A stretch of DNA of 64,000 nucleotides from Owenia fusiformis. Its lineage: Eukaryota > Annelida > Polychaeta > Sabellida > Oweniidae. The stretch is from the NCBI GenBank assembly GCA_903813345.2, contig CAIIXF020000010.1, positions 19,791,181-19,855,180 on the forward strand, given 5' to 3'. A program made the translations under genes and the position numbers. Position 1 is the stretch's first letter. Every line of letters starts with the position of its first letter. The notes beneath the pieces are model-generated. The model made no database searches. It was not told the origin of the DNA and saw only the letters and a program-made list of their open reading frames with translations. This document shows, in pieces, positions 1-64,000 of the stretch.

Positions 1-1716
1 AACCAACTCTAAAACATATGAGATATCACAATTACATATAATACATGAAGAGGTAGATATAGGTATGGATTTTCCCTATACTATATTATCATGGAATTGC
101 CTATATACATTTTTAGAAAAATACTGACATAGAATTTCCTGTATATTGTGATTACAAAGTGCATATAAAATAAAACAAATGTTATAAAATCACATTGTGC
201 TTCATGTAAATATGGAATAATATTCCAGAATCACTTCTGACAAGTCATATCACAATTGTACTGTAGAACACACACTGCCCTCAGATTTTCCATGATAGCA
301 TGTCTGGAAAGAATAATAACATAATTAAACCAAATTCTTCACCATCTTGTCTAATAAGTCATTTCATCCATTAGTCCCTGATTCTGTATATTCACAAAAT
401 CTGAAAAAATCACATCCTACAACAATTGGAAACACACATAATACTTATACTTTTTCGAGGTGATTAACTATCGAATAATTGAGAAATGGATTGGTGCTTT
501 ATGCACCACGCAGTCAAACACAAATAATGTGATTTCAGTATTGTCTATTATATGTACAAACCACAAGAAGTCCGGATGTATCCAATGGTTGCAATTCGAA
601 ATATGGTTCTCCGGTGAGTCAATGTTACTCGATCATCTTACACTTTACAAAGATCTCTTTGCCTGCAAATGCCAAAGTTCATAGATTAGTCCTTACTTGA
701 AAAAGTTCCATGCTACTTGAAGTTCGTCTGATGCAACCTATACAGTATACACCCTAGCTAGCAAATCTATCATTGGCCTATACAATCAATATTGTCTAAA
801 ATATATTAGATTCTATATTTCAGTAATTATTTCACCTTGATGCATCAAACCATTCCTTTCCTAGCTACAACAATATAGAGGATCACTGATTCTTACAAAA
901 ATGGCCTCCAATGTGTTTTCAACTTTCAACACCACATGTAAACACTGCATATACACAGGCTCTTTATCAGCGCTATATTTAGACAAGTACCCTTACTGAA
1001 TATGAACAGCTGCATATAAATGAACAGAGAATCAATATGGCCGACATTTCATTTTGTTGAACAGAACAGAACACTCTTTAACAATTTATCAAGCATTAAC
1101 ATACTATAGAGAGAATTCAGAATGCCACATGGCCAAAATGAAAAAATAGGAATTTCCCAGATTTTCGATAAATCCAAGATAAAATGACTCAAAAATGGAG
1201 ATAACTGGGTCATTTTGTATTTAATTTGTAGGCATAAAAGCATCAAATAACTATATATATCGTATAGTGTTCCATTTGATTTTTCTGATTTCTTTGATCG
1301 TGAAAAATTAGACATAGCTAAAGAATGATACTATCACTAACCTTCCAGAAGTTAGTAAAACATTCAACCTAATAGCAAACAAACTTTGTTCAACCATTTA
1401 GCAAATGCACTTAACTTTCCATAAATTTCTGCCACAAATAATTTATGATAGGACAACTATATGGAAAAAGTTTAAAACCGATTCTGAATTATTCCCTAAA
1501 CTTGTCCTAGCCATCTTCTGTGTTTAACGTCACAAACTAGCGCGATTTGGTCAATGATCTTTGGAACTCCACGAAGGGATAACCTCACACGTATCAGAAA
1601 ATAGTAGCACCCTTAAGAAAATTACTTTTTATTTCATTTATAGTGGGAGATAAATAGAATGTGATATACGAGCATGGAGCTATTAGGAGTTTTAAATTAT
1701 CAACATTTGCAATATA
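1..1716. other. Intergenic DNA, no gene recognised
   Basis: AT-rich sequence with only short, unconserved open frames on both strands. I see no splice-linked exons, RNA gene or clear transposon ends here. Confidence 0.5.
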
Positions 1717-2513
1717 ACAGGGTGTCTAAAAAAAGAAACTGGGATTTAATTGCTTATTTCTCAGATATGAATAATAATAGGAAACTTACTGAGCTACCAC
1801 CTGATAGGTTGTGATGTCCTCTTATGATACCAAAGTTGTCTATTTTCCTTCATGAATGACTGAGTTCTGAGAGGTTTTAAGTGACCATGTCAGAAATGGG
1901 CTTGTGCCACGTTTTCTTTCATGAATGACTGAACAATGAGGGATTCAAATGGCTATGCCAGGATGGTTATTTGGAGTAATCTGAAGGATAAAATCTAGAC
2001 AACATCACCAAGAGACGTTGATGATCTAAGGGCCAGGATTGTTGCAGCAGTGGAAGATCTAAGGGGACAATGAGACATCATCAGGGATGCAGTACGTGCG
2101 ATGAGATCTAGGGCAGACATTTGCATTGAAAGGAATGGGGGTCATGTTGAAGGACACTGTGGTTAAAACAACTATGAAAGGACATTGGGATTTAAAAGGG
2201 GTGTTAAATATGATATGTGTAACTTTAATTGGAATAAATGAATAAAAGAGTAATATACTGATGTTTGTCGTTACTTATCACTATGTTATGATGGTGAAAT
2301 TGACTTGGCTGAAAATGGCACAAACCCATTTATGACATGATCACTTAAATCCCTCATTGCTCAGTCATCTGTGGAGGAAAATAGAACATCTTGGTATCAT
2401 ATGAAAGAGGACATAGAGACGCAAATGATGATACCTGTGAATCTTCCCTAACATTATTCATCTTTGAGAAAAATAAGCAATTTAATCTTGGTTTCCTTTT
2501 TGGGACACTCTGT
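1717..2513 (+). mobile_element. Decayed DNA transposon with long terminal inverted repeats
   Basis: The left end (from about 1717, reading CAGGGTGTC) and the right end (about 2400-2513, reading GGGACACTCTG) are imperfect inverted repeats of well over 100 bp. Both arms carry the phrase for 'gcttatttctcagatatgaa' or its diverged complement. TA occurs close to both ends, as expected for the Tc1/mariner/IS630 group. The interior keeps a C-terminal transposase remnant on the + strand (2002-2166). Most of the transposase is missing, so this is an internally deleted, immobile copy. Confidence 0.7.
2002..2166 (+). pseudogene. C-terminal remnant of a DDE transposase
   Basis: This single frame has one in-frame stop (TGA) about two fifths of the way along. 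It reads through an arginine-rich helix to a tail containing AMRSRADICIERNGGHVEG. A terminal 'C-x-x-x-x-G-G-H-x-E' tail after an amphipathic helix is typical of the end of Tc1/mariner/IS630-superfamily transposases. It sits between the inverted repeats of the surrounding element. The stop and the missing catalytic core make it a pseudogene. Superfamily assignment rests on the tail motif and the nearby TA dinucleotides. Confidence 0.6.
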
Positions 2514-2624
2514 AGTACTCGCTTTCCACTTTCATAACATAAAATCATAAATTTACTACAGGTTAATAGGTGCCCTAGAAATATACAAAACAATCGCACA
2601 ACATTTTAGAAATATACGGAAAAG

Positions 2625-3347
2625 TTCAGAATCAGACTCCTGTGTCCCAAGGCATCGGCATCTAAAACCAAACCCCCTCACTGGTATTTGAGCTCTCAAA
2701 GATTATGTTTTTTTACAAAAAAAGTGGCCATTTTGAAATTCAGCCGACATCTTGAAAATTCTTACTTGACCAGAACTGCTGTGTCCCTGGGCATCAGCAT
2801 ATAAAATTTGAACTAAATCCTCTCACTGATATTTGAGATATCAAAGATTATGTTTATTTACGAAAAAATGGTGGCCATTTAGTAATTCAGCTGCCATCTT
2901 GAAAATTCTTACTCAAACAGAGCTACTATGTTCCTAGGTATCAACATACAACATTTAAACCAAATCTGTTCACTGGTATTTGAGTTATCAAAGCTTATAT
3001 ATTTTTAAAATGGCGGCCTTTTGAAATTCAGTCAGCATCTTGAAAGTTCTTTCTCAAACAGAGCTACTGTGTTCATAGGCATCAGCATATAAATTTGAAT
3101 CAAATCTATTCAGTGGTATTTGAGTTATCAATGATTACTTTTTTATGAAAAATGGCTGCCATTTTTAACTGACTGATCATGTTGAAAATTCCTTCTCAAG
3201 CAGTGCTCCTATACCCATACTGCCATAAGGCAACCGCCAATAAAATTTGAATCAAATCTGTCAACCGGCATTTGAGTTATCGCCAGGACAAATGAACAGA
3301 CAGACAGACAGCTTTTCTATATTCCCTTTGATCTTCGTTCAGTGGGA
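2625..3347 (-). mobile_element. Truncated non-autonomous Helitron, 5' part
   Basis: Read on the minus strand it starts TCCCACTGAACGAAG next to 3347. It runs through a (CTGT)n stretch and then several diverged units of 140-180 bp. Each unit contains 'tttgataactcaaatacc', 'agggacacagtag' and 'aaaatggcggcc'. These match the 17200-18751 and 57017-58311 elements. The 3' hairpin and CTAG end are absent, so this copy is truncated and older than those. Confidence 0.65.
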
Positions 3348-3948
3348 AAATGAAGAAAATAAGTCTGTTTTGCATTTAAATTTTTATTATCTCTTGGATA
3401 TTGTGCTTATGGGTTGATGCAATAACGTTTATGTACTGTTAGGTTGAATGTTTTACTAACTTCTGCACAATATCATTCTCTAGCTTATAAGTCTTCTTTT
3501 AAAAAATCAAGTAAAACACTAGCTCCAAAATTCTACTCAAAAATCAACATAGAATGTTAGTCTCATGTTCAACAGAAAAGCGACTCAATTTGTTTGTAAA
3601 ATTGATTCTTTAAGAAAGTTCAACAATCAATTTAAATGTTAAAATTAGATTCATTTTTATCTAACATACAAAAACCTCATTTTTGCATTTGCCATTATAA
3701 CGCAGCATGTATCATTTATATCATTTAACCCTTTCCCGACGTGAATATAAGAGGAAAATGTTGGTCTGGTGACGGATAAGTAAGAGAGGTTTTTAGGTTA
3801 AAACTGGAAATGATGTATATCCCGGGACCTTTACTTTAACTTTTATCACTAAAAACAATTTTTAATAAGCATTATCACATTCAACAAGTTGTCAAAATTT
3901 GGTGTAAAATACTGAATAGAACTTGAGATACTGCCATTTGATTGATGT

Positions 3949-4650
3949 ATGCAAATAGAGATAGTGGTGCCAAAAAGAGCCTATCGTCGTGAAATGTATT
4001 ACATAATACGGCTCCATATGGAGCATATCGTCGTGAAAGGGTTAAATATCCAAAATAAAAATTACAGGCAAGCAATTTGTAGACTTAGGCTTAGTTCCCA
4101 CAAGTTACATATAGAACTTGGTCGCCATTTGAAGCCTAAGCCAAAACCTGTAGATGAACGTTTATGTAATATTTGTGGTATTTTAGAAAATGAACAACAC
4201 TTCATCATGTTTTGTAAGAAAAACACTGCAGAAAGAAAACATTTGTTTGACAGCCTTACACAATTTAATTTTGTAGGCAGTCTTGACATTATTTTTAAAA
4301 AACTGATGTCTCACAAAAATTCTTATGTAATTTTACATTTAGCAAAGTTCATCTATCATTCACTCAAAAAATTGGATTAATGTGTCACTGATACGTCACA
4401 CTGATATTTTTAAATTTCTGTCAAGTCGTATCTGTATTTTACAATTATCTTGTATTTTTGTATTTTACATTTGATGATGTTGTAATTAGAATTGTATTTT
4501 ACAACAACTTTATTTTTGTATTCAGTAGTTACATGTAGTTTAGTCTTAGGTCAATTTTGTATATTGTAGTATTTAGTTTTTTAGTGACTTATACGTATGT
4601 CTTTGTAATGACATCACAGAGTCAATAAAAGATATATATTAAATATTCTA
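3949..4650 (+). pseudogene. LINE-type retrotransposon 3' fragment (end of reverse transcriptase ORF)
   Basis: The open frame ends at 4380. From about 4046 it reads like the extreme C-terminus of a non-LTR retrotransposon ORF2: a basic stretch (RLRLSSHKLHIELGRH) followed by a CxxC...HxxxxC zinc-knuckle-like motif (LCNICGILENEQHFIMFC). This tail is common in animal LINE ORF2 proteins. About 270 bp of AT-rich 3' UTR-like sequence follows, ending with AATAAAAG near 4625. The catalytic reverse transcriptase domain is missing, consistent with 5' truncation. The upstream methionine at 3949 is probably fortuitous. Confidence 0.7.
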
Positions 4651-4775
4651 ATATGATATGTAACGTCACACTAGCTAGAACAATTGATTTACTATATTGG
4701 AGTATGTTATGACCAATAAAATTTATAAATGCAAATAGTCATGTTTCTTTTCTGTTTATCATATAAGAATAGTAA

Positions 4776-4937
4776 AAAAGACCTCGATTTTATGATTTAT
4801 GTCAAATATATGACTTCAAATTTTATTCTGGCCATTGCCAAAGACCTCAACCGCGATGTGATTTCAGTCTTTTAACAATGAACAAAATAAAATTTTAGGT
4901 CATATATCACGTCATAAATCATAAAATCTCGGTCTTT
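4776..4937. mobile_element. Short fold-back MITE, 162 bp
   Basis: Inverted termini read AAAGACCTCGATTTTATGAT at the left and the near-complement ATCATAAAATCTCGGTCTTT at the right, with a mostly palindromic interior. It has no coding capacity. Confidence 0.6.
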
Positions 4938-5167
4938 ATTCCTTAATTGAATGCAGGTTTAAATTATGTTGATTACATTTCACCAGTGGTACCTCACAAA
5001 ATATCATATTGACAGTTGTTCATTTTTTAACCAAATTAGGATTTGGATGATTGGGATTGGTGAAAAACTGCATGATTTTGAAAGAATTTCAAGCAAGGGG
5101 GACGAGCTTCTGCTCCCTAGCTCCCCTCACTACAGGCCTTTTGTGGATGTCTGGTTCAATCCTACAT

Positions 5168-5318
5168 CGGGGTTTCACTAGAATTTTTTACAACAGGCTA
5201 AATAAATGTAAAATTATAAATTAACATGGGAAAGTTGAAAAGCCCCTAAAAACAACAGGGGATTTTGTGAAAACAACCGGGGAAAATCGCCTGTTGCCTG
5301 CTGCTAATGAAACCCCTG
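5168..5318. mobile_element. MITE with GGGGTTTCACTAG / AATGAAACCCC ends
   Basis: Inverted termini GGGGTTTCACTAG and AATGAAACCCCTG flank about 125 bp. A second, internally shorter copy with the same ends and the phrase 'aaaatcgcctgttgcctgc' is at 42415-42492. Two independent copies sharing ends support a mobile origin. Confidence 0.6.
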
Positions 5319-5539
5319 CTACATTATCCACTTCATGTGGGTGCTGCACACCGATAAGTGTTTGCAGCTCAATATCCTAGATATAAGCAGCTTACTTTTC
5401 ATCATCAAGATTATTAGACCTACCTGTAATTGGGAGGTCGCACAAGCTCCCGGTTTACTGGCCTTCACAATGCATCTTGTGCCTTCACAATACATTCAGG
5501 ATACATAAAAAAAATCTGGATATATACCAACCCAAGGGT

Positions 5540-5750
5540 TAAACGTTCACTCGCTGATCCAAGCTAACAAGGCCTATTTTTGATAATTTTGCCTAAAAAG
5601 GCCTTAAAAGGCCAAGTTATGCTGAAAAGGCCCATTTTTCAGGCCCTACCAAAACTTTTGGGATCAAACATTTTTGGGGCCCTAAAACTTTTTTCTTAGC
5701 CCACAAAAGGGATGTAGGGCCCAGGCCCCCCTGGATCTGCCAGTGATGTC
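5540..5750. repeat. AAGGCC-rich dispersed repeat fragment
   Basis: It is dense in aggcc/ggcct and ends in CTGGATCTGCCAGTG. The same composition and the CTGGATC(C/T)GCCA end occur in the complete element at 43382-43690, so this looks like a diverged or half copy of that family. Confidence 0.45.
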
Positions 5751-6298
5751 GGTGGTATATCGCAATTCCATCTGAAAGTTCAAATATCCCCTACAGTTAT
5801 TATACAATTAGACAATAAAGCACGAAACTAAATATATCTAATAGAAAGGTGAGTCCTGTAGTATACTGCCAACCCAAGGTATAGAATCCATTGTGAAATT
5901 CTTCGTTGGCTGGTCATGCAGCTCTCATGAGATTACAAATAAAGCTTCTGATCGTCCCTATAAATAAGAAAGAAGTCGATTTTTAGTATGTTCACGCAGA
6001 GATTTCCCATGAAAATGGCAATATTACTGTGCAATATTACTGTTTGGCCACAGTCCTCCAATCATCTCCCTCCAATGGAATCCTTAGGAATCCAAAATGG
6101 CAGACAGAAGCAATGACCAACACTATTGGAACTGAATTGAATGAGATGAATGGAGGAATCATAAACTAAGAAACACCAAAATAAATAATGTATATCAACA
6201 CACATACTTACCAATCGAATACTTGTTACTTTGAACTGTACCAAACGTGTATGGTAGTGAAACTCACAACTGAACACCCTAAATTCTTAGGGCGTCGT

Positions 6299-6308
6299 GT
6301 CACGTGAC
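6299..6308. promoter_or_regulatory. Palindromic E-box (GTCACGTGAC), CLEAR-like
   Basis: A perfect 10-bp palindrome 198 bp upstream of the JmjC gene ATG. It matches the consensus bound by MiT/TFE-type bHLH-Zip factors. The role is inferred from the motif and its position only. Confidence 0.35.
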
Positions 6309-6505
6309 TACCTGATATCCCAGTGTGCATTGCAAGAAAAATATGGAACCGGGAAGTTGGGGATTCAAAACATTTCAACGAATTTCACTGATATAACCTA
6401 CCATACGCGATAACAGGATAATTTAACAAACTAATTAGATGAAAGAGATATTTGTGCAATATATAAACATCTGCTCAGGCGGGGGATAGTTCCCTAAACG
6501 TGAAA

Positions 6506-9500
6506 ATGAATCGTTTTCAGTGCAAAAATTTTCCAGTCTTGTTTTTATTTTTTCTCAAAGTTTTTTCCATCTTCCAACAATCGTTCAGTTTTGCAGAGAA
6601 AGGAAATGCAGAACCTATAGGACATTTAAAACCACTTGGGTCTCACATGCCACCTGAAAGTTCAGTAGATGAACTTCAAGTCCTGCCAACATCAGAGATA
6701 TTCCACAAGGAATATGTTAAGCCTGGAAAGCCATTGATCTTCAAAGGAGCAGCTAAATTGATGCCTGCCTTTAAACTGTGGACTGACGATTATCTGAGGT
6801 TTGTAGAAATTCAATTGCAGACCCAACCAGGGGGATGTCATGTCAGTAAACCTGACAAAATCTTTGGGAGGAAGTAAATCTAAAAACATAGGATTAGTCC
6901 TTTGTAATGGCTGATGTGAAAGTCACTCCACCTTACTTCCTGCGAAAGCTATTGGATTTTGATATAATAGCTTTCCCACGGAGCATTTGGACAGCTCAAT
7001 GATCGTGACCTTTGAAACCGAATTAAGTCGATCCGCGGCTTACTTTTGGTCTCTAACTGTGTCTTACATCAGTATCATCAATCCGTGTAAGTATCGGAGC
7101 GCTGGAGTACTTCTTTTTCGATCAAGACTTGTAATTGTTAGTCAACTGAATCGTTTTACTGCCAAATTCCAATATGGCGGTTTCTGCTCGGACATTTTCG
7201 TAAATCTCCGGAGGTTGTCCGAACCTAACTAATTCTCAAGATTCATTTCGTTCGTTGCGTATCTCGCACCTAGCAAACCGCCATATTGGAAATGGGTCTA
7301 AAAAACTTTCACTCGATGAACAATTTACAAGTCTTGATCGAAAAAGAAGTACTCCAGCGCTCCGATACTTACATGGATTGATGATACTGATGTAAGACAC
7401 AGTTAGAGACCAAAAGTAAGCCGCGGATCGACGCGACTTAATTCGATTTCAAAGGTCACTATTGATGAGCTGTTCACTTCTCCGTTTGAGAGCCATAAGT
7501 TTCAAAATCTAACAGTGGCTCTCGAAGTGAGTAAACTCCACCTTATCCCGTTCCCGGACTATAGTCCTGCACTGAGCGCATTCATTTGCCTGTACGATTA
7601 CAACTTGGGAGAATTATCTACGCCCCTTACACTTAAGATACCTACCTCAATGCATTATAGAACTCAAGATGTAACTTCTAATATATTGGAACCGCCGATT
7701 GTCTGGGTATATCGGCAGAACGGGAACATTTCTCTTTTTCATCGAGAGAGATTCCATCACTTTTCAAAATGGTGGTTAGATTTAAAAGGGGAATCCCCCG
7801 TTTGGCTGTCCCGGATGTAGCCCGGAAGTACCAATATGGAGGAATTTGACGGTTGAAATAAGTTAAATGTTACACGCAAATATTGCGATCAAAAACGAAA
7901 ATGTCTTCGTTCTGCCGATAAACCCAGACAATTGTGGATTCAACTACATGAAAAGAATGCTAAATTACCAAGGAATCTATTGAAGTAGGTATCAGAAGTG
8001 TAAGATGAGTAAAAAATTCTCCCATGTTGTAATCGCACAGGCAAAAGATTGAGATGTTCACAGGACCATAGTCCGGGAACGGGATAAACTCCACCCTGGT
8101 GGGAAATGAATCCACAACCTCCAGATTACATGTCAGGTGCTCTACTACTTGAGCTACAGAGCCTTCTGACTCTGATATCAACATTGCATATATGACATCA
8201 CAGCCATGACTTACATGCCCAGTTGCATAGATCCATTATGAAGTTTACCTGTCTTTCCAGGTTGTCAATCGCGCTATTCATGATGTCACATGTTACTTCC
8301 TGCGAAAGCTATTTGGATTTTGATATAATAGCTTTCCCACGGAGCATTTGGTCAGCTCAATGATCGTGACCTTTGAAATTGAATTAAGTCGATCCGCGGC
8401 TTACTTTTGGTCTCTAACTGTGTCTTACATCAGTATCATCAATCCGTGTAAGTATTGGAGTGCTGGAGTACTTCTTTTTCGATCAAGACTTGTAATTGTT
8501 AGTCGAGTGAATCGTTTTACTGCCAAATTCCAATATGGCGGTTTCTGCTCGGACATTTTCGTAAATCTCCGGAGGTTGTCCGAACCTAACTAATTCTCAA
8601 AAATCATTTCGTTCGTTGCGTATCTCGCACCTAGCAAACCGCCATATTGGAAATAGGTCTGTAAAACTTTAACTCGATGAACAATTTACAAGTCTTGATC
8701 GAAAAAGAAGTACCCCAGCGCTCCAATACTTACACGGATTGATGATACTGATGTAAGACACAGTTAGAGACCAAAAGTAAGCCGCGGATCGACTTAATTC
8801 AATTTCAAAGGTCACTATTGATCAGCTGTTCACTTCTCCGTTTGAGAGCCATAAGTTTCAAAATCTAACATGGCTCTCGAAGTGAGTAAGTCACATGGTC
8901 TTTCCCATGTGCCATTCCCCAAAGGAGAAATTATTAGTTAATCTGAAAACATAGGATTAAATCCTATGCTACTGTTATGGCCGATGTGAAAAAAGCCACT
9001 CCACCATGATGAGGAAGGATTGTACATGTACAATTTTTACAGACGATATATCTCAGTATTCATATTCCATATATTTTTCACCTTGGCTCTTACAGTTTCA
9101 TATATTTCTTCTATCTGGCTCTTACAGTTCCAGATATGTTTTACCCATCAAGCTGTACGCAGTCCTAATTCAGGATTCTAGGTTTGGGAAAAAAGCCATG
9201 AGATGTGGGGTTTAAAAGGCATTAGGTGGCGGTTATCCTCCATGCAGGGTTAGGATTTGTAAATATATGGATTTTGAAAAAGTATACAGTACATGGAAAT
9301 ATAAAGTTTAAGACCTAAAAACATCAACTGTAAATATTTTAACCCTGAATGGATGGTACCTCCCCAAGCTCAATTTAGTTTTGGCATTTCACTTTTAATT
9401 TTTTGTATTTTCAGCTCTCAGTTTGGTGACTGGGATGTAGAAGTAGAGATGGGCAAAAAAGAGAACAGAAGTGGTAGTGCACGCCACTTGCCATTCAAGT

Positions 9501-12500
9501 CATTTTTGGATGTCTACAAGAACAGCGACATCTACCTTGTTGAGGATATTAATGATGATAATCCAATGACAGGTCAGTATTTATTTATGTTAATACAGAT
9601 GGCCTATATGTATATGTACTGTTGCTTCCATTTTGTTAGCAAATTCAAGACTATTAACAATTGACCTATATTAGATGCATTATAGTTGACCTTCCTGTAT
9701 ATACTGGTATTCTAGTATATATGGATCAGGGGTGTAGTCAGCTTTTAGTCAGGGTGGGTGCGATTGCCAAAAAAATTTGGTTTTCAGTCAGGGTGCGATA
9801 GTCGGTTCAGGGGTGCGAAAGTGGCATAAACAAGCCAAAGGAAGAAGATTTATTTCGAATTTTACAAAAATAGATGCAACTTCCTTCAAAATTGAGCTAG
9901 AAGCTTCAAATAAAAAGCATTTTAAAGCTCTTTTCTTCTTCTTTCTCACTGTTTTATTGTCACCACCATGTGGTGACGTATTGTTATGGTCTTAACAAAA
10001 CTTAACAAATACTGTTTAGACTGACTTCAATTTTTTTCAAAATCATCTACAAGTTTTCAGAAGTTCAAATCTGACTTACATTTAAGATTTTTCAAGCTCA
10101 AAAAAGGTCAAAAACTCTTTTTCAACATGCTTCAAATTGACCAATTTTTTTTCAAAATCATAAACAAGTTACCAGGAGTTCAAATCTGACTGTAGGTTTA
10201 AGATTTGACCTTCAGTGACCGTCTTGAGGTCATAGAAAGGTCAAATAGGTCTTTCTTCAACTTTCAAAATGACCTTTTTTCAAAATCATCTACAAGTTCT
10301 CAAAAGTCCAAATCTGGCTATAGATTTGACCTTCAATGACATTCTCAAGGTCTAAAATGATTTGACCTTCAATGACCTTCTCAAGGTCAAAAAGGTCTTT
10401 TTTCAACCTGCTCAAATTGACCAATTTTTTTCAAAATCATCTACAGAGTTTTCAGAAATTCAAATCTGAATTGAACTTATTATATTGTGAGCAACTAGGT
10501 GGTGACATTTTGTCATGTTAATGCCTTGTTTCTATTGATTTTAGGGGGGGGGTGGCTACACCTTTGCACACAGTCTCTATGTATTACAGATGGCCCTTAT
10601 ATTTTGACATTCTGGGGTATAATATTACAGTTGACCTATATTTTCTGACATTCTGGAGTATAATTACAGAAGATCTATATGTTCTGACATTTTGGTGCAA
10701 TACTACAGTTGACCTATACATTTGTATTTACTAAAATTTATAGAAGACCTATGTGTACTGAAGCCTTTGCTGTGTGGGGGGTTCATGAGGGGTCTGCAGA
10801 CTGTCGTGATATGGTTCAGTGGGGGAGGGACATCCAGCGTCCTCCACAATGATGGTGTCGACAACATCAACTGCCTCTTTGATGGAGAGAAAAAATTAGT
10901 GATGTTTGACAAAGTGAGTAAAATATTTGAAAGTGCAATGTTTTTAAGAATTCGTCATCATTTCCTGGCCAAAATAACTGGATTTATAAAAAATAAACTG
11001 CTTTATTCTCTCTAATGAGCATACAAGGTGGTTTCCAAATTGAAAGGACATGGTGCAATTATTGGCAAATATCCCTATGGTCAAAATGAATCATTCGTAG
11101 GTGTAACATGAAGAATAAAATGTCATATAATACTTTGGAAAATATTAAAGTGCTCGGACACACATAAGCTGAGATATGGATCATTTCGTTCAGTAAGGTT
11201 GTATTGACTTACATGGGGCTGTGCACCATTGACTTAACATGAGGATATCAGCAGATCCCAATAGAGGCCATTGGTTTCCATTGATTATCATAGAAATACC
11301 AAAAATACACTATGACCTGAATCGATTGCAAACTTAATAATTTCACAATACGACACAAATGGTTTATCTCATCAAATGTGCAAATATGAAGTTTGCAATC
11401 GATTCAGGTCATACTTAAAATAAGAAGTTTGTACATTTTTTCATCATTTTTTTCCCTACAAAATGGCTATAGAAAAATGCTCCAAAAACAACTTTTACAC
11501 TTGAATCAAATATCATACAAGTTTATAAAACCAAAGATTATACTATTATATTTCATTATGTAGTAACATATTTGGATACGATGCAGGGATGCGTAGGATG
11601 TAAATGGATTTTGACAGACACAAAAATACTTCCTGGTTTGGAATCTATGCCTCTACACTTCATGATTGAATTATGACCCTTATAAGTGGCCTATACATCA
11701 ATACAGTGCTGAATATAGGTCAACAAGATACTAGTGTGCATATAAATGTAATAATTGAAGCAGAATACTCATTTTGAAAAATCAGATGAATTATTTTTTC
11801 CCATGGGGAGAACCCAATGGAGGGTGTATAAGGTCCTTTAAAAGGGTAAGATATTAAGAGATTCCAATAAGCACAAATACAAAAAATTGAAAAAAATTGC
11901 CGATTATCCTTTTAGTTGTTATCACTAAGGTTTACATACTTTACAACTCCTGTATTTCTTTCTCTACATTAAATATAATCATCAATTGAAAGTTGTGTAA
12001 ATGATTGAACTCTACGCTCATCAGAGAGAATATTGTATGTCATTGAATTGTACTGTTGGTAATTCATCCCGCCCTTAAATATTCTTCTTAGTAAAGTATT
12101 TTCAGAACTAGATGATTTCAGCATTTTATGGAAATTATGAATTGTTCCTTACATCTAAAGCCATTATAATACTGTTTTAATATTTCAATATTCCAGAAAT
12201 ACAATACTGAGATTGAAGGGACAAACTTTGTGAAAAGGGAGGGATATAGTAAGCTGAATGTTGATAAGGTGGATCTGCTGACATATTCAGAGTTCCAGAC
12301 GTTACCCTGGGTTGAGGCTAACATGGAGAAAGGTGATTGCATGTTTATTCCATATAGGTAAGCTTCCACTAGTCTCTGGGGTGTCCTTAGTAGTCCTTAG
12401 TGGATGTCATCTTAAGAAGAACATGTATAGCTAGTCTAGGATATGTGATCCAAAACGCAAATGTAATACATAATGTCTATAACAAATCCTTACATCTTCC

Positions 12501-15500
12501 AATAACTTAACAATACTGTTTAGACTGACTTCATTTTTTTGCAAAATCACCTACTAGTTTTCTGAGGCTCAAATCTGACTTTAGATTTAAGATTTGACCT
12601 TCAATGACCTTCTCAAGGTCAAAGAGGAATTGACCTTCTCAAGGTCAAAAAGGTATTTTTCAACTTTCTACAAATTGACCAGTTTTTAAAAAAAATCATC
12701 TACAAGTCTCCATAATGTCAAATCTGACTTTAGATTAAATATTTGACCTTTAATGACCTTCTCAAGGTCATAATATTGTGACCAATATTTACTGTTTTCA
12801 AAAAGTATATACAAGTATAGCATACTCATGATTGAGTGGATGCAAGGAGGTGGAGGTCATTGAATGCTTTGCAAATTGTGACAATGTAATTGATAATTAC
12901 TGTGAAATACAATTCATCACTCAACTATAATTGTAATTTAATTGGTGAACATTTGCTGGAGAATCATAATGTACTTGTACAGTAAAACCTGTGTAAGTGG
13001 AACACCTTTGGTACCCCAAAAAGTGTTCCACTAAGGGGGATGACCTACTTACTGGGGTTTATTTTGTATTGTAAATGAGCAGCATGGCTTAGAATTGTTC
13101 CACTTGTTGAATGGTTCATTTCCAGAGGTGTTTCACTTCACAGGTTCTACTGCATATTCACCAGGCCCATAACCATAGGGGGGGGGTGTTCGGGGGTTCA
13201 AGCAATAAATAAAAAAGTGAACCCCCTTGGCAAAACCTGGCTGTCCATAAAAATCACATGATTCTGTTGTTGCTCTCCACACTTGCGTTGTGCAATTTAG
13301 GAATGGTCAAAGTATATTAAGATAATTTTCTTGAAGTATTAAATTATTGATCTGTTATTGCAGGTGGTACCATCAAGTAAGATCATACGGTAATAGAAAC
13401 ATTGCAGTGAACGTTTGGTTCGCACATATGTTACGATTTGATGCTGATGATTGCAAGCAGGAGGAGCCACTTCCAGATGTTCGTAAATTGAGCGAATTTG
13501 AGATAGAATCAAGTAATGAAGCATTAAGGTGGGTCAAGAATATTTAATATTAGTACAATTATACAAGGTGACCCCAAAAAAGGTCAACCTTTTAGTTATT
13601 TTGGTATAACTTTCACAATTATGAAATTCATGAAAGATAACAATTCACTGGTAGATGAACAAGGAGGCTTTAGAGATAAACAATATGACCAGGAGATAGA
13701 AGAAGAAAAGAGCTTAAAAATGCTTTTATTTGAAGCTTTTAGGTCTATTTGGGAGGAGGTTGCATCAATTTTTGTAAAATTCAAGGTAAATCTATATTTT
13801 TGGCTTGTTTATGCCACAATCGCACTCCCCCCGCTATGAACTATTATGAAGGAATCTACATGAATAATGTTTTCTAGATAGTGTTCATACAATATAAATA
13901 CATGAAATATTGAGGTACTTGCATAGCATCAACAGCTTCAAGAGATATCATGTTTTCTGTGCTGGCACTCTGACACCAAACCATTCAAAAATACGCAAGT
14001 CAGGAAATCTGTCTTTAGAATCTACCTAATAAGCAAGTCAGTTCATCATATTTGACAAAACTATTTTAGGAAATTTTTAAATCTGACAAATATTTGTATG
14101 ATTGATAATATGTATGAAAGCAAAAATTGTACTTTTGAACAATTTTGGATGATTTCAACTGAGAGCAGAACTGGATGAAAAACGTGATTATTCAAGATCT
14201 TGAAATCATAGATGCAATATAAGTACCCCACTGATTTCTCAGTTGAACAAGTTCTTTCTGCACAAAAAATCTCAAAGATTCCTTCATATTTGAGAGTAAT
14301 CAGAGGGTAACATTTTGTTTGGGTCACCCTGTATATTACTTCTATTGACTCTCATATGCAATTTACAATCTAGAGAAATTAACTAAAACTTGTATAAGCT
14401 AACTACAAAAACAGATTTTTCCACTTTGGAATCACATTATTCTTAAGAATAATACTAAAAAAATCTCACATTTTATTTTCTAACCCAGACGAAAAGAAAA
14501 AGCTATTGAAAACTTTGCTATCCTACCATACTCAGATCTAAGGAATACAAAATGTTTTTTAACCTTTTTAATATCACAATATGGTGACTTAAAGATTCAT
14601 TATTATATTTTCATCCTTACTAAAGAATAATTGCCCCATGAAGTGGGAGTGGGGGTGGGGGTTAGGATGCTAGTCTGTACCCCCTCAGGATTCTCTTGGG
14701 AAAATAATGTCATATTCCAACAATCAGTTCTTTGTTTATGCAGTGTCCAGTATTCTTCATCAATCAACATGATGTTTTTACATTTCTGGCTTTTTTACCA
14801 TGTTGTGTTTTTTTGTAGAAAAAATCTTGAAATCATATCCCTCTTTATCATATCCCTCTTTTTCCATATTGTTCACTATTTCTTCACTACTTTCCTTTAA
14901 AATTTGAAATCCCCCCTTTGAGAAAAGTACCTGGCAGGCCTGTGTGTAAAATTGACAACCAGTTTGATAGAAAACTTGTACATGAATCACATTTGAATTG
15001 CTGTTTTGAGTATAGTTTACCATTTGTCCATCAAAAAGTGGCAGGCATCAAGGAGTTAAAATTTCAAATGTTTGTGTCTGCCAGTTCTTGTTGTATACTT
15101 TGTAAACAATCTGTTTCCTTTGTGTTGCTAATTCCAAATTGATGGTGATAGTGAAGCATCTTGGATTCATCAATTGTTTGGTAAGGAGAATCTCCAGAAG
15201 AAGTAACATTTGAAAGATCTGAAGAGCTCCCTACAGAAAAGTCCCAAGATGAAGGTTGTGAAAATAAGGAAACCACCCTGGATGCAATTTGTCTTCTCCG
15301 CAATCTACGTGTAATTACATGTAATGCTTTTACTGCACTCAATACCAAGAGTATTCCCGTTGATGCACTCATTACGATTGCAATAATTTTAAAATCTTGG
15401 TTGTGTATTTTCTCTTCCGTTTGATTTTCGTAAAGTATTGAAGTGGTATCTTTTGTAACATTTGCAAAATTCATCGCCATTGTTTCAGTTGTTATGGTGT

Positions 15501-18500
15501 TCATTAATTTTTCGGTTGATGTATTTAAAATTGTTTTCTGTGTTGTTACATGTGAGGACACGCTGTATTTAGCCTTGGTTGTCTTTGATGTTAAACTGTA
15601 TGTTGGTGTAGAAGTGTATGGTATGGCATAAGCTTTGGTTTGCCTATACAACTCCCAGCCTTGTTGCCATCCATAAGCCCAATCGGTTCCATCTTGATTA
15701 GACTCACATTTATGAACAGAACATATATATTGGTCGCCATGTAAATATTGTTTGTAGAGTACAACATTGCCGATACCACAAACTAATGTAAGGCAATCCG
15801 CTAAGTTTACATTCCAAACCGTTCTAGTTTTGGTGCAACTGGAATCAAATCGCCAGCCTATTCTCACTAGAAGGAAATTTGTTTGAAGACAATCACCTGA
15901 AAATAAAACTCAGATCAATATGGTACATTAGCCTCCTAAATCCACTCTGAAGTCATGGCACTGTATGATTTTTTTATTATCAATTAAAATAAAATATTAC
16001 CTGTGATTTATTTATTTGTGATTGATAAGAACAGGGTGAGGCATAAAATGTGTAATGTCATTTGAAAACATCGGTGATATACTGTAGAAGTGCACCACTG
16101 TTTCCCCCATTGAACACTCTATCTACATAGAGAATTCATGAAATTGCCATCATTCTCGAGTTATTCTAAAAATTAGAACGCATTTTTGTAGCACCCTGTA
16201 ATAATAAAAACATAATACTGGAACTTGCACGATTGGTGCATTTTTGTTTTTTCAAAAAAATGAACATGTTTAAAAGCCCATGTAAAAAAAATTATTTGAT
16301 AATCCTGTTATGATTTTAATGACTTTGATTATTATTTTTATTATTTGAGACATTTTCTGAAAATTTGAATTTTCCCCCAAAAATTGTGAGGTCTTTTAAT
16401 TTAGAATATTTGGATTTCTAGCCATTTAGACTTTTAGATTATCAAATTCAACACTGTTCACTGTAAGATATATTATTTTCTCAGTCCCTTCGTATTTAGT
16501 GATTTGTTTTACATTATACGATTTTTAGATGCTCGTGTATTACCTGTGTTTCTCCTTGCAGCAGTATAGTAAAAATGCAAGGATATAGAATATACCACAA
16601 ACATAATCCAATAGACAAATAAATTCATTTTCACAAATATTCACTCTAATCAAGAACGCAGCAATATTATTAATGCTTCCTCATTTAAACCTATAAATGG
16701 TAATTCTTCACGGGCTTCCAAAGCTAAAAATCAATGAAACACCTTGCCAAGATGTTCAAAAATATTACAATATTGGAATATTTTTAGGCTTCACAATTTC
16801 AATACACTTAAGTGTGATATTGTCCAACCTATGTCTTGTTTCAAAATGATTTCCTTATTAACTAAATAAATTAGACAATACAGTCAAAACAGACAATAAT
16901 CTAAATGTTTGTCAAAAAACACAAAACAGATTTTGGAGAAACTCTTGGGAGCCACCTTATCAAACGTACACTTGATGACTCATGCAATTATCAAATGTAG
17001 TTTCGTTTTCTGTTCATGAATGAAATAGACTGAATTATTTGTACTGTTTAATACCATTTAAAGAGGCTTTGTCATTTAGTGGAGCCAATTTTTGTACACT
17101 TTGATGTTTGTATTATGAGCTCACATGGTGTGAGCTATTGTTATCACCCACTTTTCTGTCCATCTGTCTGTTTGTTGACACATTGAATATCACTTATAAT
17201 CCCACCGAACGAAGTTCGAGAGGGATATAGGAAAGCCGTCCGTCCGTCTGTCCGTCCGTCCGTTCGTCCATCTGTTTGTCCGGGTGATAACTCAAATACC
17301 GTTTCACGGATTTGATTCAAATTTTATAGGCTTATGCCTTATGGGTGTAGGACCTCTGCTCGAGAAGGAATTTTCAATATGGCCACTGAATTCAAAATGG
17401 CCACCATTTTTCATAAAAAATGTAATCTTTAATAACTCAAATACTAGTTTGCGGATTTGGTTCAAATTTTATATGCTGATGCCTAGGGACAACGGAGTGT
17501 CGCACAAAAAGAGATTTTCAAGATGGCCGCTTAATTTTAAAATGGCGGCCATTTTTCATAAAAATATGTAATCTTTGATAACTCAAATACCAGTGAATGG
17601 ATTTGGTTCAAATTTTATATGATGATGCTTAGGGACACAGTAGCTATGTTCAACAAAAAATTTTCAAGATGGCCGCTTAATTTCAAAATGGCGGCAATTT
17701 TTTGTAGAAAACGTAATCTTTGATAACTCAAATACCAGTGAACGGATTTGGTTGAAATTTTATATGATTATGCCTAGGGACACAGTAGGTCTGTTCAAGA
17801 AATAATTTTCAAGATGGGGCTGAATTTCAAGATGGCGCCCAATTAAAAAAACGTAATCTTTGATAACTCATACACCAGTGAACGGATTTGGTTCAAATTT
17901 TATAGGCTTATGCCTTATGAGTGTAGGACCTCTGCTCAAGAAGGAATCTTCAATATGGTCGCTCAATTAAATATGGCCGCCATTTTTCGTAAAAAATGTA
18001 ATCGTTGATAATTCAAATACAAGTTGACGGATTTGGTTCAAATTTTATATGCTGATGCCTAGGGACAAAGGAGTTTTGCACAAAAAGAAATTTTCAAGAT
18101 GGCAGTTTTATATTAATATGGCGGCCATTTTTCGTAAAAATATGTAATCTTTGAGACAAAGGAGTTGAAATGAAAGGAGTTTTGCACAAAAAGAAATTTT
18201 CAAGATGGCCGTTTAATTTTAATATGGCGGCCATTTTTCGTAAAAATATGTAATCTTTGATAACTCAAATACCAGTGAACGGATTTGGTTCAAATTTTAT
18301 ATGATGATGCTTAGGGACACAGTAGCTATGTTCGACAAAAATTTTTCAAGATGGCCGCTTAATTTCAAAATGGCGGCAATTTTTCATAAAAAATGTGATC
18401 TTTGATAACTCGAATACCAGTGAACAGATTTGGTTGAAATTTTATATGATTATGCCTAGGGACACAGTAGCTCTGTTCAAGAAATAATTATCAAGATGGC

Positions 18501-19885
18501 GGCTGAATTTTAAGATGGCGGCCAATTTTCGTAAAAAACTTAATCTTTGATAACTCATATACCAGTGAACGGATTTGGTTCAAATTTTATATGATGATGC
18601 CTAGTTCATAATGGTTTAAACTAACTTTGTGCCAAATTTCATGCTTCTATCACAAAGTGCACAAACATTTCAACATTTACACTAGCTATAATAAGCATAA
18701 TATGTTTTGTTCGGTGGGATTTGCTACTCCGTGGAGTTGCTGTTTTTCTAGTTATGTTTTAAATCCAAAAGTATTATATAGATTTATTCAAAATCCGACA
18801 GGTTCGATACTTTATAGATTAACAATAATGTCTACAAGTTTTGGCAAAATATCCTGTAAAGATTCAAAATGGAAGCTACTTTTATTGTTGAAATATCATA
18901 TATTATTATAATATTGTACATATATTTTTTATATGTATATGCAGGGGGTCTCACGCAAACTTTTGAATGGTGCAGTACAATTCATTGAATTCATCAAAAT
19001 TATGTATCCACAGAAAGTAAGAAGCTCATTTTACAAAAGTGTGATCTCATGAAAAGACCATTCTCGGTTTGAGAATGAAGATCATCGGCTTATTTCGACG
19101 TAAAATGTTTTTCGAAATTTTCAATGTCGCCAACAATATTGATATTTACATGTTGTAACGTGATAGTGTAACATTTCAGAGTTCACATTATTGAGAGACT
19201 GGGGGATAAAGTTGATATAACATTAGAAGATCTTATTGAAACACTTCGTGCTGAGGATATAGGAGCAGAAGAGGATGCTGCAGAGGTAAAACACTTTAAT
19301 CTTCTTAATATATGAAATGTTGGCTTTATGGGTAAACAAAGTTGTAATAGAGTGCACTGCTCAATAATAGTGAACGATTTGAGTTCATCTCATGCAGTTT
19401 AAGGTTTTATTGTGTACGTGTATGTGTTCTACAACGAGATGGTTTAAACCTATACCTATAAACCTATACTACAGTTTATCATAAAAAATTAGTGTAGTTT
19501 TTACTTCGGAAGTTTTTAAAATATTTTGCTGAATGATATACTTCTCTATAAAAGACAAAAAAAACTTGATGTCTACACGAGTGAATGAATTCAAATACAA
19601 TTTCCCTTCACTCACTGTTGACACAATGATTTATATTATTTTTGTCGTATTATCATCTACGGCTTCATTGCATATATTTTCTATTGTGCATTGCAGATAT
19701 TTGGACTCATGGATAGAAACAATGATGCAATTCTGGACAAAGACGAGCTTCTCACATTCGATGTGGACCAACTGGTAGCTGAATTCCCTGATATCTTTGG
19801 GAATTATGAAGATGACAACCCTGATGAAGAATCAATTGAAGATGAAAATGAAGATGAAAATGACATTGCCAAAGATGAACTATAG
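6506..19885 (+). CDS. ER-lumenal JmjC/cupin-8 type oxygenase with EF-hand and KDEL signal
   Basis: Seven exons, all joining in phase: 6506-6798, 9415-9572, 10744-10913, 12197-12357, 13364-13528, 19180-19285 and 19697-19885 (413 aa). The first in-frame ATG after a stop gives a hydrophobic signal peptide (about residues 1-28). The JmjC-like core spans about 70-290. It has HND at 185-187 (exon 3) and WYHQV with His264 (exon 5), fitting the HxD...H ligands of Fe(II)/2-oxoglutarate oxygenases. Residues 357-368 form an EF-hand loop (DRNNDAILDKDE). An acidic tail follows, and the protein ends KDEL, an ER-retrieval signal. Together these indicate a soluble ER-lumen hydroxylase; the substrate is unknown. 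JMJD8 is a known ER-lumen JmjC protein, but I do not claim orthology. A polyA signal lies at 20168. Intron 5 contains another gene on the opposite strand, and exons 6-7 are duplicated downstream. Confidence 0.85.
6876..6932 (+). repeat. Left piece of a SINE-like repeat split by the hAT-like insertion
   Basis: The phrase 'aaaacataggatta' followed by 'gtgaaag-cactccacc' recurs at 8938-9005. Its continuation ('ttatcccgttcccggact') resumes right after the inserted element, at 7543. It is therefore the interrupted left part of one repeat. Confidence 0.5.
6933..7534. mobile_element. Fold-back MITE, hAT-like, copy A (602 bp, 8-bp TSD)
   Basis: Ends read TTACTTCCTGCGAAAGC and, inverted, TTACTCACTTCGAGAGCC. 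The long inner arms (about 6985-7180 and 7270-7480) are close to perfect inverted repeats. It is flanked by the exact duplication ACTCCACC at 6925-6932 and 7535-7542. An 8-bp TSD is the hallmark of hAT elements (P elements also make 8 bp). It lies in intron 1 of the JmjC gene and has no transposase. An 81-codon frame in the left arm is a by-product of the repeat. Confidence 0.8.
7535..7690 (+). repeat. SINE body, right piece
   Basis: Continuation of the 6876-6932 repeat ('ttatcccgttcccggactat', 'gcctgtacgattacaact', 'agatacctacctcaat'). It is an inverted, diverged copy of the body of the tRNA-headed SINE at 7969-8173. The two copies face each other around 7690-7925, where 'ctgggt-tatcggcagaacg' is also inverted. 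Confidence 0.6.
7969..8173 (-). mobile_element. tRNA-derived SINE
   Basis: Read on the minus strand, the head (about 8166-8090) looks like a tRNA. It has an A-box-like TAGCTCAAGTAGTAGAGC, an anticodon loop CATGTAA (TGT, threonine type) and a B-box-like GGTTGTGGATTCATT. A non-tRNA body follows ('ttatcccgttcccggactat' ... 'tgatacctacttcaatag'). The body recurs in the opposite orientation at 7535-7690. The degenerate B box and fused body mean this is a SINE rather than a tRNA gene. Confidence 0.7.
8293..8889. mobile_element. Fold-back MITE, hAT-like, copy B (597 bp, 8-bp TSD)
   Basis: Same family as 6933-7534, with the same ends and arms and only scattered differences. It is flanked by the exact duplication GTCACATG at 8285-8292 and 8890-8897. 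With copy A this gives two independent perfect 8-bp TSDs and fixes the element ends. Confidence 0.82.
9780..9955 (+). repeat. Dispersed repeat, copy inverted at 13660-13830
   Basis: The segment contains 'gtgcga', 'cataaacaagcc', 'gatgcaacttcct' and 'gcttcaaataaaaagca'. It reappears as the reverse complement at about 13660-13830, inside the element at 13564-14331. It directly abuts the 5' end of the 9961-10529 element. Confidence 0.5.
9961..10529 (+). mobile_element. Element with CACCAC...GTGGTG hairpin end and AGGTCA-rich core
   Basis: It starts CACCACCATGTGGTGACGTA (a short stem-loop). It runs through several units with 'tttcaaaatcatctacaag' and 'ttgaccttcaatgacctt', and ends GGTGGTGACATTTTGTCATG then TTAATGCCTTGT. 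It is the same family as 29690-31466 (opposite strand, long array), with short copies at 21896-22037 and 22273-22454 and a fragment at 12502-12782. Confidence 0.65.
11311..11413. repeat. Perfect 25-bp inverted repeat in JmjC intron 3
   Basis: The arm at 11311-11335 (starts tatgacctgaatcgattgca) is exactly complementary to 11389-11413, with a 53-bp spacer. It could be a small MITE or an RNA hairpin in the intron. Confidence 0.55.
12502..12782 (+). repeat. Core fragment of the AGGTCA-rich element
   Basis: Units 'tactgtttagactgacttca', 'aaaatcacctactag' and 'gaccttcaatgacct' match 9961-10529, but both hairpin ends are missing. Confidence 0.55.
12978..13153. mobile_element. MITE with TACAGTAAAACC ends
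   Basis: Left end TACAGTAAAACCTGTGTAAG and right end CACAGGTTCTACTG are inverted repeats. Inside are several copies of 'gtggaacacc' or its complement. Relatives are at 20392-20528 (and its duplicate) and, expanded, at 33276-34232. Confidence 0.6.
13564..14331. mobile_element. TA-flanked DNA transposon relic with GGTGACC ends
   Basis: Left end CAAGGTGACCCCAAAAAAGG and right end TTTGGGTCACCCTG are inverted and flanked by TA at 13562-13563 and 14332-14333. This is a Tc1/mariner-style arrangement. A different dispersed repeat is nested inside (about 13660-13830). I see no transposase frame. Confidence 0.6.
15064..16628 (-). CDS. Single-pass membrane protein with six-cysteine ectodomain, nested in the JmjC gene
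   Basis: Two exons on the minus strand, 16628-16544 and 15896-15064, join in phase (G|GT) to give 305 aa. Exon 1 encodes a hydrophobic signal peptide (about 1-22). The ectodomain has six cysteines (31, 49, 63, 68, 87, 92). Its spacing, with 'NLADCLTLVCGIGN' in the middle, faintly recalls PAN/apple-like or MANSC-like modules, but I cannot assign it. A Ser/Thr-rich stalk (about 118-188) with several N-x-T/S sites follows. Residues 199-222 form one transmembrane helix, followed by a basic stop-transfer (RRLRRRQ) and a Ser-rich cytoplasmic tail of about 80 residues. A type I surface receptor or adhesion-like protein is a reasonable inference. It lies wholly inside intron 5 of the JmjC gene on the opposite strand. 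Confidence 0.72.
17116..17199 (+). repeat. 5' end of an AGCTCACA...TGAGCT element
   Basis: It starts GAGCTCACATGGTGTGAGCT (a stem-loop), then 'attgttatcacccact' and a 'ctgtccatctgtctg' tract. A related start is at 47394. The Helitron at 17200 is inserted into it, and the uninterrupted sequence is seen at 23461-23506. Confidence 0.55.
17200..18751 (+). mobile_element. Complete non-autonomous Helitron with tandem core (1,552 bp)
   Basis: The 5' end is TCCCACCGAACGAAGTTCG after A. The 3' end is a hairpin (CTACTCCGTGGAGTTGC), then TGTTTTTCTAG before T. This gives the A|TC...CTAG|T junctions diagnostic of Helitrons. After the 5' end comes (GTCC)n, then about eight diverged units of 140-180 bp carrying 'ataactcaaatacc', 'ggatttggttcaaatttt', 'agggacacagtag' and 'caagatggccgc'. 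An inverted copy of the 5' motif (GTTCGGTGGGAT) precedes the 3' hairpin. It encodes no Rep/helicase. The corresponding position of the downstream duplicate (23506) lacks it, giving an empty site. Confidence 0.85.
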
Positions 19886-20167
19886 GAATAGGATTTATAG
19901 TGCATACCATGACACAAGTCTTACTTGGTAGTACAAACCACACAAATATTTCATAATTTTGCAAAAACTGAAGTGGCTGCAATTGGATTTTCAACAAGGT
20001 GCAAGATAACCTCAGCTCTCAAATCAGTGCAGTAGTGCCCTCCACTGCAAATTCACATTTGATGAAATCCAGAATCTTGACAATATTAGGATAAAGCCAA
20101 ACTATGAGCTGCCGGTGATGTATGATAATGACTAATTATAAGTAAAGTAATCCAGATGCATAATCAT

Positions 20168-20173
20168 AATAAA
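20168..20173 (+). terminator. Polyadenylation signal AATAAA of the JmjC gene
   Basis: The first AATAAA downstream of the stop codon at 19885. It is duplicated at 25628-25633. Confidence 0.5.
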
Positions 20174-20391
20174 ATATTCAGATTATATATTATTCTGACT
20201 ATACTCTCTTACGAGCTTAGGAAATGCTTTAACAAGTTTTAAGTTCAAATGCTCAATATGAGAGTTTCTATTAATATTTAGAGAATTTTTAAGAAATATT
20301 TATGTGGGTATTAACACAAGACACTATGAGCATAATTTTCTAATTGATGTGGAAAGTGCATTCACATTATTTGAAAGTTTCTTTATAAATA

Positions 20392-20528
20392 TACAGTGAA
20401 GCCTCTCTAAAAGACGGAGCATCTCTAAAAGATGGAACACCTTCATAAGTGGAACACTTCAATGGCATCCATTGTTTATTAAAAATAATCTTCCTGAAGT
20501 GAAGTATCACTTTCTCAGGTTTAACTGT
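20392..20528. mobile_element. MITE with TACAGTGAAGCC ends (copy also at 25852-25988)
   Basis: Ends TACAGTGAAGCCTC and GGTTTAACTGT are inverted. Inside are 'ctctaaaagac' and 'gtggaacac' phrases related to 12978-13153. It sits in the 3' flank of the JmjC gene and was copied with the segmental duplication. Confidence 0.55.
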
Positions 20529-20736
20529 CAATATTCAGTTCATGTACATATTTGTATATACATGTAGTTAATCTGAAAACATTGGATCAAATCCTATGTT
20601 AAAGTTGATGGAAGTATTTTTCATGTGATTTGCAGTGATAGGAAGAAATCCAAGATTTAAACAATTGCAAAGTAGTGTGTCAGTACAATGGAAGAGAAAT
20701 CCAAGAATAATATTCATGTAATTGAATGCTTTCATA

Positions 20737-21753
20737 CACGCCCGGTGATCGTGAATATGGGACGGAGGGGGGGAGCAGGCAATTTCTGCTAGGAAATTCA
20801 ACAAATCTGGAAGATTTATTTTTTCAAGAAAAAGTTTACTATTGAATTGCTAAATGGATAGGCGCACGGTATGGTAGAATATGTTAGGTTTTCTGGGATT
20901 TTTTCTGAAACGATACGCATCTAAGGTATGAGATCTATTAAAAAAGGTGCAAGGCCATCAACAGGCACAAATCAACGTTTTTGCTATAAATCAAGCAACA
21001 ATGGTCTGGACGACCTGTAATAAATACTTGTAAGTGATGTTATCATAACTAAATTAATGTCATTGCTGAATTTATAAAATAAGTTTCCATATGTGAAATA
21101 AAAAATAATCGAAAATAATGAATTTGGGACGGAGGGGGGGAGGGGACGGAGGGGGGAGCAATATGTATATAAGACATGATTAGAGATGTTTCGCGACTTT
21201 AAGTCCTTTTACTCCAAATGTCCCCATTTTTCAGTCTCCAGGGGTATATCATCCAGTTTCTTACTAAGTTAATGAGTTCATTTTTCAAATACAAGAATTC
21301 GTGTGAAGTTGTTTCACTTTATAGAATTATTACTCCCCCCCTCCGTCCCCTCCCCCCTCCGTCCCATTTTAATTATTTTCGATTATTTTTTATTTTACGT
21401 ATGGAAACTTATTTTATAAAATCAGCAAAGACATTAATTTAGTTATGCTAACATCACTTACAAGTATTTATTACAGGTCGTGTAGTCCATTGTTGCTTGA
21501 TTTATAGCAAAAACTTTGACTTTTGCACGTTGGTTGCGTTGCGCCTTTTTTAATAGATCTTATATCTTAAAAGAGTATCGGTTGAAAAATAATCCTAGAA
21601 TACCTAACATATTTTATCATACCGTGCGCTTATTCAATTTGCAATTCAATCGTAAACTCTGTCTTGAAAAAATAATTTTACCAGATTTGTTGAATTTTCT
21701 AGCGGAAATTGCCTGCTCCCCCCTCCGTCCCATTTTCACGATCACCGGGCGTG
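20737..21753. mobile_element. Fold-back element, CACGCCCGG ends, 5-bp TSD (copy 1)
   Basis: Ends CACGCCCGGTGATCGTGAA and the exact inverse TTCACGATCACCGGGCGTG are flanked by the duplication TCATA (20732-20736 and 21754-21758). The arms are about 420 bp and diverged. They meet at G-rich (ggacggaggggg) and C-rich (cccccctccgtccc) blocks around a loop at about 21165-21330. It has no coding capacity. A left-arm fragment of the same family is at 36692-36806. Confidence 0.8.
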
Positions 21754-21895
21754 TCATAGGCCTAGCCGGGCATGAGCTCGGTGAGGCCTCATCAAAGTCA
21801 AGAAAGTTTCTAGAACTAATACTCTGAAAATGTAGTCCAAATGTAATAATACAGCCCATTTACCCTAATATGCCCCCTCCCTCTTATTCTGTAAG

Positions 21896-22037
21896 CACCA
21901 CAAGTGGTGACATATTCTTATAGCCTCCACTCTTGTGGCTGCGGTGGTGGTTATTGTTTGGCATCTAGCGGTTGGTGTTCGGCAGTTGGTATTTGGTTAA
22001 ATTATAGGTGGTGACATTTTGCATGATAATGTCTTGT
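21896..22037 (+). mobile_element. Short copy of the CACCAC-hairpin element (array lost)
   Basis: It starts CACCACAAGTGGTGACATAT and ends GGTGGTGACATTTTG plus 'ataatgtcttgta'. The interior is only a GTTGG-rich stretch. Duplicated at 27356-27497. Confidence 0.5.
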
Positions 22038-22272
22038 ATTATCCGGACTACCCTTGGTATTTAGTGAATACTGAACTATCCGTATTATGTCATTCTGATG
22101 TTCTTTGCATATCTCAACCTTGCATTTACACTGATACAGGATGATCTTAGTATTGCTATTGTGAAACTGGTCAAACAATATGTCATACACATGTATATGT
22201 AATATGCAGTATTTTTTATTACTTATTTATTTTTCAGTGAGCTTTTTATTAGAAAGATTTTGAAGATTTTTA

Positions 22273-22454
22273 CACCACCAAAAGTGGTGACATATTGTTA
22301 TGGTGTACATTTTTATGTCATCACCAAACGTGGAGAAATATATCGTTATGGCTCCCATTTTTTGTGACGTTGGTTTGCATTCAATGTCTGACATGTAGTG
22401 TTCAGCATCTGTAACAAATGGCAGGTGGTGACATTTTGGATGTTAATGCCTTGT
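22273..22454 (+). mobile_element. Short copy of the CACCAC-hairpin element (array lost)
   Basis: It starts CACCACCAAAAGTGGTGACA and ends GGTGGTGACATTTTGGATG plus 'ttaatgccttgt'. The termini are identical in kind to those of 29690-31466. Duplicated at 27733-27914. Confidence 0.55.
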
Positions 22455-23460
22455 TAATAGTGTTGTTTTGTTATTGTTATAAAAAGAATATTTGTCAAAA
22501 TGAGGTGATATTTTAGAAAGTGTCAGGGATAGATTAAAGTTCAAATGGACAAGTAGAAAAAAATTGCAATATAAATGCCTTGTTCAATAGATATATTTTT
22601 GTACAGAATAATATGCCATGGTGTGACATTCTAAAAGTTAATATATATAGATTGTTGAGATGTATGTGTAATGTGCAGTTAGACCTGTGAACACATGTGG
22701 AAACTGGAAATGGCTCAACTGTTCACTTACATTTTTTATATTTACATCCTCAGTTTGTTATGATCAGTGATAACACAAGTAACATATTATTCCTACTATA
22801 TGCCTTGAAGATACTCCAAACAAATGTTCATAATTCTTTGATACTGACTTTTACTTCTAGTGAATAACCTCTGAGTAAATGATGTATTTTTTACTGTTTT
22901 AGTATTTAGATGATATTTGAATGTCAACAGGTGTGGAGTGGAAGCATAAAGTTGATTTAATGAAGTAGAGGAGCTTCACGATGACTTTGTATGTTGAACA
23001 ATGAACATCAACATGAACTTTGGTTATCTCATTCAATACTGGGGCAAAAATTACTATAATACGGACTTTTTGAAAATTGCCATATATGGTACCTGGATAA
23101 TGTACCCTGTCCGGTGTACTATATAGTACATGTATAATGTTATATATCATTTTAAAGCAATGTATTGAATGAATGAATTAAACTATAAACAAATTAATCA
23201 ATTTTCACAAACTCTTACATGGCAGAATAGAAGAGTATTGTTAAGCATCAAATGCTACTGTACAATGTAGGTGAATAGGTGCAATATGGAAATGAAATGT
23301 CAGCGAGGGATTTTGATTCTCTTCGAATACAATAAGCTCGATAATTACCGTATGTAGAATCAGTGACATTCAGTTTGATTAACAAATAAAATCACTTTAA
23401 TACCTTTATACTATTTTATACATGAATAAATATTAATACAATTAATAAAACAAAGGTCTG

Positions 23461-24400
23461 TTTGTTCATCTGTCTGTTTGTTGACACATTGAATATCACT
23501 TATAATGTTTTAAACCCAAAAGTATTATATAGATTTATTCAAAATCCGACAGGTTCGATACTTTATAGATTAACAATAATGTCTACAAGTTTTGGCAAAA
23601 TATCCTGTAAAGATTCAAAATGGCAGCTACTTTTATTGTTGAAATATCACATATTATTGTAATACGTATTGTATATATATATTTTTTTTATATTCATATG
23701 CTTGAAATTGTACACCCAGCTAAGTGTAGAGGTTAACAATAATGTCTAGAAGATTGGACAAAATAGTTTGTAAAATGTAAAAATGGATGTAAAAATACAA
23801 TTTTTCAATTTTATGTATGATTTTTTTTATGTACCAAAGTGCAACAAAGATGCACCATGCCATTACTTGGTATGCACCATTCAAAAGTTTGTGTGAGACT
23901 CCCCCCCCCACGCAGGCATGGATGGGGAATTTGACCCTGGGGGCAATAAATCTGGTCAAATATTCAAGACCCGTGCCCCTCACCTGAACTTACTTTTTTA
24001 AATATTTACTGACTTGTAGGCTAATGTTCATGAATGTTAAGAGATACACTTGTAGCACTTTGTTTAAATCAATATTTTAATAAGGGACTCCATATATGGT
24101 CAAATGATTTTCGCGCAAAGCCTGGTTAACCATTAGAGAAAAGCGTTTTCAACATGATGTCTTATAGTAGAATTCCAGTTCAAATCGCCTGATAATCTCA
24201 GCAATTTTACCCCTGAAACTGTACCCAACATGTAGAGGAGTTTATTTTCATCTGTTCTCGGCATAAGAGATCATTAGTTCGCTGAATTTACCGATCATTT
24301 GCAAATCATAAGTTTCCTAAAGTGTGTACTGGACGAAACAAATCCAGTCAAAAATCCCCACTCCTGGGTACATGTGTATCAAATTCCTTACCCTCCCTGT
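23461..24400. repeat. Spacer between the duplicate copies, with the Helitron empty site
   Basis: 23461-23506 matches 17155-17200 (to 'cacttataat') and 23507-23690 matches 18756-18935, with no Helitron between them. From about 23700 to 24400 the sequence is unique to this copy. It contains an inverted partner ('tgcaccattcaaaagtttg', near 23873) of the sequence that starts the next copy at 24401. Confidence 0.75.
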
Positions 24401-24639
24401 GCAGGGGGTCTAACGCAAACTTTTGAATGGTGCAGTACAATTCATTGAATTCATCAATATTATGTATCAACAGAAAGTAAGAAGCTCATTTTACAAAAGT
24501 GTGATCTCATGAAAAGACCATTCTCGGTTTGAGAATGAAGTTCATCGGCTTATTTCGACGTAAAATGTTTTTCAACATTATCAATGTCGCCAACAATTTT
24601 GATATTTACATGTTGTAACGTGATACTGTAACATTTCAG

Positions 24640-25345
24640 AGTTCACATTATTGAGAGACTGGGGGATAAAGTTGATATAACATTAGAAGATCTTATTGAA
24701 ACACTTCGTGCTGAGGATATAGGAGCAGAAGAGTATGCTGCAGAGGTAAAACACTTTAATCTTCTTAATATATGAAATGTTGGCTTTATGGGTAAACAAA
24801 GTTGTAATAGAGTGCAATGCTCAATCATAGTGAACGATTTGAGTTCATCTCATGCAGTTTAAGGATTCATCGTGTACGTGTATGTGTTCTACAACGAGAT
24901 GGTTTAAACCTATACCTATAAACCTTTACTACATTTATCATAAAAAATTAGTGTAGTTTTTACTTCGGAAGTTCTTTAAAATATTTTGCTGAATGATATA
25001 CTTCTCTATAAAAGACTAAAAAAACTTGATGTCTTCAGGAGTGAATGAATTAAAATACAATTTCCCTTCACTCACTGTTGACAAAATGATTTATATTATT
25101 TTTGTCGTATTATCATCTACGGCTTTATTGCATATATTTTCTATTGTGCATTGTAGATATTTGGGCTCATGGATAGAAACAATGATGCAATTCTGGACAA
25201 AGACGAGCTTCTCACATTCGATGTGGACCAACTGGTAGCTGAATTCCCTGATATCTTTGGGAATTATGAAGATGACAACCCTGATGAAGAATCAATTGAA
25301 GATGAAAATGAAGATGAAAATGACATTGCCAAAGATGAACTATAG
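24640..25345 (+). pseudogene. Duplicated JmjC exons 6 and 7 (second copy)
   Basis: Exon 6' (24640-24745) and exon 7' (25157-25345) keep open frames, acceptor and donor sites, the EF-hand loop, the KDEL ending and a polyA signal at 25628. The only amino-acid change I see is Asp to Tyr in exon 6' (GAT to TAT). They could serve as alternative terminal exons spliced from exon 5, or be non-functional, or be an assembly artefact. No upstream exons are duplicated, so this is not a full second gene. Confidence 0.65.
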
Positions 25346-26196
25346 GAATAGGATTTATAGTGCATACCATGACACAAGTCTTACTTGGTAGTACAAACCA
25401 CACAAATATTTCATAATTTTGCAAAAACTGAAGTGGCTGCAATTGGATTTTCAACAAGGTGCAAGATAACCTCAGCTCTCAAATCAGTGCAGTAGTGCCC
25501 TCCACTGCAAATTCACATTTGATGAAATCCAGAATCTTGACAATATTAGGATAAAGCCAAACTATGAGCTGCCGGTGATGTATGATAATGACTAATTATA
25601 AGTAAAGTAATCCAGATGCATAATCATAATAAAATATTCAGATTATATATTATTCTGACTATACTCTCTTACGAGCTTAGGAAATGCTTTAACAAGTTTT
25701 AAGTTCAAATGCTCAATATGAGAGTTTCTATTAATATTTAGAGAATTTTTAAGAAATATTTATGTGGGTATTAACACAAGACACTATGAGCATAATTTTC
25801 TAATTGATGTGGAAAGTGCATTCACATTATTTGAAAGTTTCTTTATAAATATACAGTGAAGCCTCTCTAAAAGACGGAGCATCTCTAAAAGATGGAACAC
25901 CTTCATAAGTGGAACACTTCAATGGCATCCATTGTTTATTAAAAATAATCTTCCTGAAGTGAAGTATCACTTTCTCAGGTTTAACTGTCAATATTCAGTT
26001 CATGTACATATTTGTATATACATGTAGTTAATCTGAAAACATTGGATCAAATCCTATGTTAAAGTTGATGGAAGTATTTTTCATGTGATTTGCAGTGATA
26101 GGAAGAAATCCAAGATTTAAACAATTGCAAAGTAGTGTGTCAGTACAATGGAAGAGAAATCCAAGAATAATATTCATGTAATTGAATGCTTTCATA

Positions 26197-27213
26197 CACG
26201 CCCGGTGATCGTGAATATGGGACGGAGGGGGGGAGCAGGCAATTTCTGCTAGGAAATTCAACAAATCTGGAAGATTTATTTTTTCAAGAAAAAGTTTACT
26301 ATTGAATTGCTAAATGGATAGGCGCACGGTATGGTAGAATATGTTAGGTTTTCTGGGATTTTTTCTGAAACGATACGCATCTAAGGTATGAGATCTATTA
26401 AAAAAGGTGCAAGGCCATCAACAGGCACAAATCAACGTTTTTGCTATAAATCAAGCAACAATGGTCTGGACGACCTGTAATAAATACTTGTAAGTGATGT
26501 TATCATAACTAAATTAATGTCATTGCTGAATTTATAAAATAAGTTTCCATATGTGAAATAAAAAATAATCGAAAATAATGAATTTGGGACGGAGGGGGGG
26601 AGGGGACGGAGGGGGGAGCAATATGTATATAAGACATGATTAGAGATGTTTCGCGACTTTAAGTCCTTTTACTCCAAATGTCCCCATTTTTCAGTCTCCA
26701 GGGGTATATCATCCAGTTTCTTACTAAGTTAATGAGTTCATTTTTCAAATACAAGAATTCGTGTGAAGTTGTTTCACTTTATAGAATTATTACTCCCCCC
26801 CTCCGTCCCCTCCCCCCTCCGTCCCATTTTAATTATTTTCGATTATTTTTTATTTTACGTATGGAAACTTATTTTATAAAATCAGCAAAGACATTAATTT
26901 AGTTATGCTAACATCACTTACAAGTATTTATTACAGGTCGTGTAGTCCATTGTTGCTTGATTTATAGCAAAAACTTTGACTTTTGCACGTTGGTTGCGTT
27001 GCGCCTTTTTTAATAGATCTTATATCTTAAAAGAGTATCGGTTGAAAAATAATCCTAGAATACCTAACATATTTTATCATACCGTGCGCTTATTCAATTT
27101 GCAATTCAATCGTAAACTCTGTCTTGAAAAAATAATTTTACCAGATTTGTTGAATTTTCTAGCGGAAATTGCCTGCTCCCCCCTCCGTCCCATTTTCACG
27201 ATCACCGGGCGTG
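26197..27213. mobile_element. Fold-back element, CACGCCCGG ends (copy 2)
   Basis: The same element as 20737-21753 including the flanking TCATA. It arose by the segmental duplication and not by a new insertion. Confidence 0.8.
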
Positions 27214-28916
27214 TCATAGGCCTAGCCGGGCATGAGCTCGGTGAGGCCTCATCAAAGTCAAGAAAGTTTCTAGAACTAATACTCTGAAAATGTAGTCCAA
27301 ATGTAATAATACAGCCCATTTACCCTAATATGCCCCCTCCCTCTTATTCTGTAAGCACCACAAGTGGTGACATATTCTTATAGCCTCCACTCTTGTGGCT
27401 GCGGTGGTGGTTATTGTTTGGCATCTAGCGGTTGGTGTTCGGCAGTTTGTATTTGGTTAAATTATAGGTGGTGACATTTTGCATGATAATGTCTTGTATT
27501 ATCCGGACTACCCTTGGTATTTAGTGAATACTGAACTATCCGTATTATGTCATTCTGATGTTCTTTGCATATCTCAACCTTGCATTTACACTGATACAGG
27601 ATGATCTTAGTATTGCTATTGTGAAACTGGTCAAACAATATGTCATACACATGTATATGTAATATGCAGTATTTTTTATTACTTATTTATTTTTCAGTGA
27701 GCTTTTTATTAGAAAGATTTTGAAGATTTTTACACCACCAAAAGTGGTGACATATTGTTATGGTGTACATTTTTATGTCATCACCAAACGTGGAGAAATA
27801 TATCGTTATGGCTCCCATTTTTTGTGACGTTGGTTTGCATTCAATGTCTGACATGTAGTGTTCAGCATCTGTAACAAATGGCAGGTGGTGACATTTTGGA
27901 TGTTAATGCCTTGTTAATAGTGTTGTTTTGTTATTGTTATAAAAAGAATATTTGTCAAAATGAGGTGATATTTTAGAAAGTGTCAGGGATAGATTAAAGT
28001 TCAAATGGACAAGTAGAAAAAAATTGCAATATAAATGCCTTGTTCAATAGATATATTTTTGTACAGAATAATATGCCATGGTGTGACATTCTAAAAGTTA
28101 ATATATATAGATTGTTGAGATGTATGTGTAATGTGCAGTTAGACCTGTGAACACATGTGGAAACTGGAAATGGCTCAACTGTTCACTTACATTTTTTATA
28201 TTTACATCCTCAGTTTGTTATGATCAGTGATAACACAAGTAACATATTATTCCTACTATATGCCTTGAAGATACTCCAAACAAATGTTCATAATTCTTTG
28301 ATACTGACTTTTACTTCTAGTGAATAACCTCTGAGTAAATGATGTATTTTTTACTGTTTTAGTATTTAGATGATATTTGAATGTCAACAGGTGTGGAGTG
28401 GAAGCATAAAGTTGATTTAATGAAGTAGAGGAGCTTCACGATGACTTTGTATGTTGAACAATGAACATCAACATGAACTTTGGTTATCTCATTCAATACT
28501 GGGGCAAAAATTACTATAATACGGACTTTTTGAAAATTGCCATATATGGTACCTGGATAATGTACCCTGTCCGGTGTACTATATAGTACATGTATAATGT
28601 TATATATCATTTTAAAGCAATGTATTGAATGAATGAATTAAACTATAAACAAATTAATCAATTTTCACAAACTCTTACATGGCAGAATAGAAGAGTATTG
28701 TTAAGCATCAAATGCTACTGTACAATGTAGGTGAATAGGTGCAATATGGAAATGAAATGTCAGCGAGGGATTTTGATTCTCTTCGAATACAATAAGCTCG
28801 ATAATTACCGTATGTAGAATCAGTGACATTCAGTTTGATTAACAAATAAAATCACTTTAATACCTTTATACTATTTTATACATGAATAAATATTAATACA
28901 ATTAATAAAACAAAGG

Positions 28917-29689
28917 AAGTTTGTAATGTTGTTTTGCACATACCATATTCTCTCCAAAGAGCGCACATCCCCCAAAGAGTACATATGTTACTTTAACATT
29001 AAGATTGACTTACCAACAAAATCAAAATTGACTTACTCCTTTTCCAACAGAGCTTTGAGCTGTACACTTTTTGTAGAGAATACAGTGAGATTTTGCTTCT
29101 CATAATAATGCAGTCTATGCTATGCTATGATTTGCATATAGTAAACCTGTCAGTAGTCATCCTAATAGATGATCTCACTGTTATTTTCACTGCAAAAAAC
29201 AGTTGAAAATCAGTGAACAAATCAGTTAGTTTGACATATGCTAATATGCTCCTAGTGGTGACATAATGTCACAGTCTCTACTTTTTGTTTCTGGCAGAAG
29301 CATTCAGTCAGCATTTGTAACAAATGTTACACTTTTGTAATTTAAGATTAAAGGTGTAGTAACTCAAATATTTCCCCCTAATTAACAACACATTGACAAT
29401 TAGATCATTAGAACAAAAAAGCCTGTGGGGTATTTGTAAAAATCCTTGGAAATTGGCTGTTAATTTAAGGATTTAAGCCCTGGACTCGGTGCATTGCCGA
29501 CTGAATATCATTCTTCCAAGGTGTTGTTTCAAACTTAGCACAACAAAGGTTCGCAGAGTCTAGTGCTAAGTTTAGTAAACAATGCTCGAGTGAATTGAAT
29601 CAGCCACAATGCATTGAGTCTTGGGCTCAAATTAATTGCAAAATATACCTGCTATTATTTAGATGCAGGCCATACACACTAGTGGTGAC
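28917..29689. other. Intergenic stretch, no gene recognised
   Basis: AT-rich, with no supported exons. A solitary 'ctagtggtgacataatgtcac' motif near 29254 suggests a degraded end of the hairpin-element family. Confidence 0.4.
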
Positions 29690-31466
29690 ATAAGAAAGAC
29701 AAGGCATTAACATGACAAAATGTCACCATCTAAAACAATTTGGTCAATTTATAGCAAGTTGGAAAATACCTTTTGACCTTGAGAAGGTCATTGAAGGTCA
29801 AAGGTCAAATCTAAAGTCAGATTTGAACTTCTGAGAACTTGTAAAGTCAAATTTGAACTTTTGAAAAGATGTAGATGATTTTGAAAAAAAAATTTGGTCA
29901 ATTTGAAGCAAGTTGAAAACAGATCTTTTTGACCTTTTTTGACCTTGAGAAGGTCATTAAAGGTCAAATGTCAAATCTAAAGTCAGATTTGAATTCCTGA
30001 GAACATGTAGATGATTTTGAAAAAAAAATTAGTCAATTAGAAGCAAGTTGAAAAAATACCTTTTTGACCCTTTTTGACATTGAGAAGGTCATTGAAGGTC
30101 AAATGTCAAATCTAAAGTCAGATTTGAATTTCTGAGAACATGTAGATGATTTTGAAAAAAAAATTTAGTCAATTTGAAGCAAGTTGAAAAAAGACCTTTT
30201 TGACCTTTTTTGACTTTGAGAAGGCCATTGAAGGTCAAATGTCAAATCTAAAGTCAGATTTGAATTTCTGAGAACATGTAGATGATTTTGAAAAAAAAAT
30301 TTAGTCAATTTGAAGCAAGTTGAAAAAAGACCTTTTTGACCTTTTTTGACTTTGAGAAGGTCATTGAAGGTCAAATGTCAAATCTTAAGTCAAATCTAAA
30401 GTCAGATTTGAATTTCTGAGAACACGTAGATGATTTTGAAATTTTTTTTTAGTCAATTTGAAGCAAGTTGAAAACAGACCTTTTTGACCTTTTTTGACCT
30501 TGAGAAGGTCAAATGTCAAATCTTAAGTCAGATTTGAATTTCTGAGAACACGTAGATGATTTTGAAAAAACAAATTTAGTCAATTTGAAGCAAGTTGAAA
30601 ACAGACCTTTTTGACCTTTTTTGACCTTGAGAAGGTCATTGAAGGTCAAATGTCAAATCTAAAGTCAGATTTGAAGGTCAAATGTCAAATCTAAAGTCAG
30701 ATTTGAATTTCTGAGAACATGTAGATTTTGAAAAAAAAATTTAGTCAATTTGAAGCAAGTTGAAAAAAGACCTTTTTGACCTTTTTTGACTTTGAGAAGG
30801 TCATTGAAGGTCAAATGTCAAATCTTAAGTCAAATCTAAAGTCAGATTTGAATTTCTGAGAACACGTAGATGATTTTGAAAATTTTTTTTAGTCAATTTG
30901 AAGCAAGTTGAAAACAGACCTTTTTGACCTTTTTTGACCTTGAGAAGGTCAAATGTCAAATCAGATTTGAATTTCTGAGAACACGTAGATGATTTTGAAA
31001 AAAAAATTTAGTCAATTTGAAGCAAGTTGAAAACAGACCTTTTCGACCTTTTTTGACCTTGAGAAGGTCATTGAAGGTCAAATGTCAAATCTAAAGTCAG
31101 ATTTGAAGGTCAAATGTCAAATCTAAAGACAAATCTAAAGTCAGATTTGAATTTCTGAGAACATGTAGATGATTTTGAAAAAAAATTTAGTCAATGTGAA
31201 GCAAGTTGAAAAAAGACCTTTTTGACCTTGAGAAGGTCATTGAAGGTCAAATGTCAAATCTAAAGTCAGATTTGAACTTCTGAGAACATGTAGATGATTT
31301 AGAAAAAAATTGAAGTCAGTCTAAACAGTATTTGCTAAGTTATAGGAAGTTGTAAGAAATTGTTACAGACGCCGGACGCCGGACGCCAACCTCCAACCAC
31401 CAACCGCCAACCGCCGTCGCAAAAAAACGGAGACCATAACAATATGTCACCACTTTTGGTGGTGAC
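29690..31466 (-). mobile_element. Long copy of the CACCAC-hairpin element with AGGTCA-rich tandem array
   Basis: On the minus strand it starts CACCACCAAAAGTGGTGACA (31466), passes a 'ggcgtccggcgtctg' stretch, then enters a tandem array (about 31300 down to 29750). The main period is about 137 bp, with internally duplicated or deleted units, roughly a dozen in all. It ends GGTGGTGACATTTTGTCATG. Each unit has TGACCT/AGGTCA half-sites in direct and everted arrangement. No protein is encoded; the short frames across the array are repeat artefacts. Confidence 0.75.
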
Positions 31467-31707
31467 ATAAAAATTAACATCTACTTGTTCGGTGGGATTT
31501 GTAACTTTGTTACTTTTATTTATTTGAAAATTTACAAACTCTGTACTACATATTCCAAAAATTGATATTGACAGTTGTTGGGTGGGACTTGCTACTTGGA
31601 GTTACTTTCATTTGCAAAATGACCTACATATAAGATCTTCATATATTGATAGTTGAAAGCCTCAGCCTATGTTCTAAACTTCGGAGGATGATGAACTTTG
31701 ATTCATG

Positions 31708-31713
31708 TTTATT
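31708..31713 (-). terminator. Candidate PHAX polyadenylation signal
   Basis: AATAAA on the minus strand about 380 bp downstream of the PHAX stop codon. The region 31470-32091 is otherwise gene-free and is probably PHAX 3' UTR. Confidence 0.35.
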
Positions 31714-32091
31714 TGGAGAACAAAGACTGTGACATGAAAAAATAAAGACTGAAAAATGTACAGTAATACCTTACATTCATTGCTAAATCCCAAGGGCCAT
31801 TGTACCCTGATTGAAGTACAAGTTAAGATTTACATTCTCTTTGTGACATATCTTTGATCTCCAAAGCACTGACACTAGTGATAACTGAAACTACTTGGGA
31901 TTTTGTGAAATAGATTTTTATCCAACTTAGAAGCCCATTGCACATATTTGAAATGAGAAGAAACATGAAATATTGACAATTTCGTACACATTTGGTTTGA
32001 ATTGTGAAAATGAAGTAAAATCTTGAAGAACATTTCTAATAGTTTTGGCTTCATTTTCATTCTCTGCGTGTATCAGAATCTCTACGATAAT

Positions 32092-35000
32092 TCAATCAGA
32101 ACATTCACCATCTTCAAGTTCAACATCTTCAGATTCATTTATAGCATTAGGTTTAATAATATCCTTCTCAGTTCCTTTGTTTATCTCAGATTCCATCTCT
32201 TCAGTGTCTTTACTTCCAGTTAAAGGGTCAGTATTACTGTTAGCAGATTTTATGACATCTGCTGGTTCAATTGGTCTAATATACATGGAATCCTTTACTA
32301 TACTGTCACTTTCATCATCATTTTCCATTTCTTGAGAATTTGTACTTGATGTCCTGGATGACCTTGACCCTGGTCTGTTACTTTCACCTAAGTGACCTTT
32401 GGCCTTCATACGTTCTCGTTCTCTCTGGTAACGTGCAAGGTCTGCCATTAGGCTATCTTGTGAAGTATTTTGTTTTTTCCGTCTAAATTGTTTTCTTCTC
32501 CTATAAGTAAATGTCGTAAGCAAAGTTGAGGTTAAAATCTGTTCCAAAAGGAAAAGATTTCAAGCCAAATTCTAAATTACTCAGAGAATCACTTCAAATG
32601 ACGAATGTATTAAATAAATACATTACATTGTATAACAAAAAAATATTGAAATCTGATTTTTTTATAGTAAGAGCATTAGTGTAAATCTAAATAAACCACA
32701 ATAATTCTAAGTTTGAAAAATGCAAAAGTTCTTGCAGAAACACAAAAAGATCTTGTAGGGAAGCACAAACACTGATAGATGGATGAGTGTGTAATTAAAA
32801 AAAAAACCAAAACCAAAATGTTGATATGTTTTTTGATGTGTTTGTTATACTAATCTCAAATGAATACTTACTGTGCACGTTTTCTGTCTTGTATTTTTTC
32901 ACATGCAAATATTTCATCAAGCATTTCCTTGGTTACACTTTTGTCAGACTTTAGGAGCTGGATGTACACACCCCCTGGTGTCCGTCTTCTTTGGCCATTC
33001 TACAACATTAACATTTTGTATAATTCAACTGTAGACTACTAAACTATACTATACTAAATGACAGACTACAGATTTAACTAATGTGATGGTTTACATTGTT
33101 TTTATGCAGTATTTTTTCAACAATGGTTAGAATTTTGCACATCAAACAACGAAGTAATTAGTTCCTAAAATCCATTTGTTTGTTTTCACCAAGTTGAAAA
33201 TTATTGAAAGTGTAATGGATATGTGGACTAGTTTTTTGACAACATAGTGAATCAAAGAAAGAACTCTTTTTGACATACAGTAAAATATTTGGGAATGGAA
33301 CACCTTTGCAATCTCAAAACATCATTCCACTTATGGAGGTGTTCCACTTACAGAGGTCCATTTTACATTGAGTTAAATGGTGATGAAACTTTTGAGAAGT
33401 AATCCATTTTACATGGCAGTGTTCAACTTACAGAGGTCCATTTTACATTGAGCTAAATGGTGATGAAACTTTTGAGAAGTAATCCATTTTACATGGCAGT
33501 GTTCAACTTACAGAGGTCCATTTTACATTGAGTTAAATGGTGATGAAACTTTTGAGAAGTAATCCATTTTACATGGCAGTGTTCAACTTACAGAGGTCCA
33601 TTTTACATTGAGCAAATGGTGATGAAACGTATGAGAAGTAATCCATTTTACATGGCAGTGTTCAACTTACAGAGGTCCATTTTACATTGAGCTAAATGGT
33701 GATGAAACTTTTGAGAAGTAATCCATTTTACATGGCAGCGTTCCACTTACAGAGGTCCATTTTACATTGAGTTAAATGGTGATGAAACTTTTGAGAAGTA
33801 TTCCACTTATGGCAGTGTTCAACTTACAGAGGTCCATTTTACATTGAGTTAAATGGTGATGAAACTTTTGAGAAGTAATCCATTTTACATGGCAGTGTTC
33901 AACTTACAGAGGTCCATTTTACATTGAGCAAATGGTGATGAAACGTATGAGAAGTAATCCATTTTACATGGCAGTGTTCAACTTACAGAGGTCCATTTTA
34001 CATTGAGCTAAATGGTGATGAAACTTTTGAGAAGTAATCCATTTTACATGGCAGTGTTCAACTTACAGAGGTCCATTTTACATTGAGCTAAATGGTGATG
34101 AAACTTTTGAGAAGTAATCCATTTTACATGGCAGTGTTCAACTTACAGAGGTCAATTTTACATTGAGTTAAACGGTGATGAAACTTTTGAGAAGTATTCC
34201 ACTTATGGAGGTGTCCCACGGGTGTTTCTGTACATGTACTTACCATAATCATCATGCCACCAGATTCCTCAACATCCTCTGTTAGATACAGGAGTTCTAG
34301 TGCCTTTTTGCTTCCTACACAGTTCATTATGTTGGCTGCAGTGAGAAAATAATACATTTTCATCATGCAATTATTTGACAGCCCATTTAATACAAAAAGA
34401 GGGATGCAACTGTACCCCTCTTTAGAATTTATTGCTTTCAATATTATATAGGCTTGATTTTATTTTCTCCAGAGTCAACATTATTTAAGGTTCGAACATG
34501 ACTGTATTCACGCCTTCTAAAAACTGAACCAAGTCAATATTTCTCTGGGTAATACGAGTAATGTGTGGTGTCATTATGTTGGACAGTAGTAATAGCGGGC
34601 CATCATAAATATTCGAAATATTTTGGCGAGTTTTCATGTGGTCGAATCGTAGACCTCAGATCAATGAATAAACCCCTTAGGGTAAGGCACAAAAGCCTTC
34701 AAAATCCTCACTCCTTTCGGTCGTTCAGGGTACAGAAAAAGTTTGTGGCTAGAACTGCAGAGTTTTTTCGTTGATAAAACATGTGACCTTCAGTCTATAT
34801 TTCTAAAATAAATCAGAAACTTCAGTGCTCTAAAAATATGGTTTAGCAATATATGAAACATAGGAAGAATGATTAGAAGGTATGTACACTTAACCATATA
34901 AATTACTATTATAAATAAAAATATCTTACTAAAAAGTTCTTCATTTTTTTCATCAAGTCGTTGAAGTATCACTTCAAGAACCTTCTCTATTGGGTCTTCA

Positions 35001-35993
35001 GGAGTTGCTTTTAGGTGATCTCTAGGCTTATGCTTATCATAGGTCCTCTGTCCTAGTCTATCACGCACTGTTCTTTTGCGTGCCCTTGACTTTTCTATTT
35101 TCTCTCGAGCATCAGGTAAAGGCTTAATATTATCAACAGGCATTTCATCTTCATTGTCCTTTTGATCACTTCCTTTCAAAATTTGTTCAAAGGGATCGTT
35201 AGGTGTTACTTCAATTTTTTCGATGTCAGGACGAGTGTCATCTTTAGCAGATTTATAGTCATAACTTTCAACATTTCTTTCTTCGTCATCACTGGGGTTT
35301 CTGTCCATTCCAAAACTTGTTAGCACTGACGAGACTGCTTGTTCTTGAACAACACTTCCCCAAATATTGTTCTTTCTGCGCCCTTTGCTTCCAGAAGTTA
35401 CCTCAGTTTTGTTACCATTAGAAAAATCATTTCTCGCATTTTGTTGTTTGTGTAAAAGTATGGGATTTTGAAATGTTGAATGAGAATTGAAGTCCATAGA
35501 TCGTGTACTATGACTGCTCTTTTTTCGCTTAAAGGAAATTCCGTCATCATCCTCATCACTATCATTGCTGTCGCTATCTTCTGAGCTGGAGTTATTGGTT
35601 TGAGGAGCACGGTAACTTGGTATATTAGGAGGTGATTTGGCTGGGATGTTTGTCTGAATAGTCTGAAATAAAATGACAGAATGAATAAGAATTGTATTGG
35701 AAATAACCAAGAAGTCAGTTGACAGCAGTCAATAAAAACTAAAAGCCAACGATTGAAATTAGTCAAACACTGACACTTGACAGGTGAAAAGTTTAGGCTA
35801 AGACAACTGAAAAAAATAATGCATGTGACAAATCGAATCGTTTTTACGGTATTTATAAACTTAAGTCTTTAATGAAACTCTGCAAAGATATGGCTTGAGG
35901 ATTTCTCCCATGCGTTTATACCATGAATGACTGTGCTGCTTTCGTCGAGGCGCCGATTTCCTCGTCGGATCCCGAAATTTCACCGTCTTCCAT
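32092..35993 (-). CDS. PHAX: PHAX, phosphorylated adaptor for snRNA nuclear export
   Basis: Five coding exons on the minus strand, all in phase: 35993-35922, 35662-34930, 34335-34244, 32999-32872 and 32500-32092 (477 aa). The start MEDGEISGSDEE is typical of the family's acidic N-terminus. Exon 2 carries Ser/Asp-rich CK2-like acidic clusters, the conserved NNIWGSVVQEQ segment and a basic NLS-like stretch (KSRARKRTVRDRLGQRTYDK). Exons 2-4 form the RNA-binding domain, with VGSKKALELL, EESGGMMIMNGQRRRTPGGV and a following LLK. The tail is Arg/Lys-rich then acidic. PHAX links the m7G cap-binding complex on U snRNA to CRM1/RanGTP for export and also works in snoRNA transport. Intron 3 holds an expanded MITE close to a splice donor. 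It is head to head with SRPRA. Confidence 0.93.
33276..34232. mobile_element. MITE expanded by an 80-bp tandem array, in PHAX intron 3
   Basis: Outer ends TACAG and CTGTA enclose 'gtggaacacc'-type subterminal sequence like 12978-13153. Between about 33346 and 34200 a unit of about 80 bp ('acttacagaggtccatttta', 'aaatggtgatgaaac', 'gagaagtaatccattttaca', 'tggcagtgttca') repeats about ten times with few differences. The right end lies only about 12 bp from the PHAX exon-3 donor (34243/34244). Confidence 0.75.
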
Positions 35994-36249
35994 TTTGCAG
36001 CATAAGTGACAAACAAATAACTGATTAACTGAAACTTTATATCTTCTTTATTTGTTATATAATCGTCTTTATCATCAAAAAAATTCAAACATAGTATATA
36101 TTTTATTTATTTTTAGGATTTTGTTGATTTTTATTGGCATTTTTAAGAATATAATTAAAATGTGAATAGGTTGGATATTTCTTGTTTTAAAATTGCATTT
36201 CCACTTCCGCTTGCAACATTTTTAGTTTTCCAAACATATTTTCTCGAAA
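35994..36249. promoter_or_regulatory. Candidate bidirectional promoter, PHAX / SRPRA
   Basis: Only 256 bp separate the divergent start codons (PHAX ATG at 35993, SRPRA ATG at 36250). The interval is AT-rich with no obvious repeat. A shared promoter is inferred from geometry; I see no consensus TATA box in a convincing position. Confidence 0.55.
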
Positions 36250-39200
36250 ATGTTAGATTTATTCACCATATTTAGTAAAGGAGGCATCGTTCTATGGTGT
36301 TTTCAGGGGACAAGCCAATTATTTACCCCCTCGGTGAACGCCCTCATCAAAACTGTGATATTACAGGTAAAAATCAAATTTCCTAAAAAAAATTTATTTT
36401 CATGTTTTTCTTTTTTTTTAAATTTAGGCCTACCAAGATTCAGTTAGACATATAGAAGACATAAGGATATGATCAAATAATAGTTGGTTTTTGCGACGAA
36501 TACCATTGTAAAATAATCTTGTGTTCGTCATTTGAACATTTACTTCACCGTGCCCCATGCAGACTCCCAAGTGTAGTTTTGCCATATGGTATTATGTTAT
36601 TGCGCATTACACTTACCCTAGGGTGTATTCGTGCGAAGTCTGGTTCAGTCCTACATTATCGTTGTAAAGTCAATATTTTTTGTACTATTTACACGCCCGG
36701 TAATCAGAAAAATGGGAGGGAGGAGGGGAGCAGGCAATTTCTGCTAAAAATTCAACAAATCTGCAAGATTTATTTTTCAATAGAAAGTTTTTTGTTGAAT
36801 TGCCTAATAGAAGGCGTGGCATTTGATTATTTGATAAGTAGTATGTAGATTCAATAGGTCTCGGGGTAGAAATTTACACCAAACAGGAAAAAAAACATGT
36901 GGATTTTAGAATTTTTTGAAGTAAGACAACAGAGTTCTGCTTTCAATTTGATCTTCAGTCAGTTGTACGACTCCCAAATATCATTTACATGGCCAGGATC
37001 ACTATGGTCATGGTCAAGTTAACCTTAACCATGCTGAAATACCCTTAAGAAAAAAGCCATGGTAACCATGGTATTCCATGGTGCGTCCATGGTAATCCAT
37101 GGTTTTCCATGGAAATTCATGGTTTTTCATGGTATTTTCCATGGAAATTCATGGATACCCATGGTAATCTTCCATGGATATTTACCATGATTTTCCGTGG
37201 TAATTGGTGGTTTGGTAATTGTTTTTTCATGAACATGCCATGTTTTTACCATGACACTTGACACTTGGCAGGTTTTGTTTTTACCAAAATCTTCAAAATT
37301 GAATCAATATTTTAACGAATGAATCCAAGCTGGATTAAGAATTAGTCTCATTAATCATAGATAAAAGAATATGACACCCCCCCCCCCACCCCAAAATCTT
37401 TGAGAAAGTCAACCTTCTTGACAAAAGCTGGTTTCAGGCCTGAAATACAACCATGTTTTTACAATCTGAATATATGTTTAGTACATTCTGTACATAGTGT
37501 CATATGACAAAGAACTGTTTACTTAATATTTTTTTAATTGATGATTTGACCCCACAATTAAAAGTAATAATTTGTTTGCTGGGATTTGCTATCATTTAAC
37601 TTTGGCACTTATGTAAAAAAAGACAAAATAAGTGATAAAATCAGCTCACTGGATTCCCTTATTGCAGACTGAATAAACATTTTTACTTGGAGTAAATCCT
37701 ATTTGGTTTTATTTGATCAACAATGAGTTTTTGACTTGCACTGTCTACACTCACAGACAATAATAATTACTGAAGAGGGAGCATTAGAAAGAGTAAGATT
37801 ATCATATAGAATAACAATTAAGATCAGAATATTTAAGAATTATGCAAATGAACTCTTATAATCTGTTGTAAAGAGATTAATCGTTTGACATTAATTTGAG
37901 AGTTCAGACACCTAATTAACATAGAATAATGGCAACCAAATATTTAAAAATTATGCAAATGATTATTTATTCCTATTCAAAGACAAATCAATTTTAATTA
38001 CTTATACTATGTTTCATGTTTTAAGCCAAATGGTATTGTTAACCCCCTCCCCTTCCTTCATGCAACTTCTTTTTAAATATAATATTCTTACATAGACAAA
38101 TTGAATTTTTATCACTTAGGTATAACATTTCAGTTTGCAGCCATAGGCTTGTGTTTAATCCCCCATCTCAATTTCAAGTCAAAATTCTGTAAAAGTATAT
38201 ACTTTTCTGTGGATTTTTTCAGATAATATGCTTATAAAAGTTGAATGGGACTTAATTTGGAGAAGTTCATTTAGAAACATAATGTATTATTCATTTTTCT
38301 GCTTCCAAAAGACCAAACAAATAGCCCATGGAAAACCATGGACTTTCAAAAGATCAAAAGAATAATCATGGAAAACCATGGCTTTTGATTGCACTTTCCA
38401 AAACATCAAAGAAATAAGCATGGAAAAGCATGGCTTTCGATTGCAATCAACCGTCTTCCATGGCTTTTGATTGCAGTTTTCCAACTTCAAAGAAAGAAAC
38501 CATGGTTTTTGATTGTATTCTCAAATGTATGAAATGTAATTTAAGAAAATGAGTTATTTATTTCTTAAATTACTTCATATTGATTTTTAAAACTGAAAAT
38601 CTATCTAGTCTTGATCTACACAAAAGACCCTTGCACAATTGTTTTTGAAATCTTGTGGCCTTCTCTCTGCTCTGCTGTTTCACATATTTTCTCATTTGTA
38701 AGCTGAGTCTAACATTCGATGAATGTTCTTGCTATACCTTCAAAATGAAATGTCCACCCTTTTTTCTCAATGATAAGTCTCAGTCTAACTGGGATATATC
38801 ATCAAAACATTCATTTTGGAGATTTTGGTAAATACAAATCCTACCAAAATTGTTGATTTTACATCTCCATGACACATCCATTAAAAACCAATTACCAAAC
38901 CAACAATTACCACGGAAAATCATGGTAAATATCCATGGAAGATTACCATGGGCGTTCAATGAATTTCCATGGAAAATAACATGGAAAACCATGAATTTCC
39001 ATGGAAAACCATGGATTACCATGGGCGCACCATGGAATACCATGGTTACCATGGCTTTTTTCTTAAGGGTAGCTTTCTCAGCCTTCTGAAAATGTGACTG
39101 AAAAAAGTTAAAAGTTAGCGAAAAATTCAAAATATTCTGTTCAATGACCTTTTGGAAATGCTAACTTTTACAGTCACAATTTCAGAGTGCTGAAAAAGCT

Positions 39201-42200
39201 ATTTCAGCATGCTAAGGGCCATTCTTAGTTCAGAAAATTCTAAAATCGTCAAGGTATTTTCTTAAGCATCAATTTGAAAACTAATTTTTGTTTCATACAT
39301 TCTTGTAGCCGTTTGTGTACACCCCATGCAGACAGATTGCCTTAAATTACATTCGTATGATACGAGACTCGCCATTCACCAGGAAAGTAGAAACATTTTG
39401 TCACCCATGAAGCAAATTCATTTTTTACTGCATAATAAATGGTCAAGGAAAGTAACACTGAGTTCTATAAGTATGAGAATTACATAACGTTTTGATATTT
39501 CAAGGTAACTCATTCAAAAAGTGATGGCGGTGATCGAACTTACGATGTAAAGATAAAACCGTAATGAAATATTTGTAGATTTCTTTGAAAAACCAAGAAA
39601 TGTACATCACATATCGAAATTTATGATCGGACCTAAGTATGATGTTACTTTATTAACACTACATTGAAGTACACATCATACTAACTTATGTCCGATCATA
39701 AGTTTGAATAATAGTTGGGTTTCAAATATTAATTGTATGACTTTTACGAGACCAATGTTAATGCTACCAGGGGGAATGGGACCTACATGCCTTGAACTAC
39801 TGTATTTCTACATGTTTTTTTTTCTGTTTTGAAAAATTCAATATGAGATGTATATTTCTTAGGTTTTCAAAGAAATCTGCAAATATTTCATTGCAGTTTT
39901 ATCTTTACATCGTCATTTCAATCACCGTCATCATTTTTCGAACGAGTAACATTGAAATGTCAAGACGGCATGCTATTCTCATACTTATAGAACTTAATAT
40001 GACCGTCATTCATCATTTATTAAGCAGTAAAAAATTAATTTGCATCATGGGTGACAAAATGTTTCTACTTTCCTGGTGAATGTTGAGTCTCACATCAAAC
40101 GAATGTAATTTTAGGCGATCTGTCTGCATGGGCAGGTGTAGTAGAAAAGAAAATTATTTAAAATGAGGTTGCACCATCAACTTAAATTAGTGCTTTGTTG
40201 GTTATATAATAAACCTTGAACTTTTTCATGTCATTTGAAAAGTTGCATGTTTCTATATATTGTATTATATTGTATTTTGATTGTTTTAGGAAAGAGGGGG
40301 CAATAACAGTTTCAGCCATGATGCTTTAACTCTAAAATACAAGCTCGATAACGAGTTTGAGCTCACCTTTGTGGTAAGTTCAACATCATTAATGTAGTTT
40401 TTAAAAAAAACAAAAAAAAACATTGTACATTTTGTAACATTTTCTTGAAAGTGTTGGAAAAGGGAAAATATTATAAGAATCAAGTTTGGTTATTTCTATG
40501 ATGTTTTTTTCATGTGACCTTCCAGAGCATCATATGATATTATTGTTGTTTTAAGTTTTGATGATTTTTAATCAAAATCTGTGTTTTTGTATATGGACAC
40601 AAAAGTATATTATTATAGAGAATGTCTAATGTGCATATGATAATAAAACTGACTGAGGGAACAAGAGACCATTTTCTTTGTACAAGTACATGTATAGCTG
40701 AAAACATAGTTGAAAGTTGGATTATATGAATATTGCATGAGATTGTTACATCTTGGTTCACCTTGTATACAAATGCTGGAGTTAGTATGACATCCAGTGA
40801 AACCCTGTATTTTTAGATGAAAATAGGTTCATGAAAATAATTTTTCCATTTTTATTTTCTATCAACAGGTTGCCTACCAAAAGATCTTACAGCTGTCATA
40901 TGTTGATAAGTTTCTAAATGACATCCAGATTGAGTTCCGCAATCGCTACAAGGATGACCTTCAGGTTGGTCGGTATAATCGTAGTTTTGACTTCACAGAG
41001 ACTTTTATGTCCATGTTGAAATCTGCTGAGGAGGCTAGCAGAGCTGCAGCTCAAAAACCAAGGTATGACTATGAGACTGTTTCGTTATTCTGAATACATG
41101 ATTTTGGAAATAGGAAGACATTTTCCACCAGCCATTTTCCACCAGCCATTTAGGAAAATATGAACCATGTCTATGTGTAATGATGAAACCTGTATGCATA
41201 CAATGTTGGGACACATATATGAACTGACAGATTAAGTTTATGCTGCAAGATAGAGGACACTAGTCCAGTCATTTACATTGTTAAATAGATTGATAGCAGT
41301 AAAAGTTGATTATGAACTAAGTATTTTTTGTTGTTTTTTTTTAGAAAAATGAAGACTTTTGAACAGTCTGACAAATCTCGTAAAACAGTAGCGTCAATGA
41401 TTGAGAACAAGAAAGAGACGCCGAAACAGATCAAGGCGAAGGAAGCTGCCCTGAAGAAAGCAGGTGAGAGCGATAGTCTTTCACATTTGATCATAGTGAT
41501 TTACTGAAACACTGAAGCACCCAGTTGAGAATATGAAAAGTTGTTTTTTCTAAAGTCCATTTGCAACCATCATATTGAAAGTTGCTTAGATGTTTTAAAA
41601 ATGGGTCATAGATGGACTAAAAAAAATTGAACATTCATTTATTTTAAAATCCCTTTCATCATTTATTTTTAAAAATGGTGTTGAATTAAATATATGGTAT
41701 GCTAATTAAAATGTTATTTTCTAGATGATGAAAATGTAGCAAACATTGAGAAAGGTAAACTATAAAATGTGTACCTTTTCTGTAGGTGACTGTTTTCTTT
41801 AGGTGATGGAAATGTGTATTTCAACTTTTTATTTTCCAATTTCATATTTTTCATGTCATTCTGTACATAGTCTTTACATGAATTTATTTGGGGGTGTACT
41901 GTACTGTGGACAGTCATTGATTTATTACATAAGTTATTAAGCGTACAGGACCAGGTGCTGGGTTATTATTGATTGTAGTTTGGCTATGTGAGGTAATTTC
42001 TACAGCATTTTTGTTGTTATTAATTTGTCCAGAATTTCAAACATGAAAAATGTACTCTTAAGGTGTTTTAAATTAGCAGTAATTTGATTGTTTTAAAGTA
42101 TAACTACAACATCAAAGTAGATTTTGTTGGCCCCTCCTATGATGCAGCTAGGTAAATCCAATACAAATATTGTATATTCTAAAACCATGCAATGTCTTTC

Positions 42201-45200
42201 TGGTTGCAGCGAAGGAGAATGTATCTCCCAATGTATCTCCCCCCTCCTCTCCAGGGGGAGGTAGCCTTGATGAGTCCACCAGGCTGGCTAACATTGAGAG
42301 GTTGAAGAACAGAGGCAAGAAGAAGGAGAAAGCAAAAGAGTGAGTTATAATAGACATTCCCAAGTATGTTCAGAGATATGAAGTATTGAACAGTGTACAA
42401 CATCCTTCCTTATGCAGGGGTTTCACTAGAATTCGATTTTGTGAAAACAACTGGTGAAAATCGCCTGTTGCCTGCTGCTAATGAAACCCCTGTTACAGGC
42501 CTGTCAACTTGGGAACACCTAACATGAGTGACTTGGAAATGTTGAACACCTGCCCTCAAAATGTGGACACCTTGGTCCAAATGTGAACACCTTGATCCAT
42601 ATTTTGAACACCTTGGTTTAAATTTTATTGCATCTTGCCAAATTTTGAACACCTCAAATTTTTCACGCTCGCGTTTCAAACATCCATCAACGGGGGGGGG
42701 GGGGGGGTGGTAGCTACGAAAAATGTCAAACAGAATGCGTGACATATACGTAATTCGCGTGAAAAAAAGTCCAGGTAAAATGCGTATTGGCGTGACATTT
42801 TTTGTCACGCAAAAATAACTTGCGTGACTTCAAATTCTTCAGCAAATGCGTGACAAATACGCAAATTGCGGGACAGTTGACAGGCCTGCTTTTATGACTA
42901 TTTTTGTAAGGAAAAGGCATGGCCCTATTTAGTATGTAAGATGATTGGCACTTGAGATTAAACTATGATTAGGTCTAATGACATTCTCTGTAACATTGAT
43001 GTTGCTCAGTATCTGGTCATGCTGAGGCCATGCTTTAAAATTTAAAAGTTGTGAAAGGTATTTAAGCTATTTATTTTTGCACGTGATCCAATTTAAGTGT
43101 TGACCTTTTGCTATATGTGTGTTTGCAGTGATTCATCCTCCAATGACAAGAAGAAGAAGGGAAAGGAAAGTCGTATGTGGGATGTCCGCTACGGAGGCAA
43201 CACTAACAATAAGAGTGCCAAAGACCTGGACTTTAGTAGCAGCAGTGGAGGAGATTCTGTTACCAATGGACACCAGGATAATGGAGCTGTAGTGGAGCAG
43301 CAAGAGGTATGGGAATGGGGGGTGGAATAGAAAAGGTTGTTTAATGGGATGTAGAATAGTGTGAGAAATAGGGTGTAGAATCAGTGGTTGATCCAGGGGG
43401 GGGGGGGGGCATGGGGCCCGGGCCCCCCCCCCCCTAAGGTTGGCTCAGAAAAAAAAGTTGGGCCCAAAAAAATTTTAGGCCAAAAAAGGCTTTAAGGCCC
43501 CAAAAAGTGGGCCTTTTGGTCATTATTGGGTCCTCTAGGGCCTTATTTTTTTAATTTTAGGCCAAATTTTGAAGAAAATGGGCCTCAAATTTTCAAAATT
43601 TGGGCCCACTTTTCGGTTTTAGGGGCCCAAAATTTTTTTGGCTGACCTCAAATTTTGGGCCCCCCCTGTTGGTTCCTGGATCCGCCACTGAGAATAGGGT
43701 GTGGAATATTGTGCAGAATAGGATGTACAATAGGGTGAGGAATAGGGTATGGAATATTGTACAGAATAGATGTACAATAGGGTGTGGAATAAAATAGGGT
43801 GTGGAATAGGATGTAGAATAGGGTGCGGAACAGTATAGAATCGAATAAGGTGGGGAATATGGTGTATAATAGGTAAGGGGATAGAGGTTGGAATATGATG
43901 TAGAATAGCAAATATTATTTTGAAATGAAAGGAGGACTCAAAGACTTGTTGCATCATGGTCGTATTATACCTCTTGTGTTGTTATATTACAGTTATCATG
44001 GGTGGGGCAGATGAAAGGAGGACTCAAAGACATGGAACCAGAAAGCAGTTCGGAAGATGAGGAAGAGGAAGTTGCATCCACATCTAATACAACGTAAATA
44101 TTTCATATTTGAACTTTTCTCTTTTAAGGCTAGGCTTGAGTTAATGAAATATATGTTTTGCATATCGGCCTGCATTTATTTAGAATTACTTAATTTTTAG
44201 CATATCATATTCATTTTGAAAGAAATATCTGTTTTACGAGACATCATTAATTAAAGGTATGCTTTAAATGATTTTAGTCCATAATACAGCCATTTACCAC
44301 TCACACACTGAACATTTAAATCGATAGTCTGCAGAATTTAGAGCAAAACATGTAATCAGTGTCTCAATTGTACTCTTTTCAGGAAAAGCCAGCAGTCCTC
44401 TGGATTTGGAATGTTTAATGTGTTCAAGAATCTTGTGAGTGCCAAGACCCTGACCCATGATGACATTCAGCCAATTATGGAGAAAATGAAGGACCATCTC
44501 ATTGGTAGGTTGATTTTGAATTAGCCTGCTCTCATTGGCTTAAATACTACTCTCTGACAAGGGATTATAATTTTACAAAAAAGTATTCCACCAATGAGAT
44601 TTAATTGCATCTCTGAGCATTGCTATATTTGCATTATATTATAGGAATATTAGGGTTGGCTTGGGAGGTTCAAAGGTTTTTCAGTGTTGTGAAGTGGTTG
44701 ACCACATTAACTAAGGGTAAAATTAAATCAGGCTCATTAGTACTAAATATGAATATTTGAGAACTGATTTAAAGAAGAATTTTCAAAGAAATACTAGTTG
44801 TGCATGTTCTTTTAAATTATAGAGCAATGAAGTGATTCAGTAATGATCACCTTCTGCTTAAGCTAATGCATTATGGGATATATTATAAACTTGATGCAGG
44901 GAATTTAAGTCGAGAATATCTATTAATATTGTACATACATAAGCTGTGTAAAAGATTTACAGGCAAACCTGCTTCATGGTACTGCTTATACATTTGTTTT
45001 AATAAAATTTATTGATTTTAATTGTAGCCAAGAATGTTGCGGCAGATATTGCCCAGAAGTTGTGTGATTCTGTGGCAAGTAAACTAGAGGGTAAAGTGTT
45101 GGGCACATTTAGCGGTAAGTCTGAACATGAAGTAATAAACACACTTTTGTAAATAACCTTCCGTGTGCATGTATATTCATAAAGTAATTGAAAATGAAAA

Positions 45201-48200
45201 TGCAATTTGTATGGAATACTGTATTGATACTACAAATATAAGAAGATGAAGTTTGAGAGAGAATTGTAATGTCCCAAGTAAATGGTATTATAATTATGCT
45301 GCTTTGTACCAGTGATTAGTGATGAGCCATTTCTGATCATATCTAAGTGTTTTTCTTTGTTCTTTGTCTGTATTTCAGACTGTTACATTGTCTGTTTGTT
45401 TCTTCAGGAGTCACATCTACTGTAAAGACCGCTCTTCAGGAGGCTTGTATTCAGCTTTTGTCACCACGTCGTCGTGTAGACATCTTACGTGATGCCATGG
45501 AGGCAAAGCAGCAAAGGCGGCCTTACGTCATCACATTCTGTGGTGTCAATGGAGTCGGAAAGTCAACCAACCTGGCAAAAGTATGTCACTTTTCTCAGCT
45601 TTCTATTAATGCAGAGTGCAGACAGAATTTCCCATGGTCACAGATTTTCAGAATCTTTACTTTCGATCAGCGTATGAGGAATGACAAATTATCTGAAAAG
45701 GTGTTGAATAATCAGCCTTACCTCTGTAGTTTTATAGAAGTCATGTTAAATCCATAAATATTTAATGTAATAGTTTTCTCAATCAAGCTATTTGCACTAT
45801 ACATAAAATAACCTTGAATGGTCATATGTACTCTTGTTTCAGGTGTGCTTCTGGCTAGTTGAGAATGGATTCCGCGTGTTAATTGCTGCGTGTGATACAT
45901 TCAGAGCAGGGGCCGTTGAACAGTTGCGTACACATACTAGAAAACTGAATGCGCTCCACCCCCCTGAGAGTCACAATGGACAGCAGGTAACTCATTGTTT
46001 TGATCCATATTGATCACCTCAAAGATAAACAAAGATGGGGTGCAACTTTTAGCAATTATAAACAAATGTGATAAACAAAACTTTATTACAGAGATGTTCA
46101 GGTAAAATGTATGTCAATTAACCCCTTCCTATAAATTGCGTGTGTTTAAGAACCTTATACTTTATACTTTAGATTGGAGTCCTTTCAAAAAATGTTCATA
46201 GCATGCTCCATTTTCTTCATGTGCAAAAACCCAAAGGGTAAACTTGTAAAAAAGTAAAGTTTTCTATTTAAGGCTGTGCAGCTGTACGAGAAAGGCTATG
46301 GGAAAGATGCTGCCGGAATTGCAATGGAAGCTATCAACTGTGGTAAGTATATACAGTGCTAAGGAATATTGGGGTATTGCATTTAGTCTTGCTTAGGGCA
46401 GAATGTCAGAACAAATAATGCACTCATCTTTGGTTGGTGCTTCTCCGACATCCTGGTCTATCAATATTTATTCCTTAATTAAAGGTGCAACAATTAGTGC
46501 AGGGGGGCCATTCAGCAATCATCGACCAGTGTCAAAATATATAGAAGTTTGATTTAACAGAGCCATCAGATAGTGCAATACCTTAAATCAGTCTGTCTTC
46601 ATAAAGAAGGCTTTATTTTATATTCCAAACATTACACTTTTTTTGATAATGTATTGAAAGCTAGTGAGAATTGATTTTACAGTTCTTAAGTTTGTAGATT
46701 TAAAAGTCAAGTAAGGGTCCAAAGAATCTATTTCCATTATCATTTACATCAGTATTGAACAAAAAATCATCAAAGGCATCAACCAACTCCTTTTCTGAGA
46801 TTTTCCCATCATGGTTTGTATCCATGTAATCAAACTGCAATCTAGCTAGGTTGTGATCACACTTCAAGGCCTTCCAGAAAATCAAGTACTCTTCAAAGCT
46901 TATAAACCCATCAGAGTTGAAATCAACAGCCTGTAATATTAAAATATATATTATCTATTAAATGTTATGTTCAGTTCTGGTCTCTACACCACCTTCTTTC
47001 ATGTTGTAGCACCCACCTAAGCCTAAATCTGCACTAGTTGTATGCTGACTTGAGACAATGTTTCATAAAGATTGTCATTTTTGATGTAACTATTATATAG
47101 TACAGGGTGACACAAATAATGCCACCCACGCAATGCTACATAACCTTTTTGTCTGCATGATATCTGAAAACTAAGCTCCATGGAGCAACTTCACGAGAAG
47201 TTTCAGATGAATTTCTCAACTAGATGCACTTTTATGAGCATTTCAAGATGTGCTCTAAATGTCGTTCATTCTTTTGCAGTCACACCTGGATTCTGCACAA
47301 AATAATGCCACCTACCTTTTGTAACATAACTTTGTAAATACTAATGAATTTTGCTTGTCCAATCCATTAAACGCAAAATGATATAGTTTTTAGCTCACAT
47401 GCTCACATAGTGAGCTATTGTGATCACTCATTTGTCCATCCGTCTGTGACTGTCCGTCTGTCCGTCTGTCAAAAACTGGCCCATTTTAAAACCTCTGTCA
47501 ATAGGATTCCCGTTTTAAGTTTCCATTTTTTGGACCATTTGCTTTAAACCTGTGTCGATAGCATCAATACAGAAAACTCCCATTCAAAAGCTCACCTATT
47601 TTTATAATGGTCACATTTTTGTCTTGCAAAATTCACTTTTGGCCCATTTCCTTGCTTTACAAACTAGACAACAGCAACGCCAAAGCGTAGCAAATCCCAT
47701 CGAACAGCCATAGCTGGCATGTTTACAAAGTATATAGCAAAAATGGCAGCCATTTTTCAAAATGGCCACCTTCTACCAAAAGTGTCATTAGACAGTGTGC
47801 CATGCTTATAGTATTCACATACCAAATATGAACAAAATTGCTCCACTACTTTTCGAGTTATAGTAAAATACGTTAAAATGGCGGCCATTTTTCAAAATGG
47901 CTGCCTTCTACCAAAAGTGTCATTAAACAGTTTGCCATGGTTCACCCTATGCAGACAGAGCCTGTGGGAAATATTGGGTGCGGCGCAAATGAGCGGAGGG
48001 TGCGGAGCTAACGGTCATTTTTGAATTTAAAATTGGGATATTTCTGAAACTAAGCCGTTTTGGGACTTCAAATATACCAAGATATGTGTATTTGACACCA
48101 AATATCAATAAAATTGTGAAAATAGTAGTGCAATTCATTTTATAGCGACGCAGTATGCCTTAAACATTTCCCAGACCTATATATTTTGAGACTATCCTTT

Positions 48201-51200
48201 TAATACTGCGTCCCCAGCATTCATAAAAAAATGGTGTTCAAGATACACTACCCATGCAAATTATTTTTGCATCTTGGAAGCCAGGCAGTATCTGTGTGAT
48301 TTTATAAAAATTATGAAATGTTCTTCAGATATGAGCCCCCTCTAAATATTGGGTGCGGAGGTACGTTTACATAGTTTATGGAGTTCCTCCGCACCCAATA
48401 TTTAGAGGGGGCTCATATCTGAAAAACATTTCCGAATTTTTATAAAATCACACAGATACTGCCTGGCTTCCAAGATGCAAAATAATTTGTATAGATACTT
48501 GAACACCATTTTTTATGAATGCTGGGGACTCAGTATTAAAAGGATAATTTCAAAATATATAGGTCTGGGAAAGGTTTAAGGCACACTGCGTCGCTATAGA
48601 ATGAATTGCGCTACTATTTTCACAATTGCATTGATATTTGGTGTCAAATACACATATCTTGGTATATTTGAAGTCCCAAAACGGCTTAGTTTCAGAAATA
48701 TCCCAAATTTAAATTCAAAAATGACCGTTAGCTCCGCACCCTCCGCTCATTTGCTCCGCACCCAATATTTCCACAGGCTCTGTCTGCATAGGGTGTGGTT
48801 GTAGTATTCACATACCAAATATGAACAAAATCGCTCTACTACTTTTCGAGTTATAGTAAAATACGTTAAAATGGCGGCCATTTTTCTACGAAAAGTTTCA
48901 TTAGACAGTGTGCCATGCTTATAGTATTCACATACCAAATATGAACAAAATCGCACAACTACTTTTTGAGTTACAGCAAAAATCGTAAAATAACTAGTAA
49001 AGTCCGCCATTTTTTAAGATGGCTGCCATGTGCTTCTTTAATATCTACATTTCTAGCTTTATTAATGTCCTATATAATTTTTTTACATTTAAAACATATT
49101 GCTATTACAGTTTTACATATTGCACCTAAATTACTGTAAAATCGGCACTAAAATGGCCGCCATTTTAAAATGAGTGGCCATTTTGAAAATCGGCTTTTAA
49201 GCAGAACTACTCCCATTGGGTATATGTGTACAAAATATGAACAAAATCAGGCCAGCGGTATTTGAGTTATTGCCCGCACGGACGGACGGACGGAGGCGTT
49301 CCCTATATTCCTCTGAACTTCGTTCAATGGGATAATAATTTCAGGTGATACATAGGGACAAAGAAATTTTCAAGATGGCTGCTATTTATTATTACATGTA
49401 TATGCCAAATATTTTCTTGCATACCTTTTGGCAGAGCTTTACTACCATTACAAGTCAAAGGCCAGTTTGAATGGTTCATAAATATAATTGACAGACTGCT
49501 GTGTCTTCAAAATGGAATTGAACTCAGGACTTTAGCAGCCTTCTTACCTGAAATAGCCTCTTCCAAAACCTAACCCAAGGCTTCTTCTTTTCAGGATCAT
49601 TAGTCATTGCCCATATGTCCAAAATCTGCTCCACAAGAGGTTTTGAGAAATAACTAGGAACTTCTTTTTCAGTGCAAGCTATTTCATCGACCCATAAATA
49701 AAATATTTTGTCAGCTGCTTTCCCCTTTAAACCACCTGAAAGATCATGAAATCATTGTTAAGCACATAAAAGTACTTTATTTTAAGCACATAAAAGAATT
49801 TTAATTTAAGTACATAAAAGCACTTTAATTTAAGCACAAAAAGCACTTTAATTTAAGCACATATAAGCATTTTAATTTAAGCACATAAAAGCACTTTAAT
49901 TTAAGCACATAAAAGCACTTTAATAAAGCACATAAAAGCATTTTGAATTAAGCTATAATTACAGGTCAGTTAATTTACTCCTCATGTTTATATCTCAAAA
50001 GTTGTTTATGAGTTATGGTAATGATAGAAATTGATCCAGGAACATTCCTTAATACACTGTACCTATCTTTACAATGTTATCTGCAATGCTCATGGCATCT
50101 TCGTAACTATATTGGCCATCCTTGTCAGCGTCCCAAACAAAGATTGTAGTCAATGCTTTTCTTAGCCACAATCTTGGAAGATCACTAAGTCGTACCTATA
50201 AATCACATCAATTGTCATTTGATCTATAATTGTTTCCATTGAGTGTCCAAGCTGTGTATGGTTAATGAAGCTCTCTCTTTTGATATTTTTGTTGCATAAT
50301 TTGTCATCTAATAAATGTGTAAAAGTAAAAGTAAAAGTAAAAATCAGTATAATACTGATAATTATAGATACACAGCAACATGCTGTATTAGCTTAATGCT
50401 TAAACAAGGAGTGAAAAACACTTTAATTGTTATATACAACCTTTAACTTAGTACATTTAGGTAGAATAGGTTATTATAGTAGGTTGATATGGTTATTTTT
50501 GTAAATAATATTTTTGTTCTGTCGGACTTCTCAATATTGTATTGCACTTGTATGTACAGTCTTACAAAAATTTTGGAGTCATTAAATCACATTATTAAAT
50601 GTGTACCCAATTACAAGGGTACATCTTTAGTTTGAATGAATTAACAATTAACACAATAAAACATGATGTTATAAATATAGGTTATTTACTGGGAGGAATT
50701 GAATATGGATTTTATTCCGAGGGACAGTAAGATATTGATATTGTAATAATACACATTGGCTTAGCCAAGATTTGACAGGAGGGGGTTCGAATAATAACAT
50801 TTGAATTCATTTAAGTGGTATTAGATCAGTATTTCAGGCCTAAAATGCAAAGTACTTTTTTACTCAAGATAAAGTTATAAATCTCGCATATTTCCATCTA
50901 TACCTGTACCTTAAATATCTTAGGAAATCAAAAAACGATAAATAACTGAAATACTGCAAAAATTTACTCAAAATTTGGGGGTCACACAACTGCAAGAAAA
51001 CGAACCCTCTCTCCCTACAGCCGTGATACATACAATGCAATTTATTAGAATGGAAACAATACTTACTTGTTTCTTTGTATCTTCCATACTGAATTCTATC
51101 ACATTGCTTGTTGAACTGAATATTTAGTAGACCTACTGTTGTAAGACTACCCAAGGAAAACACATCACATCTTTTTGACATTTTTATTTGGTTCACTTAA

Positions 51201-54200
51201 CTGCTTTCATAAAAGGAAAACAAACTTTACATATATTTTAAATTGTGAAGGGCAAGTAACCTTGATTTATGTATGGTGTATCAAAAGCTGGGGGCAAGGA
51301 ACGTCACATAAATTGCTATGGAGTTTATGTAAACCAAAAATAGTTATTTTATTCATTAAAATATGACATTTTCACCCAATCTTTTTGAATCTCAATATAA
51401 TTAAGCTAATGCCTCATGGCCATGTACATCCCGTTTTTTCAGCCTGAACCCCAGGTGCAGTGAAAACTTTATTATACTCAAATGGAAGGCAATTTAGAGT
51501 AGATTGCAAATATTGTATGGTTGTCTAACCTATTGCATGACATCTTATATGTAGACCCCTAGGGGATATAATAGTTTAAACTGTAAACCCTAGGCTAAAT
51601 AAAATGATTTAAAAAAAGAAAGAAAAACATTGTATGGTTTTCTGTTCAGGCCTCGTAAAATTCAAAATGGCCGCCTAATGTGGGTTTTCACAATTATTTT
51701 CTGATCTCTCAAAAGTATGGCTATATTATACTAAAATTGAAGGAGTAGATCACAATTATGGTATTGTTTTTCTGATTAGTGCCTTTTGAGTAGATGGTAA
51801 ATTTTACAGTGTGACTGTAGGTCAGCAGCTGAGCAAATTTAAAAAAATAAGTTTGTCCCCTAAGTTTCTCACTGGATTCATGTAGAGCAAGGTCTTGGGC
51901 TTATTTTGAGCTTGGGTTCTCTGTCCTAGCCCCGGCAACGAATGTGAAAACTGGTCCTATAGGTGGCGCCTCCTACAATTCACCCCCAAACTTAAAACTA
52001 ATTATTATATTCATAATTTAAACATAAAGACATCTTAAATAGCTTAAATTGATCAATGGTACATTAAATTATGCATTAAAATTTTTTTCAATGTGTGAAA
52101 ATCATAATTTATGGAGAAATAGTTGATTAACCCCTTAAAACGCCCCTATTTTAAAGGGGGTACTTAAGTTAACTTCCGTAACTTTTGTGTTATTCAGGAT
52201 TTGGGCTCCAAAATATTCCTGAATATGTATAATTATGCTGTTGAAAGACTGCAGTAACCCTATGTTCATAGCTTTATAACCTTCTGAGAAAAAAAATAAA
52301 ACGTATTTCCATATAATTTGGATTTGTATTATTTTCAGATAAACCATCATCTATACTTTTTAATTTACTTTCCACACCTTATACCCATGCATAGTATTGA
52401 TAGTTTTCTTTCATTTTAGACCAATATAGATGACTGGAGTTCATAATAGTTCATAATAATAAATAATAAAACAAGAACACAAATGTGTACAAAATGTCCC
52501 CACCAAGTGGTGATCCCGTGAAATGGTTATCCTGAAAATGAGTAGACAAGACTTTACCAACACAATTTGAGGACGGAAAATCCAAAGTGGCCACCTTAAA
52601 ATTTACCCAGAATGCCCAAAATTTAGTCAGTTCTAGATTTTCATACTAAGAACCACCCTGAAAATTTGAAATTGATCCATCACACAGTTAACCAGAAAAC
52701 ATGTAAACAAGACTTTACAGACAAGATTTCAGGATGGAAAATCCAAAATGGCTGCCTTGACATTTACCAAGAATGTCAAAAAACTAATCTGTTTGTAGAT
52801 TTTCATACTAAGAATCATCCCTGAAAATATGAAATTGATCTACCAAACGGTTCACCTGAAAATGGGTAGACAAGACTTTACAGGCAAGATTTTAGGACAG
52901 AAAATCCAAAATGGCTGCCTTAACATTTACGCAGAATGCAAAAAAAGTAATCAGATGTAGATTTTCATACAAAGAATCATCCCTGAAAATTTGAAATTGA
53001 TCTATCAAACCGTTCACCTAAAAACGGCGTAGACAAGACTTTACAGGCAAGATTTTAAGACGGAAAATCCAAAATGGCTGCCTTGACATTTACCCAGAAT
53101 GCAAAAAAACTAATCAGTTCTAGATTTTCATACTAAGAACCACCCCTCAAAATTTGAAATTGATCCGTCACACAGTTAACCAGAAAACATGCAAACAAGA
53201 CTTAACTGACAAGATTTCAGGATGGAAAATCCAAAATGGCTGCCTTGACATTTACCAAGAATGTCAAAAAACTAATCTGTTTGTAGATTTTCATACTAAG
53301 AATCATCCCTGAAAATATGAAATTGATCTACCAAACGGTTCACCTGAAAACGGGTAGACAAGACTTTACAGACAAGATTTTAGGACAGAAAATCCAAAAT
53401 GGCTGCCTTAACATTTACGCAGAATGCAAAAAAAGTAATCAGATGTAGATTTTCATACAAAGAATCATCCCTGAAAATTTGAAATTGATCTATCAAACCG
53501 TTCACCTAAAAACGCGTAGACAAGACTTAACAGGCAAGATTTTAAGACTGAAAATCCAAAATGGCTGCCTTGACATTTACCCAGAATGCAAAAAAAACTA
53601 ATCAGTTCTAGATTTTCATACTAAGAATCATTCCTGAAAATTTGAAATTGATCTACCAAACAGTTCACCTGAAAACGAGTAGACAAGACTTTACAGACAA
53701 GATTTTAGGACGGAAAATCCAAAATGGCTGCCTTGACATTTACCCAGAATGCCAAAAAACTAATGAGATCTAGATTTTTATACTAAGAATCATCCCTGAA
53801 AATTTGAAATTGATCCACCAAACGGTTCACCTGAAAACGCGCAGACAAGACTTCACAGACAAGATTTTAGGACCGAAAAATCCAAAATGGCCGACAATAA
53901 AAAAGTCCTTATGAGTTTTTGCTGATTTCTTTTTACAAAATTATCACATATAACTACTGTTAACAATAAAGTAGGCTTTTACAGCAAAGTACATCTGAAA
54001 TTATTTATAAAGCTACTAAACAGTTAAAGTATGAAAACTCAAAAACACCATTCAATATGATACAAAGTATTATCGCGCGCTAACTTTTCTTAAGACATTC
54101 AAAATGGCTGACATGACTGAGCTAGCAGGTCCAAAACCTAATCAGATCTAGAAAGAAGTGAGCTGAACAAGATGATAAAGTTTTAAAAGCAACTGTGGAG

Positions 54201-57200
54201 CAGTTTTTCTTAAAGTTTGCAGACAAGGATTTTAGCATTTGACTTCAAAATGGCCGACAGGAAGTAGGTTTCGAGTAAAATTTTTTTCATCCACATCTAT
54301 AGGCACTCATAAGTTATTCCTGAAAATTAGAAGGTGATACCTGTAGCGGTTTTGGAGAAAACTGCCGGACGTACGGACGGACAGACAGACAACCAGACAG
54401 ACAGACGGACGGACGGACGCGCCTAGGACGACAATATGGCCCCACACTATGTGGTGGGGACATAATAAAATTTAAGCAGAAATAATTAATTTACCCCTTA
54501 AGATGCCCCCTATTTTAAAGAGTGTGTGTGGGAGACTAAGGAAATATTTTTGAAATTCACATGCATTGAAAGCTTATGATGTTTGGCAATGGATGTTTTA
54601 ATATGCTGGTATTCATAATGGTGAGTTTGATATTAATAGCAAATGTAAACCATCCAACATTTCTGAATAAAGGCAAAATTATTATCAATTTTACATCATG
54701 AGAAAACCCCAAACCTGATATATCTCCTAGCGACCATTAAGTCCATGTTTTAACCAAGATCCACAATCCAATAACTGAGTTTTAAATACTCTAGCATGCA
54801 TTCCAAGAGGATAAACCAATGTATGGGCTTATATAATTAAACATTCAATCTCTCCTTGCAGGTTACTTACTAACATGTTAAGTAATTAAAACAATTACTA
54901 CTTAACATATATTGTTTTTTGGATTGTGCTGTTACAATGACTGAATTGTGCTGGCACAATCACGTCAACACAATCAAGAGGTACATTTATTTCTCTTTGT
55001 TTGCTTCATCAAGTGATCTGAAAGATGAGAAGTAATAATGGACATACAGGGTATTTCATATCTTTGCACCCCTCCCCCCATAAACTCATACATCTAGCAT
55101 TGCTACCCTATCATTTTATGTATCATATCGAAAGTTACATAGGATTGCAAAGTTTCAGAATCAAGGTGTATCGCTGAAAAAAGATACATTGTATCAAAGA
55201 TTGCGGGTACGGGTCATTTAGAGGGCATTTCCTGGTGATTTTTCGACTCAGGTCGTTGATCTGTGCACTTTTTCTCATATCCATTTTTAATGATAGAGGT
55301 CGCACCAGGGTCCCTGGCCTCTCCATAAGCCACTGCAAGAATCCTATCTATACATCTTTGCGCATAACTGTCACACTCATGTGCACTGAAATCTGCCATG
55401 ATGACAACTGTTTGAAATTTGCAATACAGAAACTCAATTTCCCCTTAAAAGTGCCTTCAAACTGAACAGAAATTCCCCTCGAATGACCCATACCCACATA
55501 CTTTGATACGGCATTTCTTTTTTCAGGGATACCGCTGGATTTTGAAACTTTGCAATCTTATGTAACTTTCCAGTGATCTCCACAGCATTAAAGCAAGTGG
55601 GCGCATCACCCACCTGAGATTTGGAAAACGGGCTCGCACCCACTTGAAAATCTATTTGCACCCATTTGAAAATGAGAAAAATCATGAAAAATTGGCATAT
55701 TTTGACCAATTTCGGTCTGAATTTTGAAAATGAGAATTTTGCACCCACCTGAGAAGAAATCCTGGGGAGATCACTGCTTTCCATAAGGAGCAAAATATAT
55801 ATAACATGATGGTGTGGCAATATGACATGTATGAGTTTATGGGGGATGTATACATATGAAACACCCTGTATGCATTTATTAGTTAAAGTGTACAGATATA
55901 AATATTTCTCCATACAAAGAAAGATATTTACTGGTTGTGTTGAAGTGATTGTGCCAACAAAACCCAGTATATTGTGTCAGCACAATACAAAAATGATAAA
56001 TAGATAGCTCCAATTAGCTCTTCTATAGCCTTTGGTGATTCCCTAGAATGCCATGGAGGTGCTTTAATAGCCCCCTTTTATTCCTTAATAGCTTTACTGA
56101 TAACCAGTATGCCCTGGTTGTGCTTTAATAACCCCTATTGATTCCTTAGTAGCCCTTGGGGATTACTAAGAATGCTTGGTGTTGTTTTAGTAATCCTGAT
56201 TGGTTCTTTCATAGCTTTAGTAATGGCCTTAGTGATAAGATCGCATGCCCTGGTTGTGCTTTAATAACCCTTATTGGTTCATCAATAGTCTAGGAAATAA
56301 CCTAGTATATCCTGGTTGTGCTTTAAACATATGGTTCCTAATAGACCTTTGTGATTTCTCCGTATGCTTGGTTGTGCTTTGATTTCCCCCATTGGTTCAT
56401 TAAATAGCCTTAGCAATTACCTACATGTAGTATGGCTGGTTGTGGTTTAATATCCCAAATTGGTTCCTTTTAAAGTGATAACCTAGTATGCCCTGATTGG
56501 CTCTGATTGAACTTTGATACCCACAATTGGTTCCTTAATAACACTAAGTGATTCCTCAGTTTGCTTAGTGATGCTTTAATAATCCCTATTGGTTTCTAAA
56601 TCTGCCCTTGTACTCCCTAATATGCCTTGCTGGTGCTTTGATAGCCACAATTGGTACTTTAATATCCATTAGTGATTCCCAAAGATGCCCTTGTTGTGCT
56701 TTTGTCACCCACATTGGTTCCATGTAGCCTCTAGCGATTCCCTAGTATACCCAGGAAGTGTTTAAATTCATATCTATTGGAGACCCCTAGTATGCCTTGT
56801 GGTGCTGCAGTATTCCTTCATGGTTTCCTAGATACCCTGATTGGTTCAATGGGCTTTCTCTTGAAAGCTCATGATGGTTCCAAGTAGGTCATCATGGTGT
56901 TCTGTTAGCCCCTAAAGAGCACTACAAGGTATATTAGGAAGCACTAATGGGTATTTAGAAACTAATTAAAGCTCTCTGGGTATACTAAGGAATTGATAAC
57001 GGATATAATGAAACAACTAGAAAAACAGCAACTCCACGGAGTAGCAAATCCCACCGAACAAAACATATTATGCTTATTATAGCTAGTGTAAATGTTGAAA
57101 TGTTTGTGCACTTTGTGATAGAAGCATGAAATTTGGCACAAAGTTAGTTTATACCATTGTGAACTAGGCATCATCATATAAAATTTGAACCAAATCCGTT

Positions 57201-60200
57201 CACTGGTCTCTGAGTTATCAAAGATTACGTTTTTTACGAATGTGGGCCGCCATCTTGAAATTCAGCCGCCATCTTGAAAATTATTTCTTGAACAGAGCTA
57301 CTGTGTCCCTAGGCATAATCATATAAAATTTCAACCAAATCTGTTCACTGGTATTTGATTACGTTTTTTACGAAAGATTGCCGCCATTTTGAAATTAAGC
57401 GGCCATCTTGAAAATGTTTTGTCGAACATAGCTACTGTGTCCCTAAGCATCATCGTAATAAATTTGAACCAAATCCGTTCACTGGTATTTGAGTTATCAA
57501 AGATTACATATTTTTACGAAAAATGGCCGCCATTTTGAAATTAAGTGGCCATCTTGAAAATCTCTTTTTGTGCGAAACTCCTTTGTCCCTAGGCATTAGC
57601 ATATAAAATTTGAACCAAATCCGTTCACTGGTATATGAGTTATCAAAGATTACGTTTTTTACGAATATGGGCCGCCATCTTGAAATTCAGCCGCCATCTT
57701 GAAAATTATTTCTTGAACAGAGCTACTGTGTCCCTAGGCATTATCATATAAAATTTCAACAAAATCTGTTCACTGGTATTTGAGATATCAAAGATTACAT
57801 TTTTTACGAAAAATTGCCGCCATTTTGAAATTAAGCGGCCATCTTGAAAATGTTTTGTCGAACATAGCTACTGTGTCCCTAAGCATCATCATATAAAATT
57901 TGAACCAAATCCGTTCAGTGGTATTTGAGTAATCAAAGATTACATATTTTTACGAAAAATGGCCGCCATTTTGAAATTAAGCGGCCATCTTGAAAATCTC
58001 TTTTTGTGCAAAACTCCTTTGTCCCTAGGCATCAGCATATAAAATTTGAACCAAATCTGTCAACTTGTATTTGAGTTATCAACGCTTACATTTTTTACGA
58101 AAAATGGCGGCCATTTTGAATTGAGCGGCCATATTGAAAATTCCTTCTCGAGCAGAGGTCCTACACTCATAAGGCATAAGCCTATAAAATTTGAATCAAA
58201 TCCGTGAAACGGTTTTTGAGTTATCGCTCGGACAAACAGACGGACGGACGGACGAACGGACGGACGGACGGACGGCTTTCCTATATCCCTCACGAACTTC
58301 GTTCGGTGGGATAAATATGGGGTATTATGGCACAACCAGTGCATATTATGATAGCACTAAGGCTATAAAATAACCAAAGAACCAAAAAAGGATATTAAAG
58401 CACCTCTTTCAGTCTTTAGCTTACTAGGGGTTCAGTTAAGACTATTGAAAAACCAACTAGGGATATGGTATGTGTAATATTTTTGTATTGTGCTGACCTT
58501 ATTGACTGGGTTGTGCTGGCACAATTCCTGCAACACAACCAATAAATACCTTTCTTTGTTTATGGTGAAATATTAATGCATGTACACTTTAACAAATATA
58601 TATATTATTTCTCGTCTTCCTGACCAATAGATACAAAGATACAACATACCAAGAAAAATACTTTCTGCTGGTTGTGTTATGATGATTCTTCGAAAAAACA
58701 TACATGCAGTATCACAGTGACATCAGATTAATAAGTTCATGCATTACTTACAACACTTTCTAAAAGCTTGATTAGATGGTAATTACAGTTACCACTTCCC
58801 TTGCACTTACAAAACATTCAACAATTAATTTTGTTCAGTTCAGTTCATAATCTGTTTTGTACCACACTTACTATAATAAATTAGATGGAAGTAGAAATAA
58901 TCTTGATTTGCGCCATTAAAAATTCAGTCAAAGTGATATCATATTTGAAATCTAAATGGAAAATTACATCTAGGAATGTGTTTTGCAACTTTGAAAATTT
59001 AATTTTCTTTGAAAATGCAATTTCTAGGTTGAAGAGATTCTCCATAGACCCCATGTTAATAAAATCACAAGAAGTGAAATATCTTTGCTTGTATTGGACA
59101 GATAATATTTTCTTTTGCTGGGCATATTTTTTAATTTTTTAATTTGTACTGTATATAACTATCAGATACATAAGGTGATATGAAAATTGAAACACTAAAG
59201 CTGATGAATATTCAAGTTTAGGGGAACTTTCTAATACCCTGCCATGTTCGGCCCCGAAATTAGCCTCCTGGCGGTGAAACTGGTAACTGCCTATTCGCAT
59301 CTGGTTTATTACATTATAAAATCAGATCATCAGGTGATATACAGATCTAGAATATCCTTTGTATCAAGATTTTCAAAAACGAAGCCATATTTTAATGGGT
59401 CAAGCTGAGTATTTGATAAAGTCAGATACCGTTGTCACAAATGGCGGACATAACTGTCGCTTCAACTCTTTAATCACTTGGTCCTCGTTTCTCATGGGAT
59501 TTAATCATCACTAATTCTGTGCATGTATTAAGCTCATGTGATGATGTATTATATGAAATCCAAATTTCTATCAAATGGGGTCGTGAATCGCCACAATATA
59601 TCGTCTTGGATATCGTCAATGACAACAGAATTTGAATTTGAGATAATTTACAAAGACAACAGCATATGGTAAATTATTTATTTATTTAGGAGCAAAGGTT
59701 AACTATTAAGTCTCCCACACACACAAGTCTTCAAATTCAAGGATATTTTCAAGCCTAAATCTTGAACGAAACATAAGTTACAGTGAGTTATAGAAGCTAT
59801 AGTATATGTATCCCTATATAAGGGGTGTTTTAAGAGGTAAATCAATAATTTCTGCTTAAATTTTTTATTATTATTTATTTTAAGTGAACTACAGTCATCT
59901 ATATTGGTCTAAAATGAAAGAAAAGTATCAATACTATGCATGGGTATAAGGTATGGAGAGTAAATCAAAAAGTATAGATGATGGTTTATCTGAAAATAAT
60001 ACAAATCCAAATTATATGGAAATACGTTTTATTTTTTTTCTCAAAAAGTTATAAAGCTATGAACATAGATTTACTGCAGTCTCTCAACACCATAATTGTA
60101 CATATTCAGGAATATTTTGGAGCCCAAATCCTGAATAACACAAAAGTTACGGAAGTTAACTTAAGTATCCCCTTTAAAATAGGGGGCGTTTTAAGGGGTT

Positions 60201-61851
60201 AATCAACTATTTCTCCATAAATTATGATTTTCACACATTGAAAAATTTTTTTATGCATAATTTAATGTACCATTGATCAATTTAAGCTATTTGAGATGTC
60301 TTTATGTTTCAATTATGAAAATAATAATTAGTTTTAAGTTTGGGGGTGAATTGTAGGGGGCGCCACCTATAGGACCATTTTTCACATTCGTTGCCGGGGC
60401 TAGGACAGAGAACCCAAGCTCAAAATAAGCCCAAGACCTTGCTCTACATGAATCCAGTGAGAAACTTAGGGGACAAACTTATTTTTTTAAATTTGCTCAG
60501 CTGCTGACCTACAGATTCATGATTTATATATCATTCATTGGTATCGCTACTCCGTGGAGTTGCCGTTTTCTAGTTTCCACACACAATTATGCACAGTGGC
60601 GTAGTTAGGCCAAATTACAGAAACATATTCAGTCATTCTTCAAATTAAATTGAAAAAAGGACATCCATCCGATGGCAGGATAACTAAGGCCAACCTTATT
60701 TTGCTTATTTTACTGTTTGACCTGGCATGCTGCTCATTTAGTTGTGCTAAAATGTTTTCTTTATATTTCAGCTCGAGACACTCGTATAGATGTTGTACTG
60801 ATAGATACGGCTGGCCGAATGCAGGACAATGAACCTCTTATGAGAGCCCTGGCAAAGGTGGGGATGAAACAAACAAAATGATATTACTTGTAAAATACCA
60901 GGGTTTAAATTCAGAGATTTGTTAAATGATTTTGTCATTCACAAAATGTATATAGCTTATGTCCCTGCTCCTGGAGACATTTAATCTATGATTTACGCAG
61001 TGAAATGTTTCTGCATTAATTGTGTATTCAGCTACCCTTTGCATTCGTTTGACTTCACTTCTTAAAAGAGAGCTTCGTCTTCTGTAGTTTAACTAGACTC
61101 TGCACACAGGGTAGTATTCAGCAAATAATTTCAGAAAAAATAATGACTTTAGATTAATTTAAGTACTATGTATAATACTGAATACTTAATCACTGTGCAT
61201 TATGTGTATGGGTTCGTATATGCCCTCATGCTTTTAAATTCGCAATAGTCTATAGAATGATACAGGATTCTTTATTCCTTAATATATATTTTTAGTTGAT
61301 CAAAGTGAACACACCAGATCTGGTTCTATTTGTTGGAGAGGCACTGGTTGGTAACGAGGCTGTGGATCAGCTGACCAAGTTTAACCAGGCATTGGCCGAT
61401 CACTCCAACATGGAGAACCCCAGAATCATTGACGGCATCCTACTGACCAAGTTTGATACAATTGATGACAAGGTAATTTCCGGACAATTATAATAACATA
61501 TTTATTTTATTGTTCACCATAAACCAAAATTACTTATCATTATTTGGCTAGTTTTTCTAAATTTATTGAAATGGGCTATTTACTTTTTTATTTATTTTCA
61601 AATGATAAAGCATGATTTAATTCACGTACCAACTTAATCCCACTGTTATTTTATGTAAGGGTCAGTTGCCCTACTTATTACAAGGGTATCTCATTCACTG
61701 AATCATCTGTTAACTGTTTCAGGTAGGAGCAGCCATCTCAATGACCTACATAACTGGCCAGCCCATAGTGTTTGTAGGAACAGGACAGACATACACTGAC
61801 CTGAAGAACCTAAATGCCAAGGCTGTTGTCCACTCTCTATTGAAGTCATAA
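36250..61851 (+). CDS. SRPRA: Signal recognition particle receptor subunit alpha (SR-alpha)
   Basis: Sixteen exons in phase: 36250-36366, 40290-40373, 40869-41062, 41345-41463, 41725-41754, 42210-42339, 43129-43306, 43993-44093, 44383-44504, 45028-45114, 45408-45580, 45843-45986, 46273-46342, 60772-60857, 61296-61472 and 61723-61851 (646 aa; vertebrate forms are about 638). N-terminal SRX domain ([20 protein letters not shown], about 1-130) that binds SR-beta; a charged linker (about 130-340) rich in Lys and Ser/Glu; then the NG domain. GTPase motifs: G1 GVNGVGKST (433-441), [14 protein letters not shown] (exon 12), G3 DTAGR (528-532) and G4 TKFD (596-599). It docks SRP-ribosome complexes at the ER. 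Intron 1 (3.9 kb) carries two large fold-backs. Intron 13 is 14.4 kb and contains a gene on the opposite strand. Confidence 0.96.
36692..36806 (+). repeat. Left-arm fragment of the CACGCCCGG fold-back family
   Basis: CACGCCCGGTAATCAGAAAA, then 'gggagcaggcaatttctgct' and 'ttcaacaaatctgcaagat', matching 20737-20850. The right arm is absent. It lies in SRPRA intron 1. Confidence 0.6.
37041..39070. mobile_element. Inverted-repeat element with CCATGG-studded arms (2,030 bp)
   Basis: It is bounded by ACCCTTAAGA and its inverse TCTTAAGGGT. The arms (37041-37262 and about 38870-39070) are near-complementary. In about 130 bp each holds nine CCATGG palindromes spaced 8-20 bp apart, plus several single-base variants. 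The interior, about 1.6 kb, is AT-rich and holds a second set of CCATGG-bearing units (38306-38510). I recognise no coding region, and the superfamily is unknown. Located in SRPRA intron 1. Confidence 0.7.
38306..38510 (+). repeat. Tandem units with 'ccatggcttttgattgca'
   Basis: About four units of 45-65 bp ('catggaaaaccatgg', 'cttttgattgcactttcc', 'aacatcaaagaaa') lie inside the 37041-39070 element. Confidence 0.55.
39320..40135. mobile_element. Fold-back element, CACCCCATGCAGACAGA end, 5-bp TSD (816 bp)
   Basis: The left end is CACCCCATGCAGACAGATTG. The right end, inverted, is CTGCCCATGCAGACAGATCG. It is flanked by GTGTA at 39315-39319 and 40136-40140. The arms are about 330 bp, diverged but clearly complementary, around a centre near 39640-39700 that is itself palindromic ('atgatcggacctaagtatga' / 'atgtccgatcat'). 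The outer 17 bp matches the end of 47943-48795 although the arms do not. In SRPRA intron 1. Confidence 0.75.
42415..42492. mobile_element. Internally deleted MITE copy (family of 5168-5318)
   Basis: Ends CAGGGGTTTCACTAGAAT and AATGAAACCCCTG with only about 50 bp between them. It is in SRPRA intron 6, directly beside the next MITE. Confidence 0.6.
42496..42888. mobile_element. MITE with CAGGCCTGTCAACT ends (393 bp)
   Basis: Left CAGGCCTGTCAACT and right AGTTGACAGGCCTG are perfect inverted termini. The interior repeats 'tgaacacctt' phrases and 'gcgtgacata/gcgtgacaaa' phrases around a (G)n tract near 42691-42706. I found no convincing target duplication. In SRPRA intron 6. Confidence 0.65.
43340..43880 (+). 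repeat. Degenerate GAATAGGGTGTG minisatellite, interrupted by a MITE
   Basis: Irregular 10-13 bp units of 'gaatagggtgtg / gaatattgtgca' run from about 43340 to 43381 and resume at 43691-43880. The gap is the MITE at 43382-43690, so the array predates the insertion. It lies between SRPRA exons 7 and 8. Confidence 0.65.
43382..43690. mobile_element. MITE, CAGTGGTTGATCCAG ends, 5-bp TSD (309 bp)
   Basis: Ends CAGTGGTTGATCCAGG and CCTGGATCCGCCACTG are inverted. It is flanked by AGAAT at 43377-43381 and 43691-43695. The interior is dominated by GGCCC/GGGCC and aaaaattt phrases folding on each other. A related fragment is at 5540-5750. Confidence 0.75.
46612..46617 (-). terminator. Polyadenylation signal of the nested calcium-binding protein gene
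   Basis: AATAAA on the minus strand 83 bp past the stop codon at 46700. Confidence 0.5.
46700..51087 (-). CDS. Sarcoplasmic calcium-binding protein (SCP), nested in SRPRA intron 13
   Basis: Four coding exons on the minus strand in phase: 51087-51067 (MEDTKKQ), 50195-50063, 49735-49548 and 46930-46700, giving 190 aa (usual SCP length 170-195). EF-hand loops: EF1 [12 protein letters not shown] (29-40), EF3 [12 protein letters not shown] (117-128) and EF4 [12 protein letters not shown] (151-162). The EF2 region is degenerate, as often in SCPs. Family signatures are LPRLWLRK near the start, [13 protein letters not shown] and the C-terminal [10 protein letters not shown], which resembles the FWGPL ending of annelid SCPs. 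SCPs buffer cytosolic Ca2+ in invertebrate muscle and neurons. I chose the ATG at 51087 because only this frame joins exon 2 without a stop; a longer frame from the ATG at 51181 does not. The last intron is 2.6 kb and holds a Helitron. Confidence 0.88.
47103..47340 (+). repeat. One end of a CAGGGTGACAC-type DNA transposon relic
   Basis: TA precedes CAGGGTGACACAAATAATGC, and 'aaataatgccacc' recurs near 47301. The opposite inverted end is not evident. In the last intron of the nested gene. Confidence 0.4.
47394..47663 (+). repeat. AGCTCACA...TGAGCT element, 5' part
   Basis: It begins AGCTCACATGCTCACATAGT then 'gagctattgtgatcac' and a (GTCC/GTCTGTCC)n tract, related to 17116-17199. A Helitron end abuts it at 47664. 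Confidence 0.5.
47664..49332 (-). mobile_element. Non-autonomous Helitron, divergent subfamily, carrying a nested fold-back
   Basis: On the minus strand the 5' end is TCCCATTGAACGAAGTTCAG after A (49332). The 3' end is a hairpin CTACGCTTTGGCGTTGC, then TGTTGTCTAG before T (47664). The core has units with 'aaaatggcggccatttttc' and 'catgcttatagtattcacat'. About half its length is the 47943-48795 element inserted into one such unit. The 3' hairpin arms differ from the 17200 family yet still pair. Confidence 0.78.
47943..48795. mobile_element. Near-perfect palindromic fold-back element (853 bp, 5-bp TSD)
   Basis: It starts CACCCTATGCAGACAGAGCC and ends with the exact inverse GGCTCTGTCTGCATAGGGTG. 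It is flanked by TGGTT at 47938-47942 and 48796-48800. The two arms of about 410 bp are complementary with few mismatches. They close at 'attgggtgcggaggt' / 'acctccgcacccaat'-type sequence, leaving a loop of only about 30 bp near 48366-48390. Similar frames in the two arms are consequences of the palindrome. Confidence 0.88.
49758..49951 (+). repeat. Minisatellite, about 25-bp period, 8 units
   Basis: Units of 'gcacataaaagcactttaat' plus 'ttaa' repeat about eight times with small changes. It starts about 20 bp from the 3' splice acceptor of the nested gene's exon 3 (minus strand, at 49735/49736). Confidence 0.7.
52473..54463 (+). mobile_element. Tandem-core element with CCACCA hairpin ends (1,991 bp)
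   Basis: Near the left end is CCCCACCAAGTGGTGATCC and near the right end CCCCACACTATGTGGTGGGG, each able to fold. The core has about eight units of roughly 163 bp ('tagacaagactttaca', 'ggaaaatccaaaatggctgc', 'agattttcatactaagaatc'). A (GACG)n/(GACA)n tract follows near 54370-54420. Flanking AATAAAA (52466-52472 and 54464-54470) fits a target duplication. The matching site in the right arm of the giant inverted repeat is uninterrupted. Confidence 0.75.
55047..55868. mobile_element. TA-flanked fold-back element with nested MITE
   Basis: Left CAGGGTATTTCATATCTTTG and right GAAACACCCTG are inverted and flanked by TA (55045-55046, 55869-55870). The arms continue inward ('aaactcatacat' / 'atgtatgagttt'; 'gattgcaaagtttcagaatc' / 'gattttgaaactttgcaatc'). 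The right arm is interrupted by the MITE at 55572-55776. A 61-codon minus-strand frame at 55214-55399 is not recognisable. Confidence 0.7.
55572..55776. mobile_element. Nested MITE, AGTGATCTCC / GGAGATCACT ends
   Basis: Inverted termini, flanked by CTTTCC on both sides (55566-55571 and 55777-55782). It is inserted in the right arm of the surrounding fold-back, whose sequence resumes on either side. The interior has repeated 'gcacccac-tgaaaat' phrases. Confidence 0.65.
56015..56980 (+). repeat. Degenerate minisatellite, about 60-bp period
   Basis: About sixteen diverged units carry, in order, 'gattccctagtatgcc', 'ctggttgtgctttaata', 'acccctattggttcc' and 'ttaatagcc'. Unit length varies from about 55 to 75 bp. 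No frame stays open across it. Confidence 0.65.
57017..58311 (-). mobile_element. Complete non-autonomous Helitron with tandem core (1,295 bp)
   Basis: On the minus strand it begins TCCCACCGAACGAAGTTCG after A (58311). It passes a (GTCC)n tract and about six core units, and ends with CTACTCCGTGGAGTTGC, then TGTTTTTCTAG before T (57017). It is the same subfamily as 17200-18751 but with fewer core units. The Pro-Ser-Val-Arg repeat frame here is just translated (GTCC)n. Confidence 0.85.
58312..59699. other. Central spacer of the giant inverted repeat
   Basis: AT-rich, with the attgtgctg-type end at 58487-58565 and its partner near 58655-58700. An 85-codon + strand frame at 58885-59142 has no recognisable motif. 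I see no supported gene. Confidence 0.4.
60542..60573 (+). mobile_element. Orphan Helitron 3' end
   Basis: The hairpin CTACTCCGTGGAGTTGC followed by CGTTTTCTAG before T matches the terminal 30 bp of the Helitrons at 17200 and 57017. The preceding sequence is not Helitron core but the giant inverted repeat's flank, so the rest of the element is missing or unrecognised. Confidence 0.65.
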
Positions 61852-62646
61852 TATATTTAATGTATAAAGAGTTTCAAGGCTCTGAAAAAACATTTGATGA
61901 ACATGTTAAGTAAAGCAAGTGAGGGTGCATATCTTTGATAGTTTCTTGTTATGATCATTACTTTGGTTGCCATGGAAACTCATTTTGACATCAGATCATG
62001 TCACAATAGAAGACCAATAGACCAATCAGAAGTCAGTTATATGAAAACTTGTTTATGATAACCATATTTCCCAAAAGATTAATGTGTATTTATTGTTATT
62101 TTTATAAAAAGTCATATATTTGGGAAATTAAAATCTGGAGAAACTGTGGTAATTTTGCAGAAGATAAAGTGTACGGAAGAGAAGATTTTATTACTCTTCA
62201 CAGAAATATAAATTTAATTTTAGAATCACCAAGAAAATATTGTAATGTACGAGTATCAGTATACATGTTAAATACTATTATGTGTTGTTAGTTTTTTATT
62301 AGCCCTGCAAGGCAGGTATAAAAGTAAAACAAGAGCAATCATATACATTCTTCACTGTCTCTAGTAAATGAAGTGAAATGCATCATGGGAATGAACCTCG
62401 TCTGTTACTTGATATAACTACATATATGGACAACCTCTGTGGTTTTCACAGTCAAAAATGTACAGTATTTTTGGAATACGGGTTTGTTTTAAAATTAGTA
62501 CTTGTACATACAATAATGATATAATTGTAATTTACAGTACATACAATTTGGTGGCAGATTTTCCTTTTAGTAGGTTGTGGAAATTTCAAAATTTATTTCT
62601 CATTATTTGAAATATGTTATTCAAACTGAGAAAATTGATGCAATAC

Positions 62647-62652
62647 AATAAA
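62647..62652 (+). terminator. Candidate SRPRA polyadenylation signal
   Basis: AATAAA 796 bp after the SRPRA stop codon. The 61852-62650 stretch is otherwise gene-free and is probably 3' UTR. Confidence 0.45.
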
Positions 62653-62788
62653 TGTATATTTACAAATGCTTAGTCAATGGTATCAGGGCTTAAAAAAGTT
62701 TAAAAGTTGGTAGATTAAGAAGTTTGGAGTCTGTTCTGTGATTAAATAGTTTCATGAATGACGCACATTACTGTTGTGCAGAATTGCC

Positions 62789-62867
62789 AACCCACAAATT
62801 AGAAAATGATTTTATATGTTATATATTCAGTCATCAAAATGTGTATATCTTTTCTAATTTGTGGGTT
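62789..62867. repeat. Perfect 19-bp inverted repeat downstream of SRPRA
   Basis: caacccacaaattagaaaa at 62789-62807 is exactly complementary to 62849-62867. It could be a small MITE or, if transcribed, a hairpin with a 41-nt loop. Confidence 0.55.
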
Positions 62868-63695
62868 GCATAATTTTAGTCTATTGTAAAACAAAGTTTA
62901 CATATTAACCCAGATCATTTAGGTGAAAAGTAGTCTCTTACTGTAATGTTTATTTATATTTTTGTACAAAAGAGTTTCACGTTTTATTTGTTGATTAAAT
63001 GTCATCAGTAAAAAATTAAGATATAAAAAAACATGTATACCCAAAAATGTAAGTTTAAGCAAAAAAAAAGTTTAAGCAGTAAAAATATATCACAGAAAGT
63101 TACATTAGTTACGGACGAGCATCAATTCAGATTTTTGTTTTTAATCACTTCATTAAACAATGTTAAACTGTTAAAAATTGACAAATAAAGAAGAAAATGA
63201 GGACAAGAAAACATGAAGTATATTGGAACACCCAAGATATATGTATTTATGTATTGAAATTTTGATTCAGAAATAAAGATATAAAATATAGTTTTCTTTT
63301 TTTGATAATTGCAAGCAGTTGTATCAGTAGACCTACATGTAAAATCAATATTTTGGGACATTACATTTACCTTTTAAGCTTACGGAAAATAATGACTGAT
63401 AGGGAAAACAATTCCTGAGAAGATGCTATCCTCTGATCCCAGCTTTGTAAAGAGACTGTATTTTGAGATAACTTGGATTAGCTACAAAATGAGCCATTTA
63501 TTAGGTACAAAAGAAGCAACAAAACAAAAGTATATATAAATACAGAATATAAAGTTCTATATTCTTATAAATAATTTAAATACACAATAATACAATTGAA
63601 CATTTATTTACTGTGACCTAAAATAAGCATATAACATGTACAATACTACATAAGTTGCTAAAACTGCATATTCAATTTTGCTGTACATCTGACAG

Positions 63696-63864
63696 CTTCG
63701 ACCCTTACTATTTTTATTTGAGGAACAGGCTAATACAAAAACACTCAGTGGCTCAAATGGCACAAGACTATGTTACTATCCTTGAAGACATAATGGTTCG
63801 ATTAAGTAAAAATGGCACCATTCAATGGTCTCATGATGATTCCTACTACAATGTTCAGTTTTAA
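63696..63864 (+). CDS. Possible terminal exon of an unidentified gene
   Basis: An AG acceptor at 63694-63695 opens a 56-codon frame ending in a stop. The reading, FDPYYFYLRNRLIQKH then an acidic/aromatic tail ending YYNVQF, looks coding in composition but I do not recognise it. The preceding tract is a weak polypyrimidine tract. No upstream exon can be linked to it inside the window, so it may be a relic or chance frame. Confidence 0.25.
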
Positions 63865-64000
63865 AATATTTTGACTGGATTTTCATTTGACCTTAAATTA
63901 TTGGATAGATGGACTGAGGGACAGCCATACACAAAGCAATTATTTGTAGAAGCCTGTTAAAAATATATAAATTGAAACACTTAGTGTCCATCTGTATCTG

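Follow-up and report, generated by a model that had tools for sequence, protein, structure and literature searches.

Target-site duplications (TSDs) are 7–8 bp long in the P superfamily and 4 bp long in Chapaev, the usual terminal pattern of hAT elements is YARNG, and the heptamer of Transib and RAG-like (RAGL) elements is CACWATG. The passages of PMC7204232 on protostome RAG-like transposons describe CAC ends and invariable 5-bp TSDs, and non-autonomous RAGL elements are also known from them. The part of PMC4411706 that treats Transib gives 5-bp TSDs as typical, and the classification passages of PMC12730594 define hAT5 by 5-bp TSDs and assign mostly CA..TG ends and 2–5 bp TSDs to the CMCT group. 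Here we describe two families of foldback MITEs, W1 and W2, which are palindromic, non-autonomous transposons of the cut-and-paste type from the genome of Owenia fusiformis.

Two foldback elements with a common end

In the window (the whole 64,000-nucleotide stretch of DNA analyzed), element 1, a W1-family foldback MITE of 816 bp, occupies positions 39320–40135, and element 2, a W2-family foldback MITE of subfamily A, occupies 47943–48795 as a near-perfect palindrome of 853 bp; neither is assigned a strand. On the forward strand, GTGTA flanks element 1 at 39315–39319 and 40136–40140, and TGGTT flanks element 2 at 47938–47942 and 48796–48800. The preliminary description of this locus had named both elements and both duplications, and the coordinates and the duplications are confirmed. 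The host of element 2 is a repeat, and an adjoining paralogous copy of this repeat without the insertion (47740–47893, forward strand) retains the uninterrupted empty site.

The left terminal 17 bp of element 1, CACCCCATGCAGACAGA (39320–39336, forward strand), and of element 2, CACCCTATGCAGACAGA (47943–47959, forward strand), are identical at 16 of 17 positions, in keeping with the common start noted previously. On the reverse strand, the right end of element 1, CTGCCCATGCAGACAGA (40119–40135), carries two mismatches (CTGCCC...), and that of element 2 (48779–48795) is exact. With up to three mismatches, the 17-bp motif has four sites in the window versus 0.08 expected. Inside this end, the best match between the two elements scores 26.5 bits, a value that 36 of 500 dinucleotide shuffles equal or exceed, so that the absence of visible similarity between the arms also holds. 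The earlier observation holds up and lies well beyond what chance would give.

Most of each element consists of inverted arms. The left arm of element 1 (39323–39622, forward strand) is 86% complementary over 300 nt to its right arm (39833–40132, reverse strand), and the palindrome of element 2 comprises three blocks (264, 100, and 28 nt) at 96%. RNA folding gave −420.2 kcal/mol for element 1 and −686.8 kcal/mol for element 2, versus means of −163.8 and −198.7 kcal/mol, respectively, in 20 shuffles each. Neither element contains a stop-to-stop frame of at least 110 amino acids.

Copies, target sites, and ages of W1 and W2

The exact motif CACCCYATGCAGACAGA occurs at 1,569 sites (808 forward and 761 reverse) in the assembly searched (498 Mb, 525 contigs), and the reversed pattern at none. 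The first 100 of these sites, which all fall on contig 1 at up to 28.7 Mb, resolve into 39 pairs in inverted orientation and 22 unpaired sites. All 39 pairs were fetched, and exact 5-bp TSDs flank 35 of them, exact 6-bp copies two, and no TSD the remaining two. Sorted by their arms, the pairs fall into two types, with 37 W2 (23 of full length, 840–865 bp) and two W1. The expectation from the window that the end would recur genome-wide in inverted pairs with consistent 5-bp TSDs is thus borne out. A T at position 18, which marks the W1 type, is found at 129 + 105 sites genome-wide.

We also counted TSDs in a non-random set of 60 elements, which also includes selected copies that are long, odd, or of the W1 type. 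Exact 5-bp TSDs are present in 39 of 42 W2 and 7 of 18 W1 elements, a 6-bp copy replaces them in two W2 and one W1, and neither is found in one W2 and ten W1 elements (10/18). Re-pairing the flanks in 2,000 shuffles yielded a mean of 1.0 and a maximum of 6 for W2, and a mean of 0.5 and a maximum of 3 for W1. Since the TSDs of W1 have often been lost, the case for this family depends on few elements. The counts omit loci whose second end was not found in the stretch (L048, L051, L053, L056, L086, L087, L090, L093–L096, and L112), as well as L098 (same flanks as L097), L109–L111 (same flanks as L031), and L089 (no element). Since the elements were chosen by the 17-mer itself, the extent of conservation past 17 bp would be biased in this set. 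With high copy numbers, precise TSDs, and no transposase of their own, W1 and W2 are non-autonomous elements that have been mobile in the past.

Insertions prefer a symmetric target, YNY-5 bp-RNR. When the 46 exact insertions are read symmetrically, a pyrimidine occupies position −1 in 66 of 92 flanks and position −3 in 66 of 92 (p = 3.7e-5 each, with five flank positions tested and nothing at the other three), and the duplicated 5 bp is A+T-rich. Such a palindromic target preference, centered on a 5-bp stagger, is expected from two symmetric strand transfers.

W2 is common and young, and W1 is older and decayed. Full-length copies account for 27 of the 42 W2 elements and split into two subfamilies that are 6.6% apart. 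Pairs within subfamily A (17 copies) differ by 1.9% on average, and the closest pair by 0.12%; the average within subfamily B (10 copies) is 2.0%. The majority sequence of W2 is an inverted repeat over its whole length (1–851 against 851–1, 95.5%). On average, the two arms of a W2 element are 5.3% different, versus 3.5% in the majority sequence, which suggests that the arms were already unequal at the start of the bursts and did not become equalized in them. In W1, the arms differ by 13–31% in nine elements, and pieces match element 1 at about 71–97% in BLAST. Old W2 relics also exist, with identities by piece of 67–82% (L051) and 81–94% (L047), and one W2 with the TSD ATTAT is nested within a W1 (L080). 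Both arm types look old, and the families behave as two separate, long-lived lineages side by side.

Eleven W2 elements are internally deleted. In six of them, a breakpoint lies no more than 26 bp from the palindrome center, versus 1.7 expected when deletions of equal size are placed at random (p = 0.003), with the 26-bp limit picked post hoc (0.0017–0.022 for limits of 10–40 bp) and the breakpoints entered by hand from BLAST rows. The bias is compatible with damage to hairpin or cruciform tips, although it is only suggestive.

No third arm type was found next to the exact 17-mer. At three diagnostic positions, eight exact sites deviate from both families, and all of them look like W1 or W2 derivatives, three by BLAST and five by eye. 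This three-position pattern would catch an estimated 4 in 10 unrelated ends, and a partner with W1- or W2-like subterminal DNA would escape it. Allowing up to two mismatches gave 84 matches versus 16 in the control, including, by eye, only one inverted pair within 10 kb, at C6:22.62 Mb, whose letters resemble W2. For the exact and T-at-18 motifs, any long inverted pairs would show only among the first 100 listed sites.

Other CAC-ended families and candidate transposases

A third foldback family, F3, with the end CACGCCCGGTGATCGTGA and the TSD TCATA, lies in the window at 20737–21753, and a second copy of the same insertion at 26197–27213 belongs to a duplication of ~4.5 kb with 99.4% identity (no strand assigned to either). 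The F3 end occurs at 388 + 384 sites genome-wide with up to one mismatch, and these include copies of about 1.4–1.5 kb. The fetched loci and the window were scanned for 16-bp inverted ends with exact non-palindromic TSDs, excluding W1 and W2, and gave 27 cases of 3 bp, eight of 4 bp, five of 5 bp, one of 7 bp, and two of 8 bp. Seven of the eight 4-bp cases are Chapaev-like. Among the five 5-bp cases, two represent the one F3 insertion, one starts with CAGTGATC, one lies inside a W1 arm, and one is F4 (L113:1545-3047), which has 51-bp perfect ends CACGGGGGATAAGC, the TSD TGAAG, and an empty paralogue (L114). Four families here therefore pair CAC with 5 bp, with the TSDs of F3 and F4 representing one insertion each in a non-random sample. 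A family with the motif CCCCCTAGGCAGACATATA (1,424 sites with up to one mismatch) shares 14 of 17 bases with the W2 end, and its inverted repeat extends further outward, which marks it as a different family.

A transposase gene carrying the 17-bp ends was not found by the searches run, which can miss matches. An insect-type Transib query, which gave 1.5e-135 against the solved Transib, had no match in the assembly, and this search can also miss matches. The Pfam RAG1 model, with the same proviso, found only one RAG1-like ORF family (L001–L003, L043–L045, L077, and L089), below the cut-off. Its match to RAG1 in the PDB has an E value of 0.00045, and the element is about 5.37 kb long, with 24-bp ends and no visible TSD in the two copies read. 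Given these ends, CATATCGAGATTTT, and the missing TSD, we rejected this family as the partner of W1 and W2. No long frame or recognizable transposase was found within a 3.07-kb element with W1 ends (L079) or two W2 elements with inserts (L004 and L005); the insert of L005 consists, by eye, of tandem repeats. Four loci that combine a W2 arm with only an 18-bp right end (L031 and L109–L111) are no proof that 17 bp are enough, since their identical flanks indicate one insertion copied with its surroundings.

The genome also harbors plentiful Chapaev-like transposons, which likewise start with CAC (CACACCATCCC, CACAGCAAGCC, CACAGCTTCCCC, and CACTGGGAGCC) and encode DUF1280 transposases according to Pfam, with some copies near-identical; we presume that these are Chapaev from their ends and TSDs. 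That W1 and W2 belong to them is quite unlikely and already disfavored. Of 16 loci fetched (L057–L072), 11 have readable ends (L058 and L063–L072), and all 11 show a 4-bp TSD against the 5 bp of W1 and W2; L061 is a weaker 4-bp candidate, and L057, L059, L060, and L062 gave none. The 17-bp end was not found at the own ends of these loci, with 68 of 181 candidates scored. An internal CCCTATGCAGA pair in L058 resembles the 17-bp end but sits inside the true ends (CACACC..., 4-bp TSD), and CACCCTATG lies beside a Chapaev-like gene in L117; we took both as chance.

A hAT5-type transposase could instead mobilize W1 and W2, with the CAC start being incidental. The 5-bp TSDs agree with hAT5, and hAT genes are common in this genome (138 matches among 150 scored candidates). 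However, the 17-bp end was not found with up to five mismatches near the 13 matches checked of these 138, including 1 kb downstream of the dimerization domain, and YARNG does not fit CACCC. We consider the hAT5 reading improbable. We give a similarly low probability to the view that the two families have or had separate transposases, with the 17 bp alike by common descent of two autonomous lineages. The differences in age and arms would suit this view, as would the lack of any element among the 60 with one W1 arm and one W2 arm in the BLAST rows. It is harder to reconcile with the identity of 16 of 17 terminal bases and of TSD length in elements whose interiors are no more alike than expected by chance, and with the lack of a third arm type at the exact 17-mer.

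We consider that W1 and W2 are palindromic foldback MITEs moved in trans by a transposase that reads a short end, and this explanation as a whole is probable. Such an enzyme would recognize little beyond the terminal 17 bp, cut at CAC/GTG, and join the element to the target with a 5-bp stagger, and it would prefer the symmetric target. Similar ends and TSD lengths with unlike interiors are what shared recognition would keep, and one transposase for both families is likely; we infer it from these features because no transposase with these ends was found. Since the arms are unlike between the families, arm sequence is probably not needed for recognition, and the 17 bp may be sufficient. The preliminary description had proposed one transposase acting on a short end while the arms are replaced. 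Its shared enzyme remains likely, and its arm replacement is unsupported, with no mixed-arm element in the set. The enzyme would most likely be a DDE transposase of the CACTA/Mirage/Chapaev/Transib/RAG clade (CMCT), although we make this superfamily assignment tentatively. A bolder and rather doubtful extension is that an undescribed transposase lineage with CAC ends and 5-bp TSDs, related to Transib/RAG and with end sequences of its own, drives several independent non-autonomous families in this genome, including the palindromic W1, W2, and F3. By reading only the short end, it could make almost any palindromic cargo amplifiable.

Two unrelated bodies with one 17-bp end offer a natural comparison of the terminal bases that a transposase needs, and the many young copies make activity testable. 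If transcribed, W2 copies would form very long hairpins that could feed small-RNA pathways. The group that gave rise to V(D)J recombination would gain a lineage if the enzyme is RAG/Transib-like.

Relation to described systems

The end-motif strings did not occur in the open-licence PMC papers searched. In the same collection, no title or abstract on Transib MITEs, foldback transposons, or annelid Transibs describes W1 or W2, although a Repbase or Dfam entry may exist. Within this genome, F3 is a parallel case with a different end. The Chapaev-like transposons are alike in the CAC start and differ in TSD length and end; the first eight bases of W1 match CACACCAT at 7/8, which is a weak likeness.

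W1 and W2 resemble Transib and RAGL elements in that their ends begin with CAC and their TSDs are 5 bp. By eye, the 17-bp end agrees with the protostome RAGL consensus CACTWMCAAACKTYKBB, as given in the passages of PMC7204232 on these ends, only at CAC, and no heptamer-like sequence follows (CACCCYATG versus CACTWMCAA). Foldback elements such as Galileo of the P superfamily are similar in the dominance of long inverted arms, in non-coding copies with two TIRs, and in the presence of subfamilies, as presented in the parts of PMC3573991 on Galileo structure. In the same parts of that paper, Galileo has 7-bp flanking duplications and TIRs alignable across subfamilies, whereas W1 and W2 have 5-bp TSDs and arms that are unrelated between the two families. 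As in MITEs, W1 and W2 are short, non-coding, and high in copy number, with inverted ends, TSDs, recent bursts, and derivatives with internal deletions. Unlike in MITEs, the inverted repeat of W2 spans the whole element, and two families with unrelated arms have one end.

A third foldback family and the F4 element

Beside the W1 and W2 families, F3 is a third foldback family. It is present in the window as two copies (20737-21753 and 26197-27213), both with the end CACGCCCGGTGATCGTGA and the 5-bp target site duplication (TSD) TCATA. A single F3 insertion accounts for both copies, which are carried in a duplication of ~4.5 kb with 99.4% identity. Across the genome, the F3 end was found at 772 sites with at most one mismatch.

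The F4 element, at a further locus of the same assembly (L113:1545-3047), is 1,503 bp long, has perfect ends of 51 bp (CACGGGGGATAAGC) and is flanked by the TSD TGAAG. Its longest frame spans 121 aa, and a paralogous copy of the locus (L114) lacks F4.

Other features in the window and at L053

Between W1 element 1 and W2 element 2, a frame at 45347-45757 resembles an exon of an SRP54-type GTPase below the Pfam cut-off. A tRNA-like match (38.3 bits) lies on the minus strand at 8091-8163, with several inverted repeats around it. Locus L053 contains a 486-bp element (160-645) with perfect 16-bp ends, CACGGACGTCAAGTAC, and the 8-bp TSD GTTCAGTT.

RAG1-like and Chapaev-like coding elements

The RAG1-like ORF (L044 with L077; L043; L045) has frames of 726-729 aa, and several copies are near-identical. 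It is housed in a ~5.4-kb repeat with the ends CATATCGAGATTTT, around which no TSD was visible in either of the two copies read. The ORF weakly matches the C-terminal portion of the RAG1 core.

The Chapaev-like transposons (L058, L063-L072) are diverse and partly intact; they have CAC ends and 4-bp TSDs. Their ORF1 is zf-AD-like, although L057, a related locus, is the sole one in which it scores above the Pfam threshold. ORF2, as tested in L057 and L058, corresponds to DUF1280.
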